DNA from: Fusibacillus kribbianus
Lineage (GTDB): Bacteria; Bacillota; Clostridia; Lachnospirales; Lachnospiraceae
Direction of reading: 5' to 3'
Length of the DNA stretch: 43,170 nt
Assembly (NCBI RefSeq): GCF_030053595.1
Contig: NZ_JASGBQ010000026.1
Span: forward strand, 1-43,170
Below, piece by piece: positions 1 to 43,170 of the stretch. The notes beneath the pieces were generated by a model that saw only the letters and a list, made by a program, of their open reading frames with translations, was not told the DNA's origin and ran no database searches. The translations under genes were made by a program, and so were the position numbers. How positions within the stretch are numbered: position 1 is the stretch's first letter; each line of letters starts with the position of its first letter.

Positions 1-65
1 GTTGCATAATGACCTGAAATCTAAGCGATATCGGGTCAGGAGCAACGCTCCTTCGTTTTTGGAGC

Positions 66-112
66 AAAAAAACCGGTTTGAGAATCCACTGTGGATAATC
101 AAGCCGGTTTTT
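66..112 (-). terminator. Rho-independent terminator after the IS transposase
   Basis: On the minus strand, AACCGGCTT pairs with an AAACCGGTT arm across a loop that can itself fold, and is followed by a run of seven T. It lies about 40 bp past the transposase stop codon and would end its transcript inside the IS. Confidence 0.7.
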
Positions 113-152
113 AGCGTACTTTAATAAACACTCTACGTTTCAGGAGTTTTTT

Positions 153-1760
153 CTATGCTGTTCTCGTTTCGTGAAGATGGCTCCGCAACCGATCCCCCTG
201 AATCTTTGCGTGGAGTTTATTGATGTTGTACCCCATGCACAGCAGAAGAAACTCGATTTTTACTTTGATTTTTCCGCAGGTCAGAAATCGGTTGAAACCG
301 TAGTCATGTTTCAGCACTCCGAAGGCTCCTTCGACCTGGATCGAACGGTTCATCCGATACCGGATTCCCTCTTTACTCGTAATGTTTTTCAAGGATACCG
401 CTCTTTTCTCGATCAGTATCTTCGACACATACAGCTGCTTTTCTTTTTTGGAGCGGGTACATTTTCCGCCAAAATGAGGGCATCCGCTGCAATCCTCACA
501 CCGGTATATATCCTGTCTGGATTCATACCCGGTAACACTGGTCTTTTTCCTCTTTCCTACATTCCACAGGATCCGGCCCTGGGTACAGACGTAGCAGTCT
601 GCTTCTTCAATGTAAGTCATGTTTTCCCGGCGACCGACCTCTTTCTTAAAGCTGCGTTTCTTCCACTTCTCGTAGGTCAAGGGTTTGATGTAAGCGGTCC
701 GCCCTTCTTTTTCCAGCCAGAGGTAATTCTCCTCATTCTCATATCCGGCATCCGCAGTCACACTGTTGTATTTGTGTCCCAGAGTTCTTTCCAGCTCTGT
801 CAGAAAAGGGATCAGGGTATTGGTGTCGTTGCGGTCAGGGAAAACACCAACGCCAACGATATATTCACTGTCCACACCGATCTGTATGTTATATCCCGGT
901 TTCAGCTGGGCATTTCTCATGTGGTCGTCTTTCATGTGCATGAATGTGGCATCCGGATCGGTCTTGGAGTAGCTGTTTCGTCCTTTGAAGTTCTTTTTGT
1001 GGACATCATAGCGTTTCTGGCGGGCCAGGCACTTCTCCAGATACTCTTTATCCCGCTGGATCCGGCTTTTTCGCTTGCCGCGGCCATGAACAGGCTGAAT
1101 CCCCTGAGACTGCATCTTTTCGTCTAAACGTGCAGCAGCACTCTCCAGATCGGAAACAGCGGTATCGGGAGAAAATGCGAGGGTTTGCAGATGTTCCTGA
1201 TTGATCTCTGTCATTCGTTCTTTCAGCTGACTCTGCATCCTTGCTTCCTGTTTTCCTACGGCTTTCTTCCAGACAAAAGTATACTTGTTGGCCCTGGACT
1301 CGATCTTGGTACCGTCCACAAATAAATTTTGTCCGCTGATCTCTTCGGATTCCAGGAGGATACGGGCCAGCTGTCCAAAAAGATCTTCACAGGCCTCCTG
1401 CAAAAAGTGGGTACGAAATCTGGCAATGGTACAGTGATCAGGTGCTTTGTTTCCGGCCAGGAGCCACATGAAGTTGATATCACGGTGGCAGGCCTGCTCG
1501 ATCTTCCTGCTGGAATAGATGCCCTGAGAGTAAGCGTATACCAGAATTTTAAACATCAGACTGGGTTCGACTGCAGGATTTCTCCCTTCACGGGAGTACG
1601 CCTGATAAAGACTGTGATAGTCTAACTCCTCCAACATATGGCTTAGCAGACGAACCGATTCATCGGTGGGGATCAATCCTTCCAAATTTAATGGAAGAAC
1701 CAGTTGATAAGTGTCGCAAAATTCGGTATAATTCTTATGGTATTTTTTTGTGTTTGGCAT
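153..1760 (-). CDS. IS1182-family DDE transposase
   Basis: A 535-residue protein of the usual length for IS1182-group transposases. The N-terminal third has the DUF772-like helical segment (PSLMFKILVYAYSQG, about residues 67-81). The catalytic core shows the first Asp in FVDGTKIESRANKY, a second in TADAGYENEENY and the Glu region in QVEGAFGVLKHDYGFNRF. A Cys cluster (CEDCSGCPHFGGKC) precedes the last acidic residue. The reading frame is intact, so the element may still move. Known for the family: cut-and-paste transposition through DDE chemistry. Inferred: active transposase, since no frameshift or stop is seen. Confidence 0.93.
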   Translation of the reverse strand: MPNTKKYHKNYTEFCDTYQLVLPLNLEGLIPTDESVRLLSHMLEELDYHSLYQAYSREGRNPAVEPSLMFKILVYAYSQGIYSSRKIEQACHRDINFMWLLAGNKAPDHCTIARFRTHFLQEACEDLFGQLARILLESEEISGQNLFVDGTKIESRANKYTFVWKKAVGKQEARMQSQLKERMTEINQEHLQTLAFSPDTAVSDLESAAARLDEKMQSQGIQPVHGRGKRKSRIQRDKEYLEKCLARQKRYDVHKKNFKGRNSYSKTDPDATFMHMKDDHMRNAQLKPGYNIQIGVDSEYIVGVGVFPDRNDTNTLIPFLTELERTLGHKYNSVTADAGYENEENYLWLEKEGRTAYIKPLTYEKWKKRSFKKEVGRRENMTYIEEADCYVCTQGRILWNVGKRKKTSVTGYESRQDIYRCEDCSGCPHFGGKCTRSKKEKQLYVSKILIEKRAVSLKNITSKEGIRYRMNRSIQVEGAFGVLKHDYGFNRFLTCGKIKVKIEFLLLCMGYNINKLHAKIQGDRLRSHLHETRTA

Positions 1761-1835
1761 ACTTAATTATACCACAGAGGGCAGGTTCTTCGGAACCTGC
1801 TTTTCTGTTTTTTACTGATTTTGGGGTATGAAAAG

Positions 1836-1879
1836 AGGGATGCTACACAACTAATTTTTTTTAGTTGTGCAACATCCCC
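1836..1879. repeat. Imperfect palindrome at the right IS end
   Basis: Arms 1836-1854 and 1861-1879 match as an inverted repeat with two mismatches around a six-T spacer. As RNA it would make a strong hairpin, and the outer part doubles as the IS terminal repeat. It could insulate the IS from outside transcription. Confidence 0.7.
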
Positions 1880-1880
1880 T

Positions 1881-2225
1881 GATTACTCTGCCCGTCACAG
1901 TTTATTGTCGCTTGTCCAGCAGTGACTCGTCGGCTATTTGAATTGTTGCAGTAAAATTTGCATTATCTGAGGAAAGAGGCTTTTGATTGCTCCTAAATAC
2001 GTCGGCTTTCCGTTCAAGAATTCACTCTGCCGTGGCAGATAAATAATACTTTAATCATAGTTTTGATTTACTCCTTTTTGCCCAGAAACGCCCTGTTTTG
2101 CGAGGGTTTCTGGGGTTCGTGTGGTTTGCTCTGAAATTACAGATTGTGACAAATCAGAGCAGAATTGAGCATGTCGTTACTACCTGTTAGTAGTATAATT
2201 AGTAGTAAAAGGGAAATGGTTACTA
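1881..2225. other. Noncoding remnant region with a hairpin
   Basis: No convincing gene on either strand. It holds a stem-loop at 2081-2114 (CCCAGAAAC against GTTTCTGGG) and the first copy of a direct repeat (2130-2212). The sequence is A+T-rich and looks like the debris of a mobile element. Confidence 0.5.
2130..2212. repeat. Direct repeat, copy 1
   Basis: Shares an imperfect ~80-bp match with 2451-2538, including the exact core ATCAGAGCAGAATTGAGCA followed by TACTAC.TGTTAGT. The two copies bracket the small ORF at 2226-2384, suggesting a duplicated flank of a small cassette or past recombination. Confidence 0.7.
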
Positions 2226-2384
2226 CTAAAGGTTTTGCCGTTCCTTCTGCATCTGCTCAAATACTTCATCCCATTCTTTCTCGTCACGTCACTCATCATT
2301 TTCTGATATTACTGCTTTTCCGTCATCATTATACTTGGTGTTATCTGACGCCATTTTATAAGATTTTTCACTGTATTGGGTCAT
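2226..2384 (-). pseudogene. Small ORF (51 codons) with an in-frame TGA
   Basis: Begins MTQYSEKSYKMASDN behind a good AAGGAG site eight bases before the ATG. The frame runs 31 codons to a TGA and continues RDEKEWDEVFEQMQKERQNL to a TAG. Composition is uniform across the stop (acidic, Glu/Lys/Gln-rich), so a single TGG-to-TGA change is likely. I do not recognise a family. It sits between two direct repeats in a decayed mobile region. It may still make the 31-residue peptide. Confidence 0.5.
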
Positions 2385-2450
2385 TATCTGTTTCTCCTTT
2401 TTGTCCTAGTATGTCTTAGTTCCTAATATTTCGTGGTAATCTTGGTTTTG

Positions 2451-2538
2451 TTCTAAAGTTACAAATTGCGGCAGATCAGAGCAGAATTGAGCAAGTTTTT
2501 ACTACTTGTTAGTGTTAGTTGTAAAGTTGGTAGTAAAA
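2451..2538. repeat. Direct repeat, copy 2
   Basis: Second copy of the repeat at 2130-2212. It lies between the broken fic gene and the small ORF and keeps the GCAGAATTGAGCA core, with more drift in the TAGTAGTAA-rich tail. Confidence 0.7.
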
Positions 2539-2559
2539 AAGAGGGGGCTACTAACACAG

Positions 2560-3114
2560 TTAGAAAATGAAATCGCTTATGTAATTTCCTACAATACCTA
2601 AAACAGTTCCAATAACAAGAGTGTCCTTGATGCTGTTCCATGTTGCATAAGTGACGGTATCACCTTTTAATACCCTTTCTTTTTTTGTGATATTGTACCG
2701 GCGAATCTGACCGGCATGAGTGAACACACCTTCAAACAATCTGCGGTGAATCGTCAGCCATTCAGCCGGTGAAAACTGGAACGTTTTCTCACCTAACAGC
2801 TTCGCAATTCTTGCGGATACAATATCGGCTTCCTTAGTATCTTTCTCAATTTCTATACGATCAGTACGCTGTTCATAATAACTCCGAATACGTTTCTGTG
2901 CTTCATCAATACTGATTTTACCTTCAATATGTTCCTTGGCAGTATCCAACAGATAGTCGGAGGTTTTCAATCCGTCCACTGCCTGCAAGCCGATTGCAGT
3001 CTGCCATGCCTCACTCTTTTCAATTTGACTGGGCTCACCCTGTTTGATATATTCTTCAAGCTCAAATTGCCAGTTCTTTTCTGCTGACCTAGCTACGCCT
3101 CGTTTCTTGCTTAA
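2560..3114 (-). pseudogene. Broken Fic-family gene with VbhA-like antitoxin domain
   Basis: The frame is open from about 3123 but has no ATG, GTG or TTG until a TTG at 2988. The untranslated-looking upstream codons still encode a plausible N-terminus (KKRGVARSAEKNWQFE). A VbhA-like segment follows (TAKEHIEGKISIDEAQKRI), then the first half of a Fic fold (FEGVFTHAGQIRRYNITKKE). Homology stops after SIKDTL and is replaced by an unrelated hydrophobic tail, so the HxFx(D/E)GNGR catalytic loop is absent. Family knowledge: VbhA-type helices inhibit Fic AMP-transferases. Here the enzyme is lost. The 5' end overlaps the stop of the intact fic gene upstream. Confidence 0.75.
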
Positions 3115-4001
3115 TACGCGATTCTAAAATAATCCAAATACGCTTTATATTTGTCCTGTGCTGTCAGACAGGTATCTGTTAGATATCCTTTTTCGTTATT
3201 CCATTCTTTCAAACCACGATAATAGAACATCTTCAGATTATCCTCAATGATGAACGGAACGATATTGTATTTCAGGCATTCCTTAAACATAATCAGTCTG
3301 CCTACACGACCATTGCCATCCTGGAACGGATGAATTCGTTCAAATTTCACGTGGAAGTCCAAAATATCCTCAAAGGTTTTTTCTTCTTTTCCGTTATACT
3401 CTGTCAGCAGGGCTTTCATTTTTTCGGCAACTTCTTCCGGGAGAGTGGTATCCATGCCGCCAACCTCATTCGGTAATTTCTTGTAATCACCGACAGCAAA
3501 CCAATCTTTTCTGGAATCGCTTGTGCCGTTCTTCAGGATCAGGTGAAGTTCTTTGATAAACTTTTCTGTCAGTACCGCTTTTGCATTGTCAATAATCATA
3601 TCAATACAGCGAAAGTGATTTGCTGTTTCAATTACATCATCCACATTGAGCACTTCATTCTCTACGCCAATGGTGTTGGTTTCAAAAATATATCTGGTCT
3701 GGTCGTGGGTCAGACGGCTGCCCTCGATATGATTGGAGTTGTATGTCAAATCAATCTGTGTCTTGTGATAAATACCCCCGGAATAATTGCTTGCTTTCTG
3801 TTCTTTCAAAATATCCAGCAGAGTAATGGGTTCTTCTTTTTTCTTGTTGGTACGCTCCGGTTTCTCTACATTTTCGGGAATGTTCCAGGTCTTGCCGGTA
3901 AGGAACGCACCAATCACACGCCCCTGGGCGCAGTAATTTCTTACGCTACGCTCTGACACATTCCACTTTTTTGCTATTTCCGCAACTGAAAGGTATCGCA
4001 T
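3111..4001 (-). CDS. HTH-Fic protein, putative self-inhibited AMP-transferase
   Basis: A 296-residue protein. Residues 1-45 look like a helix-turn-helix (SVAEIAKKWNVSERSVRNYC). The Fic domain carries the full catalytic loop HPFQDGNGRVGR at 224-235. SNHIEG at 89-94 fits the inhibitory (S/T)xxxE(G/N) motif placed N-terminal to the Fic core (class II), in which the Glu blocks ATP binding. Start chosen at the ATG behind GGAGG with seven-base spacing. Known for the family: AMPylation of target proteins. Target unknown here. The DNA-binding domain and the inverted repeat upstream suggest autoregulation. Confidence 0.88.
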   Translation of the reverse strand: MRYLSVAEIAKKWNVSERSVRNYCAQGRVIGAFLTGKTWNIPENVEKPERTNKKKEEPITLLDILKEQKASNYSGGIYHKTQIDLTYNSNHIEGSRLTHDQTRYIFETNTIGVENEVLNVDDVIETANHFRCIDMIIDNAKAVLTEKFIKELHLILKNGTSDSRKDWFAVGDYKKLPNEVGGMDTTLPEEVAEKMKALLTEYNGKEEKTFEDILDFHVKFERIHPFQDGNGRVGRLIMFKECLKYNIVPFIIEDNLKMFYYRGLKEWNNEKGYLTDTCLTAQDKYKAYLDYFRIAY

Positions 4002-4053
4002 CTGCTATCCTCCGTCATAAATCGAATCAAAAAACTACGCTAATCTACTGTAT

Positions 4054-4119
4054 AGTATATCACATCATCGGCAAAAATACCAGTCAAACCCTGCTTTTAT
4101 CGATTTATTTTTGCCGATG
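4054..4119 (-). promoter_or_regulatory. Operator-like 14-bp inverted repeat and promoter of the HTH-Fic gene
   Basis: CATCGGCAAAAATA (4066-4079) is repeated exactly in inverted orientation at 4106-4119, 26 bp away. On the minus strand a TTGACT (4087-4082) lies between the arms and a TATACT (4059-4054) follows the gene-proximal arm. The spacing between these two hexamers is 22 nt, too long for a standard promoter, so the exact -10 is uncertain. A dimer bound to the arms would cover the promoter. The HTH-Fic protein itself is the obvious candidate binder. Confidence 0.6.
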
Positions 4120-4261
4120 TAGGAAGTTGTTTTCTGATTGTTCCGTTATCATCACAGCTGAATAGACTTCCGGGGAAAGCACTCCACACACAGCAACATA
4201 AATGCATGATCAGTATCACATTATTATCAATAATTATGTGATTGATGTTTGAACTCCATAT

Positions 4262-4305
4262 AAAAAAGGCTGGATGCCACCTTTTTTATAGCAACATCCA
4301 GTCTC
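4262..4305 (-). terminator. Terminator downstream of the tnpV remnant
   Basis: On the minus strand AGACTGGATG pairs with CATCCAGCCT and is followed by six T. An alternative nested pairing of AAAAAAGG with CCTTTTTT is also possible. Confidence 0.7.
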
Positions 4306-4315
4306 ATTTTATGCT

Positions 4316-4693
4316 TTATTCTTCTACCCCGTAGACCAATTCATGGAGGATAATTTCCTCAGCCCGGTTATGGATCCTGTTCATCTTTTAAATCCATAAC
4401 CACTGGTCATTCTCTTTCAATTCTTCAGTCGCAAACTCGGCTTCCTGCATCTGCCTGATAATCCGCTGCAATCTGGTCTGTGCCTGTTCGTTCAGATCGG
4501 CAAGATAGGTCCAGAGCTGACCTTCCAGAAGCAGATCATTGAACATGATCGGATTATGCTCCTTGAGATACTCACGGTGCATCCGACCGTATTTTCCAAT
4601 AGATCGTTCTTCGTTCGGGAGCTTTAAATCCGGAATGTAGTAATCTCCTGCCAATACATAATTGATACTGTTGATATTCATTTTGTTTTCCAT
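4316..4693 (-). pseudogene. tnpV: tnpV-like transposon gene with in-frame stop
   Basis: The first 101 codons match TnpV of Tn4451-type transposons: LAGDYYIPDLKLPNEE, SIGKYGRMHREYLKEH, then a helix ending ELKENDQWLWI. A TAA at 4388-4390 ends the frame, but the same frame continues for 23 codons as KMNRIHNRAEEIILHELVY..., which is the expected TnpV tail, to a TAA at 4316. Read through, the protein would be about 125 residues, close to the family norm. No clear ribosome site was seen. TnpV is a small accessory protein of serine-recombinase transposons with no settled function; no recombinase gene remains here. Confidence 0.75.
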
Positions 4694-4737
4694 ATCTATA
4701 TAAAAGTAAACTTGCTTATCAAACCGTCCAGTAACAC

Positions 4738-6207
4738 CTATGAATCCAACACCATAAACTTATAAATATCACGCTTCAGTAATACAATTAAATGAGTCTT
4801 TGGAAATAAATATAAAATCTTCTTCATGCTTTCCACATACCAATCTGGAACATCACATTCCTTTAGAAGTTGTTCTGTTTCTGCTGGCATACGGCTACAA
4901 GTATATTTTCCTTTGCGCACAGCCTCTTTTATTTCAAACGCCACCCCTGAAGGATTTTCACAACACTTACCATTTAATTTATCATATAGATAGGCATATA
5001 CATCCTCTCGGCTGGATATCAATTCACCTAACGGAATTCCTTTATCATATAAAAGTTCTGCATTATCCTCCCATGCGCCAGTGCTATGTAGAAAACCATA
5101 TAATGTGAGCAACGTACTAAATTTAGGATTCTCATTATCTGAAAGTGCTTTGTCTAAATTTACCTCTCCGTAATTATCCTTAAATTTATCATTTTCTACA
5201 GCATAACTGAAAAACGCATTCACTTGCTGTGTTGATAATTCTAGATTCATCAAATCCCTGCTACTAATTTGTTCATTAACATCCTCTATCGTCATCAACA
5301 CTGGCCAGTCTGACAGTGACTTGTAATACTCATCTGCCTGTATGTTAATTAATCCTTCCGGATATTTTTTATCCATATCTTTTGGAAAAAGTACAAATCT
5401 TGTTATTTTTATTTGCTCCTCACTCTCAACATGCATATTTTCATTAAAAATAACGTTGAGTTCTCTAACTACACCATAACTTTCAAAGTACTCCTGTAAG
5501 CAATCTTTAACACACCCAGTTGCATCGCCCGAAATATAAATCTCATTATAATTTTTTATTGGATACATATTTATTTCACTAATTCCAAAACCATCCTTGC
5601 GATAGTTTCTTCCACAAGAACACTTCTTCTCTGGTAAATCCATCCCACATTTTTCATCTAGAACAAATTCTACTTTTTTACATGTCGGACAAAAATAATG
5701 TGATGGTAATGGATTAACATTTGTTCCACCCAAAAGCCATGCAATAAAAGAGGCTCCCATCTGTGCACCTCTTATTTCAAAATATAAATCCTTTGCACAA
5801 AATTCTTCTTGAAGTTTCCCCAAAAATCCCATCCACAGAAGTGTCTCTTGTCCATCAAGCATCAGTTCCTCTGTCTTAAAACGATTGACAATCCTTATAG
5901 GCGGATTATCTCCATACATTTCCTTCATTTTGTTTTTTGCTATATCAATTATTTCATTTTTCATTGTAAATAAGTCCTTTCTCTTCTTATCGAAAGCAGC
6001 ATATTCACAAGTTAACAGCTCGTCTACGCTTATATCAAGCACTTCTGATAATTTCCTAATAGTATCTATTCTGGGTTTAGATGCTCCATTCTCCCATTTA
6101 GATACCGCTTTATCCGACTTACCGACGAGTGCACCCAATTGGTATTGAGACAGGCCTCGTCTCTCCCTCAATGCACTGATAAAATTTCCAAAACTATAGT
6201 CTCTCAT
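4738..6207 (-). CDS. XRE-HTH protein fused to a catalytically degenerate PolC-like segment
   Basis: Start set at the second ATG (6207), six bases after GGAGG; an ATG at 6213 overlaps that site. Residues 8-65 are an XRE helix-turn-helix (LSQYQLGALVGKSDKAVSKWENG). From about residue 85 the protein follows the polymerase core of Gram-positive PolC: MYGDNPPIRIVNRF, then RGAQMGASFIAW...NVNPLPSHYFCPTC (146-176) with Cys 173/176/196/198 keeping a zinc-finger-like set, FSTLLTLYGFLHSTGAWEDNAE (363-384, written across the fingers region) and VPDWYVESMKKILYLFPKTH (453-472). The palm PDIDL region reads NEIYIS (221-226) and the later LKLDILG region appears as LMNLELS, so all three catalytic Asp look replaced. 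PHP, exonuclease and C-terminal parts are absent. A role in replication is therefore unlikely; a regulator or decoy is inferred. Confidence 0.75.
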   Translation of the reverse strand: MRDYSFGNFISALRERRGLSQYQLGALVGKSDKAVSKWENGASKPRIDTIRKLSEVLDISVDELLTCEYAAFDKKRKDLFTMKNEIIDIAKNKMKEMYGDNPPIRIVNRFKTEELMLDGQETLLWMGFLGKLQEEFCAKDLYFEIRGAQMGASFIAWLLGGTNVNPLPSHYFCPTCKKVEFVLDEKCGMDLPEKKCSCGRNYRKDGFGISEINMYPIKNYNEIYISGDATGCVKDCLQEYFESYGVVRELNVIFNENMHVESEEQIKITRFVLFPKDMDKKYPEGLINIQADEYYKSLSDWPVLMTIEDVNEQISSRDLMNLELSTQQVNAFFSYAVENDKFKDNYGEVNLDKALSDNENPKFSTLLTLYGFLHSTGAWEDNAELLYDKGIPLGELISSREDVYAYLYDKLNGKCCENPSGVAFEIKEAVRKGKYTCSRMPAETEQLLKECDVPDWYVESMKKILYLFPKTHLIVLLKRDIYKFMVLDS

Positions 6208-6358
6208 AATCATCCTCCGTTACTTGCTATCTTAATTTTACAACGGATTTTAGTTTTTTCAATTCATTCATATAGAACAAAAGTAGAGTTTACATTTTTG
6301 CATTTTCTTCAAAATATTATTTCTTTTATTATATCGTCACATCTGTTATTTTTTCATA

Positions 6359-6385
6359 GAAAAACGCCCCAGTATAACCGGAGCG
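6359..6385 (-). terminator. Probable terminator in the intergenic gap
   Basis: On the minus strand ACGCTCCGG, loop TTATA and CTGGGGCGT form a nine-pair stem with G-U pairs, followed by TTTTTC. It could back up the terminator at 6477-6510. Apart from these hairpins nothing is seen in 6214-6511. Confidence 0.55.
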
Positions 6386-6476
6386 TCTCTACCTCGTAGC
6401 AATGCTACACCACTTTAAACATTTTCTGTGATATTCTGCTTGCCATCTGAATCCTCCCCTCCTAATTCTTTGCATG

Positions 6477-6510
6477 ACAAAAGCACCTGCCAACTTAATT
6501 GACAGATGCT
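6477..6510 (-). terminator. Terminator of the small XRE gene
   Basis: AGCATCTGTCAA and TTGGCAGGTGCT pair around TTAAG on the minus strand, followed by TTTTG, directly after the stop codon. Confidence 0.7.
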
Positions 6511-6511
6511 C

Positions 6512-6763
6512 TCATGATGTTGCAGTATAAAAATGCAGATCATGAATATGGGTGACGATCGCATCGATCAGAACCTGGAACAGTTCACTGAGCGCATACA
6601 GATTATCAACAGTCGGCATGCTGATTCCATTTAACCAGTGATACACACTCTGCACACTGCCAAGTCCAAGGTATTCCTGCACTTCTTTTACGGTGATACC
6701 TCGCCTGTCCATGATTCTTCGAAGGTTGATCCCGGTTTCCCGTTTGTCGATCAATGGGAACAT
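6512..6763 (-). CDS. Small XRE-family HTH regulator
   Basis: 83 residues from the ATG at 6763, which has AAGGAG nine bases upstream; an in-frame ATG at 6796 has no comparable site. The HTH spans NLRRIMDRRGITVKEVQEYLGLGSVQSVYHWLNG, with ISMPTVDNLYALSELFQV completing the fold. No effector domain. It is a single-domain Cro/CI-type DNA-binding protein, the kind often left by mobile elements or acting on neighbouring genes. The target cannot be told. It marks the right edge of the mobile-relic region. Confidence 0.8.
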   Translation of the reverse strand: MFPLIDKRETGINLRRIMDRRGITVKEVQEYLGLGSVQSVYHWLNGISMPTVDNLYALSELFQVLIDAIVTHIHDLHFYTATS

Positions 6764-6828
6764 ATAATCACACTCCTTATTTTTCGGCTCTTCCATCGTC
6801 TATTCTATACTCATACTTCCACCGCCCT

Positions 6829-7101
6829 CTACCTGATCCGAAAGATCCCTTCCTTCTCAAGCGGCAGCGACTTCACCTTCATATCCCGGATCATCACATA
6901 AGTTCCCCGCTGGATCATAAGGATCATCTGGTCGATATCTGCTTCCGTTCCCTGCACCTCCATGGAAACGCTGCCATCCCATTCATTCCGGACCCAACCG
7001 GTGATGCCAAGGGAATTGGCCGCATGGAGGGCTCGATATCGAAACCCTACACCCTGTACATTGCCATAAAAAATGATCCGTTTTCTTACTCTGTCTGACA
7101 T
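6829..7101 (-). CDS. acyP: Acylphosphatase
   Basis: 90 residues from the ATG at 7101, preceded by AGGAGAG with a three-base gap (a longer frame to 7155 lacks a site). The signature YGNVQGVGFRYRA holds the phosphate-binding loop with the catalytic Arg, and GWVRNEWDGSVSMEVQG holds the catalytic Asn. Length matches the ~90-residue family. The enzyme hydrolyses acyl phosphates in the cytoplasm; its in vivo substrate is usually unclear. It follows the ArsC-like gene on the same strand with about 30 bp between, so the two may be cotranscribed. Confidence 0.93.
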   Translation of the reverse strand: MSDRVRKRIIFYGNVQGVGFRYRALHAANSLGITGWVRNEWDGSVSMEVQGTEADIDQMILMIQRGTYVMIRDMKVKSLPLEKEGIFRIR

Positions 7102-7132
7102 GATCTCTCCTGTTTTCTCCGCTGAAAATGTG

Positions 7133-7474
7133 TCAACTCCAGCTCTTCCACACATCCGGCTGATAACCGAGCGTAGACTGCTTCCCGTTTCGAACGACCG
7201 GCGTTCGGATCACCTGCGGGTTTTCAAGGATCTTTTGAAGCTTGTCCTCATCGACAATATATTTGATCAGGGCAAGTGTGTCCTGGTCCCGCCCCTCCCA
7301 GTTGATCATATTTTCGATACCGCCATTAGCCTGGGCAACAGAAGTGAATTCTCCCTTGCTCATGCCCTTCTCTTTCATATCAATAAACTGATATTTGATG
7401 CCGCGCTCCTTGAAAAAGCGCTCTGCCTTCTTCGTATCATTGCACTTCTTTGTCCCGAAGATCTGTATATTCAT
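7133..7474 (-). CDS. ArsC/Spx-family thioredoxin-fold protein
   Basis: 113 residues from the ATG at 7474, behind AAGGAGAG. The N-terminus NIQIFGTKKCNDTKKAERFFKERGI is the arsenate-reductase/Spx/MgsR fold with a single Cys where the CxxC of Spx would be (C followed by NDT). The Pro-containing RTPVVRNGKQSTLGYQPDVW tail is typical. The family includes reductases and RNA-polymerase-binding regulators. With only one Cys in the motif and no arsenic genes nearby I would not assign arsenate reduction. Part of a minus-strand run with the phosphoesterase and acylphosphatase. Confidence 0.85.
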   Translation of the reverse strand: MNIQIFGTKKCNDTKKAERFFKERGIKYQFIDMKEKGMSKGEFTSVAQANGGIENMINWEGRDQDTLALIKYIVDEDKLQKILENPQVIRTPVVRNGKQSTLGYQPDVWKSWS

Positions 7475-7484
7475 TGGCCTCTCC

Positions 7485-8177
7485 TTATTCAACGGTGTTT
7501 CTAGCCAAATCATCGGCCCAATTATTGGGGCGCTGATCCAATACGTATGGAGTCATCTGAGAACCCATTGCCACTCTTCGTTCCCGATCCTTCACGATCC
7601 ACTCATCCAGCGTGAGCGGCACATAATCAGAAAACATGCAGAAGCAGTTGATCATGTTGCAGGGGATTCGCTGAGCTCCGTGTTCGGAACGGCGAATCCG
7701 GCTTCTTGTATCCTGTATATAATCATTGACCAGAACCTCGTCGTAGGTATTGTGCACGTGCCCATAAAGCATATATGCTCTCGGATTTCCGTCCTGATCC
7801 ACCCGGTTCTGTCCATTGTAGCAGAACACAGGATAATGAGACAGGATGATCTTGCGCTTATTATCGTTCAATTCCTTATAATGCTCGATCCAGCCAAACA
7901 GACTGCGGTCAAAGCTTTTGTCGCTCAGGAATCTGTCATGATTCCCAACGATCAGATATTTCCGGCCGTTGAGCTGTTTCAGGATCTCTTCCGTTTCCTG
8001 GGCTTTTCCGATGGAAAAATCGCCAAGGACGACCACCTCATCCTGTTTCCTGACCCGCGAATTCCATTGGCTGATCATGTACTGATGCATGTCTTCCACA
8101 GATGAAAACCCGCGGTGATCCATGGAAGTATTCAAATTTCCATGATAGAAATGAAGGTCTGAAATGTAGTATCGCAT
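7485..8177 (-). CDS. Calcineurin-like metallophosphoesterase
   Basis: 230 residues starting at MRYYISDLHFYHGN (ATG 8177, four codons inside the longest frame). Metal-binding blocks in order: SDLHFYH, VLGDFSIG, VGNHDRF, LSHYPVF and LYGHVHNTY. This is the full set for a dinuclear phosphoesterase. The gene ends 10 bp before the ArsC-like start, so the three genes probably form one transcript. The family includes nucleotide and RNA phosphatases; the substrate cannot be read from the sequence. Confidence 0.88.
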   Translation of the reverse strand: MRYYISDLHFYHGNLNTSMDHRGFSSVEDMHQYMISQWNSRVRKQDEVVVLGDFSIGKAQETEEILKQLNGRKYLIVGNHDRFLSDKSFDRSLFGWIEHYKELNDNKRKIILSHYPVFCYNGQNRVDQDGNPRAYMLYGHVHNTYDEVLVNDYIQDTRSRIRRSEHGAQRIPCNMINCFCMFSDYVPLTLDEWIVKDRERRVAMGSQMTPYVLDQRPNNWADDLARNTVE

Positions 8178-8296
8178 AGTTAAGCACACCTTCCCTTCCC
8201 CTGTAATGCTTCATAAAGCTCTGCCGCTTCCAATAATATTAAACGAATTCCGATCCCCGGCACGTTGCTTCTGCTCATACAAACACACTCAAAACC

Positions 8297-8623
8297 TCAT
8301 GCCGTCAGGTCATAGCTTTCACCGATCATCCGTTTTATATCCTCCTCCGGAATCGTTCCGTTCAATATAATAGAATTCCAGTGAGTCTTATTCATATGAT
8401 AGGCCGGTATCACTGCTGAAAATGTATTTCTCCAGAAATCCCGCCACTCCGGATCTACTTTCACATTGATCCAGGTGCACCCGTTCCTTTCATATATAAA
8501 CGCAAATGTCTTCTTGTTCTTCGTATGACGCATTACCGTCCAATTGTCATCATGAAAAGGGTAATCCTCATAAACTCCCGCAAAAGAACGACAAAATGCA
8601 ATCGCTTCCTGTCTTGTTTTCAT
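8297..8623 (-). CDS. MmcQ/YjbR family protein
   Basis: 108 residues with the family pattern: MKTRQEAIAFCRSFAGVYEDYPFHDDNWTVMRH, a central KKTFAFIYERNGCTWINVKVDP strand pair and a C-terminal YHMNKTHWNSIILNGTIPEEDIKRMIGESYDL. The fold is CyaY-like/double-wing and is often described as DNA-binding, but function is not established. It starts 5 bp after the stop of the upstream 70-residue gene, suggesting cotranscription. Confidence 0.88.
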   Translation of the reverse strand: MKTRQEAIAFCRSFAGVYEDYPFHDDNWTVMRHTKNKKTFAFIYERNGCTWINVKVDPEWRDFWRNTFSAVIPAYHMNKTHWNSIILNGTIPEEDIKRMIGESYDLTA

Positions 8624-8627
8624 CTGC

Positions 8628-8840
8628 TTACCCCTTCACCAGCTTTCCCTGCTCATCAAAGCTCACCTGATCACCCACATTGATCTGCCGGTCGTAGAGC
8701 ATCCGGTCCGGCTGACGGACAACAGTCTGCTCGCCGGAGGGCTCCTGCAGAATGACTACCGCCATCACCGGCGTCCCAGCCGCGCGCTCTTCGCAGCCAA
8801 AATCCAGATCCTCATCAATTCGAACCACCGAATACGTCAT
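8628..8840 (-). CDS. Conserved-looking small protein of unknown function
   Basis: 70 residues from MTYSVVRIDEDLDFGCEERA (ATG 8840, with GGCGGTG upstream; a longer start at 8864 is possible). It has a compact beta-rich composition (PVMAVVILQEPSGEQTVVRQPDRMLYDRQINVGDQVSFDEQG) with no membrane segment or known motif. The final part resembles an OB/SH3-like turn pattern, but this is weak. It is immediately followed by the YjbR gene. I do not recognise a named family. Confidence 0.65.
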   Translation of the reverse strand: MTYSVVRIDEDLDFGCEERAAGTPVMAVVILQEPSGEQTVVRQPDRMLYDRQINVGDQVSFDEQGKLVKG

Positions 8841-8886
8841 ACTGTTCACCGCCCATTCTATCAAAAATTATACTACATTTATTCTG

Positions 8887-8934
8887 TTAAACCAGGATGC
8901 CTGTGCAGTGGTCGCATTCGTGCTGAAGCATCCT
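8887..8934 (-). pseudogene. Peptide deformylase C-terminal scrap
   Basis: The minus strand encodes RMLQHECDHCTGILV then a stop, matching the HExxH metal motif and end of peptide deformylase. No upstream deformylase sequence remains: the same frame meets TGA and TAG within 15 bases. It is a gene tail stranded between two live genes. Confidence 0.55.
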
Positions 8935-8952
8935 TCATAATCGGCCCTACCA

Positions 8953-9432
8953 TTACTCTGCCTCCTCCGGAATCCGGCAGACATCGATCCAGTCCTTGCT
9001 GCCGGACAACTGCTCCAGCTCCTCCGGGGTCAGTTCCACCGCACTGCTGGCACTGCCGCAGGCCGGATAGACCTTCTCGAACCGTTTCAGCGACTCATCC
9101 AGATACACGTCCACACCGGCTTTGATCCCGAAGGGGCATACGCCTCCCACATCGTGTCCGATCAGAGTATGAACCTCTTCCGCCGTCAGCATCTTGGCCT
9201 TCTTATGGAAAAATCCTTTAAATTTACCGTTGTTGATCTTGGCATCGCCGGCGCACAGGATCATCACCGGCTGCTCCTCCACCATGAAGGTCAGGGATTT
9301 TGCAATGCGGGCCGGTTCTGTTCCCACCGCGATTGCCGCCAGCTCTACAGTGGCACTGGACACATCAAACGTCTGTACCCGATCTCCATATCCTTTCCTT
9401 TGTAAATAAGCAAATGCCTCTTCATATGCCAT
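8953..9432 (-). CDS. YbaK/EbsC-family aminoacyl-tRNA deacylase-like protein
   Basis: 159 residues, the normal size for a free-standing YbaK/ProX editing domain. Visible blocks: GTEPARIAKSLTFMVEEQPVMILCAGDAKINNGKFKGFF, with the conserved Lys in the AKSLTF strand, HDVGGVCPFGIKAGVDVYLDESLKRFEKVYPACGS and the closing ELTPEELEQLSG. Family members hydrolyse mischarged tRNAs such as Cys-tRNA(Pro); the exact specificity of this branch is not known. A consensus-like promoter lies 25-53 bp upstream. Start is the ATG at 9432. Confidence 0.9.
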   Translation of the reverse strand: MAYEEAFAYLQRKGYGDRVQTFDVSSATVELAAIAVGTEPARIAKSLTFMVEEQPVMILCAGDAKINNGKFKGFFHKKAKMLTAEEVHTLIGHDVGGVCPFGIKAGVDVYLDESLKRFEKVYPACGSASSAVELTPEELEQLSGSKDWIDVCRIPEEAE

Positions 9433-9456
9433 TGGTTCTCATTCCTTTCCTATTAT

Positions 9457-9485
9457 AGAATATATATTGTTATCTGCTTTGTCAA
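9457..9485 (-). promoter_or_regulatory. Promoter of the ybaK-like gene
   Basis: TTGACA (9485-9480), 17-bp spacer, TATTCT (9462-9457) on the minus strand. A TATAAT sits slightly further down but is 22 bp from the -35. Confidence 0.65.
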
Positions 9486-9486
9486 T

Positions 9487-10075
9487 CGATGGATTGTCGC
9501 ATTCCTGACGAAAATGCAGCCGCCGCGCCGCACTGATCTCATTTGGTTCCTTGTCTCAGGCGGAGTTGGATTCTTCCTTTATATGATTGCGTTCAATCAG
9601 GGGCAGGCCACTGTAACTGCTGCTACGGGAAGTGTTGTTATCGCCACTGTTCCAGTCATTACAGCTCTCCTGGCGAGATTCCTCTACCGGGAAAACCTAC
9701 ACCGCCTTACAAACTTCTACCTATAGTATTTTCTTCGGAACGCTGCTGTTGGCAATTTTTGCACCAGCCTCATTCCAGGAAATTGCCGATGCCCCTGCCA
9801 TTCAGTATCTTTATCTTGCCATCCTGGGTGTTTATTCAAGCGCTGCCGCATACGTTTCCTGGGCCAAAGCATTTTCTAAAGCAAAGCAAACATCACAGGT
9901 CAGCAACTATATGTTCGTCACCCCTTTTTTGACAAGCGTTCTTGGTTTCCTGATTGTGGGCGAAATACCAGACCATGCAACCTTATGCGGCGGCGGGATC
10001 ATCCTTATCGGAATCTTGATTTTTAATATATTTCCCCTTGCCATCATATATATAACAGTGGGGGTGATAATTTGA
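9487..10075 (+). pseudogene. EamA/DMT-family transporter remnant
   Basis: The first frame (to about 9726) gives FLTKMQPPRRTDLIWFLVSGGVGFFLYMIAFNQGQATVTAATGSVV..., the middle of an EamA repeat, and breaks after FLYREN. Sequence matching the second repeat then resumes in another frame as TYTALQTSTYSIFFGTLLLAIF and runs to LCGGGIILIGILIFNIF. The N-terminal helices are missing and roughly 50 codons between the two parts appear deleted as well as frameshifted. It cannot make a working ten-helix exporter. Its last codons overlap the TTG start of the DUF6512 gene. Confidence 0.8.
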
Positions 10076-10575
10076 ATCCATTGAAACGGTACACAATTGC
10101 AGGCGTTCTCTTTACCCTGACCGTGGGAACGCTTCTGCATTTCACCTATGAATGGTCCGGCTGCAATGTGCTTGTCAGCATCGTATCCGCCGTCAATGAA
10201 TCGGTATGGGAACATATGAAACTGATCTTTTTTCCAATACTGTTCTGCTCTTTTTATTTGAACAGGAAACTAAAAAAGGACTATCCTTGCATCTCATCCG
10301 CCCTGAACTTCAGCATTTTGCTTGGCACACTTTTGATTCCTGTGATATTTTATACCTATTCCGGAATTCTGGGGTACAACACGTTAGTTTTGGACATTGG
10401 CACCTTTTTCATCAGTGTTCTGGCAGCTTTTTATGCCGTTTATAAGCTGGCTCTCTCCTGTCAGCTGCAGCGCTTCCGGATTCCTCTGGGTCTGGCTGTA
10501 ATCCTTCTCGCCGTGTGTTTTACAGTCTTTACGTTTGCTCCGCCCTCAGGTGGGATCTTCACAGATCCCACCTGA
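10072..10575 (+). CDS. DUF6512-type membrane protein
   Basis: 167 residues from a TTG start preceded by GGGGGTG. About five hydrophobic segments: residues 8-24, 48-62, 78-98, 103-123 and 137-155. The polar motif YEWSGCNVLVSIVSAVNESVWEHMK between the first two segments and the end FAPPSGGIFTDPT are what I associate with the DUF6512 family, of unknown function. It ends earlier than I would expect after DPT, so the tail may be slightly clipped. The gene overlaps the broken EamA gene by four bases and may depend on its translation. Confidence 0.75.
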   Translation: MNPLKRYTIAGVLFTLTVGTLLHFTYEWSGCNVLVSIVSAVNESVWEHMKLIFFPILFCSFYLNRKLKKDYPCISSALNFSILLGTLLIPVIFYTYSGILGYNTLVLDIGTFFISVLAAFYAVYKLALSCQLQRFRIPLGLAVILLAVCFTVFTFAPPSGGIFTDPT

Positions 10576-10586
10576 CATCATTCCGA

Positions 10587-10827
10587 CTAGTTGAAAAGCA
10601 AAATCACCAGTACGGCCACCATACCAAGCGGGCAAAGGACAGACGCCAACGCAAGCAGAATCCATTTCCACCAGTTTGACGGCGCACTGGAGCCCGACGG
10701 CGATATCCAGTTGAATATTTATCATGTACTGTCCTGCATTCTTGTAAAATTCTGCCTGCTGCATGGCAAATGTCATCCAGTCATTTTCTCTTCCGTCAAA
10801 TACTGTCATCTTTGTTACATATTCCAA
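10587..10827 (-). pseudogene. Frameshifted remnant of a small membrane protein
   Basis: One minus-strand frame reads EYVTKMTVFDGRENDWMTFAMQQAEFY down to INIQLDIA. The adjacent frame then reads SGSSAPSNWWKWILLALA and on through a typical membrane helix to a TAG at 10587. The natural product would be a soluble segment plus a C-terminal anchor joined by a one-base shift. No family recognised. Confidence 0.4.
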
Positions 10828-10901
10828 TTGGACTGAACCTTCTTTGCCTGTACAGATATGATTTTCTTTTCCGGATACTTAACGGTACCCCGCCGCTAAA
10901 T

Positions 10902-11165
10902 TCAATGTCTGCCGTTCTTTCTTCCTTTTCCTCCTCCGGCGGGAAGCTCGATCTCCTTGTACTCCAGTTCTCCGTTTATCACCGCATTCTCCAGGGTATT
11001 CTTTACCGCATTAATGATTCCGGCAGACGAATAGGTTGCCCCATACACCGTATCCACGTCAAGAGACTGACTGTTGATCACGCTGTCAATGACTGCAGGC
11101 CCCCGATCTGACGACCGCAAATACCGGATCAGCCGGCTGCAGTCGCCGTATCCCATCCTTCGCAT
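10902..11165 (-). pseudogene. FMN-binding domain remnant
   Basis: IDSVINSQSLDVDTVYGATYSSAGIINAVKNTLENAV is the C-terminal half of an FMN_bind domain, in which the Thr of the (S/T)GAT(Y/F)S motif takes a covalent FMN; here the motif reads VYGATYSS. The N-terminal half is missing and the residues before it (CSRLIRYLRSSDRGPA) look partly out of frame. No start signal was seen. The next gene begins 50 bp away on the other strand, so the front end was lost at this junction. Confidence 0.65.
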
Positions 11166-11214
11166 CCCACTTTACTGGATCGACATTTTGTGATAGCATA
11201 AGCTTAGGATACGA

Positions 11215-12933
11215 TTGCGTAAGCTCAGTATCCGACTATACGGAGGTAAACACAATGGGGGTTCTAAAACATCTGCTGTTGAAAAACTGCTGATCCTGTT
11301 TGTCTGTATCGCAGCTTTTCTGATTTTTTCCAGCCGGTTTCATGTAGGAACCGGAAGCCTGCCGGACAAGGTGTCCGAGGTTTCGGAGGGCTGGTACTAT
11401 ATCCAGGACGGACAGAAAATACCAGTAACGCTGTCCGCCTCCATCACCCTTGATTCCGATGAGGATCTGGTGCTTTACTGTGACGGCCTGACTGCCGAAA
11501 ATGCCGAACAGGTACTGACCACCCGCGGCGCCGTATACAGACTGAAAATCTCTGTCGGCAGTGAAACACTGTATCAGTACGACGATGCAGCGTTTCCGCG
11601 AAATGCCCAGATGGCCTCAAAGGTGAACTGTACCGCCCAGCTGCCCTCATCCTATGACGGAGAGGCGGTGTCCTTCACTTATGAAAATACGGATGGCCGT
11701 ACCTTCCATATTAAAGAAGTCTATGCAGGTACCCCTCTTAATGTATTTTTCTATCACTGCTCCAAAGATGCAGTCACATTGCTGACTGTTTTTGTGATGG
11801 CAATTCTTGCCGTGATCACCATAGGGATCTCTTTGTACCTGAAATACATGCATGTGCAGGAAAAGCGTTTTTCCGATATTGCATGGTTCCTTCTCTTTTG
11901 CGTCTGCTGGTTTCTGACGGATTCATCCCTTGCTCAGATCCTGGGCGGCTCCTCACCTGTGATCCGCTATATCTCCTTTTATGCCTTTATGCTGCTGGCC
12001 GTCCCCATGCTTCATTTTATCAAAAATACGGAAAGCATGAAAAACTGTCCTGTCATCGACGTTATCATCTGGCTTTTTTATGGAAATGCGATCCTTCAGA
12101 GCATCCTCAACTATTTCGGAATATTCGACTTTGTGGATATGCTGTTCCTTACCCATCTGCTCCTGTTCGGAGGAAGCGGGGTGCTGATGGTGCTTCTGAT
12201 ATCGGCTTACAAGAAGGATAAAAACCGGGAGCTTTTCTCCATTCTGATCTCCTTTGCAGTCGTAGCGGGCGGAGGCGTCATCTCTCTGATCCTGTACTGG
12301 CTCCTTAAGATTTCCCATTATGAAACATTCTTTGAGTTGGGAATCGTCGTATTTATCGTCCTTCTGATCCGAATTCTTGTCGTTACCATGGTACAGAACC
12401 TGAAATTCAAGACAGAGACCATGGTATACCAGCGGCTGGCAAAAGAGGATTCCATGACCGGTCTGGAAAACAGACGGGCATTTGACGAGCTTTTAGAGAA
12501 GCTGGAAAAAAATTTAAGCTCCTATCAAAATCTTTATCTGATCTTCATGGATCTGAATCAGCTGAAAATAATCAATGACACCCACGAACACCACGCAGGC
12601 GACGAAGTGATCATTGCCACTGCCCGCTGCATCGAAAAAGCCTTCGGTTCCATGGGAACCTGCTTCCGTCTCGGCGGGGACGAATTCTGTGCAGTTCTTC
12701 CCAACAGTGCTTTGTCCGGGCATCAGCTGTCAGCGCGTCTGGATGAAGAGATCCGGCTGTACAACAGCATCGGCAGCAAGTATCAGATTTCCCTGTCCAG
12801 GGGGATCAGCAACATCCGGGACAACAGCGGAAACCTGAAAACCGTCAGCGACTGGAAACAGGAAGCCGACCTGAACATGTATCACAATAAGGGCTGGACC
12901 AAAAATACAGAGCTGGGGAGGACGAAACGATGA
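11215..12933 (+). CDS. Membrane diguanylate cyclase (7TM-type sensor + GGDEF), start region disturbed
   Basis: N-terminal signal/TM segment, a ~150-residue extracytoplasmic beta domain, about seven membrane helices (nt 11770-12400), then a GGDEF domain with RLGGDEFCAV (motif at 12673-12687). No RxxD inhibitory site is visible just before it. The family makes c-di-GMP from GTP. The best ribosome site (GGAGG, then ATG at 11255) is in the wrong frame: it gives 12 codons and a stop. One extra G in the run 11257-11261 would join it to the protein. The open frame itself begins at a TTG at 11215 with an AGGA upstream. So expression may need the weak TTG start, or the gene may be off. It overlaps the next gene by ATGA. 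Confidence 0.8.
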   Translation: MRKLSIRLYGGKHNGGSKTSAVEKLLILFVCIAAFLIFSSRFHVGTGSLPDKVSEVSEGWYYIQDGQKIPVTLSASITLDSDEDLVLYCDGLTAENAEQVLTTRGAVYRLKISVGSETLYQYDDAAFPRNAQMASKVNCTAQLPSSYDGEAVSFTYENTDGRTFHIKEVYAGTPLNVFFYHCSKDAVTLLTVFVMAILAVITIGISLYLKYMHVQEKRFSDIAWFLLFCVCWFLTDSSLAQILGGSSPVIRYISFYAFMLLAVPMLHFIKNTESMKNCPVIDVIIWLFYGNAILQSILNYFGIFDFVDMLFLTHLLLFGGSGVLMVLLISAYKKDKNRELFSILISFAVVAGGGVISLILYWLLKISHYETFFELGIVVFIVLLIRILVVTMVQNLKFKTETMVYQRLAKEDSMTGLENRRAFDELLEKLEKNLSSYQNLYLIFMDLNQLKIINDTHEHHAGDEVIIATARCIEKAFGSMGTCFRLGGDEFCAVLPNSALSGHQLSARLDEEIRLYNSIGSKYQISLSRGISNIRDNSGNLKTVSDWKQEADLNMYHNKGWTKNTELGRTKR

Positions 12934-14852
12934 CATACAATCTGGATTTTCTCATCGCATCCCTGATCTTTCTGCTTCTCATCCTGTATCACTTTATAAA
13001 CCGCAGAAAGCTGGAGGATTCAACCAACCGTCTTTTTCGCCTGTTCATTCTCCTGGGGATCACAGACATTGCCTTTGACATTATCACCACCATGCTCATT
13101 GCTTCTCCAAACCCGGAGCTTTCGGAGATCACCGCCCTGATGCTGACCATATTTTACATTCTTCAGGTACTGGTTCCCTATGCGCTGGTTTTGTATGCCC
13201 ATTCCCTGTGCAGGACATTTTCCGGACAGGATTCCCGAATTTCCATCGTTCTCCTGTCTATCCCCGCCATGGTTATGGCGGTCATGGTGCTCCTAAACTT
13301 CTGGTCCGGGTTCTTTTTTACCATTGATGTAAACGGCGATTATATACGTGGCCCGCTTTATCTTGTCATGTACGGCTATGCCGGTTTTTACGGAATCATC
13401 GTCTTCATCTACAGCTTGTTTCATTACCGGAAGCTGGGCTCTAAAAACTTCGGTATCATCTGTGAATTTCTCACCATCATGGTGGTCTGCGTTACCGTCC
13501 AGGGCATATGGAATGAGACGCTGACGACAGGGCTGGGGCTGGGGCTGGGCATTACCGTGTTCTATCTGACCATCAACAATCCTTCCGATTATATTGACTG
13601 GCTCACAGAGGATTTCAATATTCAGAGCCTGATCGGATGCCTCCGGGAATACTTCCGGCACAAAAAGAAATTTCATGTAATTGCTCTGAACATTCTGGAT
13701 CTGAAGCAGGTCAATATGCTCTTCGGACTTCGATTCGGCGATCAGTTCCTGTGCGAGATCTCAAAAAAGCTTCATGAGATCCTGCAGACGCCCTATGTTT
13801 TCCGGGTCTCCAGCAAACGGTTTCTGCTGCTCACCTGCTCTCTCAGCGAATATGCACGGGTGCGGGACGAAATACAGAAGCTGTTTGATTCCTCCATTTC
13901 TGTGAACGGAGAAGTGATCCGGCTCCATGCTGACATCTGCGGCATCATTGATGCCCAGACACTGGGAAACAGCGATAACCTCCTTGCCTACATGGATCAT
14001 CTGATTTCCTTGTCGCCGTCCTCCGCAGACACACTTTTGATTCAGAATGACGAAAATACCATGAAGAATTTCCGTTATAATCAGGAAATCAAGCGGTTTC
14101 TGCGTACCGCCATTGCGGATGATCTCTTTGAGGTCCATTATCAGCCGGTCTATTCTCTGGGAAAGAAGGATTATGTGACCATGGAAGCCCTGAGCCGTCT
14201 GAAACATCCCGACTTTGGCCCCGTCCCTCCGGACGTATTTATCACCATTGCAGAGAGGAGCGGACAGATCGCCCAGATCGGACTGCTCCAATTTCGCCGT
14301 GTCTGTACCTTCGTAAAAGAGCACCCTGAGCTGCTTACCAGGATCGACCACATCAATTTTAACCTGTCTCCAGCAGAGCTTCTGCGGGAAGGCTACAGCC
14401 GGCAGATCATAGATACCATACGGGAATTTTCCCTTCCCTTCTCCTTCTTCCAGCTGGAGATCACAGAGACCGTGGCCACAGAATACAGCGATATTCTTTA
14501 CCGGCTTGCCGATTAGCTCAATGAATACGGGATCAGACTCAGCCTGGATGATTTCGAATCCAGCTATGCCAATCTAAACACCGTGCTGCGGCTTCCTTTT
14601 TCCTGCATTAAACTGGACCGCTCTCTTCTGAACGGAATTTCGGAAGATAAAAGGACAGAATTATTCTATCAAAATATTGTTGCCGCTTTAATAAGCATGG
14701 GATATGACGTGATTTCCGAAGGAGTAGAAGACAAGAAAGAGATCGGGCTTTTAAAAGAGCTCGGGGTGGACATGATGCAGGGCTATTATTATTCAAAGCC
14801 TTTGCCTCCCGAAGAACTGCTCCGGCTGTTATACGATTCTGAAGAAGCATAA
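12930..14852 (+). pseudogene. Membrane GGDEF-EAL protein interrupted by an in-frame TAG
   Basis: Seven or eight membrane helices (residues 8-215), a degenerate GGDEF domain whose motif reads SSKRF (294-298), then an EAL phosphodiesterase domain with MEALSRLKHP (E419), NFNLSP (N478) and QLEITE (E510). TAG at 14514-14516 stops the frame after RLAD. The same frame continues LNEYGIRLSLDDFESSYANL, IKLDRS and VISEGVEDKKE to 14852, keeping the remaining metal-binding residues. One base change restores a 640-residue protein. Family role: hydrolysis of c-di-GMP. As written it is inactive unless the TAG is suppressed. It is coupled to the upstream cyclase by a stop/start overlap. Confidence 0.88.
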
Positions 14853-14865
14853 CAGGCGATTCAGC

Positions 14866-14918
14866 GGGGATGCTGCAAAAGTAGATTTATGTGATCTGCC
14901 GAGCAGCATCCCTCTTTT
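14866..14918 (+). terminator. Terminator of the c-di-GMP gene pair
   Basis: GGGATGCTGC pairs with GCAGCATCCC across a ~25-nt loop, followed by TCTTTTC. Confidence 0.65.
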
Positions 14919-14952
14919 CAAGTCTACAGCCGTACTGCTCTAAATAAAACAA

Positions 14953-15086
14953 GGGGGCATTAAGCCCCCTCTCACACCACCATATATGCCGCTCAGCATA
15001 CGGCGTTTCATCGGTTCATCAGTTCACCATAACTTCAAAGCATGACGCTCATTGTAATAATCATGACAGCTCATTAGTCCGGCTTT
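14953..15086 (-). mobile_element. Group II intron 3'-end relic (domains V-VI)
   Basis: Read on the minus strand: a possible 20-codon tail of the intron-encoded protein (KAGLMSCHDYYNERHALKLW, stop at 15024), then GATGAACCGATGAAACGCCGTATGC, written here as the start of a domain V-like hairpin (CGCCGT/ATGGTG lower stem, ATGC/GCAT upper stem, two-base bulge; about 14977-15009). GGTGTGAGA and a domain VI-like stem GGGGGC-TTAAT-GCCCCC (14953-14970) follow. The order and spacing are those of a bacterial group II intron end. The reverse transcriptase body and 5' domains are gone. It sits directly after the ABC permease stop codon. Confidence 0.6.
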
Positions 15087-15100
15087 GGTGAACACTCCCT

Positions 15101-16003
15101 TTATTTTCGCCTCCGCCCCAGAAGTACATTCAATCCCACGTAAATGGAGATGGCAAGGACAATGGCTCCGACCAGAATCAGGTACATATGGCCAAGCTCC
15201 ACCTTTTCTCCGAAGAAGTAAAGATTGCAGTCCACGCTGTCCCGGATGGCCTCCACCACTTCCGCCGGAAAGTTCTGATTTCCCATCTCCTCAAAGACGC
15301 CCCGCAGAGCATGATTGCGAAGAAGCGAAGTTCCGTAGGTGCCGGGCAGGAAAGAGATCACCTTCTGAAGGCCCGGGGAGAACTGGGAGATGGGCATGTA
15401 AGCCCCGCAGATAAACCCATAGCCTGCACTGACAATGGTTCCCACCGCCGACGCCTGCCCGTTGGTGGACAAAGGGAAGTTGACGCAGGAGGAGAGAGCC
15501 GTTCCGAACAATACCAGAAGGAACACATCCAGGAAAAGCGCCAGCACATCCCCGGCAGTCAGATACCAGCCGACATAAGAAAGATACCCCAGGCAAACGC
15601 CTGTTGCAGCCACACAGATCAGCAAAGTCGAAATAAGAGTGGACAGGTAATAGCTGAGCGCCACAGTACCGCTTTTCACAGGGGAGATCGCAATATCCCG
15701 TCTGGCTCCTGTGATCTTATCCTGAACCATCAGAAGGTTAGAACAGAAGGCCACGGTTACACAGCTGACTGCCAAAAGCGAGGATACCAGCTCGCCGCCC
15801 ACACAGCCGCCGATGAGCTTATCCGGCACGGTGGCTCCTGCCGCCGACAGCGCCCCCCGGAAAGTGTCCTCATAGACATTGCTGAGAAAAGTTCCGTAAA
15901 GCACCAGAAGGATCAGCGGTGTGATCAGAGAAGTGAAAAACATGCCCCTGTCCTTAAAATATAATTTGGTATTGCGCTTGACAAGCGCAGTCAGTCCTGT
16001 CAT
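15101..16003 (-). CDS. ABC-2 type transporter permease
   Basis: 300 residues with six hydrophobic segments: near 22-40, a large extracytoplasmic stretch to 75, then 76-95, 110-135, 145-170, 180-205 and 270-292. The layout and LSPG-like exit motif region (QFSPGLQKVISFLPGTYGTSLLR) are those of DrrB/NodJ-type ABC-2 exporters. It overlaps the ATPase gene by four bases, so the two form a translationally coupled two-gene exporter. The cargo (drug, lipid or polysaccharide) cannot be told. Confidence 0.9.
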   Translation of the reverse strand: MTGLTALVKRNTKLYFKDRGMFFTSLITPLILLVLYGTFLSNVYEDTFRGALSAAGATVPDKLIGGCVGGELVSSLLAVSCVTVAFCSNLLMVQDKITGARRDIAISPVKSGTVALSYYLSTLISTLLICVAATGVCLGYLSYVGWYLTAGDVLALFLDVFLLVLFGTALSSCVNFPLSTNGQASAVGTIVSAGYGFICGAYMPISQFSPGLQKVISFLPGTYGTSLLRNHALRGVFEEMGNQNFPAEVVEAIRDSVDCNLYFFGEKVELGHMYLILVGAIVLAISIYVGLNVLLGRRRK

Positions 16004-16914
16004 TTCTCCACACCTCCAACCAGCTTTTTCCCGGTCACCGCCAGAAAAACATCGTCCATTCTTCCCTTGGTGATCTCATAATCCCGGAAAATCTCCGGAT
16101 AACGGATGATAAGCTCTGTGGCAGCAGCCGTGTCGGGTACAGACACCCGGTACGCATCCCGAATTGTCTCAAAATCGACTCCCAGCTTTCGGATCTGAGA
16201 TTCCTCCGCCCCGTAAATGGTAATAAAATCTCCGGTATAGGTGTTTTTCAGGGTAAGCGGCGTTCCCTCGGCAGCAATTTTTCCGCTGTCCAGAATCACC
16301 ACATAATCTGCGTCCGCTGCCTCTTCCATATAATGAGTGGTGAGAAACACGGTCATCTTTTCATTCCTTCGGAGATCTCCGATGACCCGCCACAAAATAT
16401 TTCTCGTCTGAGGATCCAGTCCTGTCGTCGGTTCATCGAGGATCAGGATTCTGGGGCTGTGTAACAGGGCGCGGGCAATATCGATCCGCCGCCTCTGGCC
16501 ACCGGAAAGCTTCCCCACGGTCCGCTTCAGAAGATCTTCAAACTCCAGAAGCCCTGCAAGCTCCGAGAGCCGTTCCCGAAAGGCTTTTCCTCTAATTCCG
16601 TACAGAGCTGCCCGGCTTTCCAGATTGTCCCGCACGGAAAGGTCTTTGTCCAGCACCGAATTCTGGAACACCACACCAAGGCTTCGCCTGATGGCATCGG
16701 CATCCTGATCCAGATCTGCATCGCCGATGCGGACCGTTCCGCTATCCTTGGCAAGCAGTCCGCACATGATATTGATGGTGGTGGATTTTCCTGCGCCGTT
16801 GATTCCAAGGAAGGCAAACAGCTCCCCCTCCTTGACAGAAAAGCTCAGATCCTGCACTGCCTTTACTTCCCCAAAGCTTTTGCTCAGATGAGAAATTTCA
16901 ATAATCCTGTTCAT
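16000..16914 (-). CDS. ABC transporter ATPase (ABC-2 exporter partner)
   Basis: 304 residues from the ATG at 16914, behind AAGGAG. Walker A GINGAGKST, Q-loop VVFQNSVLD, signature LSGGQRRR, Walker B ILILDEPTTGLD and H-loop TTHYMEE are all present, so it should hydrolyse ATP. The C-terminal ~80 residues form the accessory domain usual for DrrA/CcmA-type exporters. It powers the permease encoded next. A PspC-domain gene lies 56 bp upstream on the same strand and may share the transcript. Confidence 0.93.
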   Translation of the reverse strand: MNRIIEISHLSKSFGEVKAVQDLSFSVKEGELFAFLGINGAGKSTTINIMCGLLAKDSGTVRIGDADLDQDADAIRRSLGVVFQNSVLDKDLSVRDNLESRAALYGIRGKAFRERLSELAGLLEFEDLLKRTVGKLSGGQRRRIDIARALLHSPRILILDEPTTGLDPQTRNILWRVIGDLRRNEKMTVFLTTHYMEEAADADYVVILDSGKIAAEGTPLTLKNTYTGDFITIYGAEESQIRKLGVDFETIRDAYRVSVPDTAAATELIIRYPEIFRDYEITKGRMDDVFLAVTGKKLVGGVEK

Positions 16915-16970
16915 GAGATTCTTCTCCTTCGATCCATATTCTCCCATGGCGGCAGTGCCGCCGGAAAACA

Positions 16971-17162
16971 TCAGAAATCCTTACGCTGTGGAATGATCAA
17001 CGCCGCGATGATATAAGCCAGAATGCCGCTGCCTCCCAGAGCGCAGAACACCACCCAGCCCAGCCGGATCAGCACGGGATCAATACCGAAATACTCTCCG
17101 ATACCTCCGCAGACACCGGCAATAATCTTATTAACGTCTGATTTATAGAGCTTTTTATTCAT
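16971..17162 (-). CDS. PspC-domain membrane protein
   Basis: 63 residues from the ATG at 17162, with GGAGG nine bases upstream. KLYKSDVNKIIAGVCGGIGEYFGIDPVLIRLGWVVFCALGGSGILAYIIAALIIP is a complete PspC domain: amphipathic start plus one membrane helix. Single-domain PspC proteins are stress-related membrane proteins in Bacillota. It precedes the ABC exporter genes, suggesting an envelope-stress link, which is inference. Confidence 0.9.
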   Translation of the reverse strand: MNKKLYKSDVNKIIAGVCGGIGEYFGIDPVLIRLGWVVFCALGGSGILAYIIAALIIPQRKDF

Positions 17163-17271
17163 AGTAGATTTCCTCCGTCTTTTTGAGAGCCTCGCTCCCG
17201 TCTTTCTATGAATATTGTACCGGTTCTGCTCCATTCCCGATAGGCACATATTTCAGGTGAATGTGTCGATT

Positions 17272-18888
17272 TTATAGCTCCCGTACCCGTTTTCTCACCT
17301 TAAGAACCATTCCGGGAGCCACGGAAAGCTCGTCAATGCCCATGCGGAGAAACTCCTCTGTAAGGTCCGTATCCGACGCCAGCTCTCCGCAGATGCCCAC
17401 CCGTTTACCGAAACGATGGGCATTTTCCGCCGCCATCCGGATCATGGCAAGGACCGCCCGGTGGCGGGGATCATAAAGCTCCCCGATGCTTTCATTCTGC
17501 CGGTCCGCCGCCAGCGCATACTGGGCCAGGTCATTGGTTCCGATGCTGAAAAAATCCACCAGCTCTGCCAATTCATCGCTGATCATGGCCGATGCCGGCG
17601 TCTCGATCATAATCCCCTGCTCCGGGATCCGGTAAGGAACCCCATCCGCCTCCAGCTCCTTTGCCGCCTCCTGCACCAGCTCAAGCACCTGTTCCACCTC
17701 CGTCCGATCGGTGATCATCGGATAGAGGATCGCCAGATTTCCGTAGACAGCCGCACGAAGAAGGGCCCGAAGCTGCGGCTTAAAGATCTCCGGCCGCTTC
17801 AGACACAGCCGGATCCCGCGACAGCCAAGGGCCGGATTGGCCTCTGCCTCCAGCTTCAGATAGGAAGCCTGTTTATCGGCGCCCAGATCCACCGTGCGGA
17901 TGATCACCCTTTTTCCGGCCATCAGCTGAAGCACCTGCCGGTAAACATGAAACTGCTCTGCCTCGGACGGAATCGTTTCCCGTTCCAGATAAAGAAATTC
18001 ACTTCGGAACAGGCCGATCCCGCCCGCATCGTTCTCGAGAACCCGAGCCACGTCGCTCACATTTCCGATGTTGGCAAAAATGTCGATCTTCCGTCCATCG
18101 GCAGTGACATTTTCCTTTCCCTTAAGACTCTTTAAAAGCTGACTCTTTTCTCCTTCTCCGGCGAGCTTCTTCCTGACCACAGCCAGCTCTTCCTCTGTGG
18201 GATCAAAGATCACCGTTCCGTCAAACCCGTTCACCGCCGCCGTCATTCCGTTTTTGATCCCGGCAAACTCCACCGGTGCACAGACCACCGCCGGGATTCC
18301 CATCATTCGCGCCAGAATAGCTGTGTGGGAATGGACGGAGCCACGAACCGTCACAAACGCAAGGATCTGTTCCCGCTTAAGCCGCACCGTTTCACTGGGG
18401 CTTAAATCCTCCGCCACCAGAACCGACGGCTCCCCCGGATTCGCCGTTTCCACCTGTTTACCGCTCAGATTGGCGATGAGCCGGTTGACCACATCCCTGA
18501 CATCCGCCGCCCGCGCCCGCATATAGGCATCCTCCATGCCGGCAAACATCTCCGAAAAATAATCTCCTGTCATGGCCGCCGCATATTCCCCGTTGACCAT
18601 TTCCCTGCGGATCATCTCCCGCATGGCCCCGAAAAGATCCTCATCATCCAGCATGATCCGGTGGACCTCAAAAATCGCCGCCCCTGCCTGGCCGGCCTCC
18701 TCCACCGCCTTTTCATAGAGCACGGAAAGCTGCTCCTTCGCCTGCTCCCTCGCCGCCTCCAGTCGCAAGATCTCCGCCTCTGCATCCTTTATCTTCAAGC
18801 GTTTCACCGGCAGATCCCCGTTTTCCAGAACACAGACCGGTCCGACTGCAATTCCCCTGCTCACAGGTTTTCCCAAATACTTGATCAT
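17272..18888 (-). CDS. ptsI: Phosphoenolpyruvate-protein phosphotransferase (PTS enzyme I)
   Basis: 538 residues. The N-terminal HPr-binding and swivelling domain carries the phospho-His in RGSVHSHTAILAR (H188). The C-terminal TIM barrel has IRTVDLGADKQ, GCRGIRLCLKRPEIF, SIGTNDLAQYALAADR and the catalytic Cys in GICGELASD. It transfers phosphate from PEP to HPr in the cytoplasm. Unusually it is not next to ptsH; two HPr-like genes without the phospho-His lie 2 and 5 kb away. It appears to be transcribed alone, as a strong terminator ends the preceding gene. Start ATG 18888 with AGGAGG. Confidence 0.97.
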   Translation of the reverse strand: MIKYLGKPVSRGIAVGPVCVLENGDLPVKRLKIKDAEAEILRLEAAREQAKEQLSVLYEKAVEEAGQAGAAIFEVHRIMLDDEDLFGAMREMIRREMVNGEYAAAMTGDYFSEMFAGMEDAYMRARAADVRDVVNRLIANLSGKQVETANPGEPSVLVAEDLSPSETVRLKREQILAFVTVRGSVHSHTAILARMMGIPAVVCAPVEFAGIKNGMTAAVNGFDGTVIFDPTEEELAVVRKKLAGEGEKSQLLKSLKGKENVTADGRKIDIFANIGNVSDVARVLENDAGGIGLFRSEFLYLERETIPSEAEQFHVYRQVLQLMAGKRVIIRTVDLGADKQASYLKLEAEANPALGCRGIRLCLKRPEIFKPQLRALLRAAVYGNLAILYPMITDRTEVEQVLELVQEAAKELEADGVPYRIPEQGIMIETPASAMISDELAELVDFFSIGTNDLAQYALAADRQNESIGELYDPRHRAVLAMIRMAAENAHRFGKRVGICGELASDTDLTEEFLRMGIDELSVAPGMVLKVRKRVREL

Positions 18889-18955
18889 GGCACACCCTCC
18901 TGTCTTTCATTGTATTCCATCGGAATGGATTGTGCAATTTCATTTTTCGGAAAGG

Positions 18956-18992
18956 CAGAAAAACTGCCGCCTCCGGCCGGAAGCGGCAGTTA
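18956..18992 (-). terminator. Terminator of the AGCS symporter gene
   Basis: On the minus strand AACTGCCGCTTCCGG pairs with CCGGAGGCGGCAGTT (one mismatch), followed by TTTC. It separates agcS from ptsI. Confidence 0.85.
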
Positions 18993-19031
18993 CAGACTAT
19001 CGATATGAACAGAACCTTACCAGGTCTCTTT

Positions 19032-20384
19032 CTATTTTCCGGAAAACTTCCGGCAGATCCCCACGACCACCCCGCTCAAGGCAAGAAGTGCCAGAGCGTT
19101 GGGAATCACCATCAGGCCATTGAAGAAATCAGCCAGGGACCATACAAGATCCACCTTCAGGGCAGAGCCCACAATGATAAACGCGATCACCAGCAGAGAG
19201 TATACCTTTGCCGCCTTTTTGCCAAAGAGATATCTGGCATTGATCTCGCCGAAGAAATGCCAGCCGAGAATGGTGGAAAAGGCAAAGAACAGCAGGCAGA
19301 CCGCCACGAAAATGTCTCCGAAGCCGCCGAATAAGGTAGAGAAGGCCGCCTGGGTCAGTGCAGTTCCCTGTTTCCCGCTGTCCAGTACACCGGAGGTCAG
19401 GATGGAGAACACGGTCAGGTTCAGAATGATAAAGGTATCAATGAATACGCTGATCATGGCCGCCAGCCCCTGCTCATGGGGATTCTTTGCGGTGGCTCTC
19501 GCGTGGGCATGAGGGGTGGAGCCCATACCGGCCTCGTTGGAGAAAAGGCCTCTTGCAACGCCGTAGCGGATTGCTTCTCTGACGGCAATTCCGGCTCCGG
19601 CACCCAGAACCGCTTTGGGATTAAAGGCACCCACAAAGATCATTTTCAATGCGGCGGGGAGCTGCGTAATATTGGAAAGAATCAGGATCAGACTTCCCAC
19701 AATATAGATCCCGGCCATGAAGGGTACGATCTTCTCCACCACGGCAGCCAGTCTGGAGGTGCCGCCGATGAAAATAAAGGCGGCAAACACAGCCAGGATA
19801 ATGCCGATGGCAACCGGCGGAATATTGATGTTTCTGGACTGGAACACCTCAGAGAAGGCCGCGCCGATGGAATTAGACTGAACCATATTTCCCATAAAGC
19901 CCAGCGCCAGAATAATAAATACGGCAAAGAGGGCCGCCAGGAATTTTCCGAATTTCCCCTTAAAAGCCGCCTTTATGTAGTAAATGGGACCACCGGTCAC
20001 CTCGCCGTCCACCGTCGTCTTATACTGCTGGGCAAGGGAAGCCTCCGCGTAGATGGTAGCCATTCCGAAGAAGGCAGAGACCCACATCCAGAAAATGGCG
20101 CCCGGACCGCCGCCGAGAAGGGCCGTCGCTGCACCGGCCAGATTTCCGGTTCCCACCTGGGCCGCGATGGCCGTCGCCAGGGACTGGAAGGGTGTCATCT
20201 CTCCCTTTTTTCCCTTCTTTCCCTTGAGGCTGATATGACCGAATACCAGACGGCAGCCTTCCCCAAACTTCCGGACCTGAATGAACTTCAGTCGGACGGT
20301 GTAGAAGATCCCCGTGCCGCACAGGATCACGATCAACAGTACGTTCCACAAAAAATCATTCGCTTTGTCAACAATCGGTAACAT
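19032..20384 (-). CDS. Sodium:alanine/glycine symporter (AGCS family), probably glycine
   Basis: 450 residues from ATG 20384, behind GAGGAG. About eleven membrane helices. AGCS signatures: ATAIAAQVGTGNLAGAATALLGGGPGAIFWMWVSAFFGMATIYAE (written across TM3-4), GLFSNEAGMGSTPHAHARA and GWHFFGEI. The family imports alanine or glycine with Na+ or H+. A glycine riboswitch in the leader makes glycine the likely substrate. Single-gene unit: promoter 20639-20667, riboswitch, terminator at 20426-20461, gene, strong terminator. Confidence 0.95.
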   Translation of the reverse strand: MLPIVDKANDFLWNVLLIVILCGTGIFYTVRLKFIQVRKFGEGCRLVFGHISLKGKKGKKGEMTPFQSLATAIAAQVGTGNLAGAATALLGGGPGAIFWMWVSAFFGMATIYAEASLAQQYKTTVDGEVTGGPIYYIKAAFKGKFGKFLAALFAVFIILALGFMGNMVQSNSIGAAFSEVFQSRNINIPPVAIGIILAVFAAFIFIGGTSRLAAVVEKIVPFMAGIYIVGSLILILSNITQLPAALKMIFVGAFNPKAVLGAGAGIAVREAIRYGVARGLFSNEAGMGSTPHAHARATAKNPHEQGLAAMISVFIDTFIILNLTVFSILTSGVLDSGKQGTALTQAAFSTLFGGFGDIFVAVCLLFFAFSTILGWHFFGEINARYLFGKKAAKVYSLLVIAFIIVGSALKVDLVWSLADFFNGLMVIPNALALLALSGVVVGICRKFSGK

Positions 20385-20425
20385 GTCTTTTTTCTCCTCA
20401 CATTTTTCTGTCAACACATTTAGAC

Positions 20426-20461
20426 ACAAAAAGAAAGAGCTGATACAAAATCAGCCCTCCA
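20426..20461 (-). terminator. Conditional terminator of the glycine riboswitch
   Basis: Minus strand GGAGGGCTGAT, loop TTTGT, ATCAGCTCTTTC and T-rich tail, placed between the aptamer and the symporter start. This is the natural expression platform: glycine binding would favour read-through (an ON switch), by analogy with known glycine riboswitches. Confidence 0.75.
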
Positions 20462-20499
20462 AAGAGTAGAACATTGCTTTTTCCCACATTCACGAAATC

Positions 20500-20616
20500 T
20501 GCCCTGTCCTTTTGCCTGAGAGATATACAGTCCCGGATATGACAGGCCGGTCCTGTTTTACACCTTCGGCGCTTTCTCTGCCGGCCTTGCGGCCTGCGGA
20601 AAGACTCTCCAGAGTG
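20500..20616 (-). ncRNA. Glycine riboswitch, single aptamer
   Basis: Conserved glycine-aptamer blocks on the minus strand: CTCTGGAGAG at the 5' side, GCGCCGAAGG in the middle, and ATCTCTCAGGCAAAAGGACAG at the 3' side (each given in part). Only one aptamer is visible; the space to the terminator is too short for a second. It controls the AGCS gene. Confidence 0.9.
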
Positions 20617-20638
20617 TCGGTTTCAGTCGACGATATAT

Positions 20639-20667
20639 AACATAGCACATCGTGAAGTAAAAAGCAA
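20639..20667 (-). promoter_or_regulatory. Promoter of the glycine riboswitch-agcS unit
   Basis: TTGCTT, 17-bp spacer, TATGTT on the minus strand, about 25 bp before the aptamer. An alternative TTTACT-16-TATATA pair overlaps it. Confidence 0.6.
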
Positions 20668-20748
20668 GCATATTTTGTCGTTGTGTAAAAAACATTTGTC
20701 CGGCCATGGCCGTCTGCGCCCGATCGTCGGGGACAGCGGAAAGGCTGT

Positions 20749-20988
20749 TTAAACCTCTCCGTCGTACATAAACATTACAAGTCTCTGTACATCCTCAGGC
20801 TCGTGAGCGATCAGCTCCATCTCGCCAATGGTCTTATCAGCGAACACGCCGGCCAGTGCAACATACTGGGTCAGCTTGGATTTCAGGTTCAGTCTGTCTC
20901 CCTCATCAGTCACTAACTCAACCTTGCCCTTGCACTCATCGATCACCTTGAAAAGCTTATCGATATCCTTGACATTCTTTACCTTCAT
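20749..20988 (-). CDS. HPr-like small protein lacking the phospho-His
   Basis: 79 residues. The pattern KLFKVIDECKGKVELVTDEGDRLNLKSKLTQYVALAGVFADKTIGEMELIAHEPEDVQRLV follows the HPr beta-alpha-beta fold: NLKS aligns with the regulatory Ser46 loop (NLKSIMGVMSL in HPr). The N-terminal GLHARP loop with His15 is absent. It therefore cannot carry PTS phosphate on His, but could be a Crh-like or structural relative. Assignment is by pattern only and is moderate. Start ATG 20988 with AAAGGAG. It stands alone between the agcS promoter and the helicase gene. Confidence 0.6.
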   Translation of the reverse strand: MKVKNVKDIDKLFKVIDECKGKVELVTDEGDRLNLKSKLTQYVALAGVFADKTIGEMELIAHEPEDVQRLVMFMYDGEV

Positions 20989-21094
20989 ACTGATTTCTCC
21001 TTTCTGAATTACTGAATCAGACTGGCGAAAAACCGCCGTTTCTTTATTTCGGCCTCATCATAGCACACAGGAACCGGTTTGTAAACACATTTTC

Positions 21095-23479
21095 CTATTT
21101 TCTCCTATTTATCCAGAAATCGTCAAGGATTCCCGGGAGGTTTTCGTAATTTGTTACATGATAGTCTGCCCATTCCCGGGGAAACAATCGTTGATATTCA
21201 CTATAAAGAAACCGGTCATCGAGAAGAAGGATCACACCTTCGTCGGTATCCGTGCGGATGACGCGACCCGCTGCCTGCAGCACCCGATTCATGCCCGGAT
21301 AGCGGTAAGCATAGGCAAACCCGTCCTTTCCCTGCTCCTCATACCAGCCCCTCAGGATCTCCCGCTCGGTACAGATCTGGGGCAAGCCGGTCCCCACCAC
21401 CAGAACACCGATAAGCTTTTCTCCCTGCAGATCGATTCCCTCGGAAAACACACCTCCCATGACACAGAAGGCAACCAGGGAACGGTCCCGTTCTCTCCCG
21501 AACTCCGACAGAAACTCCTCCCTGTCCGCCTCCGTCATACGGGCTGACTGGAGCAGGAACTCCGGTCCGTCGGAAAGCTCCCGTTTTACTGCCGCCTGGT
21601 ACACCTCATCCATATAGGAATAGGAAGGAAAATAGACAAGATAATTTCCCTTCTTTCCTGCCGCTGCCGCCAGGATATAATCGAGGATGCGGCCATACTC
21701 CCGGCTGTTCCTTCTTTTATAGCGGCTGCTCACATCCCTTCCCACGGCCAGAAGCCGTTTCGACTGGTCAAAGGGCGACGGTGCATACACGGCATACTCC
21801 TCGGTGCTGCCGCAAAGAAGCTCCTTGTAATACAAAACCGGAAGCAGCGTCGCAGAAAAGAACACGGTGCTGTTTCCCTTCCTCAGACAGGAGGAAAGAT
21901 TTTCCGCCGGATTGGCGCAGAGCAGCTTCAACATAAAGGATTCCCTGCCGATCGGCTCCGTATAAACGCAGTAGGAACTGTCCAACCGGTCATACATATT
22001 GAGAAAATGGCGGATGTCAAGATAGAGGGCTCCAAAGTCCTCGTTGTCGTCCATCACCCGGTAATCCTCTTTGAATTTCTCCATCTCACTGAAAACCCCG
22101 GTCAGGGCCAGCACAAAATTCCCGATGGACTCCCGGACCACGGGCCCGTCACTGTCCCGCTTCATCTCCAGAAGCAGCCGGTTGCATCGGGAAAGCTTCC
22201 GTTCCAGCTTTGGGCTGTACGGCTTTACCAGGGCCCGCACCTTGAGGAAATTCTCCTTAAAAAGCGCCGCGCTGTACATCTCCCGGGCCCGCTCCACCAG
22301 ATTGTGGGCCTCATCCACCAGAAACAGATATTCTCCGCCCGGCCCCTCGCCAAAATAGCGGCGAAGCTGCACATTGGGATCAAAGACATAATTATAATCG
22401 CAGATCACCACATCCATCCAGTCGCTTAAGTCAAGGGAAAGCTCATGAGGACAGACCCGGTACTGCTCCGCCCAGCGAAGGATCTCTTCCCGCCCAGCAG
22501 TCTCCTTCTGATGAATGTAATCAAACACGGCCTCATTGACCCGGTCAAAATGTCCCTTCGCATAAGGACACGCCTCCGGATTACATTCCGGCCTTTTGCC
22601 CTCCTCCGCCATGGGACAGAGCTTTTCCTTCGCCGTCAGGGTAATGGAGGACGCAAAAAGCCCCTTCCTCCGCAGGATCTCCATGGCCTCCTCCGCCACC
22701 GTCCTGGTAATGGTCTTCGCCGTCAGATAAAAGATCTTATCATCCAGCCCTTCCCCCAACGCCTTGATCGCCGGAAAGAGGACCGACATGGTCTTTCCGA
22801 TCCCGGTGGGCGCCTGAATGAACAGAGTCCTTTTCTGCTGCATGGCGCGGTAGGCCGAAACAGCCAGCTCCCTCTGCCCGGGACGATAGGAAAACGGAAA
22901 GGCCAGCTCCTTCACCGAGGCATTCCTCCTCTGCCTGTGATGATAGAGGAAGCGGCCCCAGGCTGCATATTCCTCCAGAAGGTGATACACGTAGGCGCGC
23001 ACCTCCTCTGCCGGCAGCACCTCCTTAAACCGGCGGATCTGCTCGCTTTCCAGATCCGCATAGGTAAGCTGGAGCCCCACAAAATCCGGCCCTGCCATCC
23101 CGTTCTCCAGAACCATACAGGCATAGCACATGGCCTGCGCCCGGTGGACCTCCAGAGGCTCCTTGAGCGCCTCGATATCCCAGTAAACCCCTTTTATTTC
23201 ATCTACCACAGATATCTCATCCTCTTTAAAGATCCCATCGGCTCTTCCCTCCAGAGAAATGACGATATCCTCCGTCTCATATTCCAGCTTCAAAGGGACC
23301 TCCGCCCGGTAGTCCGCTCCCATTCGTCCCTGAAGCTTCCGATGGAGCCTGGCTCCGGCGGCCATGGCCTCCGTCTCCTTCTTTCCCCTGCGACGATTGT
23401 CGATATCCCCGCTTCGAAGCAGAAATTCCACCAGATTGCGCACAGAGATCCGGATCCTGTTTTCCTCCAGCTTTGCCAT
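21095..23479 (-). CDS. XPD/DinG-type helicase with N-terminal PD-(D/E)XK-like domain
   Basis: 794 residues. N-terminal part: GRADGIF (D81) and VVDEIKG (E94, K96) followed by QAMCYA, the layout of a RecB/Cas4-type nuclease fold. Helicase part: Walker A APTGIGKT (223-230), DEAH (389-392), C-terminal VMGGVFSEGIDLQGEKL and QAAGRVIRTDTDEG (motif VI). Four Cys at 288, 299, 304 and 343 fit the iron-sulfur cluster of the XPD/DinG family. Expected role: 5'-3' DNA unwinding in repair, possibly with nuclease activity. No operon partner; the next gene upstream is separated by a hairpin. Confidence 0.9.
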   Translation of the reverse strand: MAKLEENRIRISVRNLVEFLLRSGDIDNRRRGKKETEAMAAGARLHRKLQGRMGADYRAEVPLKLEYETEDIVISLEGRADGIFKEDEISVVDEIKGVYWDIEALKEPLEVHRAQAMCYACMVLENGMAGPDFVGLQLTYADLESEQIRRFKEVLPAEEVRAYVYHLLEEYAAWGRFLYHHRQRRNASVKELAFPFSYRPGQRELAVSAYRAMQQKRTLFIQAPTGIGKTMSVLFPAIKALGEGLDDKIFYLTAKTITRTVAEEAMEILRRKGLFASSITLTAKEKLCPMAEEGKRPECNPEACPYAKGHFDRVNEAVFDYIHQKETAGREEILRWAEQYRVCPHELSLDLSDWMDVVICDYNYVFDPNVQLRRYFGEGPGGEYLFLVDEAHNLVERAREMYSAALFKENFLKVRALVKPYSPKLERKLSRCNRLLLEMKRDSDGPVVRESIGNFVLALTGVFSEMEKFKEDYRVMDDNEDFGALYLDIRHFLNMYDRLDSSYCVYTEPIGRESFMLKLLCANPAENLSSCLRKGNSTVFFSATLLPVLYYKELLCGSTEEYAVYAPSPFDQSKRLLAVGRDVSSRYKRRNSREYGRILDYILAAAAGKKGNYLVYFPSYSYMDEVYQAAVKRELSDGPEFLLQSARMTEADREEFLSEFGRERDRSLVAFCVMGGVFSEGIDLQGEKLIGVLVVGTGLPQICTEREILRGWYEEQGKDGFAYAYRYPGMNRVLQAAGRVIRTDTDEGVILLLDDRFLYSEYQRLFPREWADYHVTNYENLPGILDDFWINRRK

Positions 23480-23510
23480 GGTCCCCCTCCCTTCCCTCTA
23501 TAGAAACACT

Positions 23511-23543
23511 ACAGGCTGCCGCCTTCCGGCAGCAGCCCGTATT
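23511..23543. terminator. Intergenic hairpin between helicase and HPr-like genes
   Basis: AGGCTGCCGCC, TTCC-containing loop and GGCAGCAGCC, followed on the plus strand by GTATTTTTTT. The T run is on the wrong strand for the minus-strand genes, so it may act as a processing stem or stop antisense transcription. Confidence 0.4.
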
Positions 23544-23565
23544 TTTTTAACCCGAAGCAATTAAA

Positions 23566-23793
23566 TCAGCAGATGGCAAAACGGTCCAGCATGTGCTCAA
23601 ACCCGGAATCCCTGCCTCCGTACTCCACCGTCAGCGGCTTTGTGAAATCCAGGCTCATAACACCCAGAATGGACTTCGCATCCACTACCACACGGTTGTA
23701 ATACACATCGATGTCAAAGCTGCATTTGCTCGCTGCTGACACCAGCTCTTTTGCGTCTTCTAACTTCGATAATCTGATTTGCCTCTTATTCAT
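23566..23793 (-). CDS. HPr/Crh-like protein with Ser46 loop but no His15
   Basis: 75 residues from ATG 23793, behind AAAGGGTG. NKRQIRLSKLEDAKELVSAASKCSFDIDVYYNRVVVDAKSILGVMSLDFTKPLTVEY fits HPr closely in its second half: VDAKSILGVMSLD matches the HPr Ser46 helix. The active-site loop GLHARPA is replaced by SKLEDAK. This is the Crh pattern: not a phosphocarrier, but potentially phosphorylated on Ser by HPr kinase to work with CcpA. Whether that holds here is inference. Confidence 0.8.
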   Translation of the reverse strand: MNKRQIRLSKLEDAKELVSAASKCSFDIDVYYNRVVVDAKSILGVMSLDFTKPLTVEYGGRDSGFEHMLDRFAIC

Positions 23794-23898
23794 TTTTAAC
23801 ACCCTTTCTCAATCCAGCTGTCACTTGATGTCGAGAGTGTTATATCACCATGCAGACCGGTTGTCAAGATTTTTTCCATATCTTTCCATGGCAATTTT

Positions 23899-24129
23899 CT
23901 AAATTTCTGTAAAACTGCACCGCTCCCGAATGCCGGCTGCATTGATATGGAAGACGATGGTTCCGTCCTCCAGAAGCTCTTTTTCATAGGTCACGGACTC
24001 GCCTTTGAACTTATTTTTCACATATTCCTCCGGATCGGAGACCTCCGCCTCATCGATGAACACATCCCTCATCTGATTGTTGGCGCACTGATTGAAGATC
24101 TCCCATACGATCTCATATTCTTTGCTCAT
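23899..24129 (-). CDS. Small conserved-looking cytoplasmic protein, function unknown
   Basis: 76 residues, acidic: MSKEYEIVWEIFNQCANNQMRDVFIDEAEVSDPEEYVKNKF, then GESVTYEKELLEDGTIVFHINAAGIRERCSFTEI. Predicted as one helix followed by a beta sheet, no membrane segment. Its ATG overlaps the TGA of the DegV gene (ATGA), so it is translationally coupled to DegV and likely to be expressed with it. I do not recognise a named family. Confidence 0.75.
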   Translation of the reverse strand: MSKEYEIVWEIFNQCANNQMRDVFIDEAEVSDPEEYVKNKFKGESVTYEKELLEDGTIVFHINAAGIRERCSFTEI

Positions 24130-25010
24130 TCTTTCACCAAATCCTTATCGCTGGTATAAACTAATGCGCACATTCCGGCACCCACATGGGAACCAATGAT
24201 CGGCCCGATGTCGGCAACGATCGCATCCCCAATGAGCCCCCGCTCCAGAAGGGTCTCCTTAAGCTTCGCAGCCATCTCCGGGTTCGCCGCATGACCGACG
24301 ATGACCGTCTGCTCGCTGCTCTTATACCCGTCTGTCTCGATCTTCTGACAGAAGGTCTCAAGTATTTTCTTATTTCCGCGAAGCTTCGCCGTATTGACCA
24401 GCTTGCCCTCTGTATCCACCGAAAGAAGAGGCTTCACGCCCAGCGCCGTTCCCAGAATCGCTGCCGCTGCGGAGATCCTCCCGCCCTGTCGCAGATGCTC
24501 CAGATCATCCACCACGAACCAGTGGCGTACCTTCAGCCGGTTCTCATAGACCCAGGCCTCAAGCTCCTTCATGGACATTCCCGCCTTTTTCATCTGCCCA
24601 GCGCGGTATACCAAAAGTCCCTCGCCTATGGATGCGCAGAGGGTGTCGATGCTGACGATCTTCCTGCCGGGATACTTTTCCATCAGAGTCTCAGCTGCCA
24701 GAAGAGAGGCCTGATAAGTGCCGCTCAGTCCGGAGGAAAAACACAGATACAGAATATCCAGCCCCTTTTCCAGAATGGGCGTGAATACCTTCTCATAGGT
24801 ATAATAATTGATCTGAGTCGTGCTGACCTTCTCACCGGCCTTCAGCCGTGTGTAAAACTCATCAAAGCTCATTTCTCTGGCATCCGAATAATGCTGATAG
24901 GAAGTCTCTCCCATCAGAAACTCCATGGGTACGACCTCGATCCCCAGTTCCTCAAAATATCTGCCGGGCAAATCGGCCGTGCCATCCGTTACCAGTACGT
25001 AATCTGCCAT
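24126..25010 (-). CDS. DegV-family fatty-acid-binding protein
   Basis: 294 residues from ATG 25010, with AAAGGAG four bases away; the frame is open to 25109 but without a site. Signatures: VLVTDGTADLPGRYFEELGIEVVPM at the N-terminus, VSTTQINYYTY, YLCFSSGLSGTYQASLLAAE, IDTLCASIGEGL, VDDLEHLRQGGRIS and IGSHVGAGMCALVY at the end. Family members bind a fatty acid in a cleft (FakB-type proteins present it to the FakA kinase). No fakA is seen here. It is followed by a coupled small gene. Confidence 0.93.
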   Translation of the reverse strand: MADYVLVTDGTADLPGRYFEELGIEVVPMEFLMGETSYQHYSDAREMSFDEFYTRLKAGEKVSTTQINYYTYEKVFTPILEKGLDILYLCFSSGLSGTYQASLLAAETLMEKYPGRKIVSIDTLCASIGEGLLVYRAGQMKKAGMSMKELEAWVYENRLKVRHWFVVDDLEHLRQGGRISAAAAILGTALGVKPLLSVDTEGKLVNTAKLRGNKKILETFCQKIETDGYKSSEQTVIVGHAANPEMAAKLKETLLERGLIGDAIVADIGPIIGSHVGAGMCALVYTSDKDLVKE

Positions 25011-25140
25011 TTTTTCTCCTTTCCTATGTAATCGGGTGCGGGAGGCAGCCCGATGTTGTACATCATATACCCGTTGTCTAATTTTATCGACAATCAAACT
25101 ATTTGTCAATGTTTATTCCGGCCCGGCGTCCGTAATCCGG

Positions 25141-25665
25141 TCACTTTTTGACCCAGACCTCGATATTCCGGTCCACCCCCAGCTCATTGGCCATGGCGCA
25201 GTTTTCTACCAGCACATCGATCCGTTTTCCCTTGATCCCGCCGCCGCAGTCCTCGGCCACATACTCATAATCCAGTCCACCGATGCGCACATGACTGTAA
25301 TAGGGGATCACAGAGGGATCCACCGCAATGGTATGGTGAAGCTGCATGGGCTCCATGGTACTGGTCTGCCATGCCCACTGATCGTTGCAGCACTCCAGCG
25401 GACAGTAATAGGTGATGACCCAGTCATCTCCCAGGCTGACCCATTCCCCGGAAGAAGCCTCCGCTGCTTCCTCCTCCGAAGCTTCCGCCGCATCCCAGTC
25501 CGGCTCGCCCACCATGGATACGCCGTCTGCCCGCGAAGGCTCCTGTTCCCTCAACCATTCCATATGAAAGCCTGCCACGTAATTTCCCACCTGGTCCGGA
25601 TCGTTAAACTCTCTGCCGGCCACCAGAAGGGCCATGGACAATGCCACAACAAAACCTGTCTTCAT
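25141..25665 (-). CDS. Secreted 3D-domain (double-psi barrel) protein
   Basis: 174 residues from ATG 25665. Short hydrophobic N-terminus (KTGFVVALSMALLVAG) acts as signal peptide or anchor, followed by an acidic linker (EASEEEAAEASSG) and a C-terminal 3D domain: VITYYCPLECC, HHTIAVDPSVIPYYSHVRIGG, YVAEDCGGGIKGKRIDVLVEN, with the three conserved Asp. The domain occurs in cell-wall lytic enzymes such as MltA/YocH-type muralytic proteins. It probably acts outside the membrane on peptidoglycan. It lies next to a two-component system, which may or may not regulate it. Confidence 0.88.
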   Translation of the reverse strand: MKTGFVVALSMALLVAGREFNDPDQVGNYVAGFHMEWLREQEPSRADGVSMVGEPDWDAAEASEEEAAEASSGEWVSLGDDWVITYYCPLECCNDQWAWQTSTMEPMQLHHTIAVDPSVIPYYSHVRIGGLDYEYVAEDCGGGIKGKRIDVLVENCAMANELGVDRNIEVWVKK

Positions 25666-25738
25666 GAAAATCATCCTTTCTTTTCACAATTTATGGATTT
25701 GTCATAGTATTGCCCGTTTCTGGGAGGCTATTCCATTT

Positions 25739-26740
25739 TTATAATACTGTGTGATACAGGCGGAGAATAAACCTGCTGCCCTTTCCAGGCATGCTTTCCG
25801 CTTCCACCTGTCCGTTCTGCATATTCAGAATGTGCTTTGCCATGGCAAGGCCAATACCGACGCTGTCCTTCCCCGCATTTTTTCCCTTGTAAAACCGTTC
25901 GAAAATATGGGGCAGATCCTCCGGATCGATCCCCTCGCCAGTGTCTTCGATCAAAAGCTGGGTATAGATCCCCCTCACTTCGCCCCGAATGGACACGCTG
26001 CCGCCCTCCGGCGTATGCTCCATACAGTTTTTTACAATGTTGGAAATAGCTTCCGCTGTCCAGTGGGGATCGCAGACCAGACTCTGAAACTCCGGCACCT
26101 CCACCGTCAGGCTCTGTCCCCGAAGCTCCATGGGGATCAGAAGATGTTCCAGGGCCTGATCCACCAGAGATCGGATGGAGATCGGTTCCTTTTTAAACTG
26201 GAGGGAACCTGCATCCAGCTTGGACATGGTCAAAAGGGAGGAAAGCAGCCATTCCATCCGCTCCAGCTGGGAATGGATCGCCTTTGTAAATTCTTCCCGT
26301 TTTTCTGCCGGAAGCTTCTCATCCCGCAGAATATCCGTCATTACCATCAGCGAGGTCATAGGCGTTTTCAGCTGATGGGAAATATCCGACAGGGAATCGG
26401 CCAGATATTCCTTATCTTTCTCCAGAAGCTCCGCCTGACTCTCCATCTTCGTCACCAGCTTGTAAATATCATTTTTTAACAGGCTGAGATCTCCCTCCAC
26501 ATTGGCCGGGATATCCAGCTTTTTCATTCCGTTCAGCACCTTTTTCAGATACAGGGCAAGCGAGGTGATCTTCCGGTAACGAGAATGCCCAGCTCCCAGA
26601 AAAATGACAAGCCCCGCCGCGAAAAATCCGAGAAACCAGAAAAATGCCCTGCCGGATTCCGAAAGCACTGCACTGCCGCAGAGGATTCCCGCAGCCAGGT
26701 ACAGCATACAGCCATATTTCAATTCCTTATTTCGAAACAT
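25739..26740 (-). CDS. Sensor histidine kinase
   Basis: 333 residues. Two adjacent membrane helices (about 11-27 and 32-50) with almost no external loop, a linker, HisKA with SDISHQLKTPMT (H122), then HATPase_c: N box NIVKNCMEHTPEGG, G1 DTGEGI, F box FERFYKG and G2 GIGLAM. The lack of an extracellular sensor domain makes it an intramembrane-sensing kinase, the type often tied to antimicrobial or envelope stress. Pairs with the response regulator encoded 1 bp upstream. No ABC exporter is adjacent. Confidence 0.93.
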   Translation of the reverse strand: MFRNKELKYGCMLYLAAGILCGSAVLSESGRAFFWFLGFFAAGLVIFLGAGHSRYRKITSLALYLKKVLNGMKKLDIPANVEGDLSLLKNDIYKLVTKMESQAELLEKDKEYLADSLSDISHQLKTPMTSLMVMTDILRDEKLPAEKREEFTKAIHSQLERMEWLLSSLLTMSKLDAGSLQFKKEPISIRSLVDQALEHLLIPMELRGQSLTVEVPEFQSLVCDPHWTAEAISNIVKNCMEHTPEGGSVSIRGEVRGIYTQLLIEDTGEGIDPEDLPHIFERFYKGKNAGKDSVGIGLAMAKHILNMQNGQVEAESMPGKGSRFILRLYHTVL

Positions 26741-26741
26741 A

Positions 26742-27419
26742 TCATTCCCCCAGCCGGTACCCCAGCCCCCGCACGGTCTTTATCAGCTCCGTCTCGCCGC
26801 CGTCTCCGCCCAGCTTTTCCCGAAGCCGCTTGATATACACAGTCAGAGTATTATCGTTGACATAATCGCCTCCAATATCCCACAGACTCTCCAACAGCTG
26901 ATTTCTGCTTAAAACCTTTCCCTCCGCCATGGCAAGGGCCAGCAGCAGCCGGTACTCCATAGCCGTCAGACTGATCTCCTCGTTCTTTTTGTATACCTTC
27001 GCCTGAAGGGGATGAATGGAAATATCGCCGAACCGAAAGCACTGACTTGCGCCGTCCGTCTTCTGATACCGGCGAAGCACCGATTTCATCCGGGACAAAA
27101 GCTCGCGGATCCGGAAAGGCTTCGTGATATAATCATCAGCTCCCATATCCAGGCCCATGACCACATTGCCCTCATCGTCACAGGCAGTCAGAAAGATCAC
27201 CGCCGTCTCCTCCCGGCGCTTCGCCCTGCGGCAGATCTCATAGCCGTTTCCGTCGGGCAGGGTTACATCAAGAAGACACAGATCGAAGCTCTCCTCCTCC
27301 AGAGCCTTCACGGCCTCCGCTGCCAGATGGCAGGTCCGCACCTCATAGCCCTCCTGGAGCAGAGAGTATTCAAGTCCCATGGCAATGCTGTGATCGTCCT
27401 CCACAAATAAGACCTTCAT
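26742..27419 (-). CDS. OmpR-family response regulator
   Basis: 225 residues. Receiver domain with the acidic pocket VEDDHS and phospho-Asp in LCLLDVTLPDGNG (D51), conserved Thr in AVIFLTACDD and Lys in YITKPF. Winged-helix C-terminus: ISLTAMEYRLLLAL, DNTLTVYIKRLREKLG and IKTVRGLGYRLGE. Phosphorylated by the kinase encoded immediately downstream and binds DNA. Closest architecture is the VanR/BceR group. Target genes are not evident. Confidence 0.95.
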   Translation of the reverse strand: MKVLFVEDDHSIAMGLEYSLLQEGYEVRTCHLAAEAVKALEEESFDLCLLDVTLPDGNGYEICRRAKRREETAVIFLTACDDEGNVVMGLDMGADDYITKPFRIRELLSRMKSVLRRYQKTDGASQCFRFGDISIHPLQAKVYKKNEEISLTAMEYRLLLALAMAEGKVLSRNQLLESLWDIGGDYVNDNTLTVYIKRLREKLGGDGGETELIKTVRGLGYRLGE

Positions 27420-27549
27420 GATTTTCCCTCCTGTCTTTCGTAAATATTATAAAACAATTAAGCAAAAAATGATATACATATCTTCCCGCCCCATGATATA
27501 ATGGCCGCGAAAGCAATAAGCTGCAGACAACAGAAAGGATTCCATACCA

Positions 27550-28746
27550 ATGATTGCTGTTCTCCTGTCTCCTGTGTATATTCTCGTCGTGCTCTACATT
27601 CTTCGATGGAATCTGTGGTGGTTTGCCGCCTGCGGTTCCTTTTTCCGGAAAAAAGCCTTTCGTTTCCTCTACTCGTTCCTGTTCCTCTTTGTATCCCTTT
27701 CCCTTGTTATCGCCTTTTTTATCAGGGAGCCCTCCCTCAAATGGTTTTTCAAGCATCTGAGTAATTACTGGCTGGGCACTTTCCTGTATATCGTACTGAC
27801 CATCCTCATCGGAGACATCCTCCGTTTTATTCTTCTTCACTGCGACCGGGTCAATAAGATCAAACTCCGCTCCAAAAAGACTTTTCTTCTGTGCGGAGCT
27901 GTCGTCATTACCCTCATCACTGCCCTCAGCACCTACGGCATCATCCACGCAAGGACTCTGAAGCTGAAGGAATATGAGATTTCCATCGACAAGCCCTGCG
28001 CCGCCGGCGATCTGAAGGTGGTGCTCATCGCAGACCTCCATATGGGCTACAGCATCGGCCACCGCTACATCGAGAAGACCGTGGAAAGAATCAATGCCCT
28101 CGAACCGGATCTGATCTGTATCGCGGGCGATATCTTCGACAACGATTATGATGCCCTGGATGATCCGGAGGCCATCACCGCCGCCTTAAAAAGCCTGAAA
28201 AGTACCTACGGCACTTATGCCTGCTGGGGAAATCACGATATCGGCGAGAAGATTCTGGCCGGTTTTACCTTCGGCTCAGAAAAAACACTGGAGGATGACG
28301 CGCGCATGGCAGAGCTTTTAACCAATGCGGACATCACCCTCCTAAACGATGAAGCGATCTGTATCTCCGATTCCTTCTATCTTGTTGGCCGCAGGGACCC
28401 CGACCGGGTCAAAAAGATCGAGCTCACCAGGAAATCCCCCGACGAGCTCACGGCGTCCCTGGACAAAAGCAAGCCCATCCTGATCCTGGAGCATCAGCCC
28501 AGACAGCAAAGCGAGCTGGCCGCTGCCGGCGCCGACGTCCAGCTGGCCGGTCATACTCACAACGGGCAGATGTTTCCCGGCAACCTGACCATCGGCCTTA
28601 TGTGGAAGAACCCCTATGGTCTGGAGGAAATGGACGGGCTGTATTCCATCGTGACCTCCGGCGTCGGCATCTGGGGCCCCAACATGCGGGTCGGCAGCGA
28701 CAGCGAAATCGTGGAGATCACGATGCATTTTTCAGAAGAGACGTGA
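27550..28746 (+). CDS. Membrane-anchored metallophosphoesterase
   Basis: 398 residues. Four N-terminal membrane helices (about 3-20, 35-58, 73-95, 112-130), then a calcineurin-like domain with VVLIADLHMGYS, IAGDIFDND, CWGNHDIG, ILEHQPRQ and LAGHTHNGQMFPG, all metal ligands present. YkuE/YaeI-type enzymes of this layout act on lipid or nucleotide phosphates at the membrane; substrate unknown. A TATAAT lies 48 bp upstream (27497) but with a poor -35. It is the last host gene before the integrated element. Confidence 0.9.
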   Translation: MIAVLLSPVYILVVLYILRWNLWWFAACGSFFRKKAFRFLYSFLFLFVSLSLVIAFFIREPSLKWFFKHLSNYWLGTFLYIVLTILIGDILRFILLHCDRVNKIKLRSKKTFLLCGAVVITLITALSTYGIIHARTLKLKEYEISIDKPCAAGDLKVVLIADLHMGYSIGHRYIEKTVERINALEPDLICIAGDIFDNDYDALDDPEAITAALKSLKSTYGTYACWGNHDIGEKILAGFTFGSEKTLEDDARMAELLTNADITLLNDEAICISDSFYLVGRRDPDRVKKIELTRKSPDELTASLDKSKPILILEHQPRQQSELAAAGADVQLAGHTHNGQMFPGNLTIGLMWKNPYGLEEMDGLYSIVTSGVGIWGPNMRVGSDSEIVEITMHFSEET

Positions 28747-28747
28747 T

Positions 28748-28877
28748 GACTCTCTTTCCGGCCTTCCGTGAGCATTAAAAAAAGTCCGTATTCCCTGTAT
28801 TTTACGGGGTTTCTTCGGACTTCTCTCTTTTCCTGAGCCACTGGGGATTCGAACCCCAGACAACTTGATTAAAAGTC
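28748..28877. repeat. Left attachment repeat (attL): tRNA-Lys 3' part plus terminator
   Basis: 130 bp nearly identical (three differences) to 32102-32230. It contains the tRNA-Lys terminator stem (AAGTCCG...CGGACTT) and the 3' tRNA part from the discriminator to the anticodon loop, ending ATTAAAAGTC, then diverges. This is the original host tRNA end displaced by integration. Confidence 0.93.
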
Positions 28878-28923
28878 GGGTTTTTCTTGTTGTATTTTGA
28901 AGCGTAAAGCGAAGTCTGAATGA

Positions 28924-29093
28924 ATGGCTTCGCCCTCGCCCGGCGCGGTTTGGGCGCCAGAGGGCACTGGAAGCCATGAATGAATGGCTGTAGCGGTTTC
29001 CGGAGCAAGGCCCAGCCGCAAGGCGGCGCCACGTCTCGGCCGGTTCGCCCGAGGTCCCTGCCACGGATGGTTTTCCGTGGTAGGTAGGGCGAA
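28924..29093. other. Folded noncoding block, candidate replication origin
   Basis: Two long hairpins in 170 bp: ATGGCTTC/GAAGCCAT (28924-28931, 28970-28977) enclosing GCCCTC/GAGGGC; and TTCGCCC/GGGCGAA (29044-29050, 29087-29093) enclosing CCTGCCACGGA/TCCGTGGTAGG. TGAATGAATGGCT is also repeated directly (28917 region and 28977 region). G+C content is far above the element's genes. Such structure suits a double- or single-strand origin, or a packaging signal. Confidence 0.55.
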
Positions 29094-29118
29094 TGCGAAG
29101 GAAACAAGCGAAAAAATT

Positions 29119-29149
29119 AACCCTGCCTTATTCGGTAGGGTCTTTTTTT
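29119..29149 (+). terminator. Rightward terminator at the element's left side
   Basis: ACCCTGCC/GGTAGGGT stem with loop TTATTC, then TCTTTTTTTA on the plus strand. In a circular form it would stop transcripts coming through the integrase and origin. Confidence 0.75.
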
Positions 29150-29508
29150 ATTTCTGTGTATTCATTTATCATTTTATCTATTATTTCTGATGTCTGCATT
29201 GATGCTTCTTTTAATATTTCATTTTTACTTTTTCCTGAAATTACTGATATCATTTCGAACATTTCATTGAGTTTTTCATTCATTACTCTTTCTGTTTCTT
29301 CGATTTGTTCTTTTGAAATGCGTTCCATGATATCGCCAGGTTGGCAATCTAAATAATCACATATTTTATTTATTACATCAGTTGTTACATTTTCATTTTT
29401 GCCTAACTTTGTAAGTGTCCCTCTTGCTATGATACCATCGTCAACTAAATCAATCCTTTTTTTCCCTTTTTTACTCATTAGTATCCATAATTTTGCATAT
29501 GATAACAT
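29128..29508 (-). CDS. CI-like XRE repressor of the element
   Basis: 126 residues from ATG 29508, behind AAGGAA. MLSYAKLWILMSKKGKKRIDLVDDGIIARGTLTKLGKNENVTTDVINKICDYLDCQPGDIMERI is a Cro/CI HTH of the type common in Bacillota phages. The rest is helical (EQIEETERVMNEKLNEMFEMISVISG), probably for dimer formation. It is divergent from the replication/integration genes and faces a promoter overlapped by three direct repeats, so it likely keeps them off. Confidence 0.85.
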   Translation of the reverse strand: MLSYAKLWILMSKKGKKRIDLVDDGIIARGTLTKLGKNENVTTDVINKICDYLDCQPGDIMERISKEQIEETERVMNEKLNEMFEMISVISGKSKNEILKEASMQTSEIIDKMINEYTEIKKDPTE

Positions 29509-29523
29509 TTTATTCCTTCTTTC

Positions 29524-29583
29524 TTGACATGGTACTATTAACATGGTATTATACCTTTAAGTATCACGTACATAGTATTATTA
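29524..29583 (+). promoter_or_regulatory. Consensus promoter with three operator repeats
   Basis: TTGACA (29524-29529), 17 bp, TATTAT (29547-29552). ACATGGTACTATTA (29527), ACATGGTATTATA (29541) and ACATAGTATTATTA (29570) are direct repeats covering the -35, the -10 and the start region: the expected binding sites of the divergent repressor. Confidence 0.8.
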
Positions 29584-29673
29584 CACGTTATTGTTAATGA
29601 GTTTGATTATGGTTTTGATATATTTTATCAGTTTCCTATTTATTTTGCAAGAGAATTGATTGGAGGTGATTAT

Positions 29674-29937
29674 TTGAACTATCCGCCTGATTATGGTTCA
29701 TGTATTTTAGTTTCTTATTTTAAGGAATTGACTGATGAACAGTTAGCGTTTGAGTATTACCATTTGCAATGTTGTTATAAGGCTTGGGATGATTTTCCAT
29801 CTGATATTCATACACCATTTTTAATTGAGTATCTTGATTGTCTCGAGGATTTTATTGCTCAGGAAATTTGTAATCGGTTTGTTAATTGTTGCTTTGGTAT
29901 GGATTGTGTAAATTATCCTATTGGTCTTGATGATTAG
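29674..29937 (+). CDS. Small Cys/Tyr-rich element protein, unknown function
   Basis: 87 residues from the TTG at 29674, seven bases after GGAGG (an upstream TTG at 29656 overlaps that site). NYPPDYGSCILVSYFKELTDEQLAFEYYHLQCCYKAWDDFPSDIHTPFLIEYLDCLEDFIAQEICNRFVNCCFGMDC: acidic, aromatic, with seven Cys. No membrane segment and no known motif. As the first gene after the operator-controlled promoter it may be an early regulator or excision factor, but nothing shows that directly. Confidence 0.65.
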   Translation: MNYPPDYGSCILVSYFKELTDEQLAFEYYHLQCCYKAWDDFPSDIHTPFLIEYLDCLEDFIAQEICNRFVNCCFGMDCVNYPIGLDD

Positions 29938-29945
29938 AGTGGTGG

Positions 29946-29974
29946 CCTGCCAGCGCACGTTCACACGCGGCAGG
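29946..29974. repeat. Stem-loop between the two small element genes
   Basis: CCTGCC(A)GCG (29946-29955) pairs with CGCGGCAGG (29966-29974), ten-base loop CACGTTCACA, one bulged A. G+C-rich in an A+T-rich surrounding. Could be a Rep nick/binding site or an RNA control element. Confidence 0.5.
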
Positions 29975-29996
29975 ACTCCACGATGGAGGATGTATT

Positions 29997-30236
29997 ATGG
30001 TTCGCTGTAGTCGTTATTTAAGTAAGGAAAATTTTAATGATGATGAGTTTATTATTGAATTTAACATGGGTGAATTGGAACTATTTGCTTTGAGTATTGA
30101 ACATTGTTTGAATAGTCCTGATTTTGCTTCATTGGTTGATAACGTTGATATCGCCATATTGAAGGAATTACATGATGTTGTAGTGACATTTTTAGATTAT
30201 AAGTCTCATTCGACATTTTCACCTGATGATAAATAA
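29997..30236 (+). CDS. Small acidic element protein, unknown function
   Basis: 79 residues: MVRCSRYLSKENFNDDEFIIEFNMGELELFALSIEHCLNSPDFASLVDNVDIAILKELHDVVVTFLDY. ATG 29997 preceded by GGAGGATGTATT. Acidic and helical after a short N-terminal strand; codon use is strongly T-ending like its neighbours. It sits directly before rep with 21 bp between, so the two are cotranscribed. No family recognised; a replication accessory or anti-host factor are both possible. Confidence 0.65.
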   Translation: MVRCSRYLSKENFNDDEFIIEFNMGELELFALSIEHCLNSPDFASLVDNVDIAILKELHDVVVTFLDYKSHSTFSPDDK

Positions 30237-30257
30237 TTACAATATGGAGGTTTCGTC

Positions 30258-31166
30258 ATGCCTTATAATGTAGCACTTATATCACTTGCAGATGGTTCAC
30301 AGGAAATTGTTACCTATAGCAGGCCTATAGATACTCGTTTATCTTCTGAAAATCCTAGATCTAGTGGTGTTCGTAAGCTTTCTGATGATGAATGTTCTAC
30401 ACCCTTTGGAGATGCTGATTATGAGATATGTGATGATTCTACCTTCTTTTCTGATTGTGTTTCTCCTGAGAATTTGGCGCTCCGTAAGTGTCATTCTGAG
30501 ATTAATTCTATTAAGCGTGCTAGGAAGTCTGTTGAATATATTGGTAAGTGTAACGATTGGTCGAATGGCTATTTCGTAACACTTACTTTTAATCCTGATG
30601 TGTTGAACAGTTATGATTATTTTGTCTGTATGGATGCTGTTATAAAGTGGCTTGATTGTATGAGACATAGGTATCCTGGTATGGAATATCTTCTTGTTTT
30701 CGAAAAGCATAAGTCCGGCCGTTATCATGTACATGCTCTTATTCGTGGATGTGAATTACGTCTTGTTCCTGCTGTTAATGCTAAAACTGGTAAGCTTATC
30801 TATAAGAAGGGTAAGCAGATTTATAATCTTTCATTTGATGAATATAAGCTGGGGCTTACTACTGTTTCGTATATTGAGAATAGTCGGGCTGTAGCACAAT
30901 ATATTTCTAAGTATATAGGTAAGGCGCTTGGTGAGGTTCCTGCTGGTTGTCACCGCTATTTTGCTTCACGTTCTCTTAATAGGCTTGAGGATTGTCGGGA
31001 GACTTTCTTCATTGATGATGTGTATGACTTAAGGAATGTCATTGACTGGCTTCATGGTATTGCGGATTCTGTTCATCAAGTTTTTGTGGATGTAATTGAA
31101 ACTACAGTGACGTATTTTAAAGTTTTTTCGGCTGGGCCACTGTCTGGTGCCGTTGCCCCTACTTGA
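30258..31166 (+). CDS. HUH-type rolling-circle replication initiator (Rep)
   Basis: 302 residues, ATG 30258 with GGAGG at seven bases. Motif 1 YFVTLTF (105-111), the HUH motif RYHVHALIRG (H157, H159) and the Tyr motif AQYISKYIGKAL (Y215, Y219) occur in the standard order. The VFEKHKSGRYHVHA context resembles the Rep proteins of ssDNA phages (Microviridae/inovirus-type, REP_ORF2-G2P group). It would nick one strand at the origin and stay bound through Tyr. It overlaps the recombinase frame by four bases, but the recombinase start proposed is 60 bp later. Confidence 0.88.
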   Translation: MPYNVALISLADGSQEIVTYSRPIDTRLSSENPRSSGVRKLSDDECSTPFGDADYEICDDSTFFSDCVSPENLALRKCHSEINSIKRARKSVEYIGKCNDWSNGYFVTLTFNPDVLNSYDYFVCMDAVIKWLDCMRHRYPGMEYLLVFEKHKSGRYHVHALIRGCELRLVPAVNAKTGKLIYKKGKQIYNLSFDEYKLGLTTVSYIENSRAVAQYISKYIGKALGEVPAGCHRYFASRSLNRLEDCRETFFIDDVYDLRNVIDWLHGIADSVHQVFVDVIETTVTYFKVFSAGPLSGAVAPT

Positions 31167-31228
31167 CTAGGGCAACGTTTTACAGAAATTCCGGTTTAAT
31201 TATTTCAGTTTTTTCGAGGTTTTTGTGT

Positions 31229-32125
31229 ATGACTGTTTTTGAAGCATATGATTGTTATGTTTTTAGTAAGCGAAAAAAGGGATTGAAAATAACTTCTCTC
31301 GATGATGTTGATTATTGCCTTCGAGGGTTTATTCGTGCTGTCGGTGCGGATTTAGATATCCAGAAATTATCACAACGGATGGTAGACGATTATATTATGT
31401 CTCTTTATTCGAAATCTTTGGCAAAAGCTACGATTGCTACGTATATTCGTTATCTTCGCTTATTTCTTATGTTTGTTAATTCTCATTATGGTCTTTCCTT
31501 TTCCCCTGAAACTATCGAGATTCCGAAATCTCCGAAAAAGAAAGTGCGGCTTTATTCCGCTTCTGATGTAGTTTTGATTTTTAAGAGTATTACTTCATCT
31601 GTTTCATGGATAACGGCTCGGAATCGTGCAATTATCGCTCTTATGCTTGATTCCGGATTGCGTCAATGTGAGATTGTTTCATTACATTATTCTGATATTT
31701 CATTTTCTGCGTCTCAGCTTCGTGTTCATGGAAAAGGTGATAAAGAGCGCTATTGTCTGCTTGGGAATATTTCTGCTCGATATCTCAGGGAATATTTTGT
31801 GCTTTGTCCATATTCAAATAATGATTATGTTTTTTGTTCTGATGATGGTAGTCAAATCACTGGCAATGCTATACGGATATTTGTTTCTCGTTTGGCTTCA
31901 TCTCTTCCCTTTGAATTATCTTCTCACAAGCTTCGTCATAACTTTGCTACTAATTATGTGATTCAAAAGTCTGAGTCTGGGCTTCAGGTTGATGCTTATA
32001 CTCTTAAACTTTTAATGGGGCATGAAAGTATTGTTACCACTGAGGGATATATTCATTGTGCTATGGAAGCTTTGGCTGTAAAATCAAGTATTTCTTATCT
32101 CGACTCCCTTTCCGGCCTTCCGTGA
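31229..32125 (+). CDS. Tyrosine recombinase (integrase) of the element
   Basis: 298 residues from ATG 31229, behind CGAGG; an upstream frame extension lacks a site. Core-binding SAM-like domain to about 100, then the catalytic domain with R145 (DSGLRQCEI), K169 (HGKGDKER), H233xxR236 (SHKLRHNFAT), H265 (LLMGHESI) and Tyr274 (TEGYIH): a complete XerC/D-like set. The final codons (DSLSGLP, stop) lie inside the right attachment repeat, in sequence shared with the host tRNA downstream region. It catalyses integration at tRNA-Lys. Confidence 0.95.
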   Translation: MTVFEAYDCYVFSKRKKGLKITSLDDVDYCLRGFIRAVGADLDIQKLSQRMVDDYIMSLYSKSLAKATIATYIRYLRLFLMFVNSHYGLSFSPETIEIPKSPKKKVRLYSASDVVLIFKSITSSVSWITARNRAIIALMLDSGLRQCEIVSLHYSDISFSASQLRVHGKGDKERYCLLGNISARYLREYFVLCPYSNNDYVFCSDDGSQITGNAIRIFVSRLASSLPFELSSHKLRHNFATNYVIQKSESGLQVDAYTLKLLMGHESIVTTEGYIHCAMEALAVKSSISYLDSLSGLP

Positions 32126-32230
32126 GCATTAAAAAAAGTCCGTATTCCCTGTATTTACGGGGTTTCTTCGGACTTCTCTTTTTTCCTGAGCCACTGGGGA
32201 TTCGAACCCCAGACAACTTGATTAAAAGTC
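32102..32230. repeat. Right attachment repeat (attR)
   Basis: 129 bp matching 28748-28877 with two substitutions and one missing T. It supplies the 3' half of the functional tRNA-Lys gene, its terminator and the integrase 3' end. The crossover is likely at the anticodon stem-loop, where the copies diverge (AAAAGTC then AAG here, GGG on the left). Confidence 0.93.
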
Positions 32231-32259
32231 AAGTGCTCTACCGACTGAGCTAGTGGCCC
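32187..32259 (-). tRNA. tRNA-Lys (TTT)
   Basis: 73-nt cloverleaf; acceptor GGGCCAC/GTGGCTC, anticodon loop CTTTTAA, T-arm GGGGTTCGAATCCCC. CCA not encoded. It is the integration target; its 3' half comes from the element copy of the repeat. Last gene of the five-tRNA unit. Confidence 0.97.
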
Positions 32260-32302
32260 TTATGCAGTTTTTCATGTATTGCTCTGACAGACTGTATCTG
32301 CA

Positions 32303-32374
32303 CTGGGCTAGCTGGATTCGAACCAGCGAGTGCAGGAGTCAAAGTCCTGTGCCTTACCGCTTGGCGATAGCCCA
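32303..32374 (-). tRNA. tRNA-Gln (TTG)
   Basis: 72-nt cloverleaf; acceptor TGGGCTA/TAGCCCA, anticodon stem CAGGA/TCCTG with loop CTTTGAC, discriminator G. CCA not encoded. Confidence 0.97.
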
Positions 32375-32419
32375 TCATCTTCCTGTTAATGATGTTCACG
32401 GCACTTGGCCATACAAGAG

Positions 32420-32494
32420 GGTGGATACAGGGACTCGAACCCTGGGTCTTCAGAGCCACAATCTGACGCGTTAACCAACTACGCTATATCCACC
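32420..32494 (-). tRNA. tRNA-His (GTG)
   Basis: Cloverleaf with the extra 5' G (G-1) opposite C73 as expected for tRNA-His; anticodon loop TTGTGGC. Confidence 0.96.
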
Positions 32495-32521
32495 ATAGAA
32501 ACTTCTGTTAAGAACAGAAAA

Positions 32522-32595
<74 letters not shown>

Positions 32596-32601
32596 AGGAA
32601 A

Positions 32602-32672
32602 AGCGGGTGATGGGAATCGAACCCACGTATCTAGCTTGGAAGGCTAGTGTTCTACCATTGAACTACACCCGC
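32602..32672 (-). tRNA. tRNA-Gly (TCC)
   Basis: 71-nt cloverleaf; acceptor GCGGGTG/CACCCGC, anticodon stem CTAGC/GCTAG, loop CTTCCAA. First gene of the cluster, 31 bp after the -10 of the promoter. Confidence 0.97.
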
Positions 32673-32703
32673 GCATCGCACCCATTTCCTTGACGCAAGG
32701 AAT

Positions 32704-32732
32704 ATTATATCCTACGCACCGGTTCTTGTCAA
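32704..32732 (-). promoter_or_regulatory. Consensus promoter of the five-tRNA operon
   Basis: TTGACA (32732-32727), 17-bp spacer, TATAAT (32709-32704) on the minus strand: both hexamers perfect. Confidence 0.93.
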
Positions 32733-32795
32733 CTATTATTTCACGAAACTTTAAAAAATTTCACCAAATCAAAATTTCACCAGACACAGATCCGC

Positions 32796-33275
32796 TCAAA
32801 GATAATTGACGGTATAATGGGCAAGCCCCTCCCGGTCCAGCTCCATCAGGATGTAGGACGGCTTTCTTCCGTCCTGCCGGGGATAAGAAAGGCTTCCCGG
32901 GTTGATCAGTGTCACCGGGCCGCTCTGGTCGATAAGCGGACGGTGGGTATGTCCAAACATGGCGATCTGCATTCCCCGCTCTTTCGCCTCCGCGCGCAGC
33001 CGTTCCAGGGTAAAGGACACATTATAATAATGTCCGTGGGTCAAAAGGACCCGGTAGTCCCCCAGGGAAATCTCCCGCTCCTTGGGAAGCCTCGAGAAGA
33101 AATCATTGTTGCCGGCAATGATCTCCGTCGGGCAGCCTGCAATCTCACGAATATAATCCTCGCTGCCCTCCGCGTCGCCCAGATGGATCAAAAGGTCAAT
33201 ATCTCCGATTTTAGCCAGAACCTTACACAGATTTCCGTTCTGTCTATGGGTATCACTCACCACCAAGATTCTCAT
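32796..33275 (-). CDS. MJ0936/YfcE-family phosphodiesterase
   Basis: 159 residues. Metal-binding motifs ILVVSDTHRQNGN, HLGDAEG, IAGNNDF, LTHGHYYNV and MFGHTHRP in order; TLINPGSLSYPR is the usual family end signature. A compact metal-dependent phosphodiesterase of the cytoplasm with unknown natural substrate. Its start overlaps the stop of rdgB by four bases, so both are translated from one mRNA, a common pairing in Bacillota. Confidence 0.92.
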   Translation of the reverse strand: MRILVVSDTHRQNGNLCKVLAKIGDIDLLIHLGDAEGSEDYIREIAGCPTEIIAGNNDFFSRLPKEREISLGDYRVLLTHGHYYNVSFTLERLRAEAKERGMQIAMFGHTHRPLIDQSGPVTLINPGSLSYPRQDGRKPSYILMELDREGLAHYTVNYL

Positions 33276-33883
33276 CTTATGTCCCCCAGTTTTTCCTTCA
33301 GCATGGTCTTCATTGCCCGAAGTGCTCTGCCTCTGTGGCTGATCTCATTCTTCTCCTCAGCGGAAAGCTGCGCCGTCGTCAGCCCCCGCTCCGGCAGATA
33401 AAAGATCGGATCATAGCCGAAACCGCCGTCGCCTATGATCTCATAGCCGATCCGGCCTTCGATGGTGCCCCGCGTTGTCAGCACCTCCCCATCCGGCAGC
33501 GCCGCCGCGATGGCACAGACGAATCTGGCGCTCCGCTCATCATCCACAGCCTTCTCCAGCTTGTCAATGATAGCCTGATTCTTAATATCATAGGAAGTGT
33601 CCTCTCCCATGTAGCGGGCCGAATAGATTCCCGGCGCGCCGCCCAGATAATCCACCTCCAGGCCGGAATCATCCGCCAGAACGATTCCGCCGGCCAGCTT
33701 CTGAATGGCCGACGCCTTGATGCAGGCATTCTCCTCAAACGTTTTCCCGTCCTCCACGATATCTGCGTGGATCCCCGCCTCCTTAAGAGACAGAATCTCT
33801 AACCCCAGGTCTGCCAGAATCATGCGGACCTCTTTCATTTTTCCCTCGTTGGAGGTTGCAAAAATAATCCTCGTAGCTTCCAT
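33272..33883 (-). CDS. rdgB: XTP/dITP diphosphatase
   Basis: 203 residues from ATG 33883, with AGGAGAG at three bases. Signature blocks: IIFATSNEGKMKEVRMIL (nucleotide-binding SxNxxK), FEENACIKASAI, VLADDSGLEVDYLGGAPGIYSARY (catalytic Asp pair), GDGGFGYDPIFYLP and EKNEISHRGRALR. Removes non-canonical purine triphosphates (ITP, XTP, dITP) from the pool as pyrophosphate release. Coupled to the phosphodiesterase gene. Confidence 0.96.
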   Translation of the reverse strand: MEATRIIFATSNEGKMKEVRMILADLGLEILSLKEAGIHADIVEDGKTFEENACIKASAIQKLAGGIVLADDSGLEVDYLGGAPGIYSARYMGEDTSYDIKNQAIIDKLEKAVDDERSARFVCAIAAALPDGEVLTTRGTIEGRIGYEIIGDGGFGYDPIFYLPERGLTTAQLSAEEKNEISHRGRALRAMKTMLKEKLGDIR

Positions 33884-33948
33884 ATTCTCTCCTGTGATCA
33901 ATGTACTTTCGTTCCGAAAAATTTTATTTTACCCGACGCAGAGGCCTG

Positions 33949-35364
33949 TTATCTCCGCCTGGTATAAACCTTCAGACAGACATTGCTGGCCTGTTCCGTC
34001 TCCGTTCTGGACCAGAGCCTGCCGTCGCTGCTGATGTAGCCCTCGCCGTCGCTCAGATCCACACCCGCCGTGATCTCCCCTTCTCCGCTTCCGAACTCGA
34101 TCGCCACGGGATGGACGGCACCGGGAGTCCTGATGTGGACGGCTGCCGCAAACCGTTCTCCGGGCCGAAGGTCCACCGGCTCATCCAGCCGGACCGTGTA
34201 AAAGCCTGCCCGGTCAAACCGCCCCGCTGCGGCCCGTTTCCCAAGCTTCAGCTCTCCGTTTTTTCCGGCATCCTCAATGAGAAACACCTCATATTCCGTG
34301 TTGGGACCTGTTCCGTAAAATCCGACCGCCTCCACCTGCTCCCCTGCCTTAGCCTCATAGACATTGGCAAAATAAGCCTCGCCGTCTCCGTAGCCCAGCT
34401 GGCCCAGCCAGCCGCACAGGTCCGACTGATACAGAACGTCAAAATTGTCCGGTTCCTCCACTTCCGTATAGACAAGGCTGCGGAGACCCAGATTGGTATC
34501 GGCATAGGACACATAAAAAAGACCGTTGTCGCCAAACTCCTTTCCCCAGCTGTTCATGCAGAGAAAGGCCCCGTCCCTGCCCGGATCGGAAGTAAAATTC
34601 TCTCTGGGATAGTCATCATCCCAGCCGACGATCACCACGTCATGGTTGGGAGCAGCACTTCCGTTATAATAGTAGGCATATGTATCCTCCCGGTAAAAGA
34701 CCGAAAGATTTCTTTTATCGTTCATGGCCGCATACAGGGAAGTCTGCACCCCGCCGTGAAAATATACAGCCGTTTTAATGTCCTGGTAATCCTTTTCTCC
34801 CAGGATCTGGATCTCCTGCACATGCTTGACCGGCATAAGCCCATCCGGAGACTGCCCGTCTCCATACGGGTCATCCGATTCCCGCACCGGTCCCTGCCAG
34901 GCCAGCAGGTAAGCCATGGCCATGGTATAATCCCCGCCCATATCCTGGCGCATACCAAAGCTGTTGTGGAGGGAAATGTGGTCCTCGCTGAGGTCCCATT
35001 CCTCCTCCGGCAAAAGAGAAGATTCCAAAGCCAGCATCGTCGCAAAGGCCCAGCAAGTCCCCAGACTGCCCTGGCTTCCCGCCTCCGGGCAGCGGCCCTG
35101 CTCCCGGTAATCAAATCTGGCCGGAAGGATCGTATAGGGCTCAGCGGCCCCGATCTCACCCGCAGCCGCACCTGCTGATGCAGTCTTTCCTGCACTTTCG
35201 TCCGTAATCTGTCCTGTGCCCGCCCCAGCGCGCCCTGTCTCAGCCTCCGCAGCCGTCTTACCCACGGCGCCTTCCAGAAAATCCGAAAGGCCGCAGCCGG
35301 TCAACGAGGCAGACAGCACACAGGCAGCGATCAGTCCGCATATCCATCGATATCTCCGTCTCAA
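33949..35364 (-). CDS. Secreted lipoprotein C1-family cysteine protease with lectin-like domain
   Basis: 471 residues. Lipobox LTGC at 21-24, then an Ala/Gly-rich linker. Papain-type catalytic residues: Cys104 in GSLGTCWAFATM, His241 in APNHDVVIVGW, Asn271 in CMNSWGKEFGDNG. A beta-rich C-terminal domain (about 295-465) resembles the lectin-like domain found after such proteases in clostridia. Expected to be anchored to the outer face of the membrane and to cleave proteins outside the cell. Gene stands 16 bp after the methyltransferase gene and may share its promoter. Confidence 0.92.
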   Translation of the reverse strand: MRRRYRWICGLIAACVLSASLTGCGLSDFLEGAVGKTAAEAETGRAGAGTGQITDESAGKTASAGAAAGEIGAAEPYTILPARFDYREQGRCPEAGSQGSLGTCWAFATMLALESSLLPEEEWDLSEDHISLHNSFGMRQDMGGDYTMAMAYLLAWQGPVRESDDPYGDGQSPDGLMPVKHVQEIQILGEKDYQDIKTAVYFHGGVQTSLYAAMNDKRNLSVFYREDTYAYYYNGSAAPNHDVVIVGWDDDYPRENFTSDPGRDGAFLCMNSWGKEFGDNGLFYVSYADTNLGLRSLVYTEVEEPDNFDVLYQSDLCGWLGQLGYGDGEAYFANVYEAKAGEQVEAVGFYGTGPNTEYEVFLIEDAGKNGELKLGKRAAAGRFDRAGFYTVRLDEPVDLRPGERFAAAVHIRTPGAVHPVAIEFGSGEGEITAGVDLSDGEGYISSDGRLWSRTETEQASNVCLKVYTRRR

Positions 35365-35380
35365 TTCTATTCTCCGAGCT

Positions 35381-36535
35381 TTAATCCGGCCTGTTCCGCT
35401 TCGGCGGCTTCGGCCCCAGGAACTGATAAAAATAGGTTTTCATCATTCCGTTATAAATCTTCCTGTTTCTGTCGGCCTTCCGCCCGATATACTTTTCCGC
35501 ATCCTCGTAGGCCGTGATCACATATTCCGACCAGGAATCCAGCTCGGCGAACCGCTCGCCCAGGGTCCGGTAAAGGGCCGGCAGGTTTTCCTTCTCCTCG
35601 ATCCGCTCGCCGTAAGGAGGATTGGTGATCAGAAAGCCGTATTTCTTCGGGTGGCTCAGAGCCACCACATCCCTCTGCTGGAAATGGATCAGCTTGTCGA
35701 CGCCGGCCAGCTTTGCATTCTCTCTGGCCGCGCGGACGATCTCCCCGTCAATGTCATAGCCCTGGATGTCCGTCTCCACCGAGAGATCCACCGCCTCCCT
35801 CGCCTCATCCAGCACATCATACCACTCCCGCTTCGGAATCAGATTCTCCCATTCCTCTGCCGCAAAGGAACGGTTCATGCCCGGCGCGATATTGGCCGCC
35901 ATCATGGCCGCCTCGATGGGGAAGGTGCCGCTTCCGCAGAACGGGTCCACCAGGATCCGGTCCTTCTTCCAGGGAGTCAGAAGGATCAGCGCCGCCGCCA
36001 GAGTCTCCGTAATGGGAGCCTTGCTGGTCAGCTTCCGGTAACCCCTCTTGTGGAGGGAATCCCCGCTGGTGTCAATGGCAACCGTCACCGTATCCTTCAT
36101 CAGGAAGACGCGGATGGGATATGAAGCACCGTCTTCCTCAAACCAGCTCACATGGTAAACGGTCTTCATCCGTTCCACAATGGCTTTTTTCACCAGAGAC
36201 TGAATGTCCGACGGACTGAACAGCTTGCTCTTGATGGAGGTAGCCTTCGTCACCCAGAACCTTCCGTCGACGGGAATATACTCCTCCCAGGGAAGCTCCT
36301 TCGTCCGGTCAAACAGCTCCTCAAAGGTAAAAGCCTGAAAGCTTCCTATCTTCAGAAGGACCCTCTCCGCTGTCCGAAGCCCCACGTTGGCCCGGCAGAT
36401 CGCCTCCGCATCACCGGTAAAGGTGACACGGCCGTCTTCCACCTGACTGATCTCATATCCTAAATCTATAATCTCTTTCTTTAAAACCGTCTCCAGCCCA
36501 AAATGACAGGGCGCAATCAGCTCATAGGTTCTCAT
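35381..36535 (-). CDS. THUMP-domain class I RNA methyltransferase (RlmL N-terminal/YpsC-like)
   Basis: 384 residues. N-terminal ferredoxin-like and THUMP region (10-165), then a Rossmann methyltransferase with VDPFCGSGTFPIEAAMMA (SAM binding) and ITNPPYGERI (N-methyltransferase catalytic motif IV). RSFAAEEW..IPKREWYDVLDEAR between them is typical of the YpsC/RlmL group, which makes m2G in 23S rRNA. The exact site is inferred from the family. Start ATG 36535. Confidence 0.93.
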   Translation of the reverse strand: MRTYELIAPCHFGLETVLKKEIIDLGYEISQVEDGRVTFTGDAEAICRANVGLRTAERVLLKIGSFQAFTFEELFDRTKELPWEEYIPVDGRFWVTKATSIKSKLFSPSDIQSLVKKAIVERMKTVYHVSWFEEDGASYPIRVFLMKDTVTVAIDTSGDSLHKRGYRKLTSKAPITETLAAALILLTPWKKDRILVDPFCGSGTFPIEAAMMAANIAPGMNRSFAAEEWENLIPKREWYDVLDEAREAVDLSVETDIQGYDIDGEIVRAARENAKLAGVDKLIHFQQRDVVALSHPKKYGFLITNPPYGERIEEKENLPALYRTLGERFAELDSWSEYVITAYEDAEKYIGRKADRNRKIYNGMMKTYFYQFLGPKPPKRNRPD

Positions 36536-36601
36536 CCGGTACTCCTTATCCGGCCTCCGGCCAAAATCATAGTACCATTTTAAAGCCTTCCCCGTCCTCT
36601 G

Positions 36602-36886
36602 TCAATGCTCAAATCCCCCCACAGCTACCTTCACCCGAAAGCCTTTTTTTGCCAGCTCTCTTCCGGCCAGCATGGCCGTTCCGCCGCGTTCACAATACAG
36701 GATCAGCAGCTTCTCCCGGGGAAGCATCGGCACGGCCCCGGCAAGCTGTTCATAGGGAATGTTCCACGCACCCTCCACATGGCTCTTCCGATACAGTTGT
36801 CTGTCCCTGAGATCTATAATGATACAGTTATCGTCATTTCGATACCGGTTAATTTCCCGAAAAGCGATGGTTTCCAACTCTTTCAT
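36602..36886 (-). CDS. Single-domain rhodanese-like sulfurtransferase
   Basis: 94 residues. NCIIIDLRDRQLYRKSHVEGAWNIPYEQL is the CH2A-type rhodanese front half, and ILYCERGGTAMLAGRELAKKGF holds the active-site Cys loop (CERGGT). Such proteins carry sulfur as persulfide or have a regulatory role. Stands between the methyltransferase gene and the Asn-rich gene; intergenic gaps suggest separate transcription. Confidence 0.9.
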   Translation of the reverse strand: MKELETIAFREINRYRNDDNCIIIDLRDRQLYRKSHVEGAWNIPYEQLAGAVPMLPREKLLILYCERGGTAMLAGRELAKKGFRVKVAVGGFEH

Positions 36887-36965
36887 CCCACATCACCACA
36901 CATCAGAATTTCTCCCATCCTACTGTTATCTTATTCGGGCCCGGGCCGTTCTGCCACAGATATGT

Positions 36966-36986
36966 AAAGGCGTCCGAAGACGCCCC
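36966..36986 (-). terminator. Terminator of the Asn-rich gene
   Basis: Minus strand GGGGCGTC-TTCG-GACGCC followed by TTTA; a stable UUCG-type tetraloop just after the stop codon. Confidence 0.75.
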
Positions 36987-36992
36987 AGCCAG

Positions 36993-37232
36993 TTAGAAGT
37001 TATGGTTGTTCTGAGTGTTGCTGTTTCTGGAATTGTTCTGAGAATTGTTTCTCTGGCTGTTTCTTGTGTTGGTGTTCTGAGAATCGTTCTGGGAGCGGTT
37101 CTGAGAATTATTCTGAGAGTTGTTCTGGTAGTTATTCTGAGAATCGTTTCTCTGAGAATTCCGGCTTTCATTTCTCTGGCTGTTCTGAGTACCGTTTTCC
37201 TGGTTGTTGGAACAATTTCTGGTGTTTGCCAT
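36993..37232 (-). CDS. Asn/Gln/Ser-rich low-complexity small protein
   Basis: 79 residues: 29 Asn, 13 Gln, 13 Ser and 8 Arg, about 70% N+Q+S. Built from short tandem units such as SQNN, RNSQ and NSQR; one Cys near the start (RNCSNN). It has a strong GGAGG nine bases before the ATG and a terminator directly after, so it is a real gene rather than a repeat artefact. No known domain. The composition is like prion-type or spore-coat low-complexity proteins. The role is unknown. Confidence 0.75.
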   Translation of the reverse strand: MANTRNCSNNQENGTQNSQRNESRNSQRNDSQNNYQNNSQNNSQNRSQNDSQNTNTRNSQRNNSQNNSRNSNTQNNHNF

Positions 37233-37318
37233 AATAAATTCCCTCCTGTGCTAAATTTATCTTGCACATATATTATCTTTAATCGGCGTTTTTTTATTCA
37301 CATTCCTCAAAAAATTTC

Positions 37319-37347
37319 TTGACTTTTAAATATCCGCTTATTATAAT
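37319..37347 (+). promoter_or_regulatory. Consensus promoter of a putative small RNA
   Basis: TTGACT (37319-37324), 17-bp spacer, TATAAT (37342-37347). No ORF starts between it and the terminator at 37413-37454. Confidence 0.8.
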
Positions 37348-37353
37348 CGAAAG

Positions 37354-37454
37354 CAGGAAAAGATTCGATTCTTTTCCGACTCAACCCCTTATTAATTATT
37401 TATACTCCCCTCAAAGAGAAAACCATTGCTCCCCTTTGGTTTTCTCTTTCTTTT
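37354..37454 (+). ncRNA. Putative ~100-nt small RNA
   Basis: Transcript predicted from the promoter at 37319-37347. It opens with a hairpin (GGAAAAGA/TCTTTTCC, 37356-37377), has an unstructured C-rich middle (CAACCCC, ACTCCCCTC) and ends in a 12-bp terminator stem (AAAGAGAAAACC/GGTTTTCTCTTT, 37413-37449) with CTTTT. The loop also has CTCCCC. C-rich single-stranded patches suit pairing with ribosome sites of target mRNAs. It could alternatively be an attenuated leader of the DUF1700 gene. Confidence 0.55.
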
Positions 37455-37559
37455 AAGGAAAATTTTTCTGTTTTTTCATAGTCATTGCTTGATTTCCCGG
37501 GGAAAATGTGAGATTCTTATGTTGGTATTGCAGATCCATCCGATCAGAAAGGATTTTAT

Positions 37560-38063
37560 ATGACGCAAAGAGAATTTTTAGATACTCTGAGAAAGGCTCT
37601 GAACGGCCAGGTGCCGCCTTCGGCGGTAACCGAAAATATGGAATATTACCGTTCCTATATTTCCGATGAGATCAAAAAAGGACGCAGCGAAGCAGACGTG
37701 CTGGATGAGCTGGGAGATCCCAGGCTCATTGCCCGCAGCATCATCGATGCCGATGAGGGCGGCTCCGGCCGGTATACCTCCAACCGGTACGACTCCTACG
37801 GCTCCGGCCAGTACAGTCAGACCGATTCCGGCTATGATAACACGTACCCGGACCGGGATGAGGAAAACTTCCCCCGCACCGGTTTCCACATCAGCAAATG
37901 GGCTGTCCTGGGAATCGTATTTCTGGTCCTGTTTATCATTTTCAGCGTCCTGTTCTTCGTCTTCAAGACGGCTTTCTCACTGCTTTTCTCCCTGAAGGGG
38001 CTCTGGTTCTGGGTCATCCTGCTGGTGATCATTTACATACTTTCCAGGCCAAGACGGCGATAA
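37560..38063 (+). CDS. DUF1700/HAAS-type membrane protein
   Basis: 167 residues; AAAGG six bases before the ATG. Residues 1-65 (TQREFLDTLRKALNGQVPPSAVTENMEYYRSYISDEIKKGRSEADVLDELGDPRLIARSII) are a HAAS/DUF1700 helical domain, usually linked to sensing or regulation in Bacillota. A Tyr/Ser/Gly/Asp-rich linker follows (70-105), then two membrane helices (111-135 and 142-160) and a basic tail RPRRR. Membrane protein with a cytoplasmic head; often paired with PadR regulators, but none is adjacent. Confidence 0.85.
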   Translation: MTQREFLDTLRKALNGQVPPSAVTENMEYYRSYISDEIKKGRSEADVLDELGDPRLIARSIIDADEGGSGRYTSNRYDSYGSGQYSQTDSGYDNTYPDRDEENFPRTGFHISKWAVLGIVFLVLFIIFSVLFFVFKTAFSLLFSLKGLWFWVILLVIIYILSRPRRR

Positions 38064-38104
38064 GGGCATAAGAAGAACAAACACAGAAAGGAATCACTTT
38101 TATC

Positions 38105-38539
38105 ATGAAAGCAGTCATTCAGCGCGTTGCAAACGCTTCCGTAACCGTAGACGGAGAGATCACCGGCCGGATCGAAAAGGGCTTCCTGGTCCTCCTGGGA
38201 GTCGGCGAGGGCGACACAAAGGCCGAGGCCGACCGGATCGTCAAAAAGCTGGTGAACCTCCGGATCTTTTCCGATGAGAACGGAAAGATCAATCTGTCCC
38301 TCCAGGACGTGGGAGGCTCCCTGCTTGTGGTCTCCCAGTTCACTCTCTATGCGGACTGCCGCCACGGCAACCGCCCCAGCTTCACCACAGCCGCCAAGCC
38401 CCAACTGGCCGAGGAGCTTTACGAATATTTCATGGAGAAATGCCGGGAAACCATCCCTGTCGTGGAGCACGGCGTCTTCGGCGCCCACATGGATGTTCAG
38501 CTTCTCAACGACGGCCCCTTCACGATCCTATTGGAATGA
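38105..38539 (+). CDS. dtd: D-aminoacyl-tRNA deacylase
   Basis: 144 residues, the full family length. [33 protein letters not shown] at the start, [22 protein letters not shown] holding the SQxT motif, and the C-terminal [23 protein letters not shown] with the cross-subunit NxGP-like element (here LNDGPFT). It frees D-amino acids from tRNA in proofreading. Starts 41 bp after the DUF1700 gene, probably same transcript. A strong terminator follows. Confidence 0.97.
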
Positions 38540-38563
38540 CCGGAATGCTCCGGTCATTTTTTT
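38536..38563 (+). terminator. Terminator after dtd
   Basis: ATGACCGG-AATGCT-CCGGTCAT then seven T; the stem includes the stop codon. Confidence 0.9.
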
Positions 38564-38656
38564 GCGGCATTTTTCACATAAAAAATAGGCTTTGCCTATT
38601 CAACTCCCCCGCCCCTCAATCTTGAGGGGATAGGGGTTTCTTTTTGTTGCTTTTTC

Positions 38657-39496
38657 TTGCATAACAGGTTCATGAATATCTTACTTAAGTTTGTTCCTTT
38701 CCGTTGTCACAGCCGCTTCTGTCCTACTTGCGGCAACAAATACTCCATGGAACGCACGACCAGTATGTCTTTTAAACTGGCGAATGTCGCGCACCGCCAT
38801 TGCGTTTTCGCGATTGATGAAAACCTTCGTGAGTTCTTTCTCAAAGACCGTTCTCTGCTCGATTGTCTCTTTCACTCTGTAAACAGCGTGATCTCCCGTA
38901 TGTTCTACAGCCTGAATAAATCCAAAAACTTTACTCCCGGTTTCATTATGGTTTTGCATACTTTTGGCAGAGACCTGAAATGGAACCCGCATATCCACTG
39001 TCTCATATCAGAAGGCGGATACAGCGATAATGGTTTTTGGCATCCTGTCAAACACTTTAATTACACGTTTTTACGCAATGCTTTCCTCACTGCCCTGCTG
39101 AATGAAATGGAGTCCAAAATCGGTCCTTCTTCCAAAAAAGTGAAAGCGAAATGCTACCGTGATCACAAACAAGGATTTTATGTTTATGCAAAACCAAACC
39201 TCTGTGATCCAAAGATCGTTGTGAAATATATTGGGCGCTATCTTGGCCGTCCTGTCATTGCCACTTCCCGAATCGATAATTACGATGGCGAAATGGTTAC
39301 CTTCCATTACAACAGGCATGAAGATGATCAGTACATAGAAGAAACGGTTCCCGCCATAGAATTCATTCAGCGGCTGATCCGACATATACCAGAAAAACAT
39401 TTCAAAATGACCCGGTATGGCGGCCTTTACGCCCGCCTCCGTGCGGGCCATTTTCAATTCAAGAGAACGCTGCAGACGGTCTTTCCTATAAATTAA
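38657..39496 (+). pseudogene. IS91-family (Y1/HUH) transposase fragment
   Basis: Opens inside the zinc-finger part of the family (KFVPFRCHSRFCPTCGNKYS), then AHRHCVFAI, the HUH motif WNPHIHCLISEGG and the Tyr motif VVKYIGRYLGRP, ending RYGGLYARLRAG. The N-terminal ~60 residues before the Cys cluster and the C-terminal DPLxCPxC region of full-length transposases are missing. A TTG at 38657 could start translation but no ribosome site is seen. Two hairpins (ATAGGC/GCCTAT, CCCCTCAA/TTGAGGGG, 38585-38626) lie just before it. Dead remnant, between dtd and tRNA-Arg. Confidence 0.8.
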
Positions 39497-39523
39497 AAAA
39501 GAGATACCTGCGTATCTCTTTTT
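39495..39523. terminator. Bidirectional terminator beside tRNA-Arg(ACG)
   Basis: AAAAAGAGATAC-CTGC-GTATCTCTTTTT, symmetrical with A and T tracts, so it can stop the tRNA-Arg transcript (minus) and anything from the IS91 fragment (plus). Confidence 0.85.
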
Positions 39524-39525
39524 CA

Positions 39526-39599
39526 CGCGGCAGAGAAGATTCGAACTCCCGACACCTTGGTCCGTAGCCAAGTGCTCTATCCAGCTGAGCTACTGCCGC
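39526..39599 (-). tRNA. tRNA-Arg (ACG)
   Basis: 74-nt cloverleaf; acceptor GCGGCAG/CTGCCGC, anticodon stem CTTGG/CCAAG, loop CTACGGA. Single-gene unit with its own promoter and terminator. Confidence 0.97.
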
Positions 39600-39616
39600 A
39601 TATCATCCAAAGAAAG

Positions 39617-39645
39617 ATTATACTACAACTCTTTGGTAATTGCAA
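39617..39645 (-). promoter_or_regulatory. Promoter of tRNA-Arg(ACG)
   Basis: TTGCAA, 17-bp spacer, TATAAT on the minus strand, 18 bp before the tRNA. The rest of 39646-39863 shows no gene. Confidence 0.85.
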
Positions 39646-39863
39646 GCCTTTTTCTGATCTTTTTCAAAACCTCAGTTTTCCGACCTGCCTAGTTAGAATA
39701 CCATATTCCAGTCATTTTGGCAAGTCTTTTTTCCATATTCTCCTGTTTTATCAAATCCGGGAACCTTTGAACACATCAGGCATTATTACGGGGAACCTGC
39801 AAATAAAAAACGCAATTATTTTCGTCACTTTTTTACAAGTATTACTCATTTTGGGGAGATGGA

Positions 39864-39901
39864 TTAAAAATAACGTTTCTGATATCATATATCAAAAACG
39901 C
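39864..39901 (-). terminator. Terminator of the Glu-Thr-Met-Asp-Leu tRNA unit
   Basis: Minus strand GCGTTTTTGATAT-ATG-ATATCAGAAACGT (13 pairs, two G-U/mismatch-type) then TATTTTTAAT. Confidence 0.8.
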
Positions 39902-39936
39902 CACTTTCGTACGTATACCATGTACATTTTAGTTCG

Positions 39937-40021
39937 TGCCGGCGACCGGAATCGAACCGGTACGGCTTTAAGGGCCGCAGGATTTTAAGTCCTGTGCGTC
40001 TGCCAGTTCCGCCACGCCGGC
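39937..40021 (-). tRNA. tRNA-Leu (TAA)
   Basis: 85-nt class II tRNA with long variable arm; acceptor GCCGGCG/CGCCGGC, anticodon loop CTTAAAA. Confidence 0.97.
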
Positions 40022-40057
40022 ATAATAACTAAAATACTGCAGACATAGCCTGCAAAA

Positions 40058-40131
40058 CGACCCGGATGGGGTTCGAACCCACGACCTCCGCCGTGACAGG
40101 GCGGCGCTCTAACCAGCTGAGCCACCGGGCC
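40058..40131 (-). tRNA. tRNA-Asp (GTC)
   Basis: Cloverleaf; acceptor GGCCCGG/CCGGGTC, anticodon stem CCGCC/GGCGG, loop CTGTCAC. Confidence 0.97.
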
Positions 40132-40169
40132 AGGTTATGAAATTTGATCTGCTTCTGTGGGTAATGAGT

Positions 40170-40242
40170 GGACCTTCGGGGACTCGAACCCAGGACCGAC
40201 CGGTTATGAGCCGGTTGCTCTAACCAACTGAGCTAAAGGTCC
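40170..40242 (-). tRNA. tRNA-Met (CAT), elongator type
   Basis: Cloverleaf; acceptor GGACCTT/AAGGTCC fully paired (so not an initiator), anticodon loop CTCATAA. A tRNA-Ile with lysidine-modified CAT cannot be fully excluded. Confidence 0.92.
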
Positions 40243-40256
40243 ATAATAATGAGCAA

Positions 40257-40329
40257 AGCCGATGATCGGACTCGAACCGATAACCTGCTGATTACAAATC
40301 AGCTGCTCTGCCAATTGAGCCACATCGGC
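40257..40329 (-). tRNA. tRNA-Thr (TGT)
   Basis: Cloverleaf; acceptor GCCGATG/CATCGGC, anticodon stem GCTGA/TCAGC, loop TTTGTAA. Confidence 0.97.
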
Positions 40330-40341
40330 AAATTAATCAAA

Positions 40342-40413
40342 TGACTCCAAGGGGATTTGAACCCCTGTTACCGCCGTGAAAGGGCGGTGTCTTAACCGCT
40401 TGACCATGGAGCC
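40342..40413 (-). tRNA. tRNA-Glu (TTC)
   Basis: Cloverleaf; acceptor GGCTCCA/TGGAGTC, anticodon stem CCGCC/GGCGG, loop CTTTCAC. First gene of the cluster. Confidence 0.97.
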
Positions 40414-40498
40414 TCATTCCGTTTCAAAACTCCATGAAGCTTCTGCAAAACACACCCTCATGGGGAAACTATCTCATTTTCATGTACTCAACGAAAAA

Positions 40499-40527
40499 AT
40501 AATATCATATGTTACGTTATTTTGCAA
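40499..40527 (-). promoter_or_regulatory. Promoter of the five-tRNA cluster Glu to Leu
   Basis: TTGCAA, 17-bp spacer, TATTAT on the minus strand, about 85 bp before tRNA-Glu. Confidence 0.8.
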
Positions 40528-40617
40528 GGACTTTTTGCTCCAATTTGAAAAATTGCCGCTGGTTCTCATTCTGTTCTCCCTCACATAGAATATACAAATC
40601 TTTTTCTGGTGAATCCC

Positions 40618-41424
40618 ATGAAACATCCCTTTATCCGAAAAAAAACCACCATCTGGGTCCTTGTCCTGGTCCTCGCCTACGTCATCGGTTATTCCATAGC
40701 CCAGAGGGTCTATCCGACAGCCGCCACGCCGGCCGCTGCCGAGGCCAACTGGGGGCTCAGCTTCCAGGAGGAGGGAAAGCCTCCCGTCGGCAACGCCACC
40801 CCGGAATATCTGAAGGATTTCAATGCCTATTATGTCAATGAGACAGACGATAAGGTGATCTACCTGACCTTTGACGCAGGCTATGAAAACGGAAATACTG
40901 ACGCCATTCTGGATGCTCTGAAAAAGCATCAGGCGCCTGCCACCTTCTTTCTGGTGGGCAATTACATAGAAACAAGCCCCGATCTTGTCAAGCGGATGGT
41001 CGCCGAGGGGCACACTGTCGGAAACCATACCTGCCACCACCCCAACATGTCCCAGATCTCCACCAAAGAAGCCTTTGAGAAGGAGCTCAAGGATCTGGAA
41101 GCCCTTTACGAGAAGACCACCGGTCAGCCCATGACGAAGTTTTACCGGCCGCCCCAGGGCAAATACAACGAGACCAATCTGCAGATGGCCAAAGACATGG
41201 GCTACCGCACCTTCTTCTGGAGTCTGGCCTACGTGGACTGGTACGAAAACGATCAGCCTACCAGAGAGGAAGCCTTTGAAAAGCTACTCGGGCGGATCCA
41301 TCCGGGGGCCATTGTCCTGCTCCACAGCACCTCCAAAACAAATGGTGAGATCCTGGATGAGCTGCTGACCAAATGGGAGGAAATGGGGTATCACTTTGAT
41401 TCTCTCTCCAATCTCCCCCAATAA
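40618..41424 (+). CDS. pdaA: PdaA-type polysaccharide deacetylase
   Basis: 268 residues from ATG 40618 (a GTG at 40609 is in frame). One N-terminal membrane anchor (TTIWVLVLVLAYVIGYSIAQ). NodB domain: motif 1 YLTFDAGYENG, motif 2 GNHTCHHPNMS, motif 3 FYRPPQGKYNE, and HPGAIVLLHSTSKTNGEIL. The DAGYENGNT wording and length match PdaA, which removes acetyl groups from muramic acid before muramic-delta-lactam formation in spore cortex. This points to a spore-forming ancestry. Single gene; no clear promoter found. Confidence 0.9.
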   Translation: MKHPFIRKKTTIWVLVLVLAYVIGYSIAQRVYPTAATPAAAEANWGLSFQEEGKPPVGNATPEYLKDFNAYYVNETDDKVIYLTFDAGYENGNTDAILDALKKHQAPATFFLVGNYIETSPDLVKRMVAEGHTVGNHTCHHPNMSQISTKEAFEKELKDLEALYEKTTGQPMTKFYRPPQGKYNETNLQMAKDMGYRTFFWSLAYVDWYENDQPTREEAFEKLLGRIHPGAIVLLHSTSKTNGEILDELLTKWEEMGYHFDSLSNLPQ

Positions 41425-41464
41425 GCGGACGCCGGCTTTGTCCGGCTCCAAAGCCTGCGGTTCC

Positions 41465-41493
41465 TTGACTTTTATCTGCCCATGCGCTATACT
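41465..41493 (+). promoter_or_regulatory. Promoter of the TPP riboswitch-thiT unit
   Basis: TTGACT (41465-41470), 17-bp spacer, TATACT (41488-41493). The leader would be about 260 nt. Confidence 0.88.
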
Positions 41494-41520
41494 CAAATCA
41501 ATTTAAGGTCCCGGACCGCG

Positions 41521-41577
41521 GCTCACACAGAGACGTCCAACTCACACAGGACTGTCCAACTCACACGGAGTCGTCCA
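41521..41577. repeat. Three tandem 19-bp repeats in the thiT leader
   Basis: Units 41521-41539, 41540-41558 and 41559-41577 share (A/G)CTCACAC at the start and GTCCA at the end, with a variable middle (AGAGAC, AGGACT, GGAGTC). A weaker fourth unit may follow. They lie between promoter and riboswitch. Confidence 0.8.
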
Positions 41578-41600
41578 GGTTCGCGCAAGACCACATAAGA

Positions 41601-41710
41601 ACACACGCTAGGGGTGCGTACTGCTGAGAATGGCTGCCCGGTTCAAAGAACCGTCCGGCCTGACCCTCATTACCTGACCCGGATAATGCCGGCGCAGGGA
41701 AGCTGCAGCT
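41601..41710 (+). ncRNA. TPP riboswitch (THI element)
   Basis: Hallmarks in order: CGCTAGGGGTGCG, CTGAGAATG, ACCCTCATTACCTGA, CCGGATAATGCCGGCGCAGGGAAG. Binds thiamine pyrophosphate and lowers expression of thiT. 50 nt further, CCTCCT (41731-41736) can pair with the AGGAGG ribosome site (41749-41754). Confidence 0.95.
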
Positions 41711-41728
41711 TCATAATGACAGTTTACG

Positions 41729-41754
41729 CCCCTCCTGTGAAAAAACAAAGGAGG
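41729..41754 (+). promoter_or_regulatory. Ribosome-site-sequestering hairpin of thiT
   Basis: CCTCCT pairs with AGGAGG, the Shine-Dalgarno sequence seven bases before the thiT ATG. This suggests control at translation start, although the following TCTTTTT could also let it act as a short terminator. Confidence 0.75.
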
Positions 41755-41761
41755 TCTTTTT

Positions 41762-42427
41762 ATGTCACTGTTTCTCACCTACGATGCCGAAAATTACGAG
41801 TATATCCTGAAGCCTCTGGGCTATGCGGCCCTGGCTTTCATTTTCGCCATCCTGCTTCTCGCCATTGCGGCCCTGGCCAGAAAAGGCGCCACCCGCCGGA
41901 TGCGCACCAAAGAGCTGGTCTTCTGCGCCATGGCTATGGCCCTGGCCACGGTAACCTCTTACATTAAGCTGGCATCCCTGCCCTACGGCGGCTCCATTAC
42001 CCTGTTCAGCATGCTGTTCATCACCATCATCGGCTATTTCTACGGAGCCAAAACAGGTCTGATCACCGGTGCAGCCTACGGCATTCTGCAGCTCATTACC
42101 GGCCCCTACATCTACGCGCCTCTGCAGGTTCTTCTTGACTACCCGCTGGCCTTCGGAGCCCTCGGCTTAAGCGGATTTTTCTGCCGGAGGAAGCACGGCC
42201 TGGTCATCGGCTATATCGTCGGCGTCATTGGCCGTTACATCTGCCACGTGATCTCCGGCTACGTATTCTTTGCCGAATACGCGCCCGAAGGAATGAATCC
42301 CATGGTCTACACCCTGGGCTACAATCTGACCTACATTCTGCCGGAAATGATCGTGACTGCAGTGCTTCTCTGTATCCCCGTGGTCGCAAAGGCCATCGGC
42401 CAGGTAAAAAAGCAGGCCAACGAATAA
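41762..42427 (+). CDS. thiT: ECF thiamine transporter substrate-binding subunit
   Basis: 221 residues with an N-terminal extra helix (16-38) and then a ThiT core of six helices: RMRTKELVFCAMAMALATVTSYIKLASLPYGGSITLFSMLFITIIGYFYGAKTGLITGAAYGILQLI (split over TM1-3), PLQVLLDYPLAFGALGLSG, and YGYNL-like LGYNLTYILPEMIV near the end. ThiT binds thiamine with very high affinity and works with the shared EcfAA'T module, not encoded here. The TPP riboswitch directly upstream confirms the substrate. Confidence 0.96.
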   Translation: MSLFLTYDAENYEYILKPLGYAALAFIFAILLLAIAALARKGATRRMRTKELVFCAMAMALATVTSYIKLASLPYGGSITLFSMLFITIIGYFYGAKTGLITGAAYGILQLITGPYIYAPLQVLLDYPLAFGALGLSGFFCRRKHGLVIGYIVGVIGRYICHVISGYVFFAEYAPEGMNPMVYTLGYNLTYILPEMIVTAVLLCIPVVAKAIGQVKKQANE

Positions 42428-42454
42428 TCAGACCCGCCGTCTGAGAAACAAACA

Positions 42455-42515
42455 ACACCGGGAATTGTGATTGACGGAAAATATCCCAGTCACAAAACCC
42501 GGTGTTTTCTTTTTA
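42455..42515. terminator. Bidirectional terminator between thiT and the 78-residue gene
   Basis: ACACCGGG (42455) and CCCGGTGT (42498) form the outer stem, TTGTGA/TCACAA the inner one, flanked by A-rich and T-rich tracts. Serves both converging genes. Confidence 0.85.
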
Positions 42516-42749
42516 ACGAAGATCACTCAGCAGATACCGGGCAGCCTCGTAATCTTTCTTATTCACATAAATCTTATACTCGTACTGTTTTATCGTGTAG
42601 GATGCGAACCTTGCGCGCATACTGGCATCGGGAGTCACCACCTTCACCTTATAATCAATTCCCTCCGCGTTAAGCCGATCCCGCACTTTCGCCTGCTTTT
42701 CCATGTCATAGGTGACCAAAAGCTCTTTTCGATTCCAGAACGGTATCAT
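42513..42749 (-). CDS. Small DUF2007-like protein, unknown function
   Basis: 78 residues from ATG 42749, with GGAAGGGGG upstream (the frame is open to 42839 without a site). MIPFWNRKELLVTYDMEKQAKVRDRLNAEGIDYKVKVVTPDASMRARFASYTIKQYEYKIYVNKKDYEAARYLLSDL has the beta-alpha-beta form of DUF2007-type single domains: an N-terminal strand with helix (address of two adjacent values) and a last helix with the KKDYE.A motif. Function unknown. Converges with thiT. Confidence 0.75.
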   Translation of the reverse strand: MIPFWNRKELLVTYDMEKQAKVRDRLNAEGIDYKVKVVTPDASMRARFASYTIKQYEYKIYVNKKDYEAARYLLSDLR

Positions 42750-42903
42750 ACAATTCCCCCTTCCTTTGTTCTTATTGTACAGTGATTTGTTGAACCTCAG
42801 CGGCGATGCTCGCTTTCTTACCAGAGAAGGCAATGCCATATTCTAAACAAGAAATGACGAAATAATCCCGGATAACATACTTCCGAATAAGATAAAGCAA
42901 TAC

Positions 42904-42934
42904 TAAAAATCCATAAACACACTGGTTTATGGAT
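42904..42934 (-). terminator. Terminator of the rrn operon after tRNA-Asn
   Basis: Minus strand ATCCATAAAC-CAGTGT-GTTTATGGAT, perfect 10-bp stem, then TTTTTAG. Confidence 0.92.
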
Positions 42935-42942
42935 TTCATCAG

Positions 42943-43014
42943 CTCCCCGAGTAGGGCTCGAACCTACAACAACTCGGTTAACAGCCGAGTGCTCTACCAT
43001 TGAGCTATCGAGGA
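42943..43014 (-). tRNA. tRNA-Asn (GTT)
   Basis: 72-nt cloverleaf; acceptor TCCTCGA/TCGGGGA, anticodon stem CTCGG/CCGAG, loop CTGTTAA. Located 94 bp after the 23S 3' end in the same orientation, directly before the operon terminator. Confidence 0.97.
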
Positions 43015-43108
43015 TCATTATATAAGATATTGTTTTCGCCTTCCGGCTTCCCATACCTTCAAAACTACACATTGTCAACATCTTTTCCAAAACAAACCCT
43101 TGCCGCCT

Positions 43109-43170
43109 GGATAAGCCCTCGACCGATTAGTAACAGTCAGCTCCATACATTACTGTACTTCCACCTCTGT
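43109..43170 (-). rRNA. 23S rRNA, 3' end (partial)
   Basis: On the minus strand the window edge reads ACAGAGGTGGAAGTACAG... to CTAATCGGTCGAGGGCTTATCC, the conserved end of bacterial 23S rRNA. The mature end is placed near 43109. The rest of the gene lies beyond the window. Confidence 0.9.

What the first reader, a model, noticed from the sequence alone, without database searches (positions are those of the whole stretch)
28878..32230. Minimal 3.35-kb integrative element with HUH Rep and tyrosine recombinase, ssDNA-phage-like
The element has only five genes: CI-like repressor, two unknown small proteins, a rolling-circle Rep with HUH and YxxxY motifs, and a complete tyrosine recombinase. It carries its own tRNA attachment site. 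There is no capsid, Zot, relaxase or cargo gene. This is smaller than known inovirus or microvirus prophages and looks like a satellite that borrows a helper's coat, or a self-replicating integrative plasmid. The two small proteins may hold the key to packaging or helper interference.
Basis: partly seen in the sequence, partly recalled or inferred. Interest (0 to 1): 0.85.

Follow-up and report, generated by a model that had tools for sequence, protein, structure and literature searches.

The report
Tiny integrating rolling-circle element family
A 3.35-kb genetic hitchhiker with only a copying gene, an integration gene, a switch and two small proteins sits in a lysine tRNA gene of a gut bacterium; it belongs to a widespread family that shares parts with filamentous phages and may travel in their coats.

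Summary
A 3,353-bp element (28878-32230) lies in tRNA-Lys between direct repeats of about 130 bp. It encodes an HTH_26 repressor, two small orphan proteins, an intact HUH Rep (PF23343, filamentous-phage G2P type) and an intact tyrosine recombinase, with no recognisable coat, Zot or cargo. It is not a lone relic: a sister species has the same layout in the same tRNA (its two small ORFs are not recognisably homologous), with Rep, Int and repressor under purifying selection. One scan gave 49 further loci of this integrase clade, mostly Lachnospiraceae. Of 27 bounded loci, 24 are in tRNA-Lys and 24 carry a Rep without Zot (median 3.46 kb). Three unrelated HUH Rep types are swapped beside this one integrase clade. 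Filamentous phages share modules: two loci are Zot-bearing, and the Rep_trans origin hairpin recurs in a Zot locus of the window's own genome. I commit to an integrating rolling-circle replicon, most likely a filamentous-phage satellite like TLC-phi; packaging is inferred. Against: helper co-occurrence is not significant (1 of 10, and 0 of 9 without the window genome), the family's hairpin also occurs on ICE-like elements, and mobilisable elements are close rivals. New variant of a known kind.

The parts
28748..28877 (.). left direct repeat (attL): displaced tRNA-Lys 3' end (28834-28877) plus a 24-bp relic of an int 3' tail at its left edge
28878..32230 (+). the integrated element, 3353 bp
   Evidence: repeat spacing 3353; same layout in G300
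28890..29118 (.). GC-rich structured non-coding island 1; candidate lagging-strand origin or packaging signal (inference)
   Evidence: lacks the family hairpin motif
29120..29141 (+). terminator-like hairpin, conserved in G300 and L040
29128..29544 (-). HTH_26 Cro/CI-type repressor, 138 aa as listed (the G300 homologue starts about 12 codons further in)
   Evidence: PF13443; 65% identical in G300, dN/dS about 0.10
29524..29552 (+). predicted promoter of the S1-S2-Rep-Int operon (TTGACA-17-TATTAT, extended -10)
   Evidence: consensus match only
29656..29937 (+). S1, 93-aa acidic protein, predicted three helices (mean pLDDT 73.9); weak similarity to small ORFs of other elements
29939..29981 (.). 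hairpin upstream of S2/Rep, candidate plus-strand (Rep) origin (inference)
   Evidence: z -2.45
29997..30236 (+). S2, 79-aa protein, no detectable relatives
30258..31166 (+). Rep, 302-aa HUH endonuclease of REP_ORF2-G2P type with YxxxY
31163..32125 (+). Int, 320-aa tyrosine recombinase, overlaps the rep stop; its 3' end lies in the right repeat
32102..32230 (.). right direct repeat (attR), restores the tRNA
32187..32259 (-). tRNA-Lys(ttt), attachment site

Best explanation
It is an intact integrating rolling-circle replicon. Int inserts it at the 3' end of tRNA-Lys, rebuilding the tRNA. In the lysogen the repressor silences the divergent promoter. On induction Int excises a circle, and Rep nicks a plus-strand origin and drives rolling-circle replication through a single-stranded circle that is made double-stranded from a structured lagging-strand origin. 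Between cells it most likely travels as a filamentous-phage satellite, like TLC-phi: its ssDNA is extruded by the assembly ATPase and coat of a Zot-bearing helper such as the one in the same genome. Shown: anatomy, intact catalytic residues, conservation, modules shared between this family and filamentous phages. Inferred: excision, replication and the origins. Hypothesis: packaging.
For: Same layout and site in a sister species; dN/dS Rep 0.27, Int 0.13, repressor 0.10, neighbouring host gene 0.13, dS saturated. Rep hits in 'phages' are 27 bajarodino/Dulem virus records (best E 3e-27 of the 20 listed); 'plasmids' give 34 records, best E 2e-9. The 4 of 27 phage records opened are classed as Inoviridae and carry Zot; 63 of 67 IMG/VR Rep loci carry Zot by my profile. 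Of 14 IMG/VR loci with Zot, Rep and Int, 13 have the order Zot-Rep-Int. L074 (6.2 kb, Zot+G2P+Int, tRNA-Lys, coat-like ORF, phrog_1646 E 0.0098) and L059 (Zot+Int) carry the same Int clade. The window's genome holds a Zot locus (phrog_197 E 2e-9) with Rep_trans and small membrane ORFs. Its origin hairpin recurs in 10 of 12 Rep_trans minimal loci (pattern drawn after seeing two of them), and its Rep groups with 11 minimal Reps, away from three ICE MobT proteins, at 97/98. It is the only PF02486 gene found in that genome. Coding-strand composition of element and phage nearly match (A.24 C.165 G.21 T.39; A.23 C.16 G.22 T.39). Past mobility: four genomes of the genus have tRNA-Lys without element or int remnant, G303 has an int-tail footprint, and window and G300 carry int-tail relics of 24 and 54 bp in the left flank.
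Against: No circular form, particle or packaging signal was seen. In 299 Lachnospiraceae genomes 10 carry the Int clade and 10 carry Zot; only the window genome has both (Fisher p 0.29), and both query alignments contain its own sequence; without it 0 of 9 carriers have Zot. The window element and its putative helper share no DNA beyond chance words and have different Rep types. The family's putative lagging-strand hairpin is also on ICE-like elements, so it is not phage-specific, and the window lacks it. Two other inovirus Rep_trans proteins group on the ICE side, and L061's hairpin is closer to the ICE form. T-richness is not universal in the family (L056 T 0.22, L093 T 0.21). The two small ORFs of window and G300 are not detectably homologous. 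The IMG/VR link is partly circular: inoviruses there were recognised by their pI/Zot-like gene (PMC6813254, passages).
Confidence: 0.42

Rival explanations
1. A minimal integrative and mobilisable element: the HUH Rep doubles as a relaxase, and the ssDNA is moved to other cells by the coupling protein and pore of a resident conjugative element.
For: In streptococci 118 of 144 IMEs carry relaxases of RCR-initiator families (MobT/PF02486, PHA00330, PF02407, PF01719), 35 of them without a coupling protein, and tRNA genes are among the sites (passages of PMC5704250 and PMC5357655). This family uses PF02486 and PF02407 Reps too. The putative lagging-strand origin of many relatives is also on ICE-like elements.
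Against: Published IMEs there are 5-18 kb, one 53 kb; 24 of 26 bounded non-Zot loci here are 2.6-4.9 kb. 22 of those 26 have no other ORF of 180 aa or more beside the annotated ones, so no room for a TcpA-type coupling protein; a TcpA profile was not run. The origin hairpin of 9 of 12 Rep_trans members is of the filamentous-phage form, not the ICE form. No PF02486 relaxase other than the phage's was found in the window genome; other kinds of conjugative element were not searched for.
Confidence: 0.23
2. A self-replicating integrative rolling-circle plasmid without a dedicated helper, spreading rarely by uptake or by passive carriage.
For: Integrated plasmids with CRESS-type Reps and no known viral structural proteins are described (passages of PMC6668415). 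Needs nothing beyond what is seen; co-occurrence with Zot is not significant.
Against: Modules are shared with filamentous phages at the level of Rep, Int, site and origin, and repeated turnover at one tRNA suggests efficient transfer.
Confidence: 0.27
3. A decayed filamentous prophage that lost its coat and assembly genes and is now inert.
For: Zot-bearing forms with the same Int clade exist (L074, L059). Decay occurs in the genus: G306 keeps a disrupted Int next to the repressor without Rep.
Against: Purifying selection and the same layout in two species; 24 of 27 bounded loci have a Rep without Zot; intact catalytic residues.
Confidence: 0.08

Closest known systems
TLC-phi satellite of Vibrio cholerae filamentous phages (PMC4246890, passages)
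   Same: Temperate element with an autonomous replication module, lacking structural and morphogenesis genes, integrated at a fixed chromosomal site; [quoted passage not shown]
   Different: TLC-phi uses host XerCD at dif; this element has its own integrase and targets tRNA-Lys. Packaging is not shown here. Host is a Lachnospiraceae member.
Streptococcal IMEs with RCR-initiator relaxases (PMC5357655, PMC5704250, passages)
   Same: Tyrosine integrase, tRNA genes among the sites, Rep-like HUH protein of several interchangeable families.
   Different: Those are 5-18 kb and 83 of 118 carry TcpA; these are smaller, without room for a coupling protein in most, and share phage-type modules.
Integrated pCRESS plasmids (PMC6668415, passages)
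   Same: Site-specifically integrated elements with viral-like Reps and no structural genes.
   Different: Only the PF02407/PF00910-type members of this family resemble them; the window Rep is G2P-type without a helicase match.
Inoviruses from animal faeces (bajarodino and Dulem viruses) and the Zot locus at G000:C7
   Same: Bajarodino/Dulem: same Rep family, and a repressor or DNA-binding gene on the opposite strand in 3 of the 4 opened. The G000 locus has a different Rep type (Rep_trans) but one shared with other members of this family.
   Different: They carry Zot and further genes; this element has no Zot. The four opened have no annotated integrase. Their bacterial hosts are not given.

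Membership tests
Filamentous phage (inovirus) | Zot/pI-type assembly ATPase and coat proteins on the element | tested here: not met
   five genes, none matching; S1 and S2 are orphans, so an unknown coat cannot be wholly excluded
Filamentous phage (inovirus) | G2P-type HUH replication protein | tested here: met
Filamentous-phage satellite (TLC-phi type) | own replication module, no recognisable morphogenesis genes, integrated | tested here: met
Filamentous-phage satellite (TLC-phi type) | candidate helper in the host | tested here: met
   Zot locus at G000:C7; incomplete at a contig end
Filamentous-phage satellite (TLC-phi type) | helper association across hosts | tested here: inconclusive
   1 of 10 Int carriers has Zot (0 of 9 without the window genome), 9 of 289 others; p 0.29
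Filamentous-phage satellite (TLC-phi type) | packaged by helper virions | not testable with these tools
   needs virion DNA
IME with RCR-initiator relaxase | integrase plus HUH initiator of the published families | tested here: inconclusive
   relatives have PF02486 and PF02407; the window has PF23343, which may correspond to the published PHA00330 group (recalled, not tested)
IME with RCR-initiator relaxase | TcpA coupling protein (in 83 of 118 published; 35 lack it, so not strictly defining) | tested here: not met
   none of the five window genes matches one; no TcpA profile was run on relatives
IME with RCR-initiator relaxase | mobilised by a conjugative element | not testable with these tools
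   -
Integrated CRESS-type plasmid | Rep with HUH nuclease plus helicase domain | tested here: not met
   window Rep has no helicase match

The most novel reading that the evidence does not exclude
A large, unrecognised class of filamentous-phage satellites in Gram-positive gut bacteria: one tRNA-Lys integrase clade joined to freely swapped HUH replicons (G2P, Rep_trans, CRESS-like), travelling in helper filaments. It is missed by surveys that search for the assembly ATPase, which satellites lack.
Probability: 0.36. Interest if true: 0.82.

Novelty: new variant of a known kind. Interest (0 to 1): 0.6.

Why it matters
Few filamentous-phage satellites are known (TLC and RS1 of Vibrio cholerae come to mind; recalled). 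If this family is one, such satellites were about as frequent as Zot loci in the 299 Lachnospiraceae genomes sampled (10 Int carriers, not all complete elements, against 10 Zot genomes), and a survey keyed on the pI ATPase misses them by design. Either way it ties three HUH Rep families to one integrase clade and mostly one site, and makes the open question 'plasmid, IME or satellite?' testable in cultured strains such as Blautia sp. Marseille-P3087.

Tried and rejected
Microvirus kinship: rejected, the phage hits opened are inoviruses. Defence cargo: no convincing PADLOC match (best E 0.018 for the repressor). Known RNA in the element: only the tRNA reaches its gathering score; in nine relative loci only tRNA and rRNA do. 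Shared DNA between the window element and the co-resident phage: none beyond chance words. A common packaging signal: the family hairpin, first suspected, is also on ICE-like elements and fits a lagging-strand origin better. Pfam Zot alone under-calls: the G000 Zot was found but not, so an alignment-based search was used, with E up to 1e-13 taken as Zot; I set that line after seeing the list (10 genomes, next best 7e-7; 257 of 299 match at E 0.001, which I take to be mostly other ATPases). Solved relatives of Rep by sequence: none; by fold only weak HUH matches, best E 6e-3, wheat dwarf virus and AAV Rep. IMG/VR scan with the window Rep alone: nothing. The L050 hairpin against plasmids and phages: no match. 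Literature for 'inovirus satellite' and variants: one irrelevant hit. An exact int-tail string test was false for all eight other flanks; an alignment replaced it.

Rows dropped: the 40-element hairpin count is 40 of 56 loci; I left out 4 Zot-bearing loci and 12 without a clear element. Three short Int rows (L084, L086, L087) are not in the tree. L078 and L080 are odd members (extra genes; truncated Rep) but stay in the size range. Several loci are cut by contig ends, so 'no Rep' there is not evidence of absence.
Full report
OBSERVATION. The element spans 28878-32230 and is bounded by near-perfect direct repeats spaced 3353 bp. The right repeat contains the 3' part of an intact tRNA-Lys. Genes: HTH_26 repressor on the minus strand, then S1, S2, Rep and Int on the plus strand, Rep and Int overlapping. 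Inside, 250-bp windows are mostly 28-40% GC against mostly 46-60% outside, and the plus strand is T-rich, also under the opposite-strand repressor. A good consensus promoter match lies in the divergent control region (the scan as a whole is near chance). Two non-coding structured places stand out: 28890-29118 and 29939-29981.

REP AND INT. Rep matches PF23343 and phrog_3419, rolling-circle initiation. In 16 aligned relatives HxH and YxxxY are invariant. A model (mean pLDDT 71.7) finds HUH nucleases at the top of a fold search, weakly (best E 6e-3). Among 50,697 phage records 27 match, all named bajarodino or Dulem viruses; the four opened are Inoviridae with Zot. The 34 plasmid records are more distant (best E 2e-9). 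Int has the invariant catalytic set (assignment recalled) and Xer-like solved relatives.

A CONSERVED FAMILY, NOT A LONE RELIC. Rep occurs in 2 of 11 genomes of the genus. The second, G300, has repressor, two small ORFs, Rep and Int in the same order in the same tRNA with a 163-bp repeat. Its two small ORFs are not detectably homologous to S1 and S2 by phmmer (S1 to the 78-aa ORF E 3; S2 nothing), so the layout is conserved but not those sequences. Between the two, dN/dS is 0.27 (Rep), 0.13 (Int) and 0.10 (repressor), against 0.13 for the neighbouring host gene; dS is saturated. A scan of genome contigs with five Int sequences gave 222 relatives, of which 80 were kept. I treat the first 49 plus the window as the Int clade; the 47 of these 50 long enough for the tree form one starred clade (99/93). 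Of the 50, 33 have a Rep and no Zot, 2 have Zot, and 15 have neither, several being cut by contig ends. 27 are bounded by a copy of the tRNA 3' end: 24 in tRNA-Lys, and one each in Arg, Pro and Phe. 24 of the 27 have a Rep and no Zot, at 2.3-6.2 kb, median 3.46 kb.

SWAPPED REPLICONS. The Reps beside this Int clade in the 33 non-Zot loci are of three unrelated types: PF23343 (16 loci), PF02486 Rep_trans (12) and PF02407/PF00910 Viral_Rep (5), by profiles built here. Pfam confirmed the five seeds tested: three for Rep_trans and two for Viral_Rep, one of the latter by its helicase domain only.

LINKS TO FILAMENTOUS PHAGES. L074 is a 6.2-kb Zot-bearing form with the same Int clade, a PF23343 Rep and the tRNA-Lys site; L059 is another Zot-bearing form with this Int next to tRNA-Lys, without a detected Rep or repeat. 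Outside the clade 19 of the 25 tree rows are Zot-bearing, but most of these come from IMG/VR, which is biased to them. An origin-like hairpin lies upstream of Rep in 10 of 12 Rep_trans minimal loci (further upstream in L048; closer to the ICE form in L061) and in 3 of 3 Zot-bearing contigs with Rep_trans, one of them in the window's own genome; ICE loci carry a different variant. I drew the pattern after seeing two of these, so it is post hoc. The Rep of the window genome's phage groups with 11 minimal Reps, 97/98, apart from three ICE MobT proteins; two other inovirus Reps fall on the ICE side. That phage locus, G000:C7 from about 58.4 kb to the contig end, has a Zot-like ATPase (PF05707 E 1.5e-6; phrog_197 E 1.7e-9), Rep_trans and small hydrophobic ORFs. 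It holds the only PF02486 gene found in the genome; other conjugation genes were not searched. Base composition of the two coding strands is nearly equal, but T-richness is not general in the family.

CIS ELEMENTS. GC-rich islands recur at the left end and just upstream of Rep in many members. The inverted repeat TGTCAAGG...CCTTGACA is the commonest in 40 of 56 loci examined as minimal elements: 9 of 40, or 12 of 40 with a near variant; 0 of 41 chromosomal flanks; 4-6 of 70 Zot-bearing contigs; shuffle mean 0.05-0.09, maximum 1 in 200. Some AT-rich 7-mers reach 9 in shuffles, but no 7-mer with three or more G+C exceeds 3. In four loci (L047, L050, L080, L082) the full pattern holds: TTGAC in the stem, then TATAAT and a second hairpin. 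This fits a single-strand origin read by RNA polymerase, as described for rolling-circle plasmids and discussed for ICEBs1 (PMC4595007, passages). A core of it, with up to 2 mismatches, is in 9 of 299 Lachnospiraceae genomes at 13 sites, with the reversed control at 0; none of the nine is among the 10 Int carriers. Three of seven such regions fetched hold a MobT-like gene, one beside a Tn916-like integrase by my reading. So it marks an ssDNA phase, not a phage. The window's own island lacks the motif.

TURNOVER AT THE SITE. In the genus, G304, G301, G307 and G299 have tRNA-Lys with no element and no int remnant in 300 bp; G305 has none either but its contig ends at the site, and G095 offers only 82 bp. 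G303 keeps 47-49 bp of an int 3' tail next to an intact tRNA without an element (98% to the G306 int), and G306 keeps a disrupted int plus repressor without Rep. The left flanks in the window and G300 also contain int-tail sequence, 24 and 54 bp, which explains the unusually long repeats: an earlier occupant seems to have been lost (inference).

HELPER TEST. In one sample of 299 genomes, 10 carry the Int clade (E up to 1e-50; not all are full elements) and 10 carry Zot. One carries both, the window genome (Fisher p 0.29), whose own Int and Zot are in the query alignments; without it the overlap is 0 of 9. This gives no support for a helper relation and, with so few, does not exclude one.

MECHANISM AND STANDING. 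Excision, rolling-circle replication and re-integration follow from the gene families. Transfer is open: satellite 0.42, integrative plasmid 0.27, IME 0.23, inert relic 0.08. Published neighbours are TLC-phi (PMC4246890), streptococcal IMEs with Rep-like relaxases (PMC5357655, PMC5704250) and integrated pCRESS plasmids (PMC6668415), all read as passages. Roux et al. 2019 found inoviruses by the pI protein (PMC6813254, passages), so elements without it were outside that survey. I found no paper naming inovirus satellites of this kind in the listings of ten library searches; the library is open-access only.

Noticed in passing
L037 (G000:C7:54000-63383), 4365-9384: A Zot-bearing filamentous prophage-like locus at a contig end in the window's own genome: Rep_trans, a small regulator-like ORF, small membrane ORFs; the rest of it and its attachment site were not found.
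   Followed up: partly
L047, L050, L067, L073, L080, L082 island 1; also L236, L240-L252: A strongly conserved structured DNA element (hairpin with a TTGAC half-site, in some a TATAAT, then a second hairpin) shared by minimal elements and ICE-like elements; no Rfam family matched it in the nine loci scanned. Probably a lagging-strand origin.
   Followed up: partly
window 28748-28877; L036 5069-5231; L227 (G303): Int 3'-tail relics beside tRNA-Lys point to serial occupation of the same site.
   Followed up: yes
L224 (G306:C68): A remnant with a disrupted Int directly beside the repressor, Rep and small ORFs gone; a second Int fragment lies at G306:C14.
   Followed up: partly
L055, L047, L065 (minus-strand ORFs left of Rep): Instead of HTH_26, many relatives carry a short RHH/TraY-like regulator or a different HTH gene; the control module is swapped too.
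   Followed up: no
L121: A Zot-bearing viral contig with near-identical Int genes at both ends, suggesting a terminally redundant or tandem genome.
   Followed up: no
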